Position numbers and translations under genes: made by a program. The notes beneath the pieces were generated by a model, which worked only from the letters and a program-made list of their open reading frames with translations, ran no database searches and was not told the DNA's origin. Below, one piece after another: positions 1 through 64,000 of a stretch of 64,000 bases of DNA (position 1 is its first letter; each line of letters begins with the position of its first letter). Source of the stretch: Mycolicibacterium sarraceniae (lineage in GTDB: Bacteria; Actinomycetota; Actinomycetes; Mycobacteriales; Mycobacteriaceae); contig NZ_AP022595.1 in the NCBI RefSeq assembly GCF_010731875.1, positions 558,001 to 622,000 of the forward strand. Reading direction: 5' to 3'.

Positions 1-220
1 CGTACTTGCTGTAGATGACGGTGTCGCCCTCGGCGACATCCAGGGGAATCCGCTTCTCGCCATCTTCGTCCCAGCGGCCGGGGCCAACTGCGACGACGGT
101 GCCTTCCTGCGGCTTCTCCTTGGCGGTGTCCGGGATGACCAGACCCGACGCGGTGGTCGTCTCGGCCTCATTGGCCTGTACGAGGATCTTGTCCTCGAGT
201 GGCTTGATGTTCACGGCCAC
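1..220 (-). CDS. groES: GroES co-chaperonin (10 kDa), 3' end outside window
   Basis: The product caps the GroEL chamber and cycles with it during ATP-driven protein folding in the cytosol. The visible N-terminal 73 residues read [20 protein letters not shown] at the start, then [18 protein letters not shown], which is the mobile loop and beta-barrel of GroES. The start is a GTG at 218-220, preceded by a GGAGG ribosome-binding site at about 229-233. The gene continues past position 1, so roughly the last quarter is missing. A CIRCE element lies about 140 bp upstream, so HrcA control is expected. In other mycobacteria tsaD sits directly upstream; here about 8 kb separates them. Confidence 0.97.
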
Positions 221-361
221 GATGGAGTCCTCCACTTAGTTAACTTGCGGGCCGGGGCTTGCGCGCCCGGACCAGGTCGGAATTACCAGGTGTTCGGCAT
301 ACGTCCATACCCTCGCGCCGTCGTCGCGGGAGCCGACACAGGGGGTTTGTCCGCAAGCCAC

Positions 362-388
362 CTAGCACTCTATACATGCGAGTGCTAG
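362..388 (-). promoter_or_regulatory. CIRCE operator (HrcA binding site) upstream of groES
   Basis: Perfect 9-bp inverted repeat CTAGCACTC, 9-nt spacer, GAGTGCTAG. This is the CIRCE sequence bound by the heat-shock repressor HrcA. It lies between the groES start and the decayed patatin gene, so the groES promoter appears intact despite the insertion further upstream. Confidence 0.95.
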
Positions 389-463
389 CACTCAAGGGTG
401 GCCTCCTGCGTATTCGCCCAGAGCGGACGCCGCCCCTCAGACCGGCCGCCAGTGCATCACCCT

Positions 464-1191
464 CAAGTCACCGGCGATTCACCCCGGGCGGGGTACCCAC
501 GATGACCAGCAGAGGCGTGGTCCCGACGGCCTTGAGCGCGTCGATCTCGCGATAGATGTTGTGCGGGATGCCGCTGAGCAGGCTGCCCTCGTAGCCGTTG
601 GTCAACGTGATCACCAACGCCCGCTTCGAACCGGCCACCACGTCCGTGCGCGCCCAGGTCTTGGAAATCCCGGTCCATGCAGTACCCGCTGCCCCATCCA
701 CATCGGGCCCATCACGCCGGGCGGCGACGAGCTTGCTGCCGAAGCATTCACCAGTGGAATTCCTGTGCGCTGCAACACATCCTGACCCCCCACTAGTCGC
801 TGACCGGTGTAGCAGTCGTTGGCCGTGGTGAACATCGTGGCCGGCGGCCAGCGCGGCGTGCCCGATCAGGCGGATGGTCTCGGTGTCGCCGCATTTGACC
901 TCGAAGTTGATCTCGCGGGCGTGCTGGTGGCTGGGGTTGGCGTTCGACACCGGTGCGAGCTGGGTGAAGCGGGAGGGGAACTGGCCGAAGAAGTCGAATG
1001 CGTCGCGCAGGTCCTAGAAGTGACCCGACGTCATCGACGACCCGATGTACGCACCGGCCGAGGTGCCCCTGCTCGAGCAGTCCGTCGAAGAAGCCGCAGT
1101 ACCAGGCCACGTGATACTCGCCGCCACCGTCGAGGACCAGCGTGCGGTCGAGCCCGGACGCCAGGTTCGACTGTGTCCTGACTTTTATCAC
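464..1191 (-). pseudogene. Decayed patatin-like phospholipase
   Basis: Read on the minus strand, successive frames spell a patatin/NTE-type acyl hydrolase. The order is LVLDGGGEYHVAWYCGFFDG (glycine-rich oxyanion loop), GTSAGAYIGSS (serine nucleophile elbow GxSxG), MTSGHF, then FDFFGQFPSRF, NDCYTGQRLVGGQD, ASAASSSPPGVMGP and VITLTNGYEGSLLSGIP. These pieces lie in at least three frames. The codons between the oxyanion loop and the elbow look deleted, and an in-frame TAG follows SGHF near 1017. No intact reading frame remains. A 132-bp piece, including that TAG, is repeated at 8142-8273. Confidence 0.8.
929..1060 (+). repeat. Direct repeat copy A (patatin remnant)
   Basis: This segment recurs at 8142-8273 in the same orientation, with no indels and four mismatches over 132 bp by eye. 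It covers the nucleophile-elbow part of the decayed patatin gene including its premature TAG. With copy B it brackets the accessory block between groES and tsaD. Confidence 0.92.
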
Positions 1192-1299
1192 TGGCGGCGG
1201 TCGGGCAGTCCTGCAGGTCTGTGACCTGCTTTTTTCGTGTCTTCGCGTGACGCGCCGCCCCTGCCCGGCCTGGGGCCAGCCAGCCTGGTGCTCTAAGAC

Positions 1300-1990
1300 G
1301 TCAGCACCTGCACGTCGAGACCGATGCCGGTGACGGGTTCGGCGAACCGGGGTTCAGCAAGCGACGGCTGGACCCACACATCACCCTCGGATTGCTCACC
1401 CATGCGGCGGGCGTGCCACTGTCGGTCGCGGCGTTGGAGGGTGACCGGGCCCAGACCGCCACGATGCTGCCGGTGATCACCGCGTTCACGGCCGCCCACC
1501 AACTCACCGATGTGACCGTCGTCGCTGATGCGGGCATGATCTGCGAGGCCAACCGGGTCGCGGTGCAGGCCGCCGGCTCGTCCTACGTCCTGGACGCGGG
1601 GATTCCGTTCCTTGCCCGATGTCGTCCGCGAGTGGCGTGACACACATCCCGACGAGGCGATCCCCGACGGGCTGGTGCTGACCCAGCCCTTGCCGGTGAG
1701 TTCCTCGGAGAAGGCCCGCGGGATTGCGGATCGGGCAATCCACTGCCAATACCGCCACGACCGGGCTCGGCGCACGCCGCATGGCATCGATGAACAGATC
1801 GCCAAGGCTCAGCGTGTTATCGAGGGACACGGCGCAGTCAAGCGCAACCGATTCATCACGCTGTCCGGGGCTCGGGTCTTGGCCTCCAGCTCGCGGTTGA
1901 CGCTCTTGGTCGCTCCGGGGTGGAAGGGCTACACCACCAACCTGGTTGGCCAGCCCGCCACGTTCGTCATCGACGCCTACCACCAGTTAT
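1300..1990 (+). pseudogene. IS1634-family transposase fragment
   Basis: The plus strand encodes the middle of an IS1634-type DDE transposase: ETDAGDGFGEPGFSKRR, then THAAGVPLSVAALEGDRAQT, TDVTVVADAGMICEANR (a catalytic-Asp segment) and AVQAAGSSYVLDAGIP. After a frameshift near 1605-1615 it continues with VREWRDTHPDEAIPDG, HDRARRTPHGIDEQIAKAQ, VKRNRFITLSG and ATFVIDAYHQL. The start is missing, and homology stops abruptly at about 1988 where an IS256-type sequence begins. The catalytic C-terminal part is absent, so the piece is a dead relic. It may have been interrupted by the neighbouring IS256-type element. Confidence 0.8.
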
Positions 1991-2800
1991 GCCTGTGTGG
2001 AACACCGCGCCAGCACAGACGAGGGCGACCGGGTGCGGGGCGTTGACGGCCCGCCAGCGGCCTTATGCGGCGTCGATCAGCTGGTAGGCCATCACAATTC
2101 CCGCGGCGCGGGATCCACAACCCTTGGTGACCTTGGTTCTCAACCGCACGGTGGCACAAGTGCTGTCGATCGGGTTGGTGGTGCGCAGGTGGATCCAGTG
2201 CTCGGCCGGGATACCTGTAGAACTCCAAGGGCACGTCGGCGTCGCCGACGATCGTGGCGACCGCTGTGGGCACGTGGCACCGTAGTCGACCTCGAAGGCT
2301 TTGATCGCGACCTGCGCATGGTAGATGTGTTCGGCGTCGTCGATCTCCCGCATCGCCGAGATCGCGCCCGGGTGTGCTGACTTGGGCAGCCCGGCAAGCA
2401 CATTGGCCTGTTTGTGAAACCAGCACCGCCGCTCACGACTAGCCGGGAACACCTCGCGGACTGCCGTCCAGAACCCCAACGCCCCGTCACCGACAGCGAG
2501 CACCGGGGCTGCCATCCCACGCCGGCGACAACCCCGCAGCAGATCGGCCCACGACTCGGCCGACTCCCGGTAGCCGTCGGCCAAGGCGACGAGCTCCTTG
2601 CGGGCCACCAGCGCGAACCCCGATCATCACCAACAAGCAGAGCTTCTCCTGCTCCAACCAGACTTTGAGGTGGATGCCGTCGACCCACAGGTAGACGTCA
2701 TCTGCGGTGACGTGCGCGCCCATGCCGGCAGGATCGCCGAGGGGAACCGTTGCCGCTGGCCGGTATCGGCGTCGATCCGCCGGTGATGCGTCTCCGTAGC
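1985..2800 (-). pseudogene. IS256-family (Mutator) transposase fragment
   Basis: Minus-strand frames give DTGQRQRFPSAILPAW, VYLWVDGIHLKVWLEQEKL, KELVALADGYRESAESWADL, VLAVGDGALGFWTAVREVFP, RCWFHKQANVLAGLPKSAHP, EHWIHLRTTNPIDSTCATVR and finally RWRAVNAPHPVALVCAGAVF. These are IS256-family transposase blocks in the right order. The first two blocks are closer together than in intact proteins, which suggests an internal deletion. Several frameshifts and a stop after QLIDAA break the frame. The catalytic Glu of the usual NPIES motif reads Asp (NPIDS). The N-terminal third is not recognisable. The element abuts the IS1634-type fragment at about 1985-1990. Confidence 0.82.
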
Positions 2801-3346
2801 CGTAGTGATAGAAGAGACGATCGCCCGTGCCGGACCACACCTGCTCACACCGCACACCGTCTTGGGTGACACCGTCGTCGCCGTCGGGGAGATCGAACCC
2901 GGTGACGAAGTAAGCACCGGTCGGCGAGGTAGCGCAATTCCGTGGGGTCCAGGGGATCCGCACCAGCACCGAGACCGAGGTGATAGAGCGGCACATCGCT
3001 GAATCGGCTAGCGCACAGTGAAGACGGTGGCCGTGAGTCGGCTACCGTCGACGCCGTTCTGCTCGAGCGATCCCGATGCTGGTCCACCGGGGTTGTCCCG
3101 GTGATCGGGGCGCGATCGCTGCGAGCAGCGCGACGACGATCTGGGCGCGCTGAGCATCGAGATCGACGCACCGCGCTATGACCGCCTGGATCAGGTCAGC
3201 CGTGTCGAGCCAGGCGAGCCCTGCGGCAAGCTGGCGGATAACGCCGCGCCGAGGACGCGACGATCGGCTTCCACCCGGTGCCGGCGGGCTCGACGGTTTC
3301 TCCCGTCTGAAGCCCGCCAGCTTCCCCGCGCAGCGGCGGTTTATGC
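2801..3346. other. Unrecognised DNA between IS256 relic and PGRS gene
   Basis: About 545 bp with no gene I can support. Short open frames exist on both strands, but none shows a recognisable domain or a convincing start with a ribosome-binding site. It may contain the lost ends of the IS elements or the 3' flank of the PGRS gene. Confidence 0.4.
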
Positions 3347-6300
3347 CTAGCCGGCGGCACCGGTACCGCCGGCACCGCCGGTCCCGCCGCCGCCGCCGGC
3401 ACCGCCGGTCCCGCCGCTGGGCGCGGCGCCGGGCGTGCCGGGACTGCCGGCACTGCCGGGGCCGCCGGGGCCGCCGTAGCCTGGGGCGCCGGCGTCCCCG
3501 CCGGTCCCGCCGGTCCCGCCGTCGCCGCCGGTCCCGCCGGTGAGGCCGTTGCCGCCGGTCCCGCCGGTCCCGCCGCCGCCGCCGGCACCGCCGTCCCCGC
3601 CGTTACCGGCGATGCTGGACCCGCCGTCCCCGCCGGTCCCGCCGACCCCGCCGCCGCCGCCGCCGCCGCCGTCGCCCTGGTTGCCCGCCGTGCCTGGGCC
3701 GCTTCCGGCCTGCCCGCCGTTGCCGCCGGCGCCGCCCGCGGCGCCGATCCCGCCGGTGGTGCCGTTGGTGCCTTTGGCGCCGTCGGTGCCGTCGATCCCG
3801 GTGGCACCGGTGCCGCCGGTCCCGCCGGTCCCGCCGTTGCCGCCGTCGCCGTTGGTGGCGCCGACGCCGGCCGCCCGTTGGTCCCGCCGCCGGCCGCCTG
3901 CTACGCCGGCAGAGCCGTCGGCGCCGTTGCCGCCGGCCCCGCCGACACCGCCGTCGCCGTTGGTGCCTGCGGTGCCTGCGGTACCTGCCCCGGTTCCGGC
4001 CGCGCCGCCGAACCCACCCGCGCCACCCGCCCCGCCGGTGCCGCCAGCGGCCCCGGCTGTCGCGCCATCGACGCCCGCCGCGCCGGCGCTGCCGTCACCG
4101 CCCTTGCCGCCGTCGCCGTTGATGCCACCAGCGGCAGCCGCGCCGCCGGCGCCGCCGTTACCGCCGGCGGTACCCGGTGCCGCGCTGGGGTCGGCCCCGG
4201 CGTTGTAGCCGTCACCGCCGTTACCGCCGTTACCGGACACGCCGCTGGCGCCGGTGGCACCGGTGTGACCCGCGGTCGTTCGGTGTGCCGGGGCACTTCG
4301 TCCGCCGATACCGGCGGCACCACTGGTGCCGCCGGTACCGCCGGTACCGCCATCAGGAGTGGCGGCATCACCATCACCGCCTCGTCCACCGGTGCCGCCT
4401 GTCCCGCTGCGACCGCCGGCCCCGCCGTTACCGCCGTTACCGTTGCCGCCCGCGCTACCCGAACCCAGGGCCACCCCACCAGCACCGCCGTTACCACCAG
4501 CCCGCCGATACCGCCGGTGCCGCCGTCACCACCGGCTTGGCCCTGCGCACCGGCGGCCGCACCGGAGAGTCCGGTCACACCATCGCCGCCGACCCCGCCG
4601 ACCCCACCGAGGCCGCCGACCCCACCGGCACCGCCGTTACCCGAGATCGAGCCACCACGCCCGCCCGCACCACCGTTACCGCCGAGACCGCCGCCGCTTC
4701 CGTTCGTCCCCGACGCTCCGGCCATGCCGGCCGCACCGCTACCACCAGCACCGCCGGCACCACCATTACCGGTAGACCCGCCGTCACCGCCGGCGCCGCC
4801 GTTACCGCCGGCGGTACCCGCCACAGCGCTGGGGTCGGCCCCGGCGTTGTAGCCGTCACCGCCGTTACCGCCGTTACCGGACACGCCGCTGACGCCGGTG
4901 GCGCCGGTGTGACCCGCGGTGGCTCCGGTCCCACCGGCGGCACCCCCGGCCCCGCCGATACCGCCCGCACCACTGGTGCCGCCGTTACCGCCGGTACCGC
5001 CATCAGGAGTGGCGGCATCACCATCACCGCCTCGTCCGCCGGTGCCGCCTGTCCCGCTACTACCGCCGGCCCCGCCGTTACCGCCGTTACCGTTGCCGCC
5101 CGCGCTACCCGAACCCAGGGCCACCCCACCAGCACCGCCGTTACCGCCAGCCCCGCCGATACCGCCGATACCGCCGTTACCGCCGGCTTGGCCCTGCGCA
5201 CCGGCGGTCGCGCCGTCGAGTCCGGTCACACCGACACCGCCAGCGCCGCCGACCCCGCCGAGGCCGCCGACCCCACCGGCACCGCCGTTACCCGAGATCG
5301 AGCCACCACGCCCGCCGGCACCACCGTTACCGCCGAGACCGCCGCCGCTTCCGTTCGTCCCCAACGCTCCGGCCATGCCGGCCGCACCGCTACCACCAGC
5401 ACCGCCGGCACCACCATTACCGGTAGACCCGCCGTCACCGCCGGCGCCACCGTTACCGCCAGCGGTACCCGGCACAGCGCTGGGATCGGCCCCGGCGTTG
5501 TAGCCGTCACCGCCGATACCGCCGTCACCGGACACGCCGCTGACGCCGGTGGCACCGGTGTGACCCGCGGTCGCTCCGGTCCCACCGGCCACACCCCCGG
5601 CCCCGCCGATACCGGCGGCACCACTGGTGCCGCCGTTGCCGCCGGTGCCGCCATCAGGAGTGGCGGCATCACCATCACCGCCTCGTCCACCGGTACCGCC
5701 CGTCCCGCTGCGACCGCCGGCCCCGCCGTCACCGCCGTCACCGTCGCGTCCGCGCCAGAACAACCACCCGTTCCCGGCCTGCCCGCCGGCCCCACCGGTG
5801 CCGCCCGTCCCGCCGACCCCGCCGGTACCGCCCGTCCCGCCGACCCCGCCGGGGATGGTCGCATCGGCACCGTTGGTTCCAGCGACTCCCTGAGCGCCGA
5901 CCCCACCCGTGCCCCCGACACCACCGTCACCGGAGCGGCCGAAGATCCAGCTGCCCAGCCCGCCATCACCACCGGCCCCGCCGGCACCGCCCGTGCCGCC
6001 GATGCCGACAGCGTTAGCCCCGGTACCGCCCGCGCCGCCGCTACCGCCGTCACCCCAGATCGACAACAAGCCGGTGCTGCCACCATGACCGCCGGCCCCG
6101 CCCGCAGCCGACACGTCAGTGGAGTTTCCGCCCTGACCGCCCGCGCCGCCGCTGCCGATCAGGTATCCGCCCCTGCCGCCATCACCACCCGCGCCGCCGC
6201 TACCACCGTCACCACCGGCCCCGCCACGGCCCCACAGGGTGAACAACCTCGTATCGCCGCCGTCACCACCGGCCCCGCCGGACCCGCCGTCACCACCGGC

Positions 6301-7410
6301 ACCGGCATTGCCCAACCAGAACCCACTCGCCCCGCCGTCCCCACCGGACCCACCAGACCCGCCAGCACCGCCACGACCGCCGTTACCGTAGAGCGACAGC
6401 ATCCCGGCGTCACCGCCCTGCCGCCAGCCCCACCAGCCCCGCCGGACCCGCCGGTCCCGCCGTTACCGTAGAGCAGGCCACCCGAGCCGCCGCACCGCCG
6501 GCTTGACCACTCGAGCCCGCCCCACCGGCCCCACCGTTACCCATCAGGCCCGCACTGCCGCCGTTACCACCGTTGTAGCCGTTACCGCCGTTGCCCAACA
6601 GGCCACCGCCGCGACCGCCGTTGCACACCGCGCCCCCGTGCAGGTCGACGGGTGTAGCTATAGCCGTTGCCGAGTAACAGGCCAGCATTGGGATGAGCCG
6701 CGGTGCCATTGGACACGAAGATCGCGATAAAGCGAGTCCAACTCGACGGCAACGCCGGATTCGACAGTGCCGCCGTGATCAAACTGTTCGGCACCGGTAA
6801 CACCGACACCGACACCGACGCAGACGCAGACGCCGACTTCGCGGAGGCAGGACCGTTCACCAGAACACCCGACCCGGCCCCGGTCCCGGTCGCGGTCGCG
6901 GTCGACGAGGAAACCCTCGGAGGAGACAGCCGAGCGCACCACCACCGACGACGCGCTACCGCTCCCCGCGGGCGCACCACCACGGGCCGCACCCGCACCA
7001 GCCGACGACCGCTGACCCGACATCGCACCCCGCGACGCCACAGAAGACGACGCCGAAGAAGACGCCGCCTGAGAAGACGCCGAAGAAGGCGCCGTCGACG
7101 GCCGACTGGAAACCACACCCGTCTTCACAGTCTTGGCCGGGGCGTCAGCTCTGCTACTGGCCGCCGACGAGCCAGAACCCTCGCCGGTATCGGCATGAGC
7201 CACCCCCGAACCACCCACCAAAGCGGCACCCACACCCAGGGTCATCGCACCCGCACCCAACCAGCCATAGGCAGTGATCCGCCGGCCCGCGCCACGCGGC
7301 TTCTCACGCCGATGAGCCGGACCACTGTCATCGAGGCCCATGTCATTGACCACCGCCGCCCACACCGACGCCGACAACGAATTCAACTCCACACCACTGC
7401 CCTCGGTCAT
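3347..7410 (-). pseudogene. PGRS-type glycine-rich surface protein, multiply frameshifted
   Basis: The 5' end starts at ATG 7410 (MTEGSGVELNSLSASVWAAV) behind a GAGAGG site. A Sec-like signal follows (AYGWLGAGAMTLGVGAALVG ending in VAHAD), then a Ser/Ala-rich linker. After frame changes the sequence reads NSLITAALSNPALPSSWTRF and NAGLLLGNGYSY, then long Gly-Gly-X / Gly-Asn-Gly-Gly PGRS repeats to a TAG at 3347-3349. The N-terminus is not a PE domain. At least four uncompensated frame changes occur, near 6900, 6655, 6490 and 4505. Two compensated out-of-frame patches occur near 4270-4310 and 3860-3900. No single product spans the gene, so it is a pseudogene unless the shifts are assembly errors in this low-complexity DNA. 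Confidence 0.8.
4140..5715 (-). repeat. Tandem ~645-bp (about 215-residue) repeats inside the PGRS gene
   Basis: The unit beginning SGTGGTGGRGGDGDAATPDG and passing through GYNAGADPSA occurs two full times, with a third, diverging copy. Shared anchor strings lie at 4202, 4846 and 5497 (spacing 644 and 651 bp); a second anchor lies at 4451 and 5101 (650 bp). The copies are nearly identical, which suggests recent unequal crossing-over or gene conversion. Confidence 0.85.
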
Positions 7411-7539
7411 TGCCCCAGCCTCTCGCCGCAAAAAATGCCCCGGTACGGCAAAAGTCACCACGACAATGCCGCGAAAAAACTAACACAAGCGTCAGGAATC
7501 GCTGGGCTCATTCGCAGCCCACGAGTTACTCCCGCCTCA

Positions 7540-8075
7540 ACAAGCGTGGATTGGCGATCACCGGCCAGCAACGCAGCACTGATCGCGCCGTGCTAGCCCG
7601 CCGGATCGCCCACGAAGATCGATAGTGCCGGCATTGCGGGAAACAGAGCAGCCCGCCTGACAGCAACCACCCGCACATTGACCCACGAGCCGCTCAGGTG
7701 GCGGTGATCGGGGTCGATGAGCACATCGGGCGGCACACCCACCGCGGCGACAAGCACGTCACCGTCATCATCAACCCCACCCCCCGGTGCGCGATAAGAC
7801 CGGCCCGGCCCGGCCGCTCGACAGCGTCGCCGACCGCTCCCACAAGGCGTTCACCGACCGGCCGCGCAGCGGCCCCAGTGCTGGACCCCTGCCCCGTGGC
7901 CAGGCGGGCCAGCAACGCCCCCGACGACTGCCCGCGCCGCATGCAGTCGGCCACCTGCCGACACCGCAACCGCAGCACCGATCCGCTCCACACCTGCCGC
8001 CGCACCCGACACACCAGAGCCGATCAGCTCACCGACAAGCAGAACACCCGAACGGACGCACCGGATGTCCAAACA
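7540..8075 (+). pseudogene. ISL3-family transposase fragment
   Basis: Plus-strand frames spell ISL3-type transposase blocks: VAVIGVDEHIGRHTHRGDKH then VTVIINPTP (first catalytic-Asp region), RDKTGPARPLDSVADRS, and after a gap CPVARRASNAPDDCPRRMQ, TDPLHTCRRTRHTRADQLTD and KQNTRTDAPD. Upstream, pieces such as STDRAVLARRIAHED resemble the helix-turn-helix region just before the catalytic domain. The segments lie in different frames, a central part is missing and the C-terminus is absent. It is a non-functional relic and the third transposase family in the block. Confidence 0.75.
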
Positions 8076-8141
8076 CGGCTGACCTCGCCGCAATCCTCGC
8101 CAAGATGCACGACCAACATGCGCACTAGTTTGATAAAAGTC

Positions 8142-8273
8142 GGCTGGGGTTGGCGTTCGACACCGGTGCAAGCTGGGCGAAGCGGGAGGGGAACCGGCCG
8201 AAGAAGTCGAATGCGTCGCGCAGGTCCTAGAAGTGACCCCACGTCATCGACGACCCGATGTACGCACCGGCCG
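8142..8273 (+). repeat. Direct repeat copy B (patatin remnant)
   Basis: Same orientation as copy A at 929-1060, offset exactly 7213 bp, four mismatches in 132 bp and no indels. It carries the same premature TAG after the patatin SGHF segment (read on the minus strand), and nothing of the gene flanks it. The copy ends about 70 bp before the tsaD stop codon, so it marks the tsaD-side edge of the accessory block. Confidence 0.92.
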
Positions 8274-8341
8274 CGCGAGCCCGTCGCTATCGAACAACTT
8301 TGCCGAGATCGACGCGGCCACAGCCTCACCCGGCGAAAGGG

Positions 8342-9364
8342 TCATGCCACGTGGCCGGTCAACACCGGCAGACCAGGGTCACTGGGCACATCTAGCCGCG
8401 ATGGTGCGGCTCCAGCGGCGATCAGGTGCGCGGCAAACGAGGCGATCATCGCCCCATTGTCGGTGCACAACCGCGGCCGCGGCACCCGTAACGTCAAACC
8501 TGCTGCTGCGCAACGCTCCTCGGCCAGTTCTCGCAATCGCGAATTGGCCGCCACCCCGCCGGCGATCAGTAGCGTCGACACCCCCAGCTCGCCGGCCGCC
8601 CGCACCGCCTTGGCGGTCAACACATCGGCGACGGCCTCCTGGAACCCGGCGGCGACGTCGGCGGTCGGTGCGTCGGGGTGGCTTTCGACGTAGCGGGCGA
8701 CAGCGGTTTTGAGGCCGCTGAACGAGAACGCGAAGGGCTCATCGCGCGGGCCGGTCATGCCGCGCGGGAAGACGATCGTGCCGGGATCGCCGGTGCGGGC
8801 GAGCTCATCGAGCGGTCGTCCGCCCGGATAGCCCAGGCCTAGCAGCCGGGCCACCTTGTCGTAGGCCTCCCCTGCCGCGTCGTCGACGGTGCTGCCGAGT
8901 TCGACGATCGGCTCACCGAGGGAGCGCACGTGCAGCAGGTGGGTGTGCCCGCCCGACACCAGTAGGCCAACACATTCCGGTAGCGGACCGTGGTCGTAGA
9001 CATCGGCGGCCAGATGCCCACCGAGGTGGTTGACGGCATAGAACGGCACCCCCCACGCCGCGGCGTAGGCCTTGGCGGCGGCCACACCGACCAGCAGGGC
9101 CCCGGCCAAACCGGGTCCGATGGTGGCCGCGACGACGTCGGGCTTGCCGATGCCGGCGGTCTGCAGCGCCCGGCGCATGGTCGGCCCGAGCGCTTCCAGA
9201 TGCGCGCGCGAGGCGATCTCGGGGACCACCCCGCCGAACCGGGCGTGTTCGTCGACGCTGGAGGCCACCTCGTCGGCCAGCAGTGTGATCGTGCCGTCCT
9301 CGTCGAGCCGGGCAATGCCGACTCCGGTTTCGTCACAGGAGCTTTCGATGGCCAGAATGATCAT
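8342..9364 (-). CDS. tsaD: tRNA N6-threonylcarbamoyladenosine (t6A37) transferase TsaD
   Basis: This enzyme transfers the threonylcarbamoyl group from TC-AMP to A37 of ANN-decoding tRNAs, working with TsaB and TsaE. The 340-residue protein has the normal family length. It starts [20 protein letters not shown] and contains the metal-binding [10 protein letters not shown] motif near residue 115. It also has the ASKHA nucleotide-binding motifs [19 protein letters not shown] [10 protein letters not shown], and [13 protein letters not shown]. Its ATG overlaps the rimI stop (ATGA), so it is translationally coupled in the tsaE-tsaB-rimI-tsaD operon. It is intact although an IS-rich block begins about 70 bp downstream. 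Confidence 0.97.
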
Positions 9365-9816
9365 GCCGGGTCCCGTCGCATGGTGTAGGCATCAGCGCCG
9401 CTGACCCGGTAGTAGCGCTTACGCACGCCGACGCATCTGAAGCCGAGACTGGTGTACAGCGCGATCGCCGGCTCGTTGTCGGTGCGGACTTCGAGGTATA
9501 CCAGCGACTCCGGGCCCACCGCGCCGAGCAGATCGATCATCATCTGCCGCCCGATGCCGTGTCCCTGATATGCGGGATCGACACCGATGGTGTGGATTTC
9601 GTACTCGAACGGTTCGGCTCGGCCCAGCCGGGAGATGCCGGCGTAACCGACGAGCTTGTCGTCAACCCGCGCGGCGACATAGCGGTTGTGCGGGGCGGCC
9701 AGCTCACGGATGAACGCGAGTTCCGGCCACGGGTCGTCGCCGTCGAACAGCTGGTTCTCCAGCTCCTCGCAGCGCGCGGCGTCGCCCTTGGCCAGCGGGC
9801 CGTACAGGACGTTCAC
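9361..9816 (-). CDS. rimI: Ribosomal protein S18 alanine N-acetyltransferase RimI (GNAT)
   Basis: GNAT-fold acetyltransferase of 151 residues, expected to acetylate the N-terminus of ribosomal protein S18 and possibly other substrates. The acetyl-CoA pyrophosphate-binding motif A reads [18 protein letters not shown] (Q-x-x-G-x-G). It is followed by [20 protein letters not shown] and VGVRKRYY, the usual RimI C-terminal signature. I chose the GTG at 9816 (VNVLYGPLA) because it overlaps the tsaB stop as GTGA. Its stop overlaps the tsaD ATG. Placement between tsaB and tsaD is standard in actinobacteria. Confidence 0.93.
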
Positions 9817-10451
9817 CGCAGCACCCCGCGTTCGGCCAGGGTCTTGGCGTCTGGGCGGCGCAGATACAGCGGCACCAGCGGGGCGGGCTCGCCCGTCCAA
9901 TCGGTCACGGCGGCAACCAAACCCGTCGCCGTCGGGTAGGCCGGGCCAACGACAGGCAGCGCGAACAAACCGGCGTGCTCAGGCGATCCCGCCACGGCTT
10001 CGGCATCACCGACCGGCACATCAGTGGGTGCGGCCACGTCGGGGCCGTCGATGCGCTGCCCATCGCGATACCGCGCCCAGTACATCTCGCGCCGGCGAGC
10101 ATCAGTGACCACCAGCACCTCGCCGGTAGTCTCGATGCCGACGGCGTCCAGGCTGCACACGCCGCGCACAGGCAGGTTCAGGGCGTGTCCGTAGGCGGCG
10201 GCGGTGGCCATCCCGACGCGCAGACCGGTGAACGGACCTGGGCCGCAACCGATGACGACGGCGTCCAGGTCGGACATCGTCATCCCCGCGTCCGCCACGG
10301 CCGCAACCACATTGGGGGTTAGCGTCTCAGCGTGAGCGCGCGCGTCGAGGGTGATGCGCTCGCCGGCGACGACAAGACCCTCACCACGGATCACCACCGC
10401 GGCGGTGACGGCTGGAGTGGCGGTGTCGATGACAAGAACGTTGCGGATCAT
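9813..10451 (-). CDS. tsaB: t6A modification protein TsaB
   Basis: TsaB is an ASKHA-fold partner that dimerises with TsaD and is needed for t6A37 synthesis. The 212-residue protein starts MIRNVLVIDTATPAVTAAVV and contains VVIGCGPGPFTGLRVGMATA, the diagnostic TsaB motif, followed by ALNLPVRGVCSLDAVG. The start at 10451 is chosen because its ATG overlaps the tsaE stop (ATGA); a further in-frame ATG lies four codons upstream. It overlaps rimI by 4 nt downstream. Like other TsaB proteins it lacks the metal-binding HxxxH of TsaD. Confidence 0.95.
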   Translation of the reverse strand: MIRNVLVIDTATPAVTAAVVIRGEGLVVAGERITLDARAHAETLTPNVVAAVADAGMTMSDLDAVVIGCGPGPFTGLRVGMATAAAYGHALNLPVRGVCSLDAVGIETTGEVLVVTDARRREMYWARYRDGQRIDGPDVAAPTDVPVGDAEAVAGSPEHAGLFALPVVGPAYPTATGLVAAVTDWTGEPAPLVPLYLRRPDAKTLAERGVLR

Positions 10452-10921
10452 TCGTGATTCCATTGCCAGGTCACCGTGCGCACCTCACCGTCGGCGCCGC
10501 GCGCCAGCGTGATGTCGAGATGATTCGCGGAAAGTCGCTCGGCCAGTCCTTCGCCCCACTCGACTACGACGACGGAGTCATCGAGATCGGCGTCCAGATC
10601 CAGAGAATCCAGTTCGGCCAGTAGATCGGCACCGATGTGCTCGAGCAAGCGGTAGACATCGACATGCACCAGTTCGGGTTGTCCGGCCCGTCGTGCTCGA
10701 TACACCCGGGCCAGGACGAACGTCGGCGAGGTCACCGGCCCCTCGACATCCATGCCGAGCGCAATCCCCTTGGTGAAAGCGGTCTTTCCCGCCCCCAGAG
10801 GCCCGGATAGCACCACCACATCGCCGGCGCGGAGCTGCCGGCCGAGCTGTTCGCCCAGTGCGATGGTGTCCTCGACGGTGGGCAGCTCTGCCGTACCGCT
10901 GTCCGCCTGCGTCCTATCCAC
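10448..10921 (-). CDS. tsaE: tRNA t6A biosynthesis ATPase TsaE
   Basis: P-loop ATPase that drives turnover of the TsaB-TsaD complex. It has 157 residues, with Walker A VVLSGPLGAGKTAFTKGIA at about residues 36-54. The TsaE signatures VTSPTFVLARVYRA, LVHVDVYRL and VVVVEWGEGLAERL follow. The ATG at 10921 overlaps the 3' end of the upstream alpha/beta-hydrolase gene by 8 nt, and its stop overlaps tsaB. All family motifs are intact. Confidence 0.95.
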   Translation of the reverse strand: MDRTQADSGTAELPTVEDTIALGEQLGRQLRAGDVVVLSGPLGAGKTAFTKGIALGMDVEGPVTSPTFVLARVYRARRAGQPELVHVDVYRLLEHIGADLLAELDSLDLDADLDDSVVVVEWGEGLAERLSANHLDITLARGADGEVRTVTWQWNHE

Positions 10922-12110
10922 GGGCGCGGTCCTTGAGCCGGCGGGACAAGGCGATCAGTCTCGACGGTGTGGCGCGCTCGACCAACTCAACCAGCGCGTC
11001 ATTGATCAGCTCGGGCTGCTCGAGCTGTACCAGATGCCCTGCGCCGCCGACGATCAGCAGATCGCTATCAGGCAACGCATCGGCCATCTCTTCGGAGTAC
11101 ACGACCGGGGTGAGCACATCGTGGTCGCCGCAGGCGATCAACGTGGGGATCCTGGCCAACACAGGCAGCGCCGCGCTCTCGTCGTGAACTTCCAGGGCAT
11201 GCAGGAATTCGACCAGGGTCGCGATCGGAGTGTCGTGAATCATCTCCTCAGAGAAAGCCACAACGCGCGGGCTCATGTGATCGTCACCGTAGGAGGCGGC
11301 GCGCAGGATCGGGCGAACCACAGACCGGGCCGCGCCGCGGGTCCGGTGCACGAACTTGGGCGCATAACGCGCGGCGAAGCGCACCGCCTCCAGCGCGGGG
11401 TTCTGCAGGATCTCGCCCAATGGCGAGCGGGATAGTCCCTCCGACGCCGAGGAGATGAGCGCAGCCCCGACGATGCGGCTGCCGTACTGCTTGGGGAACT
11501 GGCGGGCATGCGAGAGCACCGTCATACCGCCCATCGAATGCCCGACGAGCACGATCGGTCCGCGCGGAACCATCACTTGCAGAATGGTTTCCAGATCCTG
11601 ACCGAGCTGGGTCACGGTGTACGTCTCGACCGGCGCGGGACTGGACTGGCCGTGACCACGCTGGTCGTAGAACACCATCCGGACCTGATCACCCCAGCGG
11701 GCGGCCAGGGCCGCACGCTGGAAGTGAAACGATCCCATCTGCAGGCAGAACCCGTGGGCGAACACCACAGTCAGCGGCGCGGTGGTCGGACCGACTTCAC
11801 GCACCACCAGCGGGATACCGTCCGGCGTGGTGACGACACATCCCCGGTCAGCATTTAGGAGCCCGAAATCCTCACGCTGATAGAGATCTTCGGCCGCCGA
11901 GCGGTGCCCGAGGGCGCGGGCCGCTGACACCCCGGCCACCGTGCCGACTGCGCTCAACCCGGCCATCCCGGCCAGCAGCCCGGCCTTCTTGCCGGCACCC
12001 AGACCGGGGTGATCGGCCTTGTGGGCCAGCCGCTCGGCACTCTTGGCCGCGCGGCGCGCCAACCGGTCATCGATCCCGCGCTTGGAGTTCGCCTCGTCGT
12101 CAGTGCCCAC
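10914..12110 (-). CDS. Alpha/beta-fold hydrolase, probably membrane-anchored
   Basis: A 398-residue hydrolase of unknown substrate. The first 90 residues are Lys/Arg/Ala-rich and include a hydrophobic stretch ([20 protein letters not shown]) that may be a membrane anchor. The hydrolase fold follows: oxyanion region [26 protein letters not shown], nucleophile elbow [17 protein letters not shown] (Ser), CGDHDVLTP (Asp) and [13 protein letters not shown] (His), so the triad is complete. The GTG start at 12110 overlaps the alr stop by 11 nt. The gene sits between alr and tsaE, as in M. tuberculosis. It could be an esterase, lipase or epoxide-hydrolase-like enzyme. Confidence 0.85.
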
Positions 12111-13287
12111 CGGTGTCGGCCTCTCGATACGTGCGCACCACCCGTCCGCGTGGGCTGGTGACCACCTCGTAGTGAATGGTACCGAGCAGATCCGCCCAGT
12201 CCTGGGCCATCGGCTCGCCGGATGTTCCCGGCCCGAACAGGATTGCCTCATCGCCCTCGGCCACGTCAGGCGCACCGGGGCCGAGATCGACGACGAACTG
12301 GTCCATGCAGACCCGGCCGACGCTCGGTCTCCGCCGACCGTTGATCAGCACATCGATCCGGCCGCCGAGCGGGCGGTACAGCCCGTCAGCGTAGCCGATC
12401 GGGAGCAGCGCCAGAGTGGTGTCTCGCTGCGCGATCCAGGTGTGCCCATACGACACTCCGGCACCGGCCTTGACCGGTTTGACCATCGTGACAGCGCATT
12501 TCAGCGTCATCGCCGGGCGCAATCCCATGTCGCCGTGTTCGGGGATCGGGCTCAGTCCGTAGACCGCGATACCGGGGCGAACCATGTCGAAACCCAGGTC
12601 CGGTCGCGTCATCGCCGACGGCGAGTTCGACAGATGGGCAACCTCGAATTCGATTCCACGCCTACGCGCTTCAGTGATCGCATCGGTGAAACGTTGCGCC
12701 TGGATGTCGTTGAGTGGATCATCGGGGGCGTCACCGTTGGCCAGATGCGACATGATGCCGCGCAGCCGGATCGCGTCGGCGGCAGCGGCGCGCTGCAGTT
12801 CGGTCAGGACTGTCGGGTAGTCGGCGATGCTGACACCGTTGCGGTTCAGTCCGGTGTCCACCTTGACGGTGACGTCGGCGGTGCGTCCCGTGCGCGCGAC
12901 CGCGTCAAGCAGTTCGGCGACCTGACGCGCCGAGGACACCGCGACCTCGACATCGGCGGCCAGGGCTGGGGCGAAATCGGTGCCGGGTGGATGCAGCCAG
13001 GCCAGCACCGGCGCGGTGATGCCGCCGGTGCGCAGCGCCACCGCCTCATCGATGGTCGCGACACCGAGCGCCGCCGCCCCGGCGGCGACCGCGGTCCGAC
13101 CGGCCTGTACTGCGCCGTGGCCGTAGCCGTCGGCCTTGACAACCGCCATCACCTGGGCGGACCCCGCGTGCTCACGCAAAGTGCGCACGTTGTGGGCGAT
13201 CGCCCCGAGATCGATGAGCGCTTCAGCGCCTGGACCGGAAACCTGGGTGTGCGTCGACGGGGTCAACGAAGTCGTGTGCATGTTCAT
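12100..13287 (-). CDS. alr: Alanine racemase (PLP-dependent)
   Basis: Interconverts L- and D-alanine for peptidoglycan synthesis in the cytosol. The 395-residue protein has the PLP lysine in [18 protein letters not shown] and the second catalytic tyrosine in [17 protein letters not shown]. The conserved [35 protein letters not shown] and [14 protein letters not shown] are also present. I use ATG 13287 (MNMHTTSLT); an ATG six bases downstream is also possible. It is the first gene of the operon running to tsaD. A divergent GntR regulator starts about 100 bp away, but nothing ties that regulator to alr. Confidence 0.96.
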
Positions 13288-13383
13288 GTCACCGCCGCCA
13301 ATTGTCCCAGAAGCTGACCCAGAAGCTCGCATAGGGCACTGACCTGTTATTTCGTGGCCACCGCGGGCGGTAAAGTCGTCGGA

Positions 13384-14199
13384 ATGCGGGTGCTGTCGAT
13401 GGACGACGCCGTTCTGGCTCAACGGCCGGACCTCGGCGGCCCATCCGAACATCCCGCCCATTCCCGGATTGCTGTCTGGCTGGAGAAACTCATCGTCACC
13501 GGCCGGTTGACGCCGGGCGACAAGCTGCCCTGCGAGGTCGAGATCGCCGGTGCGCTGGGCGTGAGCCGGATGACGCTGCGGCAAGCGCTGGCGGCCATCG
13601 AAGCCAAGGGGCTGATCCGGCGCAGCCGGGGGCGGTTTGGGGGCAATTTCGTCGAGACGCCGCGCCTGGAGTTCGACCACACTGGGATGCCGGGTTTCAC
13701 CGAGCAGCTGCGCAGGCTGGACATGTCCGCCGGCGCGCGGGTGATCCGGGCTACCACCCGACTCGCGCCTGCCGTGGTGCGCCAGGCATTGCAGCTCACA
13801 AGCGGCGCGTACGTGCACGAGATCATCCGCATCCGGTCTGCCAACAACACGCCCGTACTGCTGGAAGAGACCTACCTGCCGACCGCCCGGTTTCCCCGCC
13901 TGCTCTCCGCCGACCTCACCGGCTCGGTGTACGCGCTGATGGCCGACCACTTCGACACCCCGTTGCTCTCGGCTGACGAGCACATCGAGGCCACCCCGGC
14001 ATCCGAGTCGTCGGCCGGGCTGCTCGGCGTGGCCGTCGGCGACCCCCTCTTGCTGGTCACGCGAACCGCATACGACCGCAACAATGTCCCGGTGGAGTTC
14101 TCCCACGACTACTTCCGCTCCGATCGCACCCGCATCCGGGTGCGCTCGCGCGTCGACGGCGGGCCTGACGCCCAAGTGGAAACCTCGCCGGCGTCCTAA
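13384..14199 (+). CDS. GntR-family transcriptional regulator with UTRA effector domain
   Basis: DNA-binding repressor/activator of 271 residues. The N-terminal winged helix reads [20 protein letters not shown] then [20 protein letters not shown] and [24 protein letters not shown] [11 protein letters not shown]. The C-terminal UTRA domain has [20 protein letters not shown] and [19 protein letters not shown]. The start could be ATG 13384 (MRVLSMDDA) or a GTG 30 nt upstream; neither has a strong ribosome-binding site. It converges on the HAD gene, overlapping its 3' end by 4 nt. UTRA domains of this group bind amino sugars, phosphonates or similar small metabolites. The adjacent HAD/kinase/oxidoreductase cluster is its likely target. 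Confidence 0.9.
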
Positions 14200-14897
14200 A
14201 GGTCGGACAGCACGTGTTCGACGACGTCCGCCGACAACCTAGGGATCAACGCCGGCGCCGCCGCCAGCAGCTCGTCACTGGGCGCGGTGCCCACGGCGAT
14301 GCACCGCATACCGGCTGCCAGAGCGCCCCGAATCCCGGGCACTGAATCTTCGAATACCACGATATCGGTTGGTGCACAATTCAGTTGGGCGGCACCGGCG
14401 AGGAAGCCTTCCGGATCTGGTTTGCCGCGAGTGACATCCTCTTCGGCGACGACGATGCGGATCAGGTCACCGACCGGGCTGCTTTCCAGCACGGCACGGA
14501 CATCGTCACGTTGGGCGCCGGTGACGATGGCCAGCGGCACCCCATGCTCGGCCAGCAGCTGCACCAGGTGCACGGTGTCGGGCTGGATCGGGTTGTCGTC
14601 GGCGACCAGTTCGCGGTAGCGCCGTTTGCGCACGGCAAGCAGCGCGTCGACGTCGCGATCGTGGTGGCCGGTGATCTGCAGCGCCCTCTCGACGATCTCG
14701 CGGTCGCTGTGGCCCAGTAGCTGGCTGTCGTAGTCCTGCTGGGCCATCGCCCAGCCCAGGTGCTCGTCGAACAGCTCGCCGAAGATGCGGAACAGGATCG
14801 GCTCGTCATCGGACAGGGTCCCGTTGAAGTCGAAGATCACCGCAGGGCGCCGGGCGCGAGCCCAGGCCGATATCACCTCACGGGCAAGCGTTGGCAT
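14196..14897 (-). CDS. HAD-superfamily phosphatase (phosphoglycolate/beta-phosphoglucomutase-like)
   Basis: A 233-residue HAD hydrolase. Motif I reads [15 protein letters not shown] (nucleophile Asp and acid Asp/Asn variant DFNGT), motif [15 protein letters not shown], motif [19 protein letters not shown] (Lys), and motif [21 protein letters not shown]. In motif I the usual second Asp (DxD) is Asn, reported for several subfamilies but able to change activity. The start is ATG 14897; a GTG six bases upstream is also possible. It is divergent from the choline-kinase-like gene and converges on the GntR regulator. It may dephosphorylate an intermediate made by that kinase, which is inference from position only. 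Confidence 0.85.
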
Positions 14898-14912
14898 CGA
14901 CACAAGCCAATA

Positions 14913-14928
14913 GTCTAGTCTTTTAGAC
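14913..14928. promoter_or_regulatory. Candidate operator: GTCTA/TAGAC inverted repeat
   Basis: The 16-bp sequence GTCTAGTCTTTTAGAC, with GTCTA and TAGAC as its arms, sits between the divergent HAD and kinase genes. GntR/HutC (UTRA) repressors recognise GTCTAGAC-like palindromes, so this is a plausible site for the neighbouring regulator. No second copy was checked elsewhere. Confidence 0.35.
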
Positions 14929-14958
14929 GCGATGCCCTTTCCGGCGGAGGATATTGGT

Positions 14959-15879
14959 ATGCCGTTCCTGTCTGATCCGGAACTGGATGCATTGCTGGAC
15001 CAACTCCCGGTACTGGCCGGACAACCACGCCAGCTGGAGGAACTCTCCGGCGGCCTGACCAACCGAAACATCAAGGTCACCACGCCCAGGGCGATCTACG
15101 TCGCGCGGTGCAGTGTCAACAGCACCGGACTCCTCGGCATCGACCGCGACAACGAGTACGTCAACAGCAGGGCCGCCGAGCAGGCCGGTGTCGGCGCGCC
15201 GGTGATCGACTACCGCCCCGATCTGGGCGTTCTCCTGGTGGGCTTCCTCGAAGGCACCACATTGACCAACGCCGATATGCAACGCCCCGATGTGCTGGCA
15301 CGGGTAGCCGCCGGTTGTCGGGCACTGCATGCCGGCCCACGCTTCCGCGACCGGTTCAATATGTTCGAGCGCCAGCCCGCCTATCTGAAGGTGGTGCAGG
15401 AGCGCGGCTTCCGGATACCGACCGACTACCTGTACTACACCCGCGAATTCCAGGCAGTGAGAAGGATTCTCGGGCCCGCGGAGCACACCACCGTGCCGTG
15501 CAACAACGATCTACTGGCAGGCAACTTCGTCGACGACGGCGAGAAGGTCTGGCTTATCGACTACGAATACTCCGGCAACAACGACCCCTGTTTCGAGCTG
15601 GGCAATATCTGGGCCGAATGCGGGCTGTCCACCGATCAGCTCGACGAACTGGTCACGCTGTACTACGGTCGCCGGCAACGGCACAAAACAGCGCGGGCGC
15701 GCCTGCAGGGAATAGTCGGCAAGTACGGCTGGACGCTGTGGGGATGTATCCAGAATGGTTCCAGCACCTTGGATTTCGACTTCTGGGAATGGGCGATGGA
15801 GCGCTACGAGTCCGCCGTCGCCGAATTCCGTGGGCCCGACTTCCCCCACCTGCTCGCCGACGCGCAAGCATCCGACTGA
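14959..15879 (+). CDS. Choline/ethanolamine kinase-like phosphotransferase
   Basis: A 306-residue protein kinase-like phosphotransferase (APH/ChoK superfamily). Visible motifs are LSGGLTNRNIKVTTP (glycine-rich nucleotide loop), YVARCSVNSTGLLGIDR, catalytic loop VPCNNDLLAGNFVDDG (Brenner motif, Asn where many relatives have His before NDLL), and VWLIDYEYSGNNDPCFELGN (DxD/E metal site). I prefer ATG 14959 because GGAGG lies 8 nt upstream; an in-frame ATG at 14932 lacks that. The dehydrogenase gene follows 16 bp downstream, so the two are probably co-transcribed. The substrate is probably a choline- or ethanolamine-type amino alcohol, by family only. Confidence 0.85.
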   Translation: MPFLSDPELDALLDQLPVLAGQPRQLEELSGGLTNRNIKVTTPRAIYVARCSVNSTGLLGIDRDNEYVNSRAAEQAGVGAPVIDYRPDLGVLLVGFLEGTTLTNADMQRPDVLARVAAGCRALHAGPRFRDRFNMFERQPAYLKVVQERGFRIPTDYLYYTREFQAVRRILGPAEHTTVPCNNDLLAGNFVDDGEKVWLIDYEYSGNNDPCFELGNIWAECGLSTDQLDELVTLYYGRRQRHKTARARLQGIVGKYGWTLWGCIQNGSSTLDFDFWEWAMERYESAVAEFRGPDFPHLLADAQASD

Positions 15880-15895
15880 CGATCGATAGGAATCC

Positions 15896-18352
15896 ATGCC
15901 CACGCAAGAGTTGCCCGGCCGCGCCCAGATCGTCATCATCGGTGGCGGCGTTATCGGCACCAGCGTCGCCTATCACCTCACCAAGCTCGGCCGGGCCGAC
16001 GTCGTGCTGATCGAGCAGGGTCAACTCTCGTGCGGAACGACCTGGCACGCCGCCGGTCTGGTGGGGCAGTTGCGCGCTTCGGAGAGCGGCACCCGGCTGG
16101 TGCAGTACTCGACGCAGCTCTACGCGCAACTGGAGGCCGAGACAGGGTTGAGCGCCGGGTACAAGAAGTGCGGCGGCGTGACCGTGGCGCGCACCGAGGA
16201 TCGGATGACGCAGCTGCGCCGCACCGCGGCCAATGCGGCGGCTTATCAACTCGACTGCGAACTGCTCAGCCCCGACGAGGCTTACGAGCACTACCCGGTG
16301 ATGCGGACCGACGATCTGGTCGGCGCCATCTGGCTGCCGGCCGACGGCAAGGCGAATCCGACGGACCTGACGATGGCACTGGCCAAGGGTGCGCGGCAGC
16401 GCGGCGCCACGGTGTTCGAACACGTCCGGGTGCTCGATGTGCTCACCGACGGGGGACGAGCGACCGGCGTGCGCACCGACGCCGGCGATATCGAGGCCGA
16501 GATCGTGGTCAATTGCGCGGGGCAATGGGCCAAGGCGATCGGTGCGATGGCCGGAGTCAATGTGCCGCTGTACTCCGCCGAACACTTCTACGTCGTCACC
16601 GAAACGATCGCCGGTGTGCACCCCGACCTGCCGATCCTGCGCGATCCCGACGGCTACACCTACTTCAAGGAGGAGGTCGGCGGGCTGGTCATCGGCGGCT
16701 TCGAGCCGGAGGCCAAACCGTGGGTGGCACCGGACAAGATCCCCTACCCGTTCGAGTTCCAGCTCCTCGAAGAGGACTGGGAGCACTTCGAAATCCTGAT
16801 GGACAACGCTGTGTTGCGGATTCCCGATCTGGAGCACACCGGGTGCAAGAAGCTCTACAACGGGCCCGAGAGTTTCACCCCGGACAACCAGTTCATCCTC
16901 GGTGAGGCACCCGAGTGCACCAACTTCTTCGTCGGCGCGGGCTTCAACTCGGTGGGCATCGCCTCGGCGGGCGGGGCCGGGCGCGCACTCGCGGAGTGGA
17001 TCGTCAACGGCTCCCCCACCACCGATCTCACCAGCGTCGACATCCGCCGCTTCGCACCGTTCAACGGTAACGTGGCCTGGCTGCATGACCGGGTCGCCGA
17101 GATTCTCGGCGTACATTACGAGATCCCTTGGCCCAACCGCGAACTGGCGACAGCGCGACCATTCCGGCGTTCACCGGTGCACCACCTGCTGGTCGCAGCA
17201 AACGCCAACTTCGGCAGCAGGATGGGCTGGGAGCGAGCCAACTTCTTCGCCCCGCCGGGCAGTAAGCCGGTCATCGAATACTCGTGGGGAAAACAGAACT
17301 GGCTGCCGTGGTCGGCCAACGAACAGGTGAACACCCGCACGGCGGTCACGGTCTTCGACCAGACCTCGTTCTCCAAGTATGTGCTCACCGGGCCTGGAGC
17401 CGAGGCCGCACTGCAGTGGCTCTGCACCGCCGATGTCGCTGTGCCAGTCGGCAAATCGGTGTATACCGGCCTGCTCAACGAGCGCGGCACCTACGAGTCC
17501 GACGTCACCGTCACCCGCACCGGCGCACAGGAATTCCTGATCGTCAGCAGTGCGGCCACCACCGAACGGGACAAGGACCACATCCGCAGAAACCTGCCGG
17601 CCGGCGCACACGCCGAGCTGGTGGACGTCACGTCCTCGATGGCGGTGTTCGGCGTTATGGGCCCGAAGTCACGCGAGCTGCTGAGCAGTCTCACCGACGC
17701 CGACCTGTCCGACGCCGCGTTCCCCTTCGCCACCAGTGCGCTGATCTCGTTGGGCCATGCAACGGTGCGGGCCACCCGGATCACCTATGTCGGCGAATTA
17801 GGTTGGGAAATCTATGTTCCCACTGAACTCGCGGTGGGTGTCTACGAGGACCTACTCTTGGCCGGTGAGCGATTCGGCATCGTGCAGGGCGGCTATTACG
17901 CCATCGAGTCGATGCGCCTGGAGAAGGGGTACCGGGCCTTCGGCCGGGAGCTGACCCCGGGCGACAGTCCCGTCGAGGCCGGCCTGCTCTTCGCCTGCAA
18001 GCTTTCGTCCGATATCGACTTTCTCGGCCGTGCAGCGGTGGAGAAGGCCAAGGCGCAGGGCCCCTGCCGGCGGCTGGTCAGCTTCGCCGTCGACTCGTCC
18101 GAGCCGATGCTGTGGGGCGGCGAGCTGATCCTGCGCGACGGCGCCGTTGCCGGACAGGTCAGTTCGGCGGCGTGGGGTGCCACCACCGGGGCTTGCGTCG
18201 GCCTCGGCTACGTGCGCTCCACCGACGACGGGGTTGTCACGCCCGACTGGGTGCGGGCAGGTTCCTACGCTGTCAATGTCGGCGGCGAAACCTACCCGAT
18301 CACCGTGTCACTCACGGCGATTTACGACCCGGCCAATGAGCGGGTGCGCTAG
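15896..18352 (+). CDS. Dimethylglycine/sarcosine dehydrogenase-like FAD enzyme fused to GcvT domains
   Basis: An 818-residue protein with the dimethylglycine/sarcosine dehydrogenase architecture. N-terminal Rossmann FAD motif IVIIGGGVIGTSVAYHLTKL is followed by GTTWHAAGLVGQLRAS, which carries the His used for covalent FAD attachment in the family. Then come the FAO central region and, from about residue 440, GcvT-type folate-binding domains (YVGELGWEIYVPTE, GYRAFGRELTPGDSPVEAGL). The expected reaction is oxidative N-demethylation with the methyl group passed to tetrahydrofolate. The start is ATG 15896, directly after the kinase gene. The exact methylated-amine substrate is not evident. Confidence 0.88.
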   Translation: MPTQELPGRAQIVIIGGGVIGTSVAYHLTKLGRADVVLIEQGQLSCGTTWHAAGLVGQLRASESGTRLVQYSTQLYAQLEAETGLSAGYKKCGGVTVARTEDRMTQLRRTAANAAAYQLDCELLSPDEAYEHYPVMRTDDLVGAIWLPADGKANPTDLTMALAKGARQRGATVFEHVRVLDVLTDGGRATGVRTDAGDIEAEIVVNCAGQWAKAIGAMAGVNVPLYSAEHFYVVTETIAGVHPDLPILRDPDGYTYFKEEVGGLVIGGFEPEAKPWVAPDKIPYPFEFQLLEEDWEHFEILMDNAVLRIPDLEHTGCKKLYNGPESFTPDNQFILGEAPECTNFFVGAGFNSVGIASAGGAGRALAEWIVNGSPTTDLTSVDIRRFAPFNGNVAWLHDRVAEILGVHYEIPWPNRELATARPFRRSPVHHLLVAANANFGSRMGWERANFFAPPGSKPVIEYSWGKQNWLPWSANEQVNTRTAVTVFDQTSFSKYVLTGPGAEAALQWLCTADVAVPVGKSVYTGLLNERGTYESDVTVTRTGAQEFLIVSSAATTERDKDHIRRNLPAGAHAELVDVTSSMAVFGVMGPKSRELLSSLTDADLSDAAFPFATSALISLGHATVRATRITYVGELGWEIYVPTELAVGVYEDLLLAGERFGIVQGGYYAIESMRLEKGYRAFGRELTPGDSPVEAGLLFACKLSSDIDFLGRAAVEKAKAQGPCRRLVSFAVDSSEPMLWGGELILRDGAVAGQVSSAAWGATTGACVGLGYVRSTDDGVVTPDWVRAGSYAVNVGGETYPITVSLTAIYDPANERVR

Positions 18353-18537
18353 GGCTCCGACATCTCGGCATGCCTGCGGGACATCGGTATCGACAAAGTC
18401 TTTGGCGCAGCACTTCTCAGCTACGACTCCCATGAAGTCATCAACGCCGTGGCCCTGGCGATGCGATCTACACGCACCCGTCGATGACCGAAGCGTTCAA
18501 TGCGCTGCTCGGCACTGTCCCCGCGCCGAGCAGCTGA
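18353..18537 (+). pseudogene. C-terminal relic of a pyridine nucleotide-disulfide oxidoreductase
   Basis: Just after the dehydrogenase stop, the frames read SACLRDIGIDKVFGAALLSY, DSHEVINAVALAM and, in another frame, DAIYTHPSMTEAFNALLGTV ending PAPSS and a stop. These are the dimerisation-domain motifs of mercuric reductase/dihydrolipoamide dehydrogenase-like flavoproteins, with the residues between ALAM and DAIYTHP lost. There is no start and no FAD or NAD domain. It is a dead 3' fragment. Confidence 0.7.
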
Positions 18538-18543
18538 TGGTGC

Positions 18544-19923
18544 CTAGTGCGAGAAATGCTCCTGGGTGAAGTACCCGCCGGGCTTGATCGCATCGAGGTG
18601 CGTCAGCACGGCATTCAGATCCGCCCATAGCGAGCGGGCCAGATCGGCGGAGAAGCCCTCACGCACCACCACCCGCAGCACCGAAATGTTCTCGGCGCCT
18701 TCGGGCATGGTGTAGGCGGGCACCTGCCAACCGTAGGAGCGCAGCGCCGCCGATACATCGAACTCGTTGTATTCGAAGCCGCCTTTGAGCCGGAACGCCA
18801 CCACCGGGATCGCCGACCCGTCGGAGATCACCTCGAAGTGCTGGCAGCCCTCCAACTGGTCGGACAGCCAGCGCGCCGTCGCCGACAGGCATTGCATCAC
18901 ATGGGTATAGCCGGCGCGGCCGAGTCGCAGGAAGTTGTAGTACTGACCGACCACCTGGTTGCCGGCCTTCGAGAAGTTCAGCGTGAACGTCGGCATGTCA
19001 CCGCCGAGGTAGTTCACCCGGAACACCAAATCCTCGGGAAGCGCACCGGCGTTGCGCCACACCACGAATCCGATGCCCGGATAGGTCAGCCCATACTTGT
19101 GGCCGCTGACGTTGATCGAGGCCACCCGCGGGAGCCGGAAGTCCCACTTGACGTCCGGGTGCAGAAACGGCACCACAAACCCGCCGCTGGCCGCATCGAC
19201 GTGCACCGGGATATCAAGTCCCTTGTCCTGCTGCAGTTTGTCCAATACCGCACAGATCTCGGCGATCGGTTCCAGTTCGCCGGTGTAGGTGGTGCCGAGG
19301 ATTCCCACCACACCGATGGTGTCCTCATCGACGTAGTCGAGAACCTGTTCGGCGGTGATGACGTAGCGGTCCTCTGCCATCGGGATGTAACGCGGCTCGA
19401 CTTCGAAGTAGCGGCAGAACTTCTCCCACACCACCTGCACATTGGAGCCCATCACCAGGTTGGGGGTCCGGCCCTTCCGCTCGTCCCCGACGCGCTCCTT
19501 CCAGCGCCACTTCAGGGCCAGCCCGCCGAGCATCACCGCCTCCGATGAACCGATCGTGGACACCCCAACCGCGGTGGCCGCGTCGTCATCGCGCAGGTCC
19601 TCGGCATGGAACAGGTCGGCGACCATTGCCACACAACGCGACTCGATGGCCGCGGTAGCCGGGTACTCGTCTTTGTCGATCATGTTCTTGTCGAACGTCT
19701 CGGCCATCAGCTTCTCGGCCTCGGGGTCCATCCATGTGGTGACGAATGTCGCGAGGTTGAGCCGGGAGCTGCCGTCGAGCATCAGCTCGTCGTGGATGAA
19801 CCGGTATGCCGCGGAGGGTTCCATGGCCTCGGCGGGTAGCCGCAGCGACGGGATGGGATCGGTGGACAACCGCCCGGTATAGGCCGGTGCAATCGACGGG
19901 GAGCGGTACTTGACGTGGGGCAC
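18544..19923 (-). CDS. gadB: Glutamate decarboxylase (PLP-dependent)
   Basis: Converts glutamate to GABA and CO2, consuming a proton. The 459-residue protein matches the family length. Motifs include GVSTIGSSEAVMLGGLALKW, GTTYTGELEPI, PVHVDAASGGFVVPFLHPD (PLP-stacking Asp/Ala), and SINVSGHKYGLTYPGIGF with the PLP lysine. The start is GTG 19923 preceded by GAAAGGA. The C-terminal tail ends TQEHFSH; the penultimate-type His resembles the autoinhibitory His of bacterial GadB. nnr lies 11 bp upstream on the same strand, so they are probably one transcript. Confidence 0.95.
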   Translation of the reverse strand: MPHVKYRSPSIAPAYTGRLSTDPIPSLRLPAEAMEPSAAYRFIHDELMLDGSSRLNLATFVTTWMDPEAEKLMAETFDKNMIDKDEYPATAAIESRCVAMVADLFHAEDLRDDDAATAVGVSTIGSSEAVMLGGLALKWRWKERVGDERKGRTPNLVMGSNVQVVWEKFCRYFEVEPRYIPMAEDRYVITAEQVLDYVDEDTIGVVGILGTTYTGELEPIAEICAVLDKLQQDKGLDIPVHVDAASGGFVVPFLHPDVKWDFRLPRVASINVSGHKYGLTYPGIGFVVWRNAGALPEDLVFRVNYLGGDMPTFTLNFSKAGNQVVGQYYNFLRLGRAGYTHVMQCLSATARWLSDQLEGCQHFEVISDGSAIPVVAFRLKGGFEYNEFDVSAALRSYGWQVPAYTMPEGAENISVLRVVVREGFSADLARSLWADLNAVLTHLDAIKPGGYFTQEHFSH

Positions 19924-19934
19924 AGGGGTCCTTT

Positions 19935-21356
19935 CTACAGTTCTGCGATGGCTTGACGGATGTGGGCGAGGATGCGCGACGCCGATGCGGGCACCGATGT
20001 CGGACCGGGATCAGCAGCCGAGACGTTGGCGGCGCGAGCGTGCACGAATGCCGCCGCAGCGGCCGCTTCTGCCGGCGGGAGGCCCGCGGCGAGCAGCGCC
20101 CCGATGATTCCGGACAGCACGTCACCGGAACCGGCGGTCGCCGCCCACGACCCGCCGGCTCGATTGAGGTAGACGTGACCAGATGGATCGGCGATGACGG
20201 TGACATTGCCCTTCAGCAGCACGGTCGCGCCGAGCGCGTCGGCCAGTCTGCGGGTGGCCGCCACCCGGTCCTCCCCCGGCGGCGAGCCGTTCAAACGGGC
20301 GAACTCGCCGGCGTGCGGGGTCAGCACCGTCGGTGCCGTGCGGCCAGCCACCAGCTCCGGTTGAGCGGCCAGCAGCGTCAGGGCGTCGGCGTCGACCACC
20401 ACCGGCACAGCGCTGCCGAGCGCGAAAGTCAACGCACTAAGAGCCTTTTCGTCAGTGCCGAGCCCGGGTCCGACGACCCAGGCCTGCACCCGTCCGGCCG
20501 CGTGCGGGTTCGGGGCGGCCACCACCTCGGGCCAGTGGGACACCACCTCGGCCGCCGCGGAGCCGGCATAGCGCTTCATTCCCGATGTCGCAGCCACCGC
20601 GGCCCCGGTGCACAGGATCGCCGCACCGGGATAGGTGGACGAGCCCGCCATGATGCCGGTGACACCCTGGCTGTACTTGTCGTCGTGCACGCCGGGCAGC
20701 GGCCAGCGCGCCTTGACGTCAGCGGCCTGCACGCTCAGCAGGTCGGTGTCGGGCAGGTCCAGCCCGATGTCGATGAGTTCGACTCGGCCACAATCAGCCA
20801 GGGCATGAACGGGTTTGAGCCCGCCGAAGGTCACGGTCAGCACCGCCCGAACCGCGGGCCCGGCGATTGCACCGGTCTGCACATCGATACCGCTGGGAAT
20901 GTCGACGGCCACCACCGAAATCCCGGCAGCCTCGACCACGGCAAACACCTCGGCGGCAGCCTCGCGCAGCGGACCCGTGCCGGAGATGCCGACGACGCCG
21001 TCGAGCACCAGATCCGCCGATGGCGGCACGGCGGGCGCCAACCGGCCGCCAGCGGAACGAAACGCCGCCAACGCCTTGGCGTGGGTGCGATCGGGGTTCA
21101 GCAACACCGCGGACGCCGCCACCCCACGGCGCCGCAAAAAGGTCGCCGCCCACAGCGCGTCGCCGCCGTTGTCACCCGACCCGACGACCGCGCACACGTG
21201 GCGCCCGACCAACCCACCGGTGCGATCCCGCAGCTCCGCCGCAACCGCGGTCGCCAATCCATAGGCGGCACGACGCATCAGCACGCCGTCGGGCAGGCTG
21301 GCCAACAAGGGCGCCTCGGCGGCGCGGATCGCGTCGGCGGTGTAGTAGTGCCGCAT
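19935..21356 (-). CDS. nnr: Bifunctional NAD(P)HX epimerase / ADP-dependent NAD(P)HX dehydratase
   Basis: Repairs hydrated NADH and NADPH. The 473-residue fusion has an N-terminal epimerase (YjeF_N) domain with VVGSGDNGGDALWAATFL. The C-terminal ribokinase-like ADP-dependent dehydratase (CARKD) domain has TGIMAGSSTYPGAAILCTGA, LTPHAGEFARLNG and GSWAATAGSGDVLSGIIGAL. The likely start is ATG 21356 (MRHYYTADAIRAAE); no Shine-Dalgarno is visible, so a leaderless start or GTG/TTG up to 9 nt upstream is possible. glmS ends just upstream on the same strand, and gadB follows 11 bp downstream. Confidence 0.93.
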   Translation of the reverse strand: MRHYYTADAIRAAEAPLLASLPDGVLMRRAAYGLATAVAAELRDRTGGLVGRHVCAVVGSGDNGGDALWAATFLRRRGVAASAVLLNPDRTHAKALAAFRSAGGRLAPAVPPSADLVLDGVVGISGTGPLREAAAEVFAVVEAAGISVVAVDIPSGIDVQTGAIAGPAVRAVLTVTFGGLKPVHALADCGRVELIDIGLDLPDTDLLSVQAADVKARWPLPGVHDDKYSQGVTGIMAGSSTYPGAAILCTGAAVAATSGMKRYAGSAAAEVVSHWPEVVAAPNPHAAGRVQAWVVGPGLGTDEKALSALTFALGSAVPVVVDADALTLLAAQPELVAGRTAPTVLTPHAGEFARLNGSPPGEDRVAATRRLADALGATVLLKGNVTVIADPSGHVYLNRAGGSWAATAGSGDVLSGIIGALLAAGLPPAEAAAAAAFVHARAANVSAADPGPTSVPASASRILAHIRQAIAEL

Positions 21357-21379
21357 CGGCACCAAGGTTACGTGCCGGT

Positions 21380-23248
21380 CTATTCGACCGTGACGGACTT
21401 GGCCAGGTTGCGCGGCTTGTCGACGTCGTAACCGCGAGCCCGAGCTACCGCCGCGGCGAACACCTGCAGGGGGACCGTCGACAACAACGGCTGGAAAAGC
21501 GTTGATACCGCGGGTATTTCGAAGATGTGATCGGCGTACGGGCGCACCGTATCGTCACCCTCCTCCGCGATCACGATCGTGATCGCTCCACGGGCCTGGA
21601 TCTCGCGGATATTACTCAACAGCTTGGCGTGCAACGTCGCCGCATTCTTGGGCGACGGCATCACCACGATGACGGGCAGTCCGTCCTCGATCAGCGCGAT
21701 CGGGCCGTGCTTGAGCTCACCGGCGGCGAAACCCTCGGCGTGCATGTACGCCAGTTCCTTGAGCTTGAGCGCACCCTCGAGTGCCACCGGGTAGCCGACG
21801 TGACGGCCCAGGAACAACACCGTGGGTGAGGTCGCGAACTGCTGTGCCAGCGCGGTGATGGGTCCCATGTGGTCCAGAGTCCGCGCGACAAGATCCGGCA
21901 TGGACTCCAGCTCCTGGTACTCCCGCTCGACCTCGTCGGGGTATTTGGTGCCGCGGGCCTGGGCCAGCGCCAGCCCGACGAGGTAGTTGGCGGCGATCTG
22001 GGCCAGGAACGTCTTGGTTGCCGCCACCCCGATCTCGGGACCAGCTCGGGTGTACAGGACTGCGTCGGCTTCGCGCGGGATCTGGCTGCCGTTGGTGTTG
22101 CAGATCGCCAGCACTTTGGCTTTCTGGCTCTTGGCGTGGCGGACAGCTTCCAAGGTGTCGGCGGTCTCGCCGGACTGGGAGATCGCGATCACCAGGGTGC
22201 CGCGATCCAGAACCGGATCGCGGTAACGGAACTCGCTGGCCAGCTCGACCTCTACCGGCAGCCGCGTCCAATGCTCGATCGCGTACTTGGCCAGCAGCCC
22301 GGAATGGAACGCGGTGCCGCAGGCGACGATGAAGACCTTGTCGATCTCACGCAGCTCCTGATCGGACAGGCGCTGCTCGTCGAGCACGATGCGGCCGTCG
22401 ACGAAATGGCCGAGCAGGGTGTCGGCGACCGCCGCCGGCTGCTCGGCGATCTCCTTGAGCATGAAGTACTCGTAGCCGCCCTTTTCGGCGGCGGACAGGT
22501 CCCAGTCGATATGAAACTCGCGGGCACTCGCGGTGTCATCGACGCCGTTGAAGTCGGTGATCCGGTAGCCGTCGGCCGTGATGATCACCGCCTGGTCCTG
22601 ACCCAGCTCGACGGCTTCGCGGGTGAATTCGATGAAGGCCGCGACATCGGAGCCGAGGAACATCTCACCATCGCCGATGCCCACCACGAGGGGGGTGGAG
22701 CGCCGGGCAGCGATGATGGTGCCGGGGTCGTCGGCGTGGGTGAAGACCAGCGTGAAGTGCCCTTCCAGGCGGCGCAGGACCGCGAGTACCGAGCCCTCGA
22801 AGTCGCCGGCGGTCGGGCCGTGGCCGTACGCGTGCGCGACCAGGTGAACGGCCACTTCGGTATCGGTGTCGCTGGCGAACTCCACACCGTCGGCTTCCAG
22901 CTCTTGGCGCAGCGTCGCGAAGTTCTCGATGATGCCATTGTGGACGACGGCGAACGTGCCCGCCGCGTCGCGATGCGGGTGGGCGTTGCGGTCTGTGGGC
23001 CGACCGTGGGTGGCCCACCGGGTGTGGCCCATACCCGCGGTGCCGGCGAGTGCGGCGGGATCCGTCTCGGCCAGTGCTTCCTCGAGGTTCGTCAGGCGGC
23101 CGGCGCGGCGGCGCACGATAAGGCCGCCCTCACCGTCGAGCAGGGCGATGCCAGACGAGTCGTAACCGCGGTACTCCATCCGCCGTAGCGCATCGACGAC
23201 AACGCCCTGGGCAGGGCGATGCCCGACGTAGGCCACGATTCCGCACAT
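21380..23248 (-). CDS. glmS: Glutamine-fructose-6-phosphate aminotransferase (isomerising)
   Basis: Makes glucosamine-6-phosphate from fructose-6-phosphate and glutamine, the first step towards UDP-GlcNAc. The 622-residue protein begins MCGIVAYVG with the catalytic Cys as residue 2 after Met removal. It has MEYRGYDSSGIAL, TRWATHGRPTDRNAHPH in the glutaminase domain, and two SIS domains (FIVACGTAFHSG, ISQSGETADTLEAV). It ends RNLAKSVTVE, the usual GlmS C-terminus. glmM, the next enzyme of the pathway, lies 3.7 kb upstream on the same strand. Confidence 0.97.
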   Translation of the reverse strand: MCGIVAYVGHRPAQGVVVDALRRMEYRGYDSSGIALLDGEGGLIVRRRAGRLTNLEEALAETDPAALAGTAGMGHTRWATHGRPTDRNAHPHRDAAGTFAVVHNGIIENFATLRQELEADGVEFASDTDTEVAVHLVAHAYGHGPTAGDFEGSVLAVLRRLEGHFTLVFTHADDPGTIIAARRSTPLVVGIGDGEMFLGSDVAAFIEFTREAVELGQDQAVIITADGYRITDFNGVDDTASAREFHIDWDLSAAEKGGYEYFMLKEIAEQPAAVADTLLGHFVDGRIVLDEQRLSDQELREIDKVFIVACGTAFHSGLLAKYAIEHWTRLPVEVELASEFRYRDPVLDRGTLVIAISQSGETADTLEAVRHAKSQKAKVLAICNTNGSQIPREADAVLYTRAGPEIGVAATKTFLAQIAANYLVGLALAQARGTKYPDEVEREYQELESMPDLVARTLDHMGPITALAQQFATSPTVLFLGRHVGYPVALEGALKLKELAYMHAEGFAAGELKHGPIALIEDGLPVIVVMPSPKNAATLHAKLLSNIREIQARGAITIVIAEEGDDTVRPYADHIFEIPAVSTLFQPLLSTVPLQVFAAAVARARGYDVDKPRNLAKSVTVE

Positions 23249-23302
23249 GGTGTTCCAGGGTAGTGCAGTAGCGCGCGCGACCCGGTGGACTAGGTTCGTG
23301 GG

Positions 23303-24154
23303 GTGGCCCGGACACGGAAGCTCTTCGCGGCACTGACTCGCCGCGGTCGTCATCAGGTTCTGCGCGGTGACCTGGCCTTTGCCGGGCTTCCCGGCATCGT
23401 CTACACGCCAGCCGCAGGCTTCAATTTGCCCGGGGTGGCCTTCGGCCACGATTGGCTCACAGACGCCGATCACTACGTCACAACGCTGGAACACCTCGCC
23501 TCGTGGGGCATCGTGGCCGCGGCGCCGAACACCGAGCGCGGCCTGGCCCCGTCGGTCCTGAATCTGGCCTTCGATATGGGCACCACCCTCGACATCATCA
23601 CCGGGGTGCGGCTAGGCCCCGGTGAGATCAGCGTGCATCCCACCAAACTCGGGTTGGTCGGGCATGGGTTGGGCGGTTCGGCCGCGGTGTTCGCCGCGGC
23701 AGGTCTGTCCGGGGCGGGTACCGGCGCACCCAAGGCCGTCGCGGCGTTGTTCCCGGCGGTGACCAAACCTCCCGCTGCACAGCCCGCCGCGGCGCTGAAG
23801 GTGCCCGGTCTGGTGCTCAGCGCACCCGATGACGCGATCTCGCTGCGCACCGACGCTCAGAACCTGGCCACCGCGTGGACAGGCTCGGTGCTGCGTGTCG
23901 TGAGCAAGGCAGAATCCGCCGGATTGGCTGAGAAGCGACGCTTCGCGGGGGCGCTGGGCTTGCCGGGCTCGGATCGGAAGACCCAGAAGACGACGCGCGC
24001 GCTGTTGACCGGCTTCCTGCTGTATCACCTCACCGGCGACAAGGACTACCGCGAATTCGCCGACCCCGAGGCGGTGCTGCCCAAGACGGAAGCGCTCGAC
24101 CCCGAGGCGGTGCCGGTCACGCCAGAGGAACAGATCATCGCTCTGCTCAGGTAG
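23303..24154 (+). CDS. Dienelactone hydrolase/PAF-acetylhydrolase-like alpha/beta hydrolase
   Basis: A 283-residue predicted serine hydrolase of unknown substrate, starting at GTG 23303 divergently from glmS (54 bp gap). Visible are VAFGHDWLTDADHY (oxyanion area), LGLVGHGLGGSAAVFAAAGL (G-x-G-x-G, where the nucleophile position reads GHGLGG rather than GHSxGG) and VLSAPDDAISLRTDA. The elbow has Gly in place of Ser, so catalysis by the normal triad is doubtful. It occupies the position of a conserved hypothetical next to glmS in M. tuberculosis. It may be non-enzymatic. Confidence 0.75.
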   Translation: MARTRKLFAALTRRGRHQVLRGDLAFAGLPGIVYTPAAGFNLPGVAFGHDWLTDADHYVTTLEHLASWGIVAAAPNTERGLAPSVLNLAFDMGTTLDIITGVRLGPGEISVHPTKLGLVGHGLGGSAAVFAAAGLSGAGTGAPKAVAALFPAVTKPPAAQPAAALKVPGLVLSAPDDAISLRTDAQNLATAWTGSVLRVVSKAESAGLAEKRRFAGALGLPGSDRKTQKTTRALLTGFLLYHLTGDKDYREFADPEAVLPKTEALDPEAVPVTPEEQIIALLR

Positions 24155-24197
24155 GGCGATCGAGGCCCAACCAACCAGTTGGTGATATAACCTCCTC

Positions 24198-25238
24198 ATG
24201 CGTACCGGGATCTTTCTGGACTACTCGGGCGGCTTCCGCGAGGCCGTCGAGCACATCGTGGTGTTGGAGAAGGCCGGGGTGGACATCGCCCTGGTCGCCG
24301 AGGCCTACTCCTACGACGCCGTCAGCCAGTTGGGCTACCTGGCGGCAAGAACGTCGACGATCGAGCTGGGGTCCGGCGTCTTCCCCATCTACACCCGGAC
24401 CCCGACCCTGCTGGCGATGACGGCCGCCGGCCTGGACTTCGTCTCCGACGGCCGCTTTAGTCTCGGCATCGGCACATCGGGCCCGCAGGTGGTGGAGGGC
24501 TTCCACGGGGTGCCGTTCGACGCGCCACTGGGCCGCACTCGTGAGGTCGTCGACATCTGCCGACAGGTCTGGCGCCGCGAACGTGTCCAGCACCAGGGCC
24601 GCAGCTACCAGATCCCACTGCCGGCCGACCGCGGCACCGGCCTGGGAAAGCCACTGCAACTGATCAATCATCCGGTGCGGGAACGGATTCCGATCACCAT
24701 CGCCGCATTGGGCCCCAAGAACGTCGAGCTGACCGCCGAGATCGCCGAAGGGTGGCAGCCGGTGTTCTTCTACCCGGAGAAGGCCGACGATGTCTGGGGC
24801 GATGCGCTGCGGGCCGGAAAAGCCAAGCGCGACAGCCAACTCGGCGAACTCGATGTGATGGTCGGGGTGTCGCTGGCCATCGGCGACGATGTCGAGGAGC
24901 GGCTGAACTGGGCTAAGCCGCATCTGGCGCTCTATATCGGCGGCATGGGCGCCAAGGGCCAGAACTTCTACCACAAGCTGGCAACCCGGTACGGGTACGG
25001 CGAAGTGGCCGACCACATCCAGGATCTGTTCCTGTCCGGCCGCAAGGCCGAGGCGATCGCCGCGGTGCCCGACGAATTGGTGCGCAACGTCAACCTGATC
25101 GGCCCGCGCGGCTTCGTCAAAGAACGGATCGCTGCCTTCACCGAGGCCGGAGTCACCACGCTGCTGGCCACACCGACTACCACCGACACGGGCGAATACC
25201 TCAGGTGGGTCGAGGAATTGCAACAGCTGCTGCCCTGA
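24198..25238 (+). CDS. F420-dependent LLM-class oxidoreductase
   Basis: A luciferase-like monooxygenase-fold enzyme of 346 residues, of the type using coenzyme F420. It begins MRTGIFLDYSGGFREAVEHI. Family features include IELGSGVFPIYTRTPTLLAM (non-prolyl cis-peptide region), GRFSLGIGTSGPQVVEGFHG and ITIAALGPKNVELTAEIAEG. The start at ATG 24198 lies 43 bp after the preceding hydrolase on the same strand. It resembles the Rv3520c-type subgroup; the substrate is unknown. Confidence 0.87.
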   Translation: MRTGIFLDYSGGFREAVEHIVVLEKAGVDIALVAEAYSYDAVSQLGYLAARTSTIELGSGVFPIYTRTPTLLAMTAAGLDFVSDGRFSLGIGTSGPQVVEGFHGVPFDAPLGRTREVVDICRQVWRRERVQHQGRSYQIPLPADRGTGLGKPLQLINHPVRERIPITIAALGPKNVELTAEIAEGWQPVFFYPEKADDVWGDALRAGKAKRDSQLGELDVMVGVSLAIGDDVEERLNWAKPHLALYIGGMGAKGQNFYHKLATRYGYGEVADHIQDLFLSGRKAEAIAAVPDELVRNVNLIGPRGFVKERIAAFTEAGVTTLLATPTTTDTGEYLRWVEELQQLLP

Positions 25239-25328
25239 TCACCGGTGGACGCGCAGCGCGTTGCTCGTCAGCCGGGCGCAGCAGACGACGCTGCGACGCG
25301 GGCACGACGGGCCGATCGCGCTCGGTGG

Positions 25329-26615
25329 TCACTGGCCCACCTGGGCTAGTTCATCGGCGGCGATCTCACACGGTGTCTGCTCATCGGGTTGCTCAGCTGC
25401 CAGCGGTTCAGCGGCAGGCGGCTCGGGTGGCGGTGGGGCCGGCGCGGTGACAGCCGGGTCGTCGACCGGCTGCGGTTCGTCGGTGACGACGTCCTCGGTG
25501 ACCGGATTCTCTTCGGGCACTGGGTCTTCGGTGTCAGCTCCGACGACGTCGCCGGTCTCGTCGTTCTCCTCACCCGGTTCGACGGCGCCCTCGAGTTCGG
25601 GTCGGTCATCATCGATGGCCGGTTCGGGTATCTCGTCGAACAGCCCGCCCAGCGCATCCGCGATCTGACCCATCAGACCCGACATGCCACCGCTGACATC
25701 CGGCACGCCCGGCGCTCCCACGGGTGCGCCAGCGCCGAGTGCCCCCGGCGGCTCCGCGAGCGCTGGAGACGGAAGCGGTTGAGCGGGTAGAGCATCCGGT
25801 AGTGGCGGCGATGACACGGGGACGGCTTCCGCGACAGGAGCCGACGCAGCGGCGGCGGGCACAGTTACGGTGGCGGGCTCGGCCGCCGAGTAAACAGGGG
25901 TGGACGACGGCACCGACACAGACGGTGCGCCGAGCTGCCCCGGCACCTCGAAATACGTTGCGGGAACGTCATTCAACCGCCGTAATGCATCCTCGTAGGC
26001 CCCCGTCACGGACTGCGTCGCCGAGCGCATCGCTGGCAGCCATTCGGTACGGATATCGGCGTCGACGTAGGGCGCGATCTGTTGGGTGACCATGCCGACG
26101 GCCTCATCACGTGCCGCTCCCCCGCCCGTCACACCAGCCGCCGCGGCCAGCCATGCCGGCCGCTGCGCGGCGCGCCGGTCGTTGATCGATACCGCCGCAT
26201 CGACTTTCTCGTCGACGATCCGACCCAGCGTGTCGCGTAAGACCTCGCAGGCATCGGCGGCCGTATGCAACGCACGGGCCACCGCCGCTCCGGCTGTGCA
26301 GTGCCGATCGACGAATTCCGATGCTGCCGAAGCGGAATCGCCCTGCCACGCCGACGACAGCACAGCGCTGCCGTCCTGCGCCACACGTAATGCCTCATCG
26401 GCGGTGGCCGCGGCGGCCCGCAACAGCGCGCAGTCCGCGTCGAGAGCGCGTAGGTCCAAACCGTCCTCGCCGCCGTACCATTCCAGGATCTGAGCCCCGT
26501 GGGCAGTGAGGTCCGGATGCGTGTAACCCACGACATGGCACGCCGACACATAGGTCTGTGTATCGATCGCCGAGGCCCGCCCCGCCGCCAGCCGGGCGGC
26601 GACGTCGATAGTCAC
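25329..26615 (-). CDS. Hypothetical alanine/proline-rich protein with WXG100-like N-terminal region
   Basis: A 428-residue protein, apparently the counterpart of the Ala/Pro-rich Rv3439c beside glmM. The N-terminal half is predicted helical and contains AVLSSAWQGDSASAASEFVD, a WxG turn between helices like ESX substrates. From about residue 230 it becomes Pro/Ala/Val-rich, then strongly acidic (repeated Asp/Glu-Pro around residues 350-390). No signal peptide or membrane segment is evident. Its GTG/ATG start overlaps the stop of the small upstream gene by 4 nt, so the two are translationally coupled. Export by a type VII system is an inference. Confidence 0.75.
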   Translation of the reverse strand: MTIDVAARLAAGRASAIDTQTYVSACHVVGYTHPDLTAHGAQILEWYGGEDGLDLRALDADCALLRAAAATADEALRVAQDGSAVLSSAWQGDSASAASEFVDRHCTAGAAVARALHTAADACEVLRDTLGRIVDEKVDAAVSINDRRAAQRPAWLAAAAGVTGGGAARDEAVGMVTQQIAPYVDADIRTEWLPAMRSATQSVTGAYEDALRRLNDVPATYFEVPGQLGAPSVSVPSSTPVYSAAEPATVTVPAAAASAPVAEAVPVSSPPLPDALPAQPLPSPALAEPPGALGAGAPVGAPGVPDVSGGMSGLMGQIADALGGLFDEIPEPAIDDDRPELEGAVEPGEENDETGDVVGADTEDPVPEENPVTEDVVTDEPQPVDDPAVTAPAPPPPEPPAAEPLAAEQPDEQTPCEIAADELAQVGQ

Positions 26616-26893
26616 CGGACCGCCGCACGCAGCTCGGCGTCGCCGTAGCGCTCGGCGGTGACGCGCAGCGCCGCGGCGGTCTCCTCGGCGGCACGCGACC
26701 AGTGCGTAACCCCGGCCGCCAGCAGGTCCAACGCCGAGCGCACCGCATCACCGTGGGCGGCATGGACACGCCCGGCGCCGTGGGCGTCGAACTGCAATCG
26801 ATTCAGGGATGCGCCGCCGAGTAGGCCGGCGACGGTGTCAAAGCGTTGCGCGGCGGCGCGCACTGCCGCGGTGTCCACACGAGTGTTACCCAT
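26612..26893 (-). CDS. Small ESX-associated-like helical protein
   Basis: A 93-residue protein beginning MGNTRVDTAAVRAAAQRFDT. It reads as two amphipathic helices with a short turn (RVHAAHGDAVRSALDLLAAG, then VTHWSRAAEETAAALRVTAE and RYGDAELRAAVR). This resembles EspC/DUF2580-type or WXG100 proteins in size and pattern, without a strict WxG. It matches the position of Rv3440c. Its stop overlaps the start of the larger WXG-like protein, suggesting a co-translated heterodimer. It starts 50 bp from glmM, on the same strand. Confidence 0.75.
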   Translation of the reverse strand: MGNTRVDTAAVRAAAQRFDTVAGLLGGASLNRLQFDAHGAGRVHAAHGDAVRSALDLLAAGVTHWSRAAEETAAALRVTAERYGDAELRAAVR

Positions 26894-26943
26894 GACTGGG
26901 TATGACGCACCAGCCCGGTGGCTGGTTCCATGTGGCGCGAAGA

Positions 26944-28281
26944 TCAGCCCTCGGCGCTGACAGATTCGGCGATGCGGACCGCGAGCTGCCGGGCGGTGTC
27001 CTCGTCGGCGGCCTCCACCATGACCCGCACCATCTGCTCGGTTCCCGAGGGCCGCAAAAGAATTCGGCCGGTGTCCCCGAGTTCGGCCTCGGCGGCACGG
27101 ACCGCACTCTGCACCGCGGGCGCTTCGGCGACGGTCGCCTTATCGGCCACTGCGACATTGATCAGGACCTGCGGCATGGTCTGCATCGGCGCCGCCAGCT
27201 CGGCCAGCGACAGCCGGGTCTGCGCCATGCGCGCCATCAACCGCAGGCCGGTGGCGATCCCGTCACCGGTAGTCCCCAGCGCGGGCATCACGATGTGACC
27301 CGACTGCTCACCACCCAACGTGAATTCACCGGCCCGCAATTCCTCCAAGACGTAGCGGTCGCCAACTCCGGTGGTACGCACTGTGATTCCCACCTCGCGC
27401 ATAGCGATATGCAGACCGAGGTTGCTCATCACGGTGGCCACCAGCGTCTCCGACGCCAACTCACCGGCTTCGCGCATCCCCACCGCCAAAACCACCATGA
27501 TGGCGTCACCGTCCACAACCTGGCCGGTCGCATCCACCGCCAGGCAGCGGTCGGCGTCACCGTCGTGCGCCAGGCCGATATCGGCCCGGTGGGCTACCAC
27601 CGCAGCCTGTAACTGCTCCAGATGCGTCGAGCCGCAACCGTCGTTGATGTTCAGTCCGTCGGGTTCGGCATTGATCGCGATCACCCGCGCACCCGCGGCG
27701 TAGTAGGCACGCGGCGCGGCTTGGAACGCGGCGCCATGGGCGCAATCGACGACAACCGTCAGCCCGTCCAGCCGGATCGGCGCCGCCGCACGGACGTGGT
27801 GCAGGTAGCGCTCCAAAGCGTCGCTCGCATCGACCACGCGGCCGATCTCGGCGCCGATCGGTCGCAGACCGGGCCCCTGCGCGACGAGTTCCTCAATGCG
27901 GTCCTCGGTGTCATCGTCGAGCTTGTGTCCGCCGGGGCCGAAGATCTTGATGCCGTTATCGGGCATCGGGTTGTGCGAGGCAGAGATCATCACGCCGAAG
28001 TCGGCACCGTAGGCGGCCGTCAGGTGGGCCACCGCCGGGGTGGGCAACACACCGACTCGAAGTGCGTCCACACCCTCGCTCGTGACGCCGGCGATCACCG
28101 CCGCCTCGAGCATCTCGCCACTGGCGCGCGGATCACGGCCGATAACCGCCACCCGCCGTCCCGAACTTCTCGTCACAGCAAGCCGCCGAGCCGCGGCCGC
28201 CCCCAGCGCCAGACCCAGCTCAGCGGTCAGTTCTCGGTTAGCGACGCCGCGGACACCGTCGGTCCCGAACAGTCGGCCCAT
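26944..28281 (-). CDS. glmM: Phosphoglucosamine mutase
   Basis: Converts glucosamine-6-phosphate to glucosamine-1-phosphate for peptidoglycan and related precursors. The 445-residue protein begins [20 protein letters not shown]. It has the phosphoserine active-site loop [19 protein letters not shown] (catalytic Ser in SASHNP), the metal-binding [14 protein letters not shown], and the C-terminal phosphate-binding [19 protein letters not shown] 28281 is chosen over a TTG nine bases upstream because GAGAGG lies 9 nt before it. The rpsI gene ends about 265 bp upstream. Confidence 0.97.
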
Positions 28282-28383
28282 GGGGACCAACCTCTCATAA
28301 CTCCCGGCTCAAGACACAACCGTGGAGGCTAATCGCCGTGTCGCCACAAAACCGGCATCACATCGAGACGCCGGCACAGCACA

Positions 28384-28413
28384 ACGCTGCCCGCACCAGG
28401 GCGCGGGCAGCGT
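28384..28413. terminator. Hairpin, 11-bp perfect stem (rpsI-glmM spacer)
   Basis: Arms ACGCTGCCCGC and GCGGGCAGCGT with an 8-nt loop and no T-tract. It lies 135 nt downstream of rpsI and about 100 nt upstream of glmM on the minus strand. It may act as a second terminator or as part of the glmM leader. Confidence 0.5.
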
Positions 28414-28481
28414 GCGCTACGGGGTGTACCGCTCAGCGGCCGACCAGGCCAGCTGCGATGTGACTCAGGCCACAAACGAAA

Positions 28482-28520
28482 CGCCGGGCGTCTCCAGTCG
28501 GAACCAGATGACGCCCGGCG
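28482..28520 (-). terminator. Hairpin terminator candidate after rpsI
   Basis: Perfect 11-bp stem CGCCGGGCGTC / GACGCCCGGCG with a 17-nt loop, beginning 28 nt after the rpsI stop codon. There is no U-tract, which is common for mycobacterial hairpin terminators. It probably ends the rplM-rpsI transcript. Confidence 0.65.
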
Positions 28521-28547
28521 AGCCGTTGCGTTGGGATACGCGCCAGA

Positions 28548-29050
<503 letters not shown>

Positions 29051-29054
<4 letters not shown>

Positions 29055-29494
29055 TGGGCCACCTGCTTGATCTCGAACGGAATCGGCTGCTGCGCGGTGT
29101 GCGGATGATCAGGGCCTGCGTAGACCTTGAGCTTCTTCTGCACCTGGCGGCTCAGCTTGTTGTGCGGCAGCATCCCGACGATGGCGTTCTCGACGACGCG
29201 ATCGGCGTGCTTGGCCAGCTCGTCACCGAGCGCGCGGGCGCGCAGACCACCGGGGAAACCAGAGTGGCGGTAGAGGAACTTCTTGCTGAGCTTGTCGCCG
29301 CTGATAGCGACCTTGTCAGCGTTGATGACGATGACGAAATCGCCACCGTCGACATTGGGCGTGAATGTCGGCTTGTGCTTGCCGCGCAGCAGCTTTGCTG
29401 CTTCAACGGCGAGCCGGCCGAGCACCACGTCGGTGGCGTCGATGACGTACCACGAACGTGTGGTGTCACCTGCCTTCGGCGTGTACGTAGGCAC
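29051..29494 (-). CDS. rplM: 50S ribosomal protein L13
   Basis: Early-assembly 50S protein of 147 residues, the usual length. It begins [20 protein letters not shown] at GTG 29494 with a purine-rich AAGAAAAGAAGG leader just upstream. Core motifs are [57 protein letters not shown] and [20 protein letters not shown]. First gene of the rplM-rpsI pair. A 470-bp spacer separates it from esxT. Confidence 0.98.
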
Positions 29495-29865
29495 AGCACT
29501 ACCTTCTTTTCTTCTCGGGTTTGTCCCGGTGTGACCCGGGTGTCGATCGGGACGCGACGGTGGGGATTGCTCCTCGGCGACCAACACTGACCCGAGAACC
29601 CGGCTTACCCCGCGGTGTGAAACCGCGACGTACCGCACGCCGATGTGGCAGCTTACCTGCGACGATACGGGCAGGTCAAAACGCCGTTGCCCGCTCGATC
29701 CGACGCCATGCACTGCGTCTGCATGCAGATCGGTGTGACACACCCCCCGACGTTTCCAGCTTGACCAGAGCTTCGCGGCTGAGCAGTCGGGCCAGCGGCG
29801 CCGGTTCGCGGTGTTCTGAATGTGCCCATCGGCGATCAACTCCTCGCGCGACCATCGTCTCGACC

Positions 29866-29904
29866 GCCCCGGCGTCATGGTGGGGGTTGCCATGACGCCG
29901 GGGC
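29866..29904 (-). terminator. Distal terminator hairpin after esxT
   Basis: Perfect 15-bp stem GCCCCGGCGTCATGG / CCATGACGCCGGGGC with a 9-nt loop, about 62 nt downstream of the esxT stop. No U-tract. Together with the hairpin immediately upstream it forms a tandem barrier between ESX-4 and the ribosomal operon. Confidence 0.75.
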
Positions 29905-29911
29905 TGGCTGA

Positions 29912-29951
29912 CTGTGCGGCCCCACGGCTCTCCTCCGCAGGGGCCGCACAG
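29912..29951 (-). terminator. Proximal terminator hairpin after esxT
   Basis: Perfect 12-bp stem CTGTGCGGCCCC / GGGGCCGCACAG with a 16-nt loop, starting about 15 nt after the esxT stop codon. It is the first of two consecutive strong hairpins. Confidence 0.75.
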
Positions 29952-29965
29952 AGTTCGGTGGGCGA

Positions 29966-30259
29966 TCAGCCCCACATTCCGGCAGCGCGACGATCGGCGT
30001 CGGCAACGTCGGCCGCTCCGTCGCGCACCGCAGCGCCGAGGCGCACAAGGATGTCGCGCAACGCAGACGCGGCGTGTTGCCAACTCGCCTGCTCGGCTTG
30101 GTAGGCAGCCGCGGCATCGGCCGTCCACACCTCCCGCAGCGGCGCGATCTGCCGACTGAGGTCGTCGAGCGCGGCACCGAGCCGGGCCGACGTGCCCTGG
30201 ATATCGGCGAGCACCGCGGCGTCGATCTCGGCGAAATTGTAGGAAAGGACGGGATCCAT
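29966..30259 (-). CDS. esxT: ESX-4 WXG100-family protein EsxT
   Basis: A 97-residue helical-hairpin protein expected to pair with EsxU and be exported by ESX-4. It begins MDPVLSYNFAEIDAAVLADI. The turn reads APLREVWTADAAAAYQAEQA, so the WxG position is W-T-A, as in other EsxT proteins where Gly is not kept. It ends VADADRRAAGMWG, with the YxxxD/E-type secretion signal not obvious. It lies 15 bp after esxU and is followed by tandem terminators, so it ends the eccC4-associated transcript. Confidence 0.93.
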   Translation of the reverse strand: MDPVLSYNFAEIDAAVLADIQGTSARLGAALDDLSRQIAPLREVWTADAAAAYQAEQASWQHAASALRDILVRLGAAVRDGAADVADADRRAAGMWG

Positions 30260-30274
30260 ACTCGGGCTCCTTGG

Positions 30275-30583
30275 CTAGAGATCTGCGGTCGCGGCAACGA
30301 TGCGCTGCGCATGCAGCTGCGCAGCCTCGCGCAATTCGTATTCGTTGTTGCGGATCGTGTCAGCGATCCCGGCCAGCGCATTGGACAGCCTGGTGGACTC
30401 GTTGTTCCAGTGCGCGACAACGGTCTTGAACCTGGCGGCCGCCAGGCCGCCCCACACTGTCGGCGGCACCGATTCCATCCGGGTAATGAAGCCCTGCAGC
30501 AGAACCCGGATCTCATCGTTGCGGTTATCGGCGGCCGCGGCAGCGGTGCGCATGAGATCGAAGTCGGCACTCAGAGTGGTCAC
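30275..30583 (-). CDS. esxU: ESX-4 WXG100-family protein EsxU
   Basis: A 102-residue partner of EsxT. It starts at GTG 30583 ([20 protein letters not shown]) with AAAGGATGG just upstream. The canonical WXG turn is present ([20 protein letters not shown]) and the C-terminal helix ends [20 protein letters not shown]. It matches the known EsxU pattern. Substrate of, or structural partner within, ESX-4. Confidence 0.94.
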
Positions 30584-30631
30584 GGTCCATCCTTTCAGTT
30601 GAGTTATACACGCGGACAATTGATTCGACGT

Positions 30632-31795
30632 TCACGAGCCCGTGTTGGTTCCCACCAATTCGCGAGCGGATTCGATCGCCCTGTCGCACACCGGCGCAAC
30701 GCTAGCGTCGCGACCGGGAGCACTCTGGCAACCGATGCTGATACGCGTCGAGCCGTCGAGTACCACCGCCCAGCGGATATCCCGGCCGATCCGGACCTCA
30801 CGGTAGGTGATGGCGGGGCGCCCACCGCGGCGATCGGCGGGATTGAAGTCGACGAACACACTGTCGGGCTGCTCATCGACGGCCTGCCGCAGCACCTGGG
30901 CCACTCTACTCAATGTCTCTCCAGGAGAATAGGATTGAGTCATATGTAGCGCGACGCTCGAATCAGTCGGCGAGCTGGCCTGGATGCGCCGTGACCCAGG
31001 CCCCGCGGTGATCCGGGTCAGTCTCCAGTGGGCCGGGATCCGCAGAGTGACACGCCCTTCGACGATGTCGACCGCATCGAGAGCCGGTGCGGGAGTCGGC
31101 GTCCGGCTGGCGACGACGCCAATGGCGCAGAATGCCAGCGCCATCGATGTTGCAGCCAGCACCGGAGCCCGTCGACGCCGCGGCGCCACTTCGGGTCGGG
31201 GTTCGACGTTGGGGTGCGCTGGCCACTCATCACCGATATCGGCCAGCCGGACCACCGCGCCGCGCCGGCGCAGCGCACCCTGTAATGCGCGGGCATAATC
31301 GGCCGCGCCCGCAACACGTGGGGGTGCGTCGATGAGAACCCCGGTGCCGTGTTCGATCTCGATGTCCTGAGCTACCTCACCGGGATCGTCGGGACGAGCC
31401 ACCACCACCGGCGGACCGGCTGGCGGGCTGATGGCCACGACCTCGTCAGCGATCTCGACAACGACGGCCGGGACCCTGACCCCTAGCGCTGCCGACCGAG
31501 ACAGCGGGTGAACTTCGTTGGCGACGGTCGCCCCCGCGGCAACAACCCGCTGCACCCGATGCGGCGCCCACCACGAGGGATGCACGACGGTCAGGGATTC
31601 ACAGTCTGGCTCGACGCTCGCCGCGATCACGCTCTGCCACAAGTCAGACACGGCAACCGGCCGCTCCTGCAGCAGCACCGTGGTGTCGTCGATACCGGCC
31701 AATGCCGCGTCGACCAGCGCTGTCGAGATCGACGTTGGCAGCGGGAGCACCGCGGCTGGGCCGATCTCCAGGACGGTGCTGATCACGGCGGGCAC
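30632..31795 (-). CDS. Type VII secretion-associated protein (Rv3446c-like)
   Basis: A 387-residue protein of the T7SS-associated family found in ESX-4 loci. The N-terminal half has an ASKHA/actin-like flavour (SDLWQSVIAASV, LTVVHPSWWAPHRVQRVVAA, VLIDAPPRVAGAADYARALQ). One membrane segment follows (VLAATSMALAFCAIGVVASR, about residues 205-225), then an extracytoplasmic domain with two cysteines near the end (IGCQSAPGRD, APVCDRAIES). It starts at GTG 31795, overlapping the eccC4 3' end by 13 nt. Function within ESX-4 is unproven. Confidence 0.85.
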   Translation of the reverse strand: MPAVISTVLEIGPAAVLPLPTSISTALVDAALAGIDDTTVLLQERPVAVSDLWQSVIAASVEPDCESLTVVHPSWWAPHRVQRVVAAGATVANEVHPLSRSAALGVRVPAVVVEIADEVVAISPPAGPPVVVARPDDPGEVAQDIEIEHGTGVLIDAPPRVAGAADYARALQGALRRRGAVVRLADIGDEWPAHPNVEPRPEVAPRRRRAPVLAATSMALAFCAIGVVASRTPTPAPALDAVDIVEGRVTLRIPAHWRLTRITAGPGSRRIQASSPTDSSVALHMTQSYSPGETLSRVAQVLRQAVDEQPDSVFVDFNPADRRGGRPAITYREVRIGRDIRWAVVLDGSTRISIGCQSAPGRDASVAPVCDRAIESARELVGTNTGS

Positions 31796-33597
31796 CAGCT
31801 GACCTGGACGAGCTCAGCCGCTGAACGCGTCACCAACACCCCGCGCCCGGGCGGTTGGTCGGCTGCACGGTGGTGGCCGATAAGAGTGCCCTCATCAGGA
31901 CTTCCACTCATCAGCAGACCGACACAGCCGCTGTCACGCAACTGCGCAAGAAGCGGTTCGAACATCGCCCGCGCGGACCCCGCGCACCGACGGGCCACCA
32001 TGAGGTGCAGCCCGATATCCATCGCATGCGGCAGCAGCGCTAGCAGCGCGCTCAGCGCATCCGGCGAGGTGGCCGAGACGACGTCGTAATCGTCGACCAC
32101 GACGAAAACCTCCGGCCCGGACCACCACGACCGGGACTTGAGCTGTTCCATCGAGGTCTCCGCCGCTGGTAATCGGCGCTGCAATAACGCAATCAACCCG
32201 GGTAGCCGATCAGCGAGGCTGCTTGGCGAGAACGCATAACCCACTACGTGGCCCGATTCAGCGACGCCGAGAAGGCCACGACGGTAGTCGACGACGAACA
32301 CCGATGCCGGCCGCGTCATCGCCCCTCGCGCGATCTCGGCGCACAGCATTCGCAGTGCCGCAGTCTTCCCGCAGCCCGAGTCGCCGAGAATCAGCACGTG
32401 CTGCTGCCAACCGAAGTCGACAGCTACCGGTTCCAGACGGTTTTCGCCGATACCGAGCAGCACCCGGCCCTGATCGGCAGCACAATCAAGGACCGCGGAA
32501 TACTCGACCAGGAGGGGCAACAACCGAACGGGTGGGGCCTGCCACGATCCGCCACGATCGACGTCGACGCCGTCCGGTGTCGCCACCACGAAGTGCTGAC
32601 CCGCTCGGGTGATACCGCGCCCGGGCCGATCGATAGGGACCAGCGCGGCCTGCTTACGGTCCGTCTCGGAATCGATCGGATCACCTAGTCGCAGTTCGAT
32701 TCTGGTCCCGATCTGATCTTTGAGACCCGGCCGGATATCGGCCCACCGTGCCGCGGTGAGGATCAGATGGATACCGAACGACAAGCCCCGGGCAGCGTGG
32801 CTGGTGATCGTCGCCTCAAGATCCGGGAACTCCTCGCGCAGCACCGGCCAGCCGTCCACGACCAGGAAAACGTCACCGTATCCGTCAGCATCACGACGGG
32901 ATTCGCGGCCGGACAGGATCGACCCGATGTGGCTGACAACCCGCCGTACCAGTTCCCTTTCCCGGCGGCAGGCCACCGCTCCCACGTGCGGCAACAGCCG
33001 CAGCCCCTCAAGTGTGCCGCCGCCAAAGTCCAGGCAATAAAACTGGATTCGCCGCGGATCGTGACGCGCGGCGAGTGCGGTGATCATGGTGCGCAACGCG
33101 GTCGACTTCCCGCTCTGCGGCGCCCCCGCCACCGCGACGTTGCCACCCGCGCCGCCGAGATCGACGACGTATGGGGCGCGGCGCTGCTCAAACGGCAGAT
33201 CCACCAGACCGATCGCTGCGGTCAGTTCTCCCCCATCGACGTCCAGTTCGGCGAGGCGCGGAGACTGCGTCAGTGGCGGCAACCACACGCGATGAGCCGA
33301 GGTGCCACCGCCCCGGCGCGATTCGACGATCACGTCCCACGCCGTAGGGCCGGACCCGTGATCGGCGATCACGGGTCTGGTGGGTACCGAGGTGAACAGT
33401 CGCACAGCACGATTCGACAACCCGGGGGCGTTCTGTCTGGGCGCCTGAGCTCCCAGGTAGGTGGCCTGGAAGCGGACCAGACGACCGTCGCCGGTCCGGA
33501 GAAATGCCGCGCCCGGGGTGTTGGGGAGTTCGGCAGCGTCGGCGACGCCAAGTACCGCGCGGGACTCCGCGGCCGTCGACGTCTTCAGGCAGATGCG
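31783..33597 (-). pseudogene. eccC4: EccC4 C-terminal part (ATPase domains 2 and 3), after an in-frame amber codon
   Basis: This is the continuation, in the same frame, of the EccC4 N-terminal part. Immediately after the TAG at 33598-33600 the sequence reads RICLKTSTAAESRAVLGVAD, the expected next EccC residues. It then has two more FtsK/SpoIIIE-like domains with P-loops VAVAGAPQSGKSTALRTMIT and LILGDSGCGKTAALRMLCAE, and ends VLVTRSAAELVQVSWCPP. The first good internal start is not until about 33420, and no ribosome-binding site stands out. Substrate recognition by domain 3 would need this part. Without suppression or reinitiation it is probably not made. Confidence 0.85.
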
Positions 33598-35331
33598 CTA
33601 GGACAGGTGCGATTCGAGGCCGCGCAGCCGTCCCTCGTCCAGACGCTGGCTGGCCAGGAGCAGATGCACGCCCAGCGACCGACCTACTCGGCCGATCATG
33701 GTGAACAACTCCGTGAAGTCCGGCTGGTGAGTGACCAGTTCAGCGAACTCGTCGACCACGAGGAACAGCGTCGGCAGCGCCGGCAGCGCGGTGTCGAATC
33801 CTCGATGGCGTTGATAAGCAGCGAGATTGACGGCATTGCCGGCGTGGCGTAACAGCGTTTGGCGACGGTGAATCTCACCACTGAGCGCCTCTTTAGCCCG
33901 TGCCACCAGGTGCGCCTCGTCAGTGAGGTTGGTGATGACCGCGGCGACGTGCGGCAGGCCATCCAGACCAAGGAAAGTCGCGCCGCCCTTGAAGTCGATG
34001 AGCACCAGGTTGAGATCGTCGGGCGGATGGCGGGCGATCATGCCGGCGACAATCGTGCGCAGTAGTTCTGACTTGCCAGACCCCGTCGCCCCGACGCACA
34101 GTCCGTGTGGACCGTGCCCGGCGTCGGCCGCCTCCTTGATATCGAGGTGGACAAGTTCACCGTTCATCGCGGTGCCGAGCGCAACCCGTAGCGGAGCGGG
34201 ATCGTTCATGTCCAGTGCGGTAACCCAGCGTTGCAGGTCGTCGCGCACGGGGTCGGGGCTGCGATACCGCGCCAGACGGCGTGCACAGATCCGCGCCTGG
34301 GCGCTCGTCACACCGTCGGCGGTCGCGAACTCCTCGATGCATTCACCGCTGCGCAGTGCGAGCCGATCGCCGTCAAGGTGCAGGCACAGGGCACCCGCAT
34401 CATCATCGCCGGCGGCGCCCACGACGATGACAGTCACACCCTCACGGGCCAAGCCACGACGGTCAGGCCCGTCGACGATCACCACGAGATGGTGCCGCTG
34501 GACCTGGACACCGTCGACTGATTCGTACACCATGGGTCCGCCCCGGTCGGGACACACATTGTGCGGCAACCATTTCAGCCAATCCCAGTGCCACCGGCGG
34601 CCCGGTCCGACCACCGCGGCCACCATGACGCTATCGGGACCATGCAACACCGCCAGCTGACACACCATCGCACGGATCAGGGCGCGCGCGCCCGTGAGAT
34701 CACCGTCGACCACGAGCACCCCCACCCCAGCCAGAGCGACGGCGATGGGCACGTCATCGAGAGCGGCGTGGCAGCGCACGAAGCTCCGCAACGCATCCGC
34801 GGTGACCGGGTCCAACTCGTCGACGGGGCCGACCGGCGGGACCACGATGCGGCGCGCCAGCCGCTGGCGGCCAAGCCCCACCCGGATGTGGCAGAAATCC
34901 GAATCCTCGCGCCCGCGTTCCCACATGCGCTGCCCGCCGATCAGCGTCCACAGCGACAACGGTTCCGGATGTACCCACACCAGCGACTCACGCTGCCGTT
35001 GCGCGGCATCGCATAGCTGCGCAGAGTGCCGCACCAAACCCTCTAGATATCGCCTGCGTTGCTGGTCCAGGCTGCCCCCAGACCGCCGAGAGCCCGCGTG
35101 CATTGCCATCGCAAGCGCCGACACGAGCATCATGGCCGGCAACAGCACAGCGGACGGGCCGCGCGCGACCATCCCCGACCCCCACACCCACGCGCCGACA
35201 CCCACCACGGCACCCAGACTCAGCACCGGGCCGAGTCGCGACAGCCCGCCGGGCGACGGGGTGCACGGCAGCATCTCGATGACCACATCGTCAGTCGCGA
35301 ATTGCGGTGCCAGCCGGGCGGGCCGATTCAT
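33598..35331 (-). pseudogene. eccC4: EccC4 N-terminal part (membrane anchor and ATPase domain 1), ended by TAG
   Basis: The ESX-4 motor ATPase begins here. From ATG 35331 (MNRPARLAPQFATDDVVIEM) it has two membrane helices (LSLGAVVGVGAWVWGSGMVA and VLLPAMMLVSALAMAMHAGS), then the first FtsK-like domain. That domain has the P-loop LCVGATGSGKSELLRTIVAG, FKGGATFLGLDGLPHVAAVI, and Walker B TLFLVVDEFAELVTHQP. It stops at RLRGLESHLS followed by TAG, where homologues continue with Tyr-Arg-Ile. A single change of a Tyr codon (TAC or TAT) to TAG explains it. The frame is otherwise continuous with the downstream half, so this looks like one recent nonsense mutation or a base-call error. Confidence 0.87.
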
Positions 35332-35423
35332 GCAGGCACGGTAGGCACTGGTTCCCCCGCCCGGCAATTCACCTGTGGACAACGGAGTTCGGCGGCCCCG
35401 CGGGCTCGTTAGCGTCCGCTGTC

Positions 35424-36737
35424 ATGACAGCCACCGATGAGATGTGCCGTGTCTCGATCTGCACCAGCGACCACGAGGTCGACGTCACGTTGCCCGCTCA
35501 TGTTCCGATCGCGGAGCTGATGCCCGCACTGCTGGACCTCGTCGGCGGGGGTGGCTTCGCCGGCGAACCGTGCCTGACCCGAGTGGGCGGGGAAGTGCTC
35601 GACACCGCGGAGACACTGGCGCACGGCGCGATTACCGACGGCGATCTCCTGATCCTGACGTCGGCGGCGGCCCGACCGATGCCGCCGCCCCGGTTCGACG
35701 TGAGCACCGCCGTCACCGACGCGGTGGCGGACCTGACGCGCCCGCCGTGGCCGGCTGCCGGTCGCGTGGCGCGGTCGATCGTGCTGTGCTGGGCGGCGGC
35801 GCAGCTTCTGGCCGTGCTCGGGTGCCCGACGCTCGGCCCTGGTGCCACCCGCCATATCGCGATCGGCGCAACAGCGGCGCTACTGGCGGTGGCCGGTGCG
35901 GTCGCGGTGCGCCAGGATCGGATTCAGTGCGCAACACTCGGCGTGCTGGCCGCCGTCTTCGCCGGTCTGACCGCGACGCTGGCGTCACCGGGCCACCCCG
36001 GGATTGCGGGCTTTCTGCTGGCGATGTCGGCGTGCTCCGCTACCGCACTGTTGATGTGGCGCATATTGGATTGTGCACCTTCGGTTTTCCTTCCGCTCGG
36101 CGCCACGACGATGGCGACCGCCGCAGCGACGGTCGGGGCGGTGGCCGGCTGGTGGGCACTGACGGCGGCAGGCCCGATGCTGGCAACGGCGTCCCTGACC
36201 ATCCTGGCGCTGTCTACCCGGCTGTCTGTCCGAAGTACCGGATTGTCGACGCCGGGCCTGTCCGCTTCCGAGCTCGACGCAACGACGCGCACCGCTCATC
36301 ATCGACTGACAGTGCTCACCGTGACCGCAGCCGCGGGCGCGGCGCTGGGCGTTGTGATCACCGCGGCGACGGCAGCCCGGCCCATCGCCGCAGCGGGTTT
36401 GCTCATCGTCGTCGGGGCTGCGTTACTGCTCAATACTCGCCGCCGCACTGACCCGTATCACGTTGTTGCACTGCTTCTTTCCGCCGGCGTGGTGATGACA
36501 TCGTTGATCCTCTTGTGCGCAGCGACGACGCCGGCCAGCACGCCCTGGCTGTGCGGCGCCCTGATGGCGGTGGGGATCGCGGCGGTCTGGTTCGGGCGAG
36601 GCACGCGGTGGCGATTATCGCCGGCGGCGCGGCGCGCGATCGCAATCCTTGATCTGGCGGTCGGCGCGGCGGTCGTTCCGACCGCGGCCGGTGCGGCTGG
36701 GGTATTCGCGACACTGCCGGGGATCGGACACCCATGA
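35424..36737 (+). CDS. eccD4: ESX-4 membrane channel component EccD4
   Basis: Polytopic inner-membrane protein of 437 residues that forms part of the type VII secretion pore. It begins MTATDEMCRVSICTSDHEVD. An N-terminal ubiquitin-like YukD domain covers about residues 8-90, followed by roughly eleven hydrophobic segments (for example VLCWAAAQLLAVLG, IAIGATAALLAVAGAVAV, GIAGFLLAMSACSATALLMW). ATG 35424 lies 92 bp from the divergent eccC4 start. Its stop overlaps the mycP4 ATG. Confidence 0.93.
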   Translation: MTATDEMCRVSICTSDHEVDVTLPAHVPIAELMPALLDLVGGGGFAGEPCLTRVGGEVLDTAETLAHGAITDGDLLILTSAAARPMPPPRFDVSTAVTDAVADLTRPPWPAAGRVARSIVLCWAAAQLLAVLGCPTLGPGATRHIAIGATAALLAVAGAVAVRQDRIQCATLGVLAAVFAGLTATLASPGHPGIAGFLLAMSACSATALLMWRILDCAPSVFLPLGATTMATAAATVGAVAGWWALTAAGPMLATASLTILALSTRLSVRSTGLSTPGLSASELDATTRTAHHRLTVLTVTAAAGAALGVVITAATAARPIAAAGLLIVVGAALLLNTRRRTDPYHVVALLLSAGVVMTSLILLCAATTPASTPWLCGALMAVGIAAVWFGRGTRWRLSPAARRAIAILDLAVGAAVVPTAAGAAGVFATLPGIGHP

Positions 36738-38050
36738 CGAACGTCGGCCTACGGCTGGCGACAGTGGCCGCGGTGGTGCTGCTCGCGTCGCCACACTGGG
36801 CACCACCGGCGTTCGCGGTTACCCCGCCGGCGATCGACAACTCGCTGCTGCCGCCGCCGGCGCCCCCTGCCCCGCCCCAGCCGACCGAACAGCGTGAGGT
36901 GTGCGCAGTGCCGGTGGGCAGCCAAACCGCATTATCGGCAACACAATTGGCAGGTTTCGATATGCCGGCGATCTGGCGGCTCACCCGCGGCGCGGGACAG
37001 CGGGTGGCGGTGATCGACACCGGGATCGCGGCGCACCGCCGATTGTCCAACGTGATCGCCGGTGGTGACTACGTCTCCGCCGGCGAGGGCACCCGGGACT
37101 GCGACGGGCACGGAACCATCGTCGCCGGTATCATCGCCGCGGCTCCGGACCCGACCGATACCACTGGCTTCACGGGAATAGCACCCGAGGCGGCATTGAT
37201 CGCAATCCGGCAGTCCAGCAACAAATTCGGGCCGTTGGCCGATCCGTCCAGCCGCGGCTTCGGCGATGTCGCGACCCTGGCCATGGCAGTACGTACCGCC
37301 GCCGATATGGGCGCTTCGGTGATCAACATCTCCTCGATTGCCTGCGCGGAAACGACACTGGACGACCGCACGCTGGGAGCCGCGCTGTCCTACGCGGTCG
37401 ACGTGAAGGACGCCGTCGTGGTGGCCGCGGCCGGCAATGTCGGCGGGGACGGTCAGTGCCCCCGTCAGAACACCGCCACACAGCCCACCGTGATCGCCAG
37501 CCCAGCCTGGTACGACGACTACGTGCTGACCGTCGCCTCGATCGACTCGGCCGGTGCGCCCTCGGAGTTCAGCCTTCATGGCCCATGGGTCGACGCCGCG
37601 GCGCCCGGTGAACACGTCGTCTCCCTTGATCCCGACGGCGACGGTGTCATCGACACGATGCCGACCCCGATCGGCACGGCGTCGATAGCGGGGACCAGCT
37701 ACGCCGCACCCTTGGTGAGCGGCCTCGCGGCCCTGATCCGCGCCAGGTTTCCACGGCTGTCGGCGCGGCAGGTGATGGCCCGCATCGAGACCTCCGCACA
37801 CCACCCCGCCGGCGGATGGAATACTGCGGTCGGCGCTGGTGTCGTCGATCCGCTCGCAGCCTTGAGCGACCACACCGTGTCACCGTCCCCTCTCGAGCCG
37901 CAGCCACGCGGGCCAGCCGTGCCGGCCGATCCTGTCCGGGACCGTCCCCACGGGATTGCCGCGACGAGCGCGGCGCTGTGCGTGGCCGGATTGATCGCGG
38001 CCGCCTCGGTGCGGTTACGGCGCCGGCCCGAGGATGTCCCGGCGGACTAA
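36734..38050 (+). CDS. mycP4: ESX-4 mycosin serine protease MycP4
   Basis: Subtilisin-like, membrane-anchored protease of type VII systems, 438 residues. A Sec signal (LATVAAVVLLASPHWAPPAF) is followed by a Pro-rich segment. The triad is complete: Asp in RVAVIDTGIAAHRRLS, His in DCDGHGTIVAGIIAAA and Ser in SIAGTSYAAPLVSGLAALIR. A C-terminal helix (ATSAALCVAGLIAAASVRL) anchors it in the membrane. Translation is coupled to eccD4 through an ATGA overlap. The 3' end overlaps the convergent eccB4 by 36 bp. Confidence 0.95.
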   Translation: MTNVGLRLATVAAVVLLASPHWAPPAFAVTPPAIDNSLLPPPAPPAPPQPTEQREVCAVPVGSQTALSATQLAGFDMPAIWRLTRGAGQRVAVIDTGIAAHRRLSNVIAGGDYVSAGEGTRDCDGHGTIVAGIIAAAPDPTDTTGFTGIAPEAALIAIRQSSNKFGPLADPSSRGFGDVATLAMAVRTAADMGASVINISSIACAETTLDDRTLGAALSYAVDVKDAVVVAAAGNVGGDGQCPRQNTATQPTVIASPAWYDDYVLTVASIDSAGAPSEFSLHGPWVDAAAPGEHVVSLDPDGDGVIDTMPTPIGTASIAGTSYAAPLVSGLAALIRARFPRLSARQVMARIETSAHHPAGGWNTAVGAGVVDPLAALSDHTVSPSPLEPQPRGPAVPADPVRDRPHGIAATSAALCVAGLIAAASVRLRRRPEDVPAD

Positions 38051-39370
38051 CGCGGCCTCTCGTGCGAGTTCGGGGCCTGCGGGCAGCGCACGGAGGATCG
38101 GCCAGGGCGCGGCTGTCGGCGTCCCGGTCAAGCCCAACGCGGCTGCGGCTGCCGAATCGTGCACGGGGAAGCGCACTCCGGCGTCGGTGACGACGAACCG
38201 GGTTCCCGTGCTGGGATCGATGACGTCCAGGGTGCGCCCAGGGGGCAGCCGCACGCTGTCAATGCCGGGCCCGTCGCCGTCGGATCCGGCCGGGGTGAGC
38301 GCCTCCTGACTGTCCCCAGCTGACGGACCAACGGCAATGCCACTGCGGCCGGATTGCCAGGTCGCACAAATCTCTTCGCCCGCTGCGAGAAACGCCGGTG
38401 GCTCGGCTGGGTACGTCGCCACCGGCAGGACGTCGACGAGTGGGCTCCGCGTGATCAGCTCTGGGGGCACGTCGCGTATCCCGCCGGCAGCATCGGGATC
38501 AGCGAATCGGAGCAGGTCTACCGTCAGCCGGCCGACCCGCTGAAGGCCGTCGGTAAGCACGACGTAGTACTCGGACGCCTCGGTTCGGGCGACCCGTACG
38601 ACTGTCCCGACCCGGAAACCGGCAACTCCCGATGGTTGTCCCCTCCCTTCGATGCGGGGCGGACCGATTGCCGGCACTTCGGGAATCGCATTGAGAACGG
38701 TCGCAGAGATTCGCCGCACCGCACCGCTGCCGTCCAGGTTCAACGCCCGTGCCGTGGCGGGATCACCGGGGTCGATCATCGCGCGCTTACCGTCGTAGAG
38801 GAGGTAGACGGCCCCGTCCCCACCAGTCACGCTGACGACGGCGGCGGCCTGCGGGTCGAGTGCGGCGGGCGCCGAGCCGTCGCCGACGGCCACGGCGGTC
38901 CGCCCGCCCGACCCGTCGCAGACCGCCCACCGCAGGTCCGAGGACGCCGCCGTCGTCGCCAACGTCCTCGGCGCCCCGGGAATGCCCATCATCGGACCAT
39001 CGGGCAGACTCGCCAGTGCGGCTTCGTCAAGCACGTCCGGTGTCGCCGGCGATCCCAGGATCAGGTGAGCCGAGGCAAGGTTCGCCACCGGGCGCAGCCG
39101 GCCATCGACGCGAACGTACAGCGCACCGGACTGCCGCGACATCACCAGGGCGGTGGCGTCGGGTATCACTGCGGGCCGCGATGAGCCGAGGATCGCGTCG
39201 AGAGCCAGCATCCCGATCGCCACGGCGCAGCCTGCCAGCAGCGAGAGGTTCTGCGCGCGCAGAGGGTCATGCCGAAGCGGTACCGGCCGGCGCAAGACCG
39301 CATATTCCAGCCGCCGCTGCCAGAACCGCTGTGCACTCAGCTGAGCTCGAAGCGACGGGTGACCAGCCAT
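38015..39370 (-). CDS. eccB4: ESX-4 core component EccB4
   Basis: Bitopic component of the ESX-4 membrane complex, 451 residues. The cytosolic N-terminus carries SLRAQLSAQRFWQRRLEYAV, typical of EccB. One membrane helix follows at about residues 45-65 (LSLLAGCAVAIGMLALDAIL), then a large periplasmic domain (ALVMSRQSGALYVRVDGRLR, LASAHLILGSP, YYVVLTDGLQRVG). It ends with a C-terminal SSTGTRF-VVTDAGVRFPVHD type region. It converges on mycP4. Confidence 0.93.
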   Translation of the reverse strand: MAGHPSLRAQLSAQRFWQRRLEYAVLRRPVPLRHDPLRAQNLSLLAGCAVAIGMLALDAILGSSRPAVIPDATALVMSRQSGALYVRVDGRLRPVANLASAHLILGSPATPDVLDEAALASLPDGPMMGIPGAPRTLATTAASSDLRWAVCDGSGGRTAVAVGDGSAPAALDPQAAAVVSVTGGDGAVYLLYDGKRAMIDPGDPATARALNLDGSGAVRRISATVLNAIPEVPAIGPPRIEGRGQPSGVAGFRVGTVVRVARTEASEYYVVLTDGLQRVGRLTVDLLRFADPDAAGGIRDVPPELITRSPLVDVLPVATYPAEPPAFLAAGEEICATWQSGRSGIAVGPSAGDSQEALTPAGSDGDGPGIDSVRLPPGRTLDVIDPSTGTRFVVTDAGVRFPVHDSAAAAALGLTGTPTAAPWPILRALPAGPELAREAALVRRDILGPAP

Positions 39371-40060
39371 CCCGTGACGCTAGATCAATTGGCGACCAAG
39401 CGATTCCGCTCATCAACAGCCGTAGCTCTCGACCGATGGCGGCTACCGCGACGGTTCCCACACATACGGCACCAGGGAGCGCAGGAAGTCCAGGTCCGGG
39501 CCCTGTTGGGCATCGCCGTCACCGGCAGCCACAACTCCGGACGATCCTCGACCAGCACGGTGCCGCGACATATCCCGGGTTTGGCCTTCGTGGCAACCTG
39601 GACCGTGACGCCGACACCGCGTGCCTCAGATCACTCAGACCTGGTACACCGAGCGACCGCATTTCGGGCTTGTATGCCGAGCTCGGATTCGTCCGGTTCA
39701 TCCAGGGCGACCAGGCAATGCGCGACAGACGCCTTGGCGATGGTCGAGGACACCGGCGTTGCCACCAACAAGGCCGAGCTACTGCGGGCCCTTGCGCACA
39801 CCTACCACGATCCCGAAGCACGGTACGCCGGGCTGCAGAACGCTATCGAGGTGTCCCGTGAACAGCGGGCGGTGGTGTTCGAATTACGCTACGCTGCTGA
39901 CACTTTCACGCTCGTGGGCGAACCAGCGCGGACCGCGTTGGAGGAGGCGTTGAGCAAGATCGGCGCCGACGAGGACTGGCCCGAGCTCGCTCGTGCCCGG
40001 ACGCTACGAGAACGCCTTCGCGTTAGATTTCGCCGAATTCCTCAGCGCGGCAAGCGGTAA
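39371..40060 (+). pseudogene. Probable relic of a TPR-type regulator, frameshifted
   Basis: Between eccB4 and the CGNR gene the plus strand shows helical-repeat-like text in two frames: ISGLYAELGFVRFIQGDQAM, then ALAMVEDTGVATNKAELLRA, LAHTYHDPEARYAGLQNAIE, VSREQRAVVFELRYAADTF and ADEDWPELARARTLRERL. The pattern resembles the C-terminal TPR arrays of large AAA/LuxR or adenylate-cyclase-linked regulators. There is no start, no N-terminal domain, and at least one frameshift. In M. tuberculosis eccB4 is followed by cutinase genes, so this is inserted material. The assignment is weak. Confidence 0.4.
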
Positions 40061-40155
40061 GGATCTCACCCTGTCGGCGAGCCCGACACCATAGCCAGTG
40101 GCTCCGAAGACCATGATGTCGATGTCACGCCCCCGTGCGCGCATGCCCCGAAACG

Positions 40156-40719
40156 CTACCCCTCTTTCGAGCGGCGCTCCCGATAAGCGGCGACGTGCTG
40201 ACGATTACCGCAATTTCCGGTGTCGCAGAACATCCGCGAACGATTGCGCGACAGATCGATGAGCACCGCACCACAGTCCGCGGCCGCGCAGATCTTGAGC
40301 CTGCGCAGCTCGCCGGCGCGCACCAGATCGGCCAGCGACATCGCCATCTCGGCGCCCATCCGCTGAGCCAGCGGATCGTGGATGGACGCCAAGTGCAGGT
40401 GCCACTCGGGCATCTCAGGGTGACGGGTCAGCCAGGGTGACGCGCGCGTGTCAGACAGCAGCGCGTTGATCTGCCCGACGACGCGGGCCTCGTCCTCGGC
40501 GGCGGCCCAGATGCGGCCCAGCCGCCCGCGCAGCGCGTGCACGGCCGCCACTTCGGCGTCATCGTGATCGCGGCGCCCCGTCCAGCCGTAGCTGTTCAGG
40601 TAGGCGTCCAGAGCAGGCTGGTCGGCCAGCTGTTCACCGTCGACGCGATCACTGTTGACCAGTGCACACGCAGCCCGCAACGTGAGCTCCGTGTCATGAA
40701 CGAAAAGCATTTGACTCAT
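40156..40719 (-). CDS. CGNR zinc-finger transcriptional regulator
   Basis: A 187-residue protein of the ABATE/CGNR family. The N-terminal region reads MSQMLFVHDTELTLRAACAL. The C-terminal treble-clef zinc finger reads LRRLKICAAADCGAVLIDLS then RNRSRMFCDTGNCGNRQHVA, with four cysteines and the CGNR tetrad. ATG 40719 is used because GAGGG lies about 5 nt upstream; ATG 40710 (MLFVHDTE) is equally close to the family start. It is divergent from an EamA exporter across 64 bp. Three TCATGA palindromes overlap its start region, so autoregulation is plausible. Confidence 0.85.
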   Translation of the reverse strand: MSQMLFVHDTELTLRAACALVNSDRVDGEQLADQPALDAYLNSYGWTGRRDHDDAEVAAVHALRGRLGRIWAAAEDEARVVGQINALLSDTRASPWLTRHPEMPEWHLHLASIHDPLAQRMGAEMAMSLADLVRAGELRRLKICAAADCGAVLIDLSRNRSRMFCDTGNCGNRQHVAAYRERRSKEG

Positions 40720-40770
40720 GACCCCCTCGGGACCTAGTGTCATGACCAATCTTCATTTTACTCATTACAC
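40694..40770. promoter_or_regulatory. Phased TCATGA palindromes between CGNR regulator and EamA gene
   Basis: TCATGA occurs at 40694, 40716 and 40740, and TCATTA at 40762, with spacings of 22, 24 and 22 bp (about two helical turns). The last two also form a larger inverted repeat, GTGTCATGA (40737-40745) with TCATTACAC (40762-40770). The array covers the whole divergent promoter region and the start codon of the regulator. It is a candidate operator for the CGNR protein; this is inference from position and symmetry. Confidence 0.5.
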
Positions 40771-40783
40771 ACGAGGTGCCCCC

Positions 40784-41785
40784 ATGTCGACGACCGTTCG
40801 TAGCCAAGACCACTTTCGCCTTGGTCTGCTGTTCGCCGTCGGGTCGGCCTTCACGTTCGGGATGTCGGGCCCGTTCGCCAAGTCGCTGATGGAGGCCGGC
40901 TGGTCCCCGACCGCCGCCGTCACCGCGCGGCTGGCCGGCGGCGCACTGGTGATGGCGGTGTTCGCCACCATCGTCAAGCCCGACTGGGTTCGCGAAGCCC
41001 GCGCCCACGCCCGCACGGTGATCGCCTACGGGCTCGTCCCCATCGCCGGCGCGCAGCTCTGCTACTACAACGCCGTCTCACATCTGTCGATCGGCGTCGC
41101 GCTATTGCTCGAATACACCGCACCGATCCTGGTCGTCGGCTGGATCTGGGGCACCACCCGGTGTCGTCCGCGCACCATGACACTGGCCGGCGTCGCACTC
41201 GCGGTGGCCGGAATCATGTTGGTGCTCAATGTTTTTGCCGGTGCTCATATCAACGCGGTCGGCGTGGTCTGGGGTCTGGCCGCGGCGATCTGCGCGGCCT
41301 GCTACTTCATGATGTCCGACGAGGTGAGCGCCGACGGCAGCGGCCTGAACTCGGTCACCCTGGCCGCCGGTGGCCTGGTGGTCGGCGCGATCGCCGTCGG
41401 ACTGCTGGGCCTGACCGGCGTGATGCCGCTGACCTTCACCGCCAATAACGCCCACGTCGCAGGACTGACCGTGCCGTGGTGGGGTCCGGTGCTGGTTCTG
41501 GGCGTGGTGGCCACCGCGATCGCCTACACGCTGGGCATCAGCGGGGTGGCGCGGCTGCGGCCGAGCTTCGCGTCCCTGGTCGGCCTCGGCGAGGTGCTCT
41601 TCGCGGTACTGGCGGCGTGGGTCCTGCTTGGCGAGGCGGTCACCGTCACTCAAGCGGTCGGCGGCGTCGTGGTCCTGCTCGGGCTGGCCCTGGCCCGCCA
41701 GGGCGATCGCAGCGCCGCGGTTACGGCCGCGACCTGGCCCGACGCCGGACCACTAGAGGAAGCCACCAGCCCCGCCCGGGCGTGA
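40784..41785 (+). CDS. EamA/DMT-family small-molecule exporter
   Basis: A 333-residue inner-membrane transporter of the drug/metabolite family, with about ten hydrophobic helices in two EamA repeats. Segments include FRLGLLFAVGSAFTFGMSGP, ATIVKPDWVREA, GVALLLEYTAPILVVGWIWG and PSFASLVGLGEVLFAVLAAW. The second repeat carries the usual EamA Pro/Glu pattern. ATG 40784 (MSTTVRSQDHFRLG) lies behind ACGAGGTG. The divergent CGNR regulator probably controls it. Substrate unknown; this family exports amino acids and related metabolites. Confidence 0.9.
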   Translation: MSTTVRSQDHFRLGLLFAVGSAFTFGMSGPFAKSLMEAGWSPTAAVTARLAGGALVMAVFATIVKPDWVREARAHARTVIAYGLVPIAGAQLCYYNAVSHLSIGVALLLEYTAPILVVGWIWGTTRCRPRTMTLAGVALAVAGIMLVLNVFAGAHINAVGVVWGLAAAICAACYFMMSDEVSADGSGLNSVTLAAGGLVVGAIAVGLLGLTGVMPLTFTANNAHVAGLTVPWWGPVLVLGVVATAIAYTLGISGVARLRPSFASLVGLGEVLFAVLAAWVLLGEAVTVTQAVGGVVVLLGLALARQGDRSAAVTAATWPDAGPLEEATSPARA

Positions 41786-41844
41786 CGCGCCACGCGGAGC
41801 AAACGTCGGGAGTTCAACACGCCTCCCATCGGTAACATCCCTAT

Positions 41845-42501
41845 GTGACTTCCACCTCTGCGTCGCAGCGTTTTCTGCTGGCCTTAGCGGCCGCCGTCCT
41901 TGCCGGCATGACCATGCTGGTCAGCCCCGCCACGCTGCCGACCGCAGCAGCCGCCTGCAACGACATCCAGGTGGTGTTCGCCCGGGGCACCGACGAGCCG
42001 CCGGGCATCGGCCGGGTCGGGCAGGCGTTCGTCAACGCCCTGCGCCCCAAGATCGGCAACCGCTCGCTGGGCGTATACGCCGTGGACTACCCGGCAAGCT
42101 ATGACTTCCTGGCCGCCGCCGATGGCGCCAACGACGCCAGCGCGTTCATCCAGGGCGTGGTCAACGATTGCCCCAACACCAGACTGGTGCTCGGCGGCTA
42201 CTCGCAGGGCGCGGCCGTCATCGACATCATCGCCGCGGTCCCCTTCCCCGCGATCGGGTTCAACAACCCGATGCCGCCCAATGTCCCCGACCACGTCGCA
42301 GCGATCGCGGTCTTCGGTAACCCGACCGCCAAGGTCGGCCTGCCGCTGACCACCAGCACCGTGTACGGCGGCCGGTCCATCGATCTGTGCAACGTCGGTG
42401 ACCCAGTCTGCACCAGCGGCGACGATGTCGCGGCCCACCGTGCGTACGGCAGTGACGGGTCCGCGAATCAGGCGGCATCGTTCGTCGCGGGCCTGCTGTA
42501 G
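41845..42501 (+). CDS. Secreted cutinase-family esterase (cutinase cluster gene 1)
   Basis: A 218-residue secreted serine esterase. From GTG 41845, a Sec signal (FLLALAAAVLAGMTMLVSPA) precedes the mature domain CNDIQVVFARGTDEPPGIGR. The nucleophile elbow is LVLGGYSQGAAVIDIIAAVP, and SIDLCNVGDPVCTSGDDVA gives the Asp, two paired cysteines and a downstream His (AAHRAYG). All catalytic parts are present. It is the first of four tandem paralogues at the position of cut3/cut4 in M. tuberculosis, next to ESX-4. Confidence 0.92.
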   Translation: MTSTSASQRFLLALAAAVLAGMTMLVSPATLPTAAAACNDIQVVFARGTDEPPGIGRVGQAFVNALRPKIGNRSLGVYAVDYPASYDFLAAADGANDASAFIQGVVNDCPNTRLVLGGYSQGAAVIDIIAAVPFPAIGFNNPMPPNVPDHVAAIAVFGNPTAKVGLPLTTSTVYGGRSIDLCNVGDPVCTSGDDVAAHRAYGSDGSANQAASFVAGLL

Positions 42502-42548
42502 GTTCGCGACGGTTTGGGCATGTCAGGCCCGTATGTGACTATTGGCCT

Positions 42549-43262
42549 GTGCTCGCGACCAAGGAAGTCTTCAACGCCATGGTCACCCCGGCCATGACAC
42601 CGGCCCGTATTTTCGGAGTTGCCGCCGCAGCTGTCGTCACTGCGACACTTGCGCTCCTGACCCCGACGACCGCGGCTCCCGCTGCCGATGCCGAGCGGTG
42701 CCCCGACGTCGAGGTCGTATTTGCTCGCGGCACCAGTGAGCCGGCCGGCATCGGTCGCGTCGGCCAGGCTCTCGTTGACAACCTGCAGGCCCAGCTCGGT
42801 GGCCGCACGGTCGGCGCCTACGCGGTGAACTACCCGGCCAGCTACGACTTCCTCGGCGCCGCCGACGGCGCCACCGACGCCACCAACCACATCGCGGCCA
42901 CCGCCGCCGCGTGCCCGTCGACGCGTTTCGTCCTCGGCGGTTACTCGCAGGGTGCCGCGGTGGTCGACATGCTGGTCGGGATACCGCCGTTGGGCAACAA
43001 GGTGGGCGAGGTCGGCTCCGCCCCGCCGCTGCCGGGGAACCTGGCCAACAAGGTCGCCGGGCTCGCTGTGTTCGGGAACCCGTCCACCAAGTTCAGCATC
43101 CCGATCACCTCGGCCGGCGGGGCGTACGCCGGTAAGGGCATCGACCTGTGCAATGACGGTGACCCGATCTGCTCACCTGGCCGCAATCCGTTCGCGCACA
43201 CCGATTACGAGACCGGTCCCGGGCCCGCGCAGGCCGCCGGGTTCCTCGCGGGCATCCTCTAG
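42549..43262 (+). CDS. Secreted cutinase-family esterase (cutinase cluster gene 2)
   Basis: A 237-residue paralogue of the preceding gene, from GTG 42549 (an ATG at 42579 is an alternative). Signal-like stretch FGVAAAAVVTATLALLTPTT, then ERCPDVEVVFARGTSEPAGI. The nucleophile is in FVLGGYSQGAAVVDMLVG, and IDLCNDGDPICSPGRNPFAH holds Asp, Cys pair and His. An insertion relative to copy 1 (PPLGNKVGEVGSAPPLPGNL) lies after the elbow. Catalytically complete by inspection. Confidence 0.92.
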   Translation: MLATKEVFNAMVTPAMTPARIFGVAAAAVVTATLALLTPTTAAPAADAERCPDVEVVFARGTSEPAGIGRVGQALVDNLQAQLGGRTVGAYAVNYPASYDFLGAADGATDATNHIAATAAACPSTRFVLGGYSQGAAVVDMLVGIPPLGNKVGEVGSAPPLPGNLANKVAGLAVFGNPSTKFSIPITSAGGAYAGKGIDLCNDGDPICSPGRNPFAHTDYETGPGPAQAAGFLAGIL

Positions 43263-43305
43263 CCCACGTTTATTTGCTGCCAGCGCCCTCACAGCCTCGT
43301 CTACC

Positions 43306-43971
43306 ATGGCTGGCATGCGCGTCACAGCGGTGCTAAGCAGTGTGGCAGCGATCCTGTCCGTGGCCGCGTCCATCGGGCCGACGGCGGTGGCGACCGCCGC
43401 GGACTGCCCGGACGTCGAGGTGATCTTCGCCCGCGGCCGTTTCGAACCCCCGGGCATCGGCCGGATCGGAGATGCGTACGTCGGTGCGCTACGCGCCAAA
43501 ACCCCCAGAAGCGTCGGGGTCTATGGGGTCAACTACATCGCTGACTGGGATATCGCGGCGGGCGCCAACGACATGAGCAGGCACCTGCAGTACCTGGCGT
43601 CCAACTGCCCGAACACCCGGCTGGTGCCCGGTGGGTATTCACTGGGTGCCGCAGTGACCGATGTCGTTTTGGGTGCCACCGAATCCCAATTCGGCTTCAC
43701 CAACCCGCTGCCCGCTTCGGTCGCCCCACATGTCGCGGCGGTGGCGGTTTTCGGCAACGGCACCCGCAGCATCTTCGGGCCGGTGTCGGCGACCAATAAC
43801 CCGCTCTACGGCCCCAAGACGATCGACCAGTGCAACGTAGACGACCCCATCTGCAACGGCATCGATCCCAGCACCTTCGTGGGCAACTGGTCCTCGCATC
43901 TGCAGGACGCCTACATCGATTCCGGCCTGGTCGATCAGGCCGCCCAATTCACTGCGGACAGGCTCCAATGA
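43306..43971 (+). CDS. Cutinase-family protein with GYSLGA elbow (cutinase cluster gene 3)
   Basis: A 221-residue secreted paralogue from ATG 43306 (MAGMRVTAVLSSVAAILSVA). The mature start is [20 protein letters not shown]. The elbow reads [19 protein letters not shown], with Leu where cutinases have Gln after the nucleophile Ser. The end reads IDQCNVDDPICNGIDPSTFV followed by NWSSHLQDAYIDSGLVDQAA. Ser, Asp and a candidate His are present, but the oxyanion-side Gln, the Gly-Thr of the ARGT motif (here ARGRFEP) and the C-terminal region differ from copies 1 and 2. Activity may be changed. Its stop overlaps the next gene's ATG. Confidence 0.88.
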   Translation: MAGMRVTAVLSSVAAILSVAASIGPTAVATAADCPDVEVIFARGRFEPPGIGRIGDAYVGALRAKTPRSVGVYGVNYIADWDIAAGANDMSRHLQYLASNCPNTRLVPGGYSLGAAVTDVVLGATESQFGFTNPLPASVAPHVAAVAVFGNGTRSIFGPVSATNNPLYGPKTIDQCNVDDPICNGIDPSTFVGNWSSHLQDAYIDSGLVDQAAQFTADRLQ

Positions 43972-44642
43972 CGCACATCCCAAAGACGGCCGCCAGCACG
44001 GTCGCCACAATCGTTGCGGCACTTGCGATGTGGGTCACTCCCTTCGCGCTGCCGGATGCGGTGCCGACAGCGAGTGCCGCGCCGTGTCCCGCGATCGAAG
44101 TCATTTTTGCGCGCGGGCGCCTCGAATCCCCCGGCACCGGCGTCATCGGCCAGGCCTTCGTCAGCGCACTGCGCTCACGGGTGCACCAGAACATCGGCGT
44201 CTACGCGGTGAACTATCCCGCCGACAACCAGGTGGACATCGGCGCCAATGACATCAGTAACCGCATCGCCTACAACATGACCAACTGCCCGAATACCCGT
44301 CTGGTCCTTGGCGGTTACTCGCTCGGCGCGGCGGCCACCGATATGGTGCTGGCAGTGCCCATCCCGATCATGGGCTTCAAGAATCCGATGCCCGCCGGCG
44401 CCGACAGCCATATCGCGGCAGTTGCCCTGTTCGGCAACGGAACCCAGTGGCTGGGGCCGATCACGAATTTCAGTCCCGCATTCCAGGACCGAACTATCGA
44501 GCTGTGCCACGGCGCCGATCCGATCTGCAACCCAGCCGACCCGGACACCTGGGAGGCCAACTGGCCCGATCACCTCGCTGCCGCCTACCAGAAGGCCGGG
44601 ATGATCAATCAGGCGGCCGATTTCGTGGCAACCAAGCTCTAA
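43968..44642 (+). CDS. Cutinase-family protein with GYSLGA elbow (cutinase cluster gene 4)
   Basis: A 224-residue paralogue, coupled to copy 3 by an ATGA overlap. Signal segment [20 protein letters not shown], then [20 protein letters not shown]. The elbow is [20 protein letters not shown], again Leu instead of Gln. The C-terminus [20 protein letters not shown] and [20 protein letters not shown] is close to copy 3. Copies 3 and 4 form a subfamily separate from 1 and 2. The 3' end overlaps convergent truA by 4 nt. Confidence 0.88.
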
Positions 44643-45520
44643 GTTTTGGGTAGCGTCCGCAGGTCGCGGGTGACACCGATGCGCGCGGCCAACTGGTCGT
44701 CGGGCGGATAGTCCACGCCGGTCAGCGTCAGGCCGCGGGCCGGTGCGGCGGCGAAATCACTGGAGCGCGCCTGCGCACTCAACAACGTTGCGCACCAAGA
44801 TGGTTCGCGCCGCCCCTCTCCCACCGCCAACAACGCGCCGACCAGCGAGCGCACCATCGACCAGCAGAATGCATCCGCGCTGACGTACGCGGTCACCAGA
44901 TCGTCCTCGCGTACCCACTCCAGGCACTGAAGATCGCGAATTGTCGTCGCACCGGGCCGATGCCGGCAGAACGCGGCAAAATCGTTCAGCCCCAACAAGT
45001 GCCGAGATCCCTCGACCATGGCGTCAACGTCCAGCGGCTTGGCCCACGGTGTCACATAGCGCGCGAGCTGAGGCTCGACGCCGCAGGGCGCCAGCGAAAG
45101 CCGGTACGCGTAGTGCCGGCGCAGCGCCGAGAATCGGGCATCGAACCCGTCCGGCGCACGGACGATCTCACGCACCCGGACATCCTCGGGCAAGAAGCGG
45201 GCCAGTCGACGCACCAGCGGGAGGAATTCGGGTTCGCCAGAGCGGGCGTACCGAGGGTAGGCGTGGACCAGGGCATCGGCCGGGATGTCGAGGTGGGCGA
45301 CTTGGCCAGTGGCGTGCACACCGGTGTCGGTTCGTCCGGCGCCGTACACCCGCACCGGCGTCCGGAACACCGTGGACAAGGACTCCTCGAGAACACCCGC
45401 GACGGTGCGGAACCCCTCCTGCGCCGCCCAACCGGTGAATTCGGTTCCGTCGTAAGCGATATCGAGCCGAAGACGAACCTGCCCGCCACCGGAATCGGTG
45501 ACGGGCAGGTTCGTATTCAC
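44639..45520 (-). CDS. truA: tRNA pseudouridine synthase A
   Basis: Modifies U38-U40 of the anticodon stem to pseudouridine. The 293-residue protein begins with an extension, then [20 protein letters not shown]. The catalytic Asp lies in [20 protein letters not shown], and [11 protein letters not shown] and [13 protein letters not shown] [20 protein letters not shown] follow. It lies 4 bp after rplQ at the end of the alpha operon, the usual position in actinobacteria. Confidence 0.96.
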
Positions 45521-45524
45521 AGCT

Positions 45525-46091
45525 TTACTTGTCAGCGTCCGAATCCTCGGCGGATTCTTCGGCCTTCTCCTCGGCGACCTCTTCGGCAGCCTCGGCGGTC
45601 TGGGCGTCCGCGATTCCGGCGTCCTCGGCCTCGGCGATCGGCTCTTCAGCCGGAGCCTCTTCGACCACGGCGGGTGCCGGAGCGGCCTTGGCAGCCGAGC
45701 TCTTGCGAGCGCGGTTGGCTTCCGAGGTCACGGTCTTCTCCCGCACCAGCTCGATGACCGCCATCGGGGCGTTGTCGCCCTTACGCGCCTCGACCTTGAT
45801 GATGCGGGTGTAGCCGCCCTCGCGATCGGCGAAGAACGGTCCGATCTCGGCGAACAAGGCATGCACGATGTCCTTGTCACGGATCTTCTTCATGACCTCA
45901 CGCCGATTGTGCAGTTCACCCTTTTTGGCATGGGTGATCAGCTTCTCGGCGTACGGACGCAGCGCCCGTGCCTTCGGCTCGGTCGTCTTGATGCGGCCGT
46001 GCTCGAACAGCGACGTGGCCAGGTTGGCCAGAATCGCCTTCTGGTGGGAGGACGAACCGCCGAGGCGGGCACCCTTAGTGGGTTTGGGCAT
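45525..46091 (-). CDS. rplQ: 50S ribosomal protein L17
   Basis: A 188-residue L17. The core is about 115 residues ([60 protein letters not shown]). The C-terminal tail of about 70 residues is Ala/Glu-rich and acidic, common in mycobacterial L17. It lies between rpoA and truA. The core binds the 50S exit-tunnel region; the tail function is unknown. Confidence 0.97.
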
Positions 46092-46151
46092 TGCGACTAT
46101 CTCCTAAATGGGGCCGACCCCCGTATCAGGTAGGGCCGGGACGGGTTGTTC

Positions 46152-47246
<1,095 letters not shown>

Positions 47247-47285
47247 TCAAGTGATCCGCGCAACGGTTGCTCCGCGGACGTCTTC

Positions 47286-47891
47286 TTACTTCGAGTAGAA
47301 CTCGACGATGAGCTGCTCGGCCAGCGGCACCTGGATCTGCGCGCGCTCGGGCAGCTGGTGCACGAGGATCCGCTGACGCTCTCCCACGACCTGCAACCAG
47401 GACGGGATCGGGCGGTCACCGGCGGTCTGCCGGGACAGCTCGAACGGGAAGGTGTTCAGCGACCTCTCTTTGATGTCGATGATGTCGTACTGCGACACCC
47501 GGTAGCTCGGGATGTTCACCTTGACACCGTTGACGGTGAAGTGGCCGTGGCTGACGAGCTGGCGAGCTGCCCGGCGGGTACGCGCCAAACCGGCGCGGTA
47601 CACGACGTTGTCCAGGCGGGTCTCCAGGATCTGCAGCAGGTTCTCGCCAGTCTTGCCCGAGGAACGGTTCGCCTCTTCGTAGTACCTGCGGAACTGCTTC
47701 TCCAGCACGCCGTAGGTGAAGCGAGCCTTCTGCTTCTCCTGCAGCTGCTGGCGGTATTCGCTCTCCTTGATCCGCGCGCGGCCGTGCTGGCCGGGCGGGT
47801 AGGGGCGCTTCTCGAACGACTGATCGCCGCCAACCAGGTCGACGCCAAGACGGCGCGACTTGCGGGTTGCGGGTCCGGTATAACGAGCCAT
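47286..47891 (-). CDS. rpsD: 30S ribosomal protein S4
   Basis: A primary 16S rRNA-binding protein of 201 residues. It begins MARYTGPATRKSRRLGVDLV and contains KARFTYGVLEKQFRRYYEEA, VYRAGLARTRRAARQLVSHG and the S4 RNA-binding fold HFTVNGVKVNIPSYRVSQYD. It ends QVPLAEQLIVEFYSK. This is the zinc-free form, as the N-terminus lacks a Cys cluster. It lies 13 bp downstream of rpsK. Confidence 0.98.
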   Translation of the reverse strand: MARYTGPATRKSRRLGVDLVGGDQSFEKRPYPPGQHGRARIKESEYRQQLQEKQKARFTYGVLEKQFRRYYEEANRSSGKTGENLLQILETRLDNVVYRAGLARTRRAARQLVSHGHFTVNGVKVNIPSYRVSQYDIIDIKERSLNTFPFELSRQTAGDRPIPSWLQVVGERQRILVHQLPERAQIQVPLAEQLIVEFYSK

Positions 47892-47904
47892 TTTCTAGTC
47901 CTCC

Positions 47905-48321
47905 CTAGACCCGGCGCCGCTTGGGCGGACGGCAGCCGTTGTGCGGCTGCGGTGTGACATCGGAAATCGCGCCAACCTCGAGGCCAGCGGCCTGGAGCGA
48001 ACGGATGGCGGTCTCACGGCCCGAACCCGGGCCCTTGACGAACACGTCGACCTTCTTGACGCCGTGCTCCTGCGCCTTGCGGGCAGCGTTCTCGGCAGCC
48101 AGCTGAGCGGCGAACGGGGTCGACTTACGCGATCCCTTGAAGCCGACGTGACCCGACGACGCCCAGGCAATGACATTGCCCTGCGGATCGGTGATCGAGA
48201 CGATCGTGTTGTTGAAGGTGCTCTTGATATGCGCGGCACCGTGCGGGACGTTCTTCTTTTCCCGGCGACGGGTCTTCTGCCCCTTCTTGGGTGCAGCGCC
48301 GCCCTTCTTTGCTTGTGCCAT
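47905..48321 (-). CDS. rpsK: 30S ribosomal protein S11
   Basis: A 138-residue 30S platform protein. It has a Lys-rich start ([20 protein letters not shown]), then [40 protein letters not shown] and [20 protein letters not shown], and ends [16 protein letters not shown]. It is 6 bp downstream of rpsM. Confidence 0.98.
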
Positions 48322-48327
48322 CCGGGG

Positions 48328-48702
48328 TTACCTGGCCTTCTTCTTGCCGGCGATGGTGCGCTTCGGGCCCTTACGGGTACGCGCATTGGTCTTGGTTCGC
48401 TGGCCACGCACCGGCAGACCGCGACGGTGCCGCAGGCCCTGGTAGCAGCCGATCTCGATCTTGCGACGGATGTCGGCCTGCACCTCACGGCGCAGGTCAC
48501 CCTCAACCTTGAGGGAGGCTTCGATGTAGTCACGCAATTGCGTGAGCTGATCGTCGGTCAGGTCCTTGGTACGCAGATCCCGGTCGATACCGGTCGCGTC
48601 GAGGATTTCCTGAGAACGGGTACGGCCGATGCCGTAGATGTAGGTCAGCGCGATCTCCATGCGCTTATCGCGCGGGAGATCCACGCCCACTAGACGTGCC
48701 AC
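48328..48702 (-). CDS. rpsM: 30S ribosomal protein S13
   Basis: A 124-residue protein of the 30S head. It begins [20 protein letters not shown] and has [20 protein letters not shown], then [20 protein letters not shown] and a basic C-terminal tail [16 protein letters not shown] that reaches the decoding-site tRNA. It follows rpmJ after a 167-bp spacer. Confidence 0.98.
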
Positions 48703-48869
48703 AGGGCTTTGATTCCTTCTTCTATGCGGAGGTCTGTTCCCAGTTCGTTCCCGACTGCGTCGGGGCCCGGCCTCCGTTCCGGGCGCAGCTAAATGGCCAA
48801 TCCATTCAGTGATACTGGGAGGTCATCATTGAGTTGTTGTGATGCTCGCCGATGCAAGCGGTGGGCCGG

Positions 48870-48983
48870 TTAGCCCTGCCGCTGCTTGTGGCGCGGATCA
48901 GAGCAGATCACCATGACCCGCCCATGCCGGCGGATCACCCTGCACTTGTCGCAGATCGGCTTGACGCTCGGGTTCACCTTCAC
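48870..48983 (-). CDS. rpmJ: 50S ribosomal protein L36
   Basis: A 37-residue protein starting at GTG 48983: [20 protein letters not shown] then [17 protein letters not shown]. It has the C-x2-C, C and H zinc-ribbon ligands, so it is the zinc-binding L36 form. A GAAGGATCG ribosome-binding site precedes it. It lies between infA and rpsM as expected. Confidence 0.96.
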
Positions 48984-49062
48984 GGCTGTTCGATCCTTCT
49001 AGTTCTCGTCGGTTTATCGGTCGTGCGCTGGTTCGGGGTCGGTCGGGCACGTTAGATATTTC

Positions 49063-49089
49063 GTAGCGACTCGCTGCGCTCGTCGCTAC
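49063..49089 (-). terminator. GTAGCGAC...GTCGCTAC hairpin at the infA stop
   Basis: Perfect 8-bp inverted repeat GTAGCGAC / GTCGCTAC with an 11-nt loop, overlapping the infA stop codon. The TCGCTGCGCTCG-containing loop can extend pairing. It may modulate read-through from infA into rpmJ. Similar palindromes recur in mycobacterial intergenic DNA, which I state from memory. Confidence 0.45.
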
Positions 49090-49307
49090 TTGTACCGGTA
49101 CACAATGCGACCCCGGGTCAGGTCGTAGGGAGACAACTCCACTACCACCCGGTCCTCGGGGAGGATGCGGATGTAGTGCTGCCGCATCTTGCCGCTGATG
49201 TGAGCGAGCACCTTGTGTCCGTTCTCCAGCTCAATACGAAACATCGCATTGGGCAGGGGCTCGACCACGCGGCCCTCGACCTCGATGGCACCGTCTTTCT
49301 TGGCCAT
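49086..49307 (-). CDS. infA: Translation initiation factor IF-1
   Basis: A 73-residue OB-fold protein that occupies the 30S A site during initiation. [20 protein letters not shown], then [20 protein letters not shown] and [23 protein letters not shown] 49307 is preceded by GAGAGG. It is the first gene of the alpha operon. Confidence 0.98.
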
Positions 49308-49624
49308 AACCTCTCAGATCCTGCTTTCTCGGTTCGGGGCAGCGCTCGCCCCGACTGCAAAACGTGAGCCGGGATCGGGAAATTCCACAAATTCCAGGAC
49401 GAGGCACGCAAGAGTCGGCGCGGATACCGCACCGCCGGTCTACGATACCCGCTCCGGGGCCGTACCCAAAATCCGCACAGAGCAGCTGCGATGGCACGTT
49501 CGCCCCTCGTTCACCGCGGACCTCTCGGCCGCAAAGCGCTGCCGACCTGAGTTGAGGCCCGTTAGCCGGGCGATTTGACGTTCGCGTCCGGTAAAAGCTG
49601 GCGGCTAACCGCACAGATGGGTAG
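49308..49624. other. Spacer between infA and the restriction-modification relic
   Basis: 317 bp with no supportable gene. It must contain the promoter and leader of the infA-rpmJ-rpsM operon on the minus strand. The other end joins the 5'-truncated hsdR relic at about 49625. No clear hairpin or operator was found. Confidence 0.5.
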
Positions 49625-50060
49625 AGACCGAAAGCGATCTACGTCGACCCCAACGGTGCGTTGGTGAAGTGTCGGCAGTTCGGTGAAGTCTTGGCCGAGC
49701 AGCTGGTGATCCGTACTCGGACTCAGTGCGCCGGCGATCGGCAGGTCGACCGAATCATCGCCCTGGAGCGCGCGGGTGTTCTCACCCGCCAGACCGCTGG
49801 CGCTCTTCACGAGATCAGAAAGATCGGCAACGCCGCCACCCACACTCATCTGTTCGATGTGCACGCCGCGTTGAGCGCACTGGAGCAGTGTTGGCAGCTG
49901 GGCAACCTGCTCCGGATCGCGGTTTCAGGGGATCGCACCCCACGAAGCTTTATAGCGCCCGAGCCTTCGTCGCCGCGGCAGACCCGCAGGTATGCCGACG
50001 GCCCGCGCCCCGAACACAAATTGGCCGCCTGGCGACGCGACGAACCAGTGCCGTTCTGCT
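49625..50060 (+). pseudogene. hsdR: Type I restriction HsdR N-terminal relic
   Basis: Reads KAIYVDPNGALVKCRQFGEV, LAEQLVIRTRTQCAGDRQVD, IIALERAGVLTRQTAGALHE and IRKIGNAATHTHLFDVHAAL then EQCWQLGNLLRI. This is the helical N-terminal region found at the front of many type I restriction R subunits. A stop lies just upstream (49622), so the real start is missing. Homology fades after about 49985, before any nuclease or helicase domain. It is a 5'-truncated and 3'-deleted fragment. Confidence 0.7.
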
Positions 50061-50064
50061 ATGA

Positions 50065-50638
<574 letters not shown>

Positions 50639-50670
50639 AGCACTGGACATCCGACGCATAATGACAAGCG

Positions 50671-52371
50671 ATGACCGGACCCGCTCCCCAGCCCCGCAAA
50701 CCCGTCATTCTCACCGTTGACGACGACCCGGCCGTGTCGCGCGCTGTTGCTCGCGACCTTCGCCGCCACTACGGCGATCGATACCGGATCGTGCGGGCAG
50801 AATCCGGGCCGGACGCGCTGGAAACGATCAACGAACTCAAGCTGCGCGGCGAGACCGTCGCGGTGTTCGTCGCCGACTACCGGATGCCTCAGATGAGCGG
50901 CATCCAGTTCCTCGAAGAGGCGATGGACGTCTACCCGATGGCCCGGCGCGTTCTACTGACGGCCTATGCCGACACCCACGCCGCGATCGACGCCATCAAC
51001 GTCGTCGATCTGGACCACTACCTGCTCAAGCCGTGGGATCCGCCGGAGGAAAAGCTCTACCCGGTGATCGACGCGCTACTGGAGGCCTGGCACGCCACCG
51101 GCGATCGCGCCATCCCCCACACCAAGGTGATCGGGCACCGGTGGAGTGAGCGGTCCTGGGAGGTCCGCCAGTTCCTGGCCCGCAACCAGCACACGTTCCG
51201 GGCGTTCAACGCCGACGAGCCCAAGGGCAAGCAACTGCTCGACGCCGCCAGCCTGGATGGGTTGGAGCTGCCGGTCGTCATCACCGAGAAGGGCGAGATC
51301 CTGGTCGACCCGACCAACGCCGCGCTTGCCGAAATGCTGGGGTTATCGACCAACCCCTTGCTCGAGATGTATGACCTCGCCGTCATCGGCGGCGGGCCGG
51401 CGGGACTCGCGGCCGGCGTGTACGGCGCGTCCGAAGGGCTCAGGACGGTCCTGATCGAGGAGACGACGACCGGCGGCCAGGCCGGGCGCAGCTCGCGGAT
51501 CGAGAACTACCTCGGCTTCCCCACCGGCGTCTCCGGGGCCGAGCTGACGACGTCGGCGCGCCGGCAGGCCGAGCGTTTCGGCGCCGAGGTCATCACCACC
51601 CGCAAGGCAGTCCGGCTGGAGGCCGGCGAGGCAGGAACCGCTCGCACCATCACCTTCGAGGACGGCGGCAGCATCGCCGCGCGGGCGGTCATCCTGGCCA
51701 CCGGTGTCTCCTACCGCCAGCTGCAGGTCACCGGATGCTGGGACAACCCCGACGACCCCGCCAGCAACTACGTCGGACGCGGCGTCTACTACGGCGCCTC
51801 GGTGTCGGACGCCTCCGAATGCAAGGGTGAGGACGTCTACATCGTCGGCGGGGCCAACTCGGCCGGGCAGGCCGCGATGTACATGTCCCGCGAAGCCAAC
51901 TCGGTCACCATGCTGGTGCGCGGCCCCTCGCTGGAAGCGTCGATGTCGCACTACCTGATCCAGCAGATCGAGAAGAATCCCAACATCTCCGTCCGGACCT
52001 GCACCGAGGTGGTGGACACCCTCGGCGACGATGATCACCTGACCGGCCTGGTGCTGGAGGACAGGCAGACCGGTCAGCGGGAAACCGTCGAATCCACCCG
52101 GATGTGCTGCTTCATCGGCGCCGAGCCCCGCACCAACTGGCTCAAAGAGGTCGTCGCCGTCGACGACCACGGTTTCGTCCTGGCCGGACCCGACCTGGCC
52201 AATGTGGCCGGGTGGGGTCTGGACCGGCCGCCGCACCACCTGGAAACAAGCGTGCCGGGTGTGTTTGTTGCAGGAGACGTGCGCGCCGAGTCCGCCAAAA
52301 GGGTGGCCGCGGCTGTCGGCGAAGGGTCGATGGCGGTGATGTTGGTGCACCGCTACCTGGCCGAGGCGTAA
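50671..52371 (+). CDS. Response regulator fused to glutaredoxin-like and thioredoxin-reductase-like domains
   Basis: A 566-residue three-domain protein. Residues 10-130 are a receiver domain: acidic pocket ILTVDDDPAVSR, phospho-acceptor Asp in VFVADYRMPQMSG, and LLTAYAD / YLLKPWDPP switch residues. Residues 150-225 look like a glutaredoxin/thioredoxin fold (HRWSERSWEVRQFLARNQHT, ELPVVITEKGEILVDPTNAA) without any cysteine. Residues 230-566 are a TrxR-like flavoprotein: YDLAVIGGGPAGLAAGVYGA for FAD, VYIVGGANSAGQAAMYMSRE for NADP, and ETSVPGVFVAGDVRAESAKR. The CxxC of true thioredoxin reductases is missing (GVYYGASVSDASECKGEDVY at that place), so this is probably a different NAD(P)H oxidoreductase. 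It starts at ATG 50671. The kinase gene follows 17 bp downstream. Confidence 0.9.
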   Translation: MTGPAPQPRKPVILTVDDDPAVSRAVARDLRRHYGDRYRIVRAESGPDALETINELKLRGETVAVFVADYRMPQMSGIQFLEEAMDVYPMARRVLLTAYADTHAAIDAINVVDLDHYLLKPWDPPEEKLYPVIDALLEAWHATGDRAIPHTKVIGHRWSERSWEVRQFLARNQHTFRAFNADEPKGKQLLDAASLDGLELPVVITEKGEILVDPTNAALAEMLGLSTNPLLEMYDLAVIGGGPAGLAAGVYGASEGLRTVLIEETTTGGQAGRSSRIENYLGFPTGVSGAELTTSARRQAERFGAEVITTRKAVRLEAGEAGTARTITFEDGGSIAARAVILATGVSYRQLQVTGCWDNPDDPASNYVGRGVYYGASVSDASECKGEDVYIVGGANSAGQAAMYMSREANSVTMLVRGPSLEASMSHYLIQQIEKNPNISVRTCTEVVDTLGDDDHLTGLVLEDRQTGQRETVESTRMCCFIGAEPRTNWLKEVVAVDDHGFVLAGPDLANVAGWGLDRPPHHLETSVPGVFVAGDVRAESAKRVAAAVGEGSMAVMLVHRYLAEA

Positions 52372-52388
52372 CCAGCAAGGAGAAGACG

Positions 52389-53873
52389 ATGGGCGAGAAA
52401 TGCCTACCCGACGAACTGCGGACCCTGTTCCTGTTCGAGGCGCTGACCGACGAACAGTTGCAGACGCTGTGCGCGAACGGGCATATCCGCGTCTTCGAGA
52501 CCGGCCCCGTCGTCGTGGAGGGCGAGCCGGCCACCTGCTTCTACGTTCTGCTCGACGGTGAGTTGGTGATGTCCAAACGCTCCGGCGGGGTCGACGTCGA
52601 GACCAATCGCACCTCGCAGCGGGGCGTGTATTGCGGAGCCTGGTCGGCCTACATCCCCGACGAGGAACAGCTCTACCAGGCGTCGGTGCGCGTCACGCGG
52701 CCGTCGCGGTTCTTCGTGCTCGACGCAAGCGCGTTCGCGAAATTCATGCAGACCGAATTCCCCATGGCCGTGCACCTACTCGAGGGCCACATGGTCGGCG
52801 GCCGGCGACAGAGCCAGATCATCGGACAGCGCCAAAAGCTGCTGGCGCTCGGCACGATCACCGCGGGGCTCACCCACCAGCTCAACAACCCCGCCGCTGC
52901 TACCGCCAGAGCAGTCGCCGATCTGCGCGAGGGGGTCGGCAAGATGCGCTACAAGCTGTCGATGCTGGCCGACGGCAAGTTCACCCCTGAGGCGCTGCGC
53001 ATGCTGGTACGCATTCAGGACGAAGTCGCCGAAATGGTCGCCAAATCCAAGGCACAGGAACTGACCGCGCTGGAGACCTCCGATCGCGAGGACCAGGTCG
53101 GCGATTGGCTGGAAAACCACGGCATCGCCGGGGCGTGGGATTATGCGCCGACATTCGTGGAGGCGGGCCTGGATGTCGATTGGCTGGAACGCGTCGAGGC
53201 CTCCATCGATTCGGTCGACTGCTCGGCGACCTTGCAGAGCGCCATCGGCTGGCTGAAGTACACCATCGACACCGAATTGCGGATGAACGAGATCGCCGAC
53301 GCCTCCGAACGTATCTCCGGTCTGCTCGCCGGGGCCAAGAAGTACTCCCAGATGGACCGGGCCGAGTACCAGGTCGCCAATGTGCACGAGTTGCTGCACA
53401 GCACGCTGAAGACGCTCTTCGGCCACAAGGTAGGCCCGGACAAACCCATCAAGCTGGTCAAGGACTGGGATAAGACACTCCCCGAAATCGGCTGCTACCC
53501 AGGCGGTTTGAACGAGGTATGGGATGTCATCATCAACAACGCCATCCAGGCGATGAAGGGTCGCGGCACGCTGACAATCCGCACCGCCCGTCAGGGCGAG
53601 GACATGATCCGGGTCGAGATCGGTGACGACGGCCCCGGTATCCCCGACGAGATCATCGATCGGATCTTCACCGCGTTCTTCACCACGAAACCGTTCGGCG
53701 AGGGCGACGGCCTCGGCCTGGACCTCGCGCGCCGCATCATCGTCGAAAAGCATCAGGGCGATATTCAGGTGGCGTCCGAACCGGGCAATACCCGCTTCAT
53801 CATCCGCTTGCCGCTGACGGCGCCGGGACCGATTGCGCCATCGCCAGGTGAACTTTCCGCCACTGCGGAATAG
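52389..53873 (+). CDS. Cyclic-nucleotide-domain sensor histidine kinase
   Basis: A 494-residue soluble kinase and probable partner of the preceding response regulator. Residues 10-130 form a cNMP-binding/CRP-like domain (LRTLFLFEALTDEQLQTLCA, VEGEPATCFYVLLDGELVMS). A dimerisation/phospho-acceptor region follows with His in LGTITAGLTHQLNNPAAATA. Residues 340-480 are HATPase_c: N box EVWDVIINNAIQAMKGRGTL, G1 IGDDGPGIPDEIID, F/G2 FTTKPFGEGDGLGLDLARRI. There are no membrane helices. ATG 52389 is preceded by AAGGAG. The ligand is unknown; key cAMP-phosphate residues are not clearly present. Confidence 0.9.
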   Translation: MGEKCLPDELRTLFLFEALTDEQLQTLCANGHIRVFETGPVVVEGEPATCFYVLLDGELVMSKRSGGVDVETNRTSQRGVYCGAWSAYIPDEEQLYQASVRVTRPSRFFVLDASAFAKFMQTEFPMAVHLLEGHMVGGRRQSQIIGQRQKLLALGTITAGLTHQLNNPAAATARAVADLREGVGKMRYKLSMLADGKFTPEALRMLVRIQDEVAEMVAKSKAQELTALETSDREDQVGDWLENHGIAGAWDYAPTFVEAGLDVDWLERVEASIDSVDCSATLQSAIGWLKYTIDTELRMNEIADASERISGLLAGAKKYSQMDRAEYQVANVHELLHSTLKTLFGHKVGPDKPIKLVKDWDKTLPEIGCYPGGLNEVWDVIINNAIQAMKGRGTLTIRTARQGEDMIRVEIGDDGPGIPDEIIDRIFTAFFTTKPFGEGDGLGLDLARRIIVEKHQGDIQVASEPGNTRFIIRLPLTAPGPIAPSPGELSATAE

Positions 53874-53902
53874 GCTGCGCCGGACCGCGGGTTGTAGCCC
53901 CC

Positions 53903-54736
53903 ATGAGCGCCAAGCCCGATCTCGGCAGGTTCGCATCATTCGGTCGCGGGGTCACCCCGCAGCAAGCCAAGGAGATCGAGGCGCTGGGGTACGGCGCAGT
54001 CTGGGTGGGCGGTTCGCCGCCGGCCGAATTGGATTGGGTGGAACCAATTTTGGCCAACACCACCACGTTGAAGGTGGCCACCGGCATAGTCAACATCTGG
54101 ACCGCGGCGCCCGGCCCGGTGGCCGAGTCGTTCCACCGCATCGAAGCGGCCTACCCCGGCCGGTTCCTGCTCGGCATCGGCGTCGGCCATCCCGAAGCCA
54201 CCGAGGAATACCAGAAACCGATCGACGCGCTGCGCGGCTACCTCGACAAGCTCGACGAGTACGGTGTGCCCAAGAACCGGCGGGTGATCGCCGCACTCGG
54301 ACCGCAGGTTCTCAAACTGTCGGCCGCGCGCAGCGCCGGGGCGCACCCGTACCTGACCACGCCCGAGCACACCGCGCAGGCGCGCGAGCTGCTGGGCCCG
54401 CATGCGTTCCTGGCACCCGAACACAAGGCGATCCTCACCACGGACGCTGAGAAGGCGCGGCAGGTCGGCAGGGGTGCGCTGGACATCTACCTCAACTTGC
54501 AGAACTACCTCAACAGCTGGAAACGGTTGGGCTTCAACGACGAAGACGTGGCCAAGCCCGGCAGCGACCGGCTGGTCGACGCCGTCGTGGCCTACGGCAC
54601 ACCCGAGGAGATCGCGGCCCGGCTCACCGCCCATCTCGACGCCGGGGCCGACCACGTGCCTGTCCAGGTGTTGACATCTTCTGACAAGCTGGTGGATGCG
54701 CTGGCTGCACTGGCCGGCCCGCTGGGTCTCAAATAA
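53903..54736 (+). CDS. F420-type LLM-class oxidoreductase (tandem copy 1)
   Basis: A 277-residue luciferase-like oxidoreductase from the short TIGR03620/MSMEG_4141-type subgroup. It begins MSAKPDLGRFASFGRGVTPQ, then GYGAVWVGGSPPAELDWVEP, TTLKVATGIVNIWTAAPGPV and YPGRFLLGIGVGHPEATEEY. F420 is the expected cofactor. It lies 30 bp after the kinase gene on the same strand. It is about 60% identical by eye to the next gene, a tandem duplication. Substrate unknown. Confidence 0.9.
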   Translation: MSAKPDLGRFASFGRGVTPQQAKEIEALGYGAVWVGGSPPAELDWVEPILANTTTLKVATGIVNIWTAAPGPVAESFHRIEAAYPGRFLLGIGVGHPEATEEYQKPIDALRGYLDKLDEYGVPKNRRVIAALGPQVLKLSAARSAGAHPYLTTPEHTAQARELLGPHAFLAPEHKAILTTDAEKARQVGRGALDIYLNLQNYLNSWKRLGFNDEDVAKPGSDRLVDAVVAYGTPEEIAARLTAHLDAGADHVPVQVLTSSDKLVDALAALAGPLGLK

Positions 54737-54769
54737 CTTGAGTCTCAAACAACCTAACGAGAGGTACTC

Positions 54770-55627
54770 GTGACCAATCCGTCGCTGCTCAAACCCGATC
54801 TCGGCCGCTTCGGAGTGTGGACCGCCGGCCCGGTGTCACCGGACCGGGCGGTCGAGATCGAGCGCCTGGGCTACGGCGCGATATGGGTCGGCGCATCGCC
54901 GGCTGCCGAGCTTGCGTTCGTCGAGCCGATCCTCGAGCGTACCGAGAATCTGACCGTCGCCACCGGGATCGTCAATATCTGGAACGCGCCGCCAGACGAG
55001 GTCGCAGCGTCCTTTGAGCGCATCGAAAATGCTTATCCCGGAAGGTTTTTGCTCGGTGTGGGCGTAGGTCACCCCGAGCACACGCAGGATTACCAGAAGC
55101 CCTACGAGGCGCTGGTGAGCTATCTCGACAAGCTCGACGACAAGTGCGTGCCGACCAGCCGTCGGGTGATCGCCGCGCTCGGGCCCAAGGTGCTGCAGCT
55201 TGCCGCGCATCGCAGCGCCGGCGCGCACCCCTACCTGACCACCCCCGAGCACACCGCGCAGGCGCGCGACCTGGTGGGTGCGTCGGCGTTCCTGGCGCCC
55301 GAACACAAGGTGGTCCTCACCACTGACGTCGAAGAGGCCAGAAGGCTCGGCCGGGACAGCGTCGGCTTCTACCTGGGGTTGAGCAACTACGTCAACAACT
55401 GGAAGCGGCTGGGCTTTAGCGATGCCGACGTCGAGCAGCCGGGCAGTGACAAGTTGATCGACTCGGTGATCGCCTACGGCACGGTCGAGGCGATTGCCGC
55501 GCGGCTGACCGAACACCTCGATGCCGGGGCCGATCACGTGACCATCCAGGTGCTGGGCGGGCCCGACACACTGCTGCCCACACTGACCGAGTTGGCCGGG
55601 CCGCTGGGGCTGACCGCGGCCGGGTGA
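54770..55627 (+). CDS. F420-type LLM-class oxidoreductase (tandem copy 2)
   Basis: A 285-residue paralogue of the preceding gene, starting at GTG 54770 behind GAGAGG. It has KPDLGRFGVWTAGPVSPDRA, GYGAIWVGASPAAELAFVEP, LTVATGIVNIWNAPPDEVAA, RFLLGVGVGHPEHTQDYQKP and ALGPKVLQLAAHRSAGAHPY. It is close to copy 1 over the whole length, with conserved active-site regions. It ends at the edge of the relic zone (rmlB, LysA-like fragments). Confidence 0.9.
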   Translation: MTNPSLLKPDLGRFGVWTAGPVSPDRAVEIERLGYGAIWVGASPAAELAFVEPILERTENLTVATGIVNIWNAPPDEVAASFERIENAYPGRFLLGVGVGHPEHTQDYQKPYEALVSYLDKLDDKCVPTSRRVIAALGPKVLQLAAHRSAGAHPYLTTPEHTAQARDLVGASAFLAPEHKVVLTTDVEEARRLGRDSVGFYLGLSNYVNNWKRLGFSDADVEQPGSDKLIDSVIAYGTVEAIAARLTEHLDAGADHVTIQVLGGPDTLLPTLTELAGPLGLTAAG

Positions 55628-55656
55628 CGTCGCGGGTGCCCGTTACGGTGGGCGCC

Positions 55657-55872
55657 GTGCGGCGGTTGGTGACGGGCGGCCCCGGATTCATCGGTGCTAA
55701 CTTCGTTCACCGCACCGTGCGCGAACGGCCCGGCGTTTCGGTGACGGTGCTCGAGGCGCTGACCTACGCCGGATGCCGCGAATCACTTCGTCCCGTCGAG
55801 GACCACATCCGGCTGGTCGGAGGTGACGTGACCGACGAACCGTTGGTCGACCCCCTCGTCGCCGAGTCCGAC
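55657..55872 (+). pseudogene. rmlB: RmlB (dTDP-glucose 4,6-dehydratase) N-terminal relic
   Basis: From GTG 55657 it reads VRRLVTGGPGFIGANFVHRT (Rossmann GxxGxxG), VTVLEALTYAGCRESLRPVE and IRLVGGDVTDEPLVDPLVAE. This is the start of an RmlB-type dehydratase. The homology breaks after VAESD, where mycobacterial RmlB continues into the substrate-binding region. Only about 70 of 330 residues remain. It looks like the product of a deletion joined to the LysA-like relic. Confidence 0.75.
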
Positions 55873-55891
55873 CCGCGTGGGCCGTGTGAGC

Positions 55892-56197
55892 CTAGTGGCG
55901 ATCAGTTCCGTGTGCGACAGCGCAATGTTGACCGCGGGGCTGGGAAAGCGGCAGACTGCGATGCACACCAATCATGTTCAAGCCCGCGCAAGAGTTTGTC
56001 GCGGCGACCAGTTCGTCGGCGTCCTGATCTGTCACGTCGATCAGGACTCGGCGACGTGGAGTCGACATCCCTGCCAACGCGTCCAACTGCCATCGAGCGT
56101 TCACGACGAAGCGACCAACGCCGACCACCGTGGCACGCGACACCGCGGATTCGTGCCCTGCGGTACTCCGTACAACAGCGCAGCGCCACAGTGTCAC
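55892..56197 (-). pseudogene. LysA-like decarboxylase relic, second module
   Basis: In the same frame as the truncated LysA-like gene and starting right after its TGA stop. It reads VGRFVVNARWQLDALAGMST, RRRVLIDVTDQDADELVAAT and GLNMIGVHRSLPLSQP. These align with the ELA / VLLRV / GLHxH positions of fold-III PLP decarboxylases (diaminopimelate decarboxylase type), so a second partial copy follows the first. It has no start and no catalytic core. It joins the rmlB fragment near 55875. Confidence 0.45.
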
Positions 56198-56986
56198 TCA
56201 GAAGGGGACCGATGGGTCGGGACCGCCGGCCGACATCACGATCACCGGCCGCGGGAACCGCAATGTGGCGCATGCGTCGTCGACCGCACGGTCAATCTCC
56301 TCGGCAAGATCGCGTCGGACGGCGGAACTGTCAGAATCGGTCAGGGCTTTTCCGCCACCGAGGATGAGCCGGGTCAGCACGACACCGTGACGACGGCGGA
56401 TGTGGTCCATCTGCGCGATCATGTTGCCGATCGCGGCCGGATAACTGATGAAGTCCTCGACAGCCGTGCCGACGTCGCAGTGCAGCCCGATCAGGGCTGC
56501 AGAACGCCGGGCCATTACCGCGTCCACGGCGCCATCGGCCTCTTTGGAGTCGAAAATGAACTGCTGCCGGTCGCCGGTCGCAGCATCGGCCATGCGCAAC
56601 AACACATTCTGTGTGCGTCCTGCTTTCTCTGCCCCTAGTGACGCGATGTGTTCTGAACAGCTGAGCACAACCCGAGCCGCCCCGGTGGCACCCACCCGGC
56701 GAATGTCCTGCCTGTCGAACTGCTCGACGTGAACCGTCATCAGGACCGGATGGATACCGGCCGCTATCGCTGAATACAACTCGGGCAGAGTGCGTACGTC
56801 GATTGCGAAACGTTGATCGCGCAGCCACCGGGCCACGCCAGCGTCGTGCAGGACGGTCGCCGGGAACGACACCTCAGCGGGCGCGCACGAATCCCGATAG
56901 CTGATCAGCCGGCGTATCTCCGCCTGATCAACCTGTGGCAGTTGACGTCCCCGAACGATTGACCGAAAGCTAGTCGACAATGTCAC
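56198..56986 (-). pseudogene. Truncated diaminopimelate-decarboxylase-like protein lacking the PLP lysine
   Basis: From GTG 56986 (VTLSTSFRSIVRGRQLPQVD, with AAGAGG 5 nt upstream) 262 residues remain of a LysA-like fold-III enzyme. Recognisable are CAPAEVSFPATVLHDAGVAR, IDVRTLPELYSAIAAGIHPV, RVVLSCSEHIASLGAEKAGR, ALIGLHCDVGTAVEDFISYP and VVLTRLILGGGKALTDSDSS. The first of these corresponds to the FYAVKAN segment, but the catalytic Lys is absent. It stops at DPSVPF before the C-terminal domain, and homologous text continues after the stop. It is probably inactive. It follows the shortened kdpA by 145 bp. Confidence 0.65.
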
Positions 56987-57131
56987 CGAAACCTCTTCAC
57001 CGAAACGCCCCGGCCTCCTGCCACGGGCGACCCATTCCACAATCGCGCGCCGACAGCACGAGATAGCGAATCCTTGCGATCTCGTGACGTTGCCCGCCCA
57101 AACCTTGGCGAGGCTCTGATCGTGCTGTGGG

Positions 57132-58421
57132 CTACCTGAGTCCGTCGGCCGGCGGACCGAGCGCCAACGCCGGCAGGTACTCCAGCCCGACGACAAGCAG
57201 CGTGGCACCAACTATCAGAACGATGAACGTGGGCGAATGAGTTCTCAGCGTTCCCGCGGTGATGACGCCAGGCTTCTGAGCCGCAAAAGTGCCCGCAATC
57301 GCCAACACGGCGATGATCGGAATGAACCTCCCGATCACCATTGCGAACGCGAGCGCGGTGTTGTACCAGGTGGTGTTGGCGCTGATTTCCGCGAATGCGC
57401 TGCCGTTGTTGGCCGCCGAGCTGGTGAACGCGGACAGCACCTCCGACAAACCGTGCGACACCGCGGTCGCCACGACGATCGCTACCGTTGCGACCACGAA
57501 AAGCACCGCGGCTGCCGTGAACAGCGCCCAACCCTGCTCGCGGTCACCGACCATGGCACCGAAGGTCCGCAAAAATCCAACCGGAATCACCAGCATCGCA
57601 ACGATTTCCACCGCGTTCGTCAACGGCGTCGGGTTCTCGAACGGGTGCGCACTATTGACGTTGAAGGCTCCACCGCCGTCGCCGGACATCAGCTTGATCG
57701 ACTCCCAGGTGGCCACCGGCCCGCCGAGAATCGTCTGGTTGCCGCCAGCCAGAGTCGAAACCTCTTGCCCGCCATGGAAATTGTTCACCACACCCAACGC
57801 CAGTAATACCAGCGTGACGATGATGGACGGTGGAAGCAGGATTCGGACGATCGAGCGCACCAAGTCGGTCCAGAAGTTGCCGAGCTGCTCGTTCTGGTAC
57901 TGCGCGAGGCCTCGAACCAACGCAACGCCAACACACATGCCAACCGCGCAACTGGCGAAGGCCTGCACCCCCAGCCCGGCGACGAGGCCGACATGCCCCA
58001 GCGTGGCTTCGCCGGCGTAGCTCTGCCAACTGGTGTTGGTGACGAACGAGATCGCGGTGTTGAAGGCCAGGGCTGGATTCATCCCGGCGTGGCCCCACGG
58101 CTCGGGCAGCTTCGTCTGGATCAGCAGCAATCCGTAGAGGAACAGCACGCTGACCACGGAGAAGGCCAGCAGCGAGTACCCGTACTTCGTCCACCGTTGT
58201 TGGCCATCGGGCTCTGAGCCGATCAGACGGTAGATCACCTGCTCGATCCGCCAGTGCTTGGCATCGGAGTAGACCCGCGCCATGTAGTCGCCAAGCGGAA
58301 CATGCAACAGGACAACCAGCACGACAACGACGACGAACTGCATTAACGCCGGTGTCCCCCACTGCGTTATACCGCTGATAACGGCAGCCTCCTTCGTCGT
58401 TGAGTGCTGGGTCGACCCCAA
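57132..58421 (-). CDS. KdpA paralogue with an internal deletion, divergent from the kdp operon
   Basis: A 429-residue protein clearly related to KdpA, the K+-selective channel subunit (full length here 556). Residues 30-320 carry LHVPLGDYMARVYSDAKHWR, filter loop 1 SFVTNTSWQSYAGEATLGHV and loop 2 [20 protein letters not shown]. The sequence jumps from VVATVAIVVATAVSHGLSEV straight to filter loop 4 SSAANNGSAFAEISANTTWY. The loop-3 segment, including the LGE / GSGLYGML region and the following helices (about 115 residues), is missing in frame. No kdpB or kdpC accompanies it. The start at 58421 is uncertain: AAGGAGG lies within the N-terminal region. It may be a pseudogene or a modified transporter. 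Confidence 0.78.
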   Translation of the reverse strand: MGSTQHSTTKEAAVISGITQWGTPALMQFVVVVVLVVLLHVPLGDYMARVYSDAKHWRIEQVIYRLIGSEPDGQQRWTKYGYSLLAFSVVSVLFLYGLLLIQTKLPEPWGHAGMNPALAFNTAISFVTNTSWQSYAGEATLGHVGLVAGLGVQAFASCAVGMCVGVALVRGLAQYQNEQLGNFWTDLVRSIVRILLPPSIIVTLVLLALGVVNNFHGGQEVSTLAGGNQTILGGPVATWESIKLMSGDGGGAFNVNSAHPFENPTPLTNAVEIVAMLVIPVGFLRTFGAMVGDREQGWALFTAAAVLFVVATVAIVVATAVSHGLSEVLSAFTSSAANNGSAFAEISANTTWYNTALAFAMVIGRFIPIIAVLAIAGTFAAQKPGVITAGTLRTHSPTFIVLIVGATLLVVGLEYLPALALGPPADGLR

Positions 58422-58635
58422 ACTAGGAAGGCGATCCGGCCGCAGCGCAGACGGTTACGCGATCCATACGAAGTCCGTTAAGGCGCCGCGCTGCGGCGTA
58501 AAGAAACCGTCAACGCCGGCAGCGCCGGTGGTTGCGCGATCTAGCGTTCGTGGTGGTCCTCCACGTCGAGGCTCAAGCATTGGTGGGCGGGCCGAAGCGA
58601 CGAGGACTCATCGATTTGGTCGTGAACGGAGAGAC

Positions 58636-58719
58636 ATGGGTGTCGTCATTTACATCGTGCTGACAGTGGCGATCTTCGCCCTGCTCGGCCTCGTGCAGAA
58701 GCTGGTCGAGCGACTGTGA
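58636..58719 (+). CDS. Small membrane protein at the head of the kdp operon
   Basis: A 27-residue peptide, [20 protein letters not shown] then QKLVERL: one hydrophobic helix with a charged end. ATG 58636 is preceded by GGAGAGA. Its TGA overlaps the GTG of the next tiny gene (GTGA), so the two are coupled. It resembles KdpF in size but is distinct from the true KdpF that follows. Likely a subunit or chaperone-like peptide of the Kdp complex, by position only. Confidence 0.7.
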
Positions 58720-58805
58720 GCTACGAGAACATCGTCGGGCTGATCCTGTCGGTGCTGGTGGCGCTGTTCCTTGCCGCCGCACTGCTGTTTCCGGAGAGGT
58801 TCTAG
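58716..58805 (+). CDS. kdpF: KdpF, small stabilising subunit of the Kdp K+ ATPase
   Basis: A 29-residue peptide: [20 protein letters not shown] then AALLFPERF. It has the single helix and PERF-type ending of KdpF, which stabilises KdpABC in the membrane. The GTG start at 58716 overlaps the preceding peptide's stop. Its TAG overlaps the kdpA GTG by 1 nt. Translational coupling down the whole operon start is likely. Confidence 0.88.
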
Positions 58806-60475
58806 TGACTACGACATCGGCGGGGATCGTGTTTCTCGTCCTCTTGATCGTTGCGCTCGCGGCCGTGCACATGCCGCTGGGCGACTACATGTACCGGGTC
58901 TACAACTCGGACAAAAACAACCGCGCGGAACGGTTCATCTATCGGCTGATCGGCGCCGACCCCAAGTCGGAGCAGACCTGGGGCGCCTACGCGCGCAGCG
59001 TGCTGGCCTTCTCCGCGATCAGCATCCTGGTTCTGTTCATCTTCCAGCTGGTTCAGGGCAAGCTGCCGCTGCACCTCAACGATCCGGCAACCCCGATGAC
59101 TCCGGCGCTGGCCTGGAACACCGCGGTCAGCTTCGTGACCAACACCAACTGGCAGGCCTACTCTGGCGAATCGACTCAAGGCCACCTGGTCCAGATGGCC
59201 GGGTTGTCGGTGCAGAACTTCACCTCGGCCGCGGTCGGCATGGCTGTCGCCGTCGCCTTGGTGCGCGGCTTCGCCCGCCGCAACGCGACCGAGCTCGGCA
59301 ATTTCTGGGTCGATCTGGTGCGTGGCACGCTGCGCATCCTGCTGCCGATCTCGGTGCTGGCGGCGATCGTTCTGCTTGCCGGCGGGGTGATCCAGAACTT
59401 CCATCTGCACGACCAGATCGTCAACACCCTGGCCGGCGCGCAGCAGACCATCACCGGCGGTCCGGTTGCCAGCCAGGAGGCGATCAAGGAACTCGGCACC
59501 AACGGCGGCGGCTTCTACAACGCCAACTCGGCGCACCCGTTCGAGAACCCCACCACGTGGACCAACTGGGTGGAGATCTTCCTGCTGCTGGTGATCAGCT
59601 TCTCGCTGCCGCGCACCTTCGGGCGCATGGTCGACAGCAAGAAGCAGGGCTACGCGATCGCGGCCGTGATGAGCGTGCTGGCACTGATCAGCGTGACGCT
59701 GATGCTGAAGTTCCAGCTGCAGGCGCACGGCACCGTGCCCACCGCCGTCGGATCGGCCATGGAGGGCGTCGAACAACGCTTCGGCGTTGCCGACTCGGCG
59801 ATCTTCGCCGACGCCACCACCTTGACGTCGACCGGCGCGGTGGACTCGTCCCACGACTCCTACACCAGCCTCGGCGGCATGATGACGATGTTCAACATGC
59901 AGCTCGGTGAGGTGGCACCCGGCGGCACCGGGTCGGGCCTCTACGGCATGCTGATCCTCGCGGTGATCACGGTGTTCGTCGCCGGCCTGATGGTCGGCCG
60001 CACCCCGGAGTACCTGGGTAAGAAGATCACCCCGCGCGAAATCAAGCTGGCCGCAAGCTATTTCCTAGTGACCCCGTTGATCGTGCTGACCGGAACCGCT
60101 ATCGCGATGGCGATGCCCGGACAACGCGCGGGCATGCTCAACGGCGGGCCGCACGGGCTGTCCGAGGTGCTCTACGCATTCACCTCGGCGGCCAACAACA
60201 ACGGCTCGGCGTTCGCCGGCATCACCGTGAACACCGACTGGTACAACACCGCATTAGGCCTGGCGATGGTGTTCGGCCGGTTCCTGCCAATCGTGCTGGT
60301 ACTCGCCCTGGCCGGTGCGCTGGCCAAACAAGGCCACACGCCGGAGTCGATCGGCACCCTGCCCACCCACCGCCCCCAGTTCGTCGGCATGGTCGCCGGC
60401 GTGACCCTCATCCTGGTGGCCCTCACCTTCCTGCCCATGCTCGCGCTCGGGCCACTCGCCGAAGGAATTCACTAA
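58805..60475 (+). CDS. kdpA: Potassium-transporting ATPase subunit A (K+ channel subunit)
   Basis: The 556-residue channel-like subunit binds K+ at the outer face and passes it to KdpB. Four filter loops are visible: [60 protein letters not shown] and [20 protein letters not shown]. It begins at GTG 58805 ([20 protein letters not shown]), overlapping the kdpF stop. The complete set of loops is the direct contrast to the shortened divergent copy at 57132-58421. kdpB starts 3 bp downstream. Confidence 0.97.
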
Positions 60476-60478
60476 CCC

Positions 60479-62632
60479 ATGGCAGCTACAACGCTCGACT
60501 CCGCTGCAGAGTCGACACACCAACCCGACAGCGGTAAGAAGAAGCAGGTCCAGGGTGGTCTGCTCGACCCCAAGATGCTGTGGAAGGCCCTACCGGATGC
60601 ACTGGTCAAGCTCGACCCGCGCACCCTCTGGCGCAACCCGGTCATGTTCATCGTCGAGATCGGCGCCGGGTGGAGCACCATCCTGGCGATCATCAGCCCG
60701 AGCTGGTTCGCCTGGCTAACGGTCTTCTGGCTGTGGTTGACGGTAGTGTTCGCCAACCTCGCCGAGGCCGTGGCCGAAGGCCGAGGTAAGGCGCAGGCCG
60801 AATCGCTGCGAAAGACCAAGGCCGACACCATGGCTCGCCGGCTCGTTGGTTGGGAGCCCGGCAAGCCAGGTCGCGAGGAAGAAGTCGCGGCGCCACTGCT
60901 GAGTCAGGGCGACTTCGTGGTCGTCGAGGCCGGCCAGGTCATCCCCGGCGACGGTGACGTGCTGGAAGGCATTGCGTCGGTAGACGAGTCGGCCATCACC
61001 GGCGAATCAGCTCCGGTGATCCGGGAGTCCGGCGGCGATCGCTCGGCGGTGACCGGTGGCACCACGGTGCTGTCGGACCGCATCGTCGTGAAGATCACCC
61101 AGAAGCCCGGTGAGAGTTTCATCGACCGGATGATCGCCCTCGTCGAGGGCGCCAACCGGCAGAAGACTCCGAACGAGATCGCGCTGAACATCCTGCTGGC
61201 CGCGCTGACGATCATCTTCATCTTCGCCGTCGCGACCCTGCAGCCGCTGGCCATCTTCTCGAAGACCAACAACCCCGGGGTACCGGACACGTTGGCGCTC
61301 GCCGGCGACGGCATCACCGGCATCGTGATGGTCTCGCTGCTGGTGTGTCTGATCCCGACGACCATCGGCGCACTGCTGTCCGCGATCGGCATCGCCGGAA
61401 TGGACCGGTTGGTGCAGCGCAACGTCTTGGCCATGTCGGGCCGCGCGGTCGAGGCCGCCGGTGACGTCAACACGCTGCTGCTGGACAAGACCGGCACCAT
61501 CACCCTGGGCAACCGACAGGCGTCGGACTTCGTCCCGCTGACGGGGGTCACCCCCGAGCAGCTCGCCGATGCCGCGCAGCTGTCCAGCCTGGCCGACGAA
61601 ACCCCCGAGGGCCGCTCGATCGTGGTGTTCGCCAAGTCCAACTTCGGCCTGCGCGCCCGCACCCCGGGTGAGCTGGTCAATGCGCACTGGGTGGAGTTCT
61701 CCGCCGCCACCAGGATGTCCGGTGTCGACATGGAGAACGGTCACCTGCTGCGCAAGGGCGCGGCCAGTACGGTCGCGGAATGGGTACGGACGGCGGGCGG
61801 TACCGTGCCGACACAACTCGGCGATATCGTCGACGGGATCTCCGCAGGGGGCGGCACACCATTGGTGGTCGGCCAGCAGGTCGACGGCAAAGCCGAAGTT
61901 CTTGGCGTCATTCACCTCAAGGACGTCGTCAAGCAGGGCATGCGCGAACGCTTCGACGAGATGCGCAAGATGGGCATCCGCACGGTGATGATCACCGGTG
62001 ACAACCCGTTGACCGCCAAGGCAATTGCCGACGAAGCCGGTGTCGACGACTTCCTCGCCGAGGCCACGCCCGAGGACAAGCTCGCGCTGATCAAGCAGGA
62101 GCAGGCGGGCGGCAAGCTGGTCGCGATGACCGGTGACGGCACCAACGACGCACCCGCGCTGGCGCAGGCCGACGTGGGTGTGGCGATGAACACCGGCACC
62201 TCGGCGGCCAAAGAGGCCGGCAACATGGTCGACTTGGACTCCGACCCGACCAAGCTCATCGAGATCGTCGAGATCGGCAAGCAGTTGTTGATCACCCGCG
62301 GTGCGCTGACCACGTTCTCGATCGCCAACGACATCGCCAAGTACTTCGCCATCATTCCGGCGATGTTCGTGGCGCTGTTCCCCGGCCTCGATCTGCTGAA
62401 CATCATGCGGCTGCACAGCCCGCAGTCGGCGATCCTGTCCGCGGTCATCTTCAACGCGCTCGTCATCATCGCGCTGATTCCGTTGTCGCTCAGAGGTGTT
62501 CGCTACACCCCGAGCAGCGCTTCGAAGCTGCTGAGCCGCAACCTCTACATATACGGCCTAGGCGGGATCATCGCCCCGTTCATCGGGATCAAGGTGATTG
62601 ACCTCGTCATCCAATTCTTGCCAGGGATGTGA
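60479..62632 (+). CDS. kdpB: Potassium-transporting ATPase subunit B (P-type ATPase)
   Basis: The 717-residue P-type ATPase that energises K+ uptake. The actuator motif is [20 protein letters not shown], the phosphorylation site [20 protein letters not shown] (Asp in DKTGT), and the hinge [20 protein letters not shown]. The membrane helices match KdpB, ending [11 protein letters not shown]. kdpC starts 1 bp after the stop. Family length is normal. Confidence 0.98.
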
Positions 62633-62633
62633 C

Positions 62634-63539
62634 ATGAACTTCTCCAGTCTCGTTCGTCAACACTGGGCAGCGCTGCGGGCGCTGCTGGTGCTCACCGTCA
62701 TCGTCGGGATCGGCTATCCGCTATTCATCTGGCTGGTAGCTCAGATTCCGGGGCTCAAGGACAAGGCCGACGGCTCGATCATCGAGGTGAACGGAAAGCC
62801 GTTGGGCTCCAGCTTGATCGGGCAACTGTTCACCGACGACAAGGGCAACGCACTACCGCAGTACTTCCAGAGCCGGCCCTCGGCCGCGGGCGCCGGATAC
62901 AACCCGCTGGCCACCAGCGCGTCGAACCTGGGTCCGGAAAGCATCGTCGACACCCCGGGCGATCCGTCGCTGCCGGCCGACGGGAATGGCTACAAGGCCA
63001 GCCTGCTAAGCCTGGTGTGCTCGCGTAGCAAGGCGGTGGGCGACCTCGAGGGCATCGACGGTAAGCGTCCGTTCTGCACCGGCGGCGGCGTGGGCGCGGT
63101 GTTGTCGGTCATCGGTCCGCGCGATGCTCGCGGCAATGTCGTGAACCCCACCCAGGTGGTCAGCGTCAACGAACCGTGTGACACGACCAAGCAGCCGTTC
63201 CTGGACACCTACGAAGGCATCCGGGTGCAATGCGCCACGTTCGGCGAGGACTACTCAGCCGGACAGGTCGTTCCGATCAAGGGTGCCGCGTCCGACCCTG
63301 CGGTGCCCGCCGATGCGGTCACGGCCAGCGCTAGCGGCCTGGATCCGAACATCTCCCCCGCCTACGCAGACCTGCAGATCGCGCGGGTGGCCAAGGCCCG
63401 GGGTGTCAGCGCCGATCAGATCCGGCCGCTTCTCGCCGACCACACCGACGGCCGCACCCTCGGCGTCCTCGGCGAGCCGCGGGTCAATGTCGTCGAGCTC
63501 AATATTGCGCTGGACGAGAAGTTTCCGGTGAAGAGCTGA
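62634..63539 (+). CDS. kdpC: Potassium-transporting ATPase subunit C, extended form
   Basis: The 301-residue KdpC is over 100 residues longer than the E. coli protein of about 190. One N-terminal membrane helix (LRALLVLTVIVGIGYPLFIW) anchors it. The core includes GSSLIGQLFTDDKGNALPQY, FQSRPSAAGAGYNPLATSAS, SASGLDPNISPAYADLQIAR and TDGRTLGVLGEPRVNVVELN. The extra stretch (about residues 105-220) has four Cys (LVCSRS, PFCTGG, EPCDTT, VQCATF), which may form disulfides outside the cell. ATG 62634. Function: stabilises KdpB and assists K+ binding. Confidence 0.93.
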   Translation: MNFSSLVRQHWAALRALLVLTVIVGIGYPLFIWLVAQIPGLKDKADGSIIEVNGKPLGSSLIGQLFTDDKGNALPQYFQSRPSAAGAGYNPLATSASNLGPESIVDTPGDPSLPADGNGYKASLLSLVCSRSKAVGDLEGIDGKRPFCTGGGVGAVLSVIGPRDARGNVVNPTQVVSVNEPCDTTKQPFLDTYEGIRVQCATFGEDYSAGQVVPIKGAASDPAVPADAVTASASGLDPNISPAYADLQIARVAKARGVSADQIRPLLADHTDGRTLGVLGEPRVNVVELNIALDEKFPVKS

Positions 63540-63546
63540 TTCGACC

Positions 63547-64000
63547 GTGGATGATAAGCGGGTGGACACCGTTCAACCGCCACGCGTGACGTCAGGCGGC
63601 GAACCGCCGCCTGACGTCTCATCCGAGGACGATGCGCAGCCCGCGCCCACCGGCCCCAAGCCGCGTCGGGGCGAGCTGCGCATCTACCTTGGCGCCGCCC
63701 CAGGCGTCGGAAAGACGTTCGCGATGCTCGGCGAGGCCCACCGGCGGCTCGAGCGGGGTACAGACCTGGTGGCCGCCGTGGTCGAGACGCACGGTCGGAC
63801 GAAGACAGCAGGACTGCTCACCGGGATCCAGACCATCCCGCCCCACTACATCGACTACCGCGGCAGTCGCTTCCCCGAGCTCGACGTCCCCGCCGTGCTG
63901 GCCCGCAAGCCGCAGGTGGTCCTGGTCGACGAACTTGCGCACACCAACACCCCTGGCAGCAAGAACCCGAAGCGGTGGATGGATGTCGAAGAGCTGCTCG
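63547..64000 (+). CDS. kdpD: Osmosensitive K+ channel histidine kinase KdpD (5' part)
   Basis: The start of the sensor kinase that controls kdp expression with KdpE. From GTG 63547 (VDDKRVDTVQPP) the first 40 residues are Pro/acidic. The KdpD domain follows with Walker A RIYLGAAPGVGKTFAMLGEA, VETHGRTKTAGLLTG and Walker B-like VVLVDELAHTNTPGSKNPKR. The gene runs off the window after 151 codons. No KdpE is visible in the window. It lies 7 bp after kdpC. Confidence 0.95.
   Translation, partial: MDDKRVDTVQPPRVTSGGEPPPDVSSEDDAQPAPTGPKPRRGELRIYLGAAPGVGKTFAMLGEAHRRLERGTDLVAAVVETHGRTKTAGLLTGIQTIPPHYIDYRGSRFPELDVPAVLARKPQVVLVDELAHTNTPGSKNPKRWMDVEELL

Follow-up and report, generated by a model that had tools for sequence, protein, structure and literature searches.

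What does a two-component system control when the output of its response regulator is a redox enzyme lacking the redox dithiol? This question is raised by a gene pair in the window, that is, the whole 64-kb stretch of Mycolicibacterium sarraceniae DNA that was analyzed, in which all features discussed below lie on the plus strand. The first gene (50671..52371; ATG at 50671, stop codon ending at 52371) encodes a 566-aa fusion of a response-regulator receiver, a glutaredoxin (Grx)-fold domain and a thioredoxin reductase (TrxR)-fold domain, in which Pfam recognized Response_reg (residues 13-125, E 3.4e-13) and Pyr_redox_2 (residues 234-552, E 1.2e-29). A 17-nt gap carrying AAGGAG (52372..52388) separates its stop codon from the gene of a soluble CRP-domain histidine kinase (52389..53873), the 494-aa product of which matched cNMP_binding (E 4.8e-8) and HATPase_c (E 1.7e-23; domain at 53505..53819). 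The ATG at 52389, preceded by this AAGGAG, is the likely start and was preferred to the overlong mechanical ORF at 52104-53873. Among response regulators that have an enzymatic output, most synthesize or degrade second messengers or act by modifying proteins. A DosR-like hypoxia box was rejected, as the pattern GGGACNNNNGNCCC had 0 matches in the 64-kb window against 2.08 expected by chance.

The residues of a phosphorelay are present in both proteins. In the receiver (residues 13-125, PF00072; 50707..51045), the acidic pair D17 and D18 and also K120 are each kept in 65/65 receiver-type rows of the alignment and T97 in 63/65, and the expected phospho-acceptor D69 (50875..50877) is found in 64/65, consistent with the normal receiver Asp reported in the preliminary description. 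The kinase combines a phospho-His with N and G boxes, and H163 (52875..52877), the expected phospho-donor, N384, D413, G415, G417, G439 and G441 are all invariant in 84 kinase rows. Its maximal 19-residue hydropathy is 0.89, and therefore no membrane helix is expected, as had also been described.

The same description gave the kinase a CRP-like sensor domain (residues 10-132; 52416..52784); the fold proved right, yet the window kinase lacks the canonical nucleotide-phosphate cassette, which argues against a cyclic-nucleotide sensor in this clade. Where a PKG domain has FGE...PRTA, the window kinase has YCGAWSAY...YQAS and thus lacks the phosphate-binding cassette with Glu and Arg of cNMP-binding CRP-type sensors. 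Across the 84 rows, the cassette Glu position is occupied by A (80), S (3) or G (1), and the cassette Arg position holds R in 2 and Q in 53; no PR.A-like string was found in these rows, and 31 of them have an Arg two residues ahead of the cassette Arg position. Two cysteines, C5 just ahead of the domain and C28 within it, occur in 84/84 rows, and a third, C50, also within it, in 77/84. Because the nucleotide-binding Glu is lost and two cysteines are invariant, cAMP sensing by kinases of this clade is unlikely, as judged from the sequences. The predicted kinase structure reached pLDDT 78.6 and pTM 0.49. As a general kinase sensor the cysteine trio was rejected: among 14 distant kinases (16 listed minus the close relatives L125 and L132), C5 occurs in none and C28 and C50 in two each. 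The nucleotide cassette is present in five distant kinases (L144, L145, L147, L148 and L149).

Behind the receiver, residues 150-225 (51118..51345) adopt a glutaredoxin/mycoredoxin fold according to both profile and model. A profile of 25 such domains (A6) matched mycoredoxin-1 (2lqo) best in the PDB (E 5.5e-6), the AlphaFold model has the predicted element order beta-alpha-beta-alpha-beta-beta-alpha, and P201, at the cis-Pro position, is kept in 100/100 aligned relatives; Pfam Glutaredoxin appeared at E <= 0.1 in 8/25 domains, the window's own not among them. The catalytic Cys (CxxC or CxxS) is absent at the aligned site of the window domain, where S159-E-R-S162 (51145..51156) faces WCGYC of 2lqo, and residues 148-228 contain no cysteine, so that the cysteine-free Trx/Grx-fold domain first described is borne out.

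The TrxR-fold core (residues 232-565; 51364..52365), supported by Pfam, NCBIfam and structure comparison, carries both Rossmann motifs of low-Mr thioredoxin reductases, namely GGGPAG for FAD (residues 240-245; 51388..51405), with G240, G242, P243 and G245 in 100/100 relatives, and GGANSA for NAD(P) (residues 393-398; 51847..51864), with G393, N396 and A398 in 100/100, S397 in 99/100 and G394 in 98/100; the output thus appears enzymatic and non-DNA-binding, as proposed earlier. At the former CxxC site, YYGASVSDASEC (residues 373-384; 51787..51822, aligned to TrxB), Y374 is kept in 100/100 rows, the catalytic Cys positions of the genome's own TrxB (SACATCDG) align with G375 and S379, and each holds Cys in 0/100 relatives. 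The regulator has five cysteines (356, 384, 444, 479 and 480) and no CxxC anywhere in its 566 residues. Its scores fell below the curated cut-offs of TIGR01292 (thioredoxin reductase; 210.7 versus 343.45 bits) and TIGR03140 (AhpF; 160.9 versus 502.9 bits), and a separate TrxB with intact CxxC is encoded in the same genome. Both the loss of CxxC and the view that this is not an ordinary thioredoxin reductase therefore hold. Because the dithiol is lost, no ordinary thioredoxin reductase reaction is expected, and electrons would pass from the flavin to something besides a thioredoxin disulfide; for the same reason the name thioredoxin reductase misleads for a large family, whose members are labeled thioredoxin reductase (NADPH) or FAD-dependent oxidoreductase in the source databases. 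In the structural comparison with TrxR that had been suggested, the predicted core superposed on the flavin-reducing state at 1.9 A and, more poorly, on the dithiol state at 7.6 A; the comparison used a single FAD-free AlphaFold prediction of the monomer (pLDDT 82.7, pTM 0.69), which need not represent every state. The structure matches listed for the regulator all go to the TrxR core, with no room among them for receiver or glutaredoxin chains.

The architecture is not due to chance: at least 593 stretches of the genome collection match the pattern, 591 of the 593 listed code for relatives, and a homologous kinase follows the reductase gene in 79 of the best 80 (L001-L080); in the exception, L013, the contig stops 1.3 kb past the gene. 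The reductase core is wired in two ways, either with a CRP domain fused to it directly or with a receiver fusion and an adjacent CRP-domain kinase, although the receiver-type L152 and L153 have no CRP-profile ORF in their short flanks and a few of the 23 matches score low, with 15-17 bits in L137 and L141. In L089, the cNMP_binding match lies just below the Pfam cut-off (25.4 versus 27.5 bits), and a cNMP-binding neighbor 0.76 kb away, missed by the profile, is an ion channel and no kinase; in L088, the reductase ORF has no regulatory domain, and a zf-UBP gene comes after it. From one count, six partial matches that lack the Grx part or are broken off were dropped (G141:C36, two on G042:C211, G189:C177, G189:C65 and G195:C1:2488315), the result being 16/154 instead of 15 if G141 is included, and one counted place, G195:C1:2688199, has an internal stop codon. 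In the tree, the receiver types, L088 and L092 form one group (support 0.935), and the CRP-type group has a support of 0.32. As L092 is of the CRP type yet falls among receiver types, a single clean domain swap was rejected, and either at least two domain exchanges took place or the tree is poor.

A small zinc-finger protein is associated with many of these loci. Of the 37 loci L044-L080, 34 have a zf-UBP gene after the kinase, and in none of the 43 loci L001-L043 does such a gene adjoin the reductase or kinase; the product in L071 matches 2ida (E 8.9e-26). Beside CRP-type plasmid reductases it was found in three of six cases (L087, L089 and L093, not L086, L090 and L092). In the genus sample, zf-UBP co-occurs with the reductase in 37 of 51 reductase-bearing genomes versus 2 of 27, phylogeny and genome size being ignored. 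It is not indispensable, because the window's own genome and 14 of those 51 genomes lack it. The two-component pair originally described is thus right in that a soluble partner kinase adjoins the regulator, but in relatives it belongs to a larger unit that includes the zf-UBP partner or direct CRP fusion.

Several other readings of the core have to be weighed. It may be a pseudo-enzyme that senses cofactor redox state through FAD and NAD(P)H, its conformation being read without turnover by a partner, for instance the zf-UBP protein. The loss of both dithiols and the zinc-finger association are in keeping with this, as is the fate of the TrxB stretch HRRDEFR, in which R417 alone is kept in 100/100 rows and neither of the two other Arg occurs in the window protein. 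The reading is nevertheless unlikely, since the flavin and nicotinamide motifs show the conservation of an active enzyme and the predicted geometry is flavin-reducing. Another role is suggested by the genes downstream, an F420-dependent LLM oxidoreductase (TIGR03620; 53903..54736) 29 nt past the kinase and a second LLM-type oxidoreductase (54770..55627; Bac_luciferase E 9.8e-17) 33 nt further on, both in one BLAST cluster. Of the 43 loci L001-L043, 40 have an LLM ORF 3' of the kinase, 35 of them no more than 400 nt away; among the three exceptions, L013 and L017 stop at a contig edge, unlike L019. The TIGR03620 gene is a probable operon member in mycobacteria. That the mycobacterial reductase feeds reduced flavin or electrons to both enzymes, like the reductase of a two-component monooxygenase, is nevertheless quite improbable: the LLM family is predicted to be F420-dependent and would need no flavin reductase, and such a role is at best lineage-specific because an LLM ORF is found in none of the 37 loci L044-L080.

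The remaining cysteine of the former active site has also been considered. SDASEC (residues 379-384) had been described as replacing CxxC, which stands insofar as no dithiol is left, but not every member of the wider family has its single Cys. C384 is present in 63/63 rows of alignment A4, in receiver and CRP types alike, as expected if the lost dithiol were replaced by a C384 sulfenate, a mixed disulfide or an adduct with the flavin; with wider sampling it is kept in 91/100 relatives and replaced by H, Y, I, T, V, F or L in the other nine, so universal Cys384 catalysis was rejected, and since it lies five residues past the former second Cys, at neither catalytic position, we regard a monothiol enzyme as very improbable. 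The lowest probability is given to a disulfide reductase that borrows the dithiol of a partner, either thioredoxin or the Cys-rich zf-UBP protein: a thioredoxin gene does adjoin zf-UBP and a CRP-fused reductase in L087 and L154, but these are two loci of one type among neighbors inspected non-systematically, and the flavin of low-Mr TrxRs relays its electrons to the substrate through the enzyme's own CxxC.

Given a TrxR-like output without dithiol cysteines, the signal probably switches a flavin redox reaction and not genes, and we see about an even chance that flavin redox chemistry, not transcription, is the output of this two-component system. The soluble kinase would read a cytoplasmic redox, metal or thiol signal through its cassette-less CRP-fold domain, as its invariant cysteines suggest, and conserved residues and gene order point to phosphotransfer from H163 to D69. 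Phosphorylation may then alter the packing of the receiver and the cysteine-less Grx-fold domain on the TrxR-fold core and thereby set the rate of electron transfer from NAD(P)H through FAD to an acceptor; since no aligned relative retains either dithiol, electrons may exit straight from the flavin to an acceptor other than a thioredoxin disulfide. In sister lineages, fusion of the CRP domain to the same core would bypass the phosphorelay, and a zf-UBP zinc-finger protein is, by gene association, a frequent extra partner. More tentatively, these elements may constitute a widespread CRP-sensor/dithiol-free Grx-TrxR/zf-UBP module in which evolution exchanges direct allostery for a phosphorelay in controlling one and the same flavin reaction, in which one clade has replaced its cNMP cassette with a cysteine-based sensor, and which has phosphorylation-gated flavin electron transfer as its signaling output. 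If true, gating of NAD(P)H electron flow would couple two-component signaling directly to cell redox state.

The receiver-TrxR architecture has already been mentioned in print: the census category of REC-thioredoxin reductase response regulators shares the domain architecture of the window regulator, and the census passages considered are silent on missing cysteines, the Grx-fold domain, the kinase, CRP fusion and zf-UBP. The portion of PMC8945050 considered contains nothing on the family, and a limited literature search found no experiments on receiver/Grx/TrxR relatives and nothing on the dithiol-free chemistry, the paired wirings or the zinc-finger link. Such relatives are common across other bacteria. 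The bacterial zf-UBP structure 2ida, named only 'Hypothetical protein', is matched in L071, though not in the window genome, and proteins of this kind gain a testable partner.

Among better-known systems, low-Mr TrxB (M. tuberculosis 9xub and 2a87; L. lactis 5mh4) shares its fold, with FAD and NAD(P)H domains, with the window core, at 28% (5mh4) or 35% (9xub, 2a87) identity over ~305 residues, whereas the window family has Cys at neither catalytic position (100 rows) and the window protein has extra N-terminal receiver and Grx-fold domains. TrxR-like FNR likewise has a TrxR fold without CxxC, but the window sequence is nearer to TrxR (best match 133 versus 79 bits). Mycoredoxin-1 (Rv3198.1, 2lqo) shares the fold and the Pro at the cis-Pro position with the Grx-fold domain, although at its CxxC site the window protein has SxxS and the relatives have other non-CxxC residues. 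AhpF (4o5q), the best Foldseek row by E-value, resembles the window protein in having a Trx-fold domain N-terminal to the TrxR core; this domain is double in AhpF, while the window protein has one Grx-fold domain, lacks a redox dithiol in either part and adds a receiver.

The response regulator gene (50671-52371, forward strand) lies upstream of and head to tail with the kinase gene (52389-53873, forward strand), whose ATG, preceded by AAGGAG, stands 17 nt past the regulator stop. Two genes of LLM-type oxidoreductases follow 3' of the kinase gene, at gaps of 29 and 33 nt; the first exceeds the TIGR03620 cut-off (375 vs 219.8 bits) and the second is a Bac_luciferase. The genome is a single 4.83-Mb contig, and the closest loci among the best 80 of at least 591 related ones (L001-L005) are from Mycobacterium or Mycolicibacterium, at 98-93% identity. 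Between the ribosomal-protein genes and the regulator, an apparent N-6 DNA methylase remnant was observed (49661-50670; PF02384 in ORF 50074-50454), with no counterpart among the gene picks of L001.

Reductase relatives were compared in a 100-relative alignment (63 rows of alignment A4 plus 37 further loci), with the window genome's separate, ordinary TrxB, CATC intact, kept apart as outgroup. The first catalytic cysteine position is occupied by G (67), W (25), A (7) or S (1), and the second holds cysteine in 0/100, which bears out the preliminary description of a TrxR-like domain lacking the redox dithiol. A CxxC string elsewhere in the Grx-fold/TrxR-fold part was found in one of the 100 rows only (L053, CRTC near residue 443). 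The Trx/Grx-fold domain, described as cysteine-free, was likewise confirmed: a profile of 25 such domains matched mycoredoxin-1 best (2lqo, E 5.5e-6), the WCGYC of which aligns with WSRRS, and residues 151-222 are predicted to fold as beta-alpha-beta-alpha-beta-beta-alpha. All or nearly all 100 relatives keep Y374 beside the first catalytic position, R417, P201 of the Grx-fold domain and the glycines of the FAD/NAD(P) motifs. C384 is constant in A4 but substituted in 9/100 of the broader alignment, and therefore the family-wide chemistry requires no cysteine at that site. Genome G232 of the genus sample has, besides its receiver-type reductase, a second match elsewhere in the genome (47% identical, residues 151-564), perhaps CRP-type.

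The kinase has its kinase boxes and no membrane helix, and the best solved sequence relatives of its CRP-like domain are DNR (3dkw, 2z69) and PKG domains. Thus the proposed fold and soluble kinase stood, but the cNMP cassette is absent: none of the 84 rows of the window's clade has Glu at its expected place, which A, S or G fills instead, and by alignment two rows have R at the Arg position (31 have Arg two residues away), so that the cassette is, judging from sequence, lost. C5 and C28 are present in 84/84 rows and C50 in 77/84. Among 14 more distant kinases, five keep the textbook cassette and none keeps C5; therefore the sensor changed within the family, in one direction or the other. At L033, L034, L036 and L043, one reductase is followed by two tandem kinase homologues.

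Because the phosphotransfer residues are conserved and the genes adjacent, regulator and kinase are likely a working pair. Conserved cofactor sites and the missing dithiol suggest that the output would be a flavin reaction not ending on thioredoxin. In plasmid-borne relatives (Methylobacterium, Rhodococcus, Rhizobium, Caballeronia, Agrobacterium, Paraburkholderia), a cNMP_binding domain replaces the receiver on the same Grx-fold/TrxR-fold part, and this direct CRP fusion in place of a phosphorelay argues that the system exists to control the flavin reaction. Among sampled loci, an ORF matching the kinase CRP profile adjoins 23/25 receiver-type vs 0/11 CRP-type reductases, within flanks of about 1.5 kb or less (whole-genome loci) and 4-5 kb or to the sequence end (plasmid loci). 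A cNMP-gated ion-channel-like gene lies 0.76 kb from the reductase in L089, the neighbouring hybrid kinase of L086 carries dCache, not CRP, and in L159 a receiver-type reductase precedes three consecutive CRP-domain kinases. Immediately downstream of these three is a DisA-type diadenylate cyclase domain (L159:7082-7759, reverse strand; DAC, E 2.2e-21). Upstream of a Streptomyces reductase (L091:1852-4755) are MBL-fold, DUF4032 and universal stress protein genes.

Within the best 80 of at least 591 loci, the LLM genes occupy the post-kinase place in L001-L043 (42 Mycobacterium or Mycolicibacterium loci and L043, an actinomycete), downstream in 40/43 and within 400 nt in 35. By BLAST within each locus, none of these 43 has a zf-UBP ORF after its kinase (L013 and L017 broken off by the contig end), against 34/37 of L044-L080, the exceptions being L047, L050 and L052; Pfam was run on 3/34. 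zf-UBP also adjoins CRP-type reductases (L087, L089, L093) and follows a bare one (L088). Across 198 genomes of the phylum, it lies within 2.5 kb of 11/64 reductase places, and the reductase is present in 30/44 genomes with zf-UBP vs 15/154 without (Fisher p 3.6e-14, kinship ignored). Of 78 genus genomes, 51 have the reductase, 39 zf-UBP and 37 both (p 3.4e-8, kinship ignored), and the two are not adjacent (nearest distances 66 kb-3.7 Mb in 11 genomes with both on one contig). In L154 and L088, a CRP-type or bare reductase with zf-UBP lies near genes that look Clp ATPase-like by eye, and L154 also has a DnaJ-like gene (by eye), thioredoxin and DUF1931 (Pfam), which may point to a context of stress or proteostasis.

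Neither the Grx/TrxR module without a dithiol, nor the two ways in which it is wired, nor the zf-UBP link, nor any experiment on the module turned up in the literature searched. Receiver/thioredoxin reductase fusions were, as the preliminary description held, already known as annotations: the architecture is called Mycobacterium-like in an archaeal census (PMC5847659), and a database name (P0051) carries it as well. FNRs and Bdr are known examples of TrxR-like enzymes that lack CxxC (PMC10294844).
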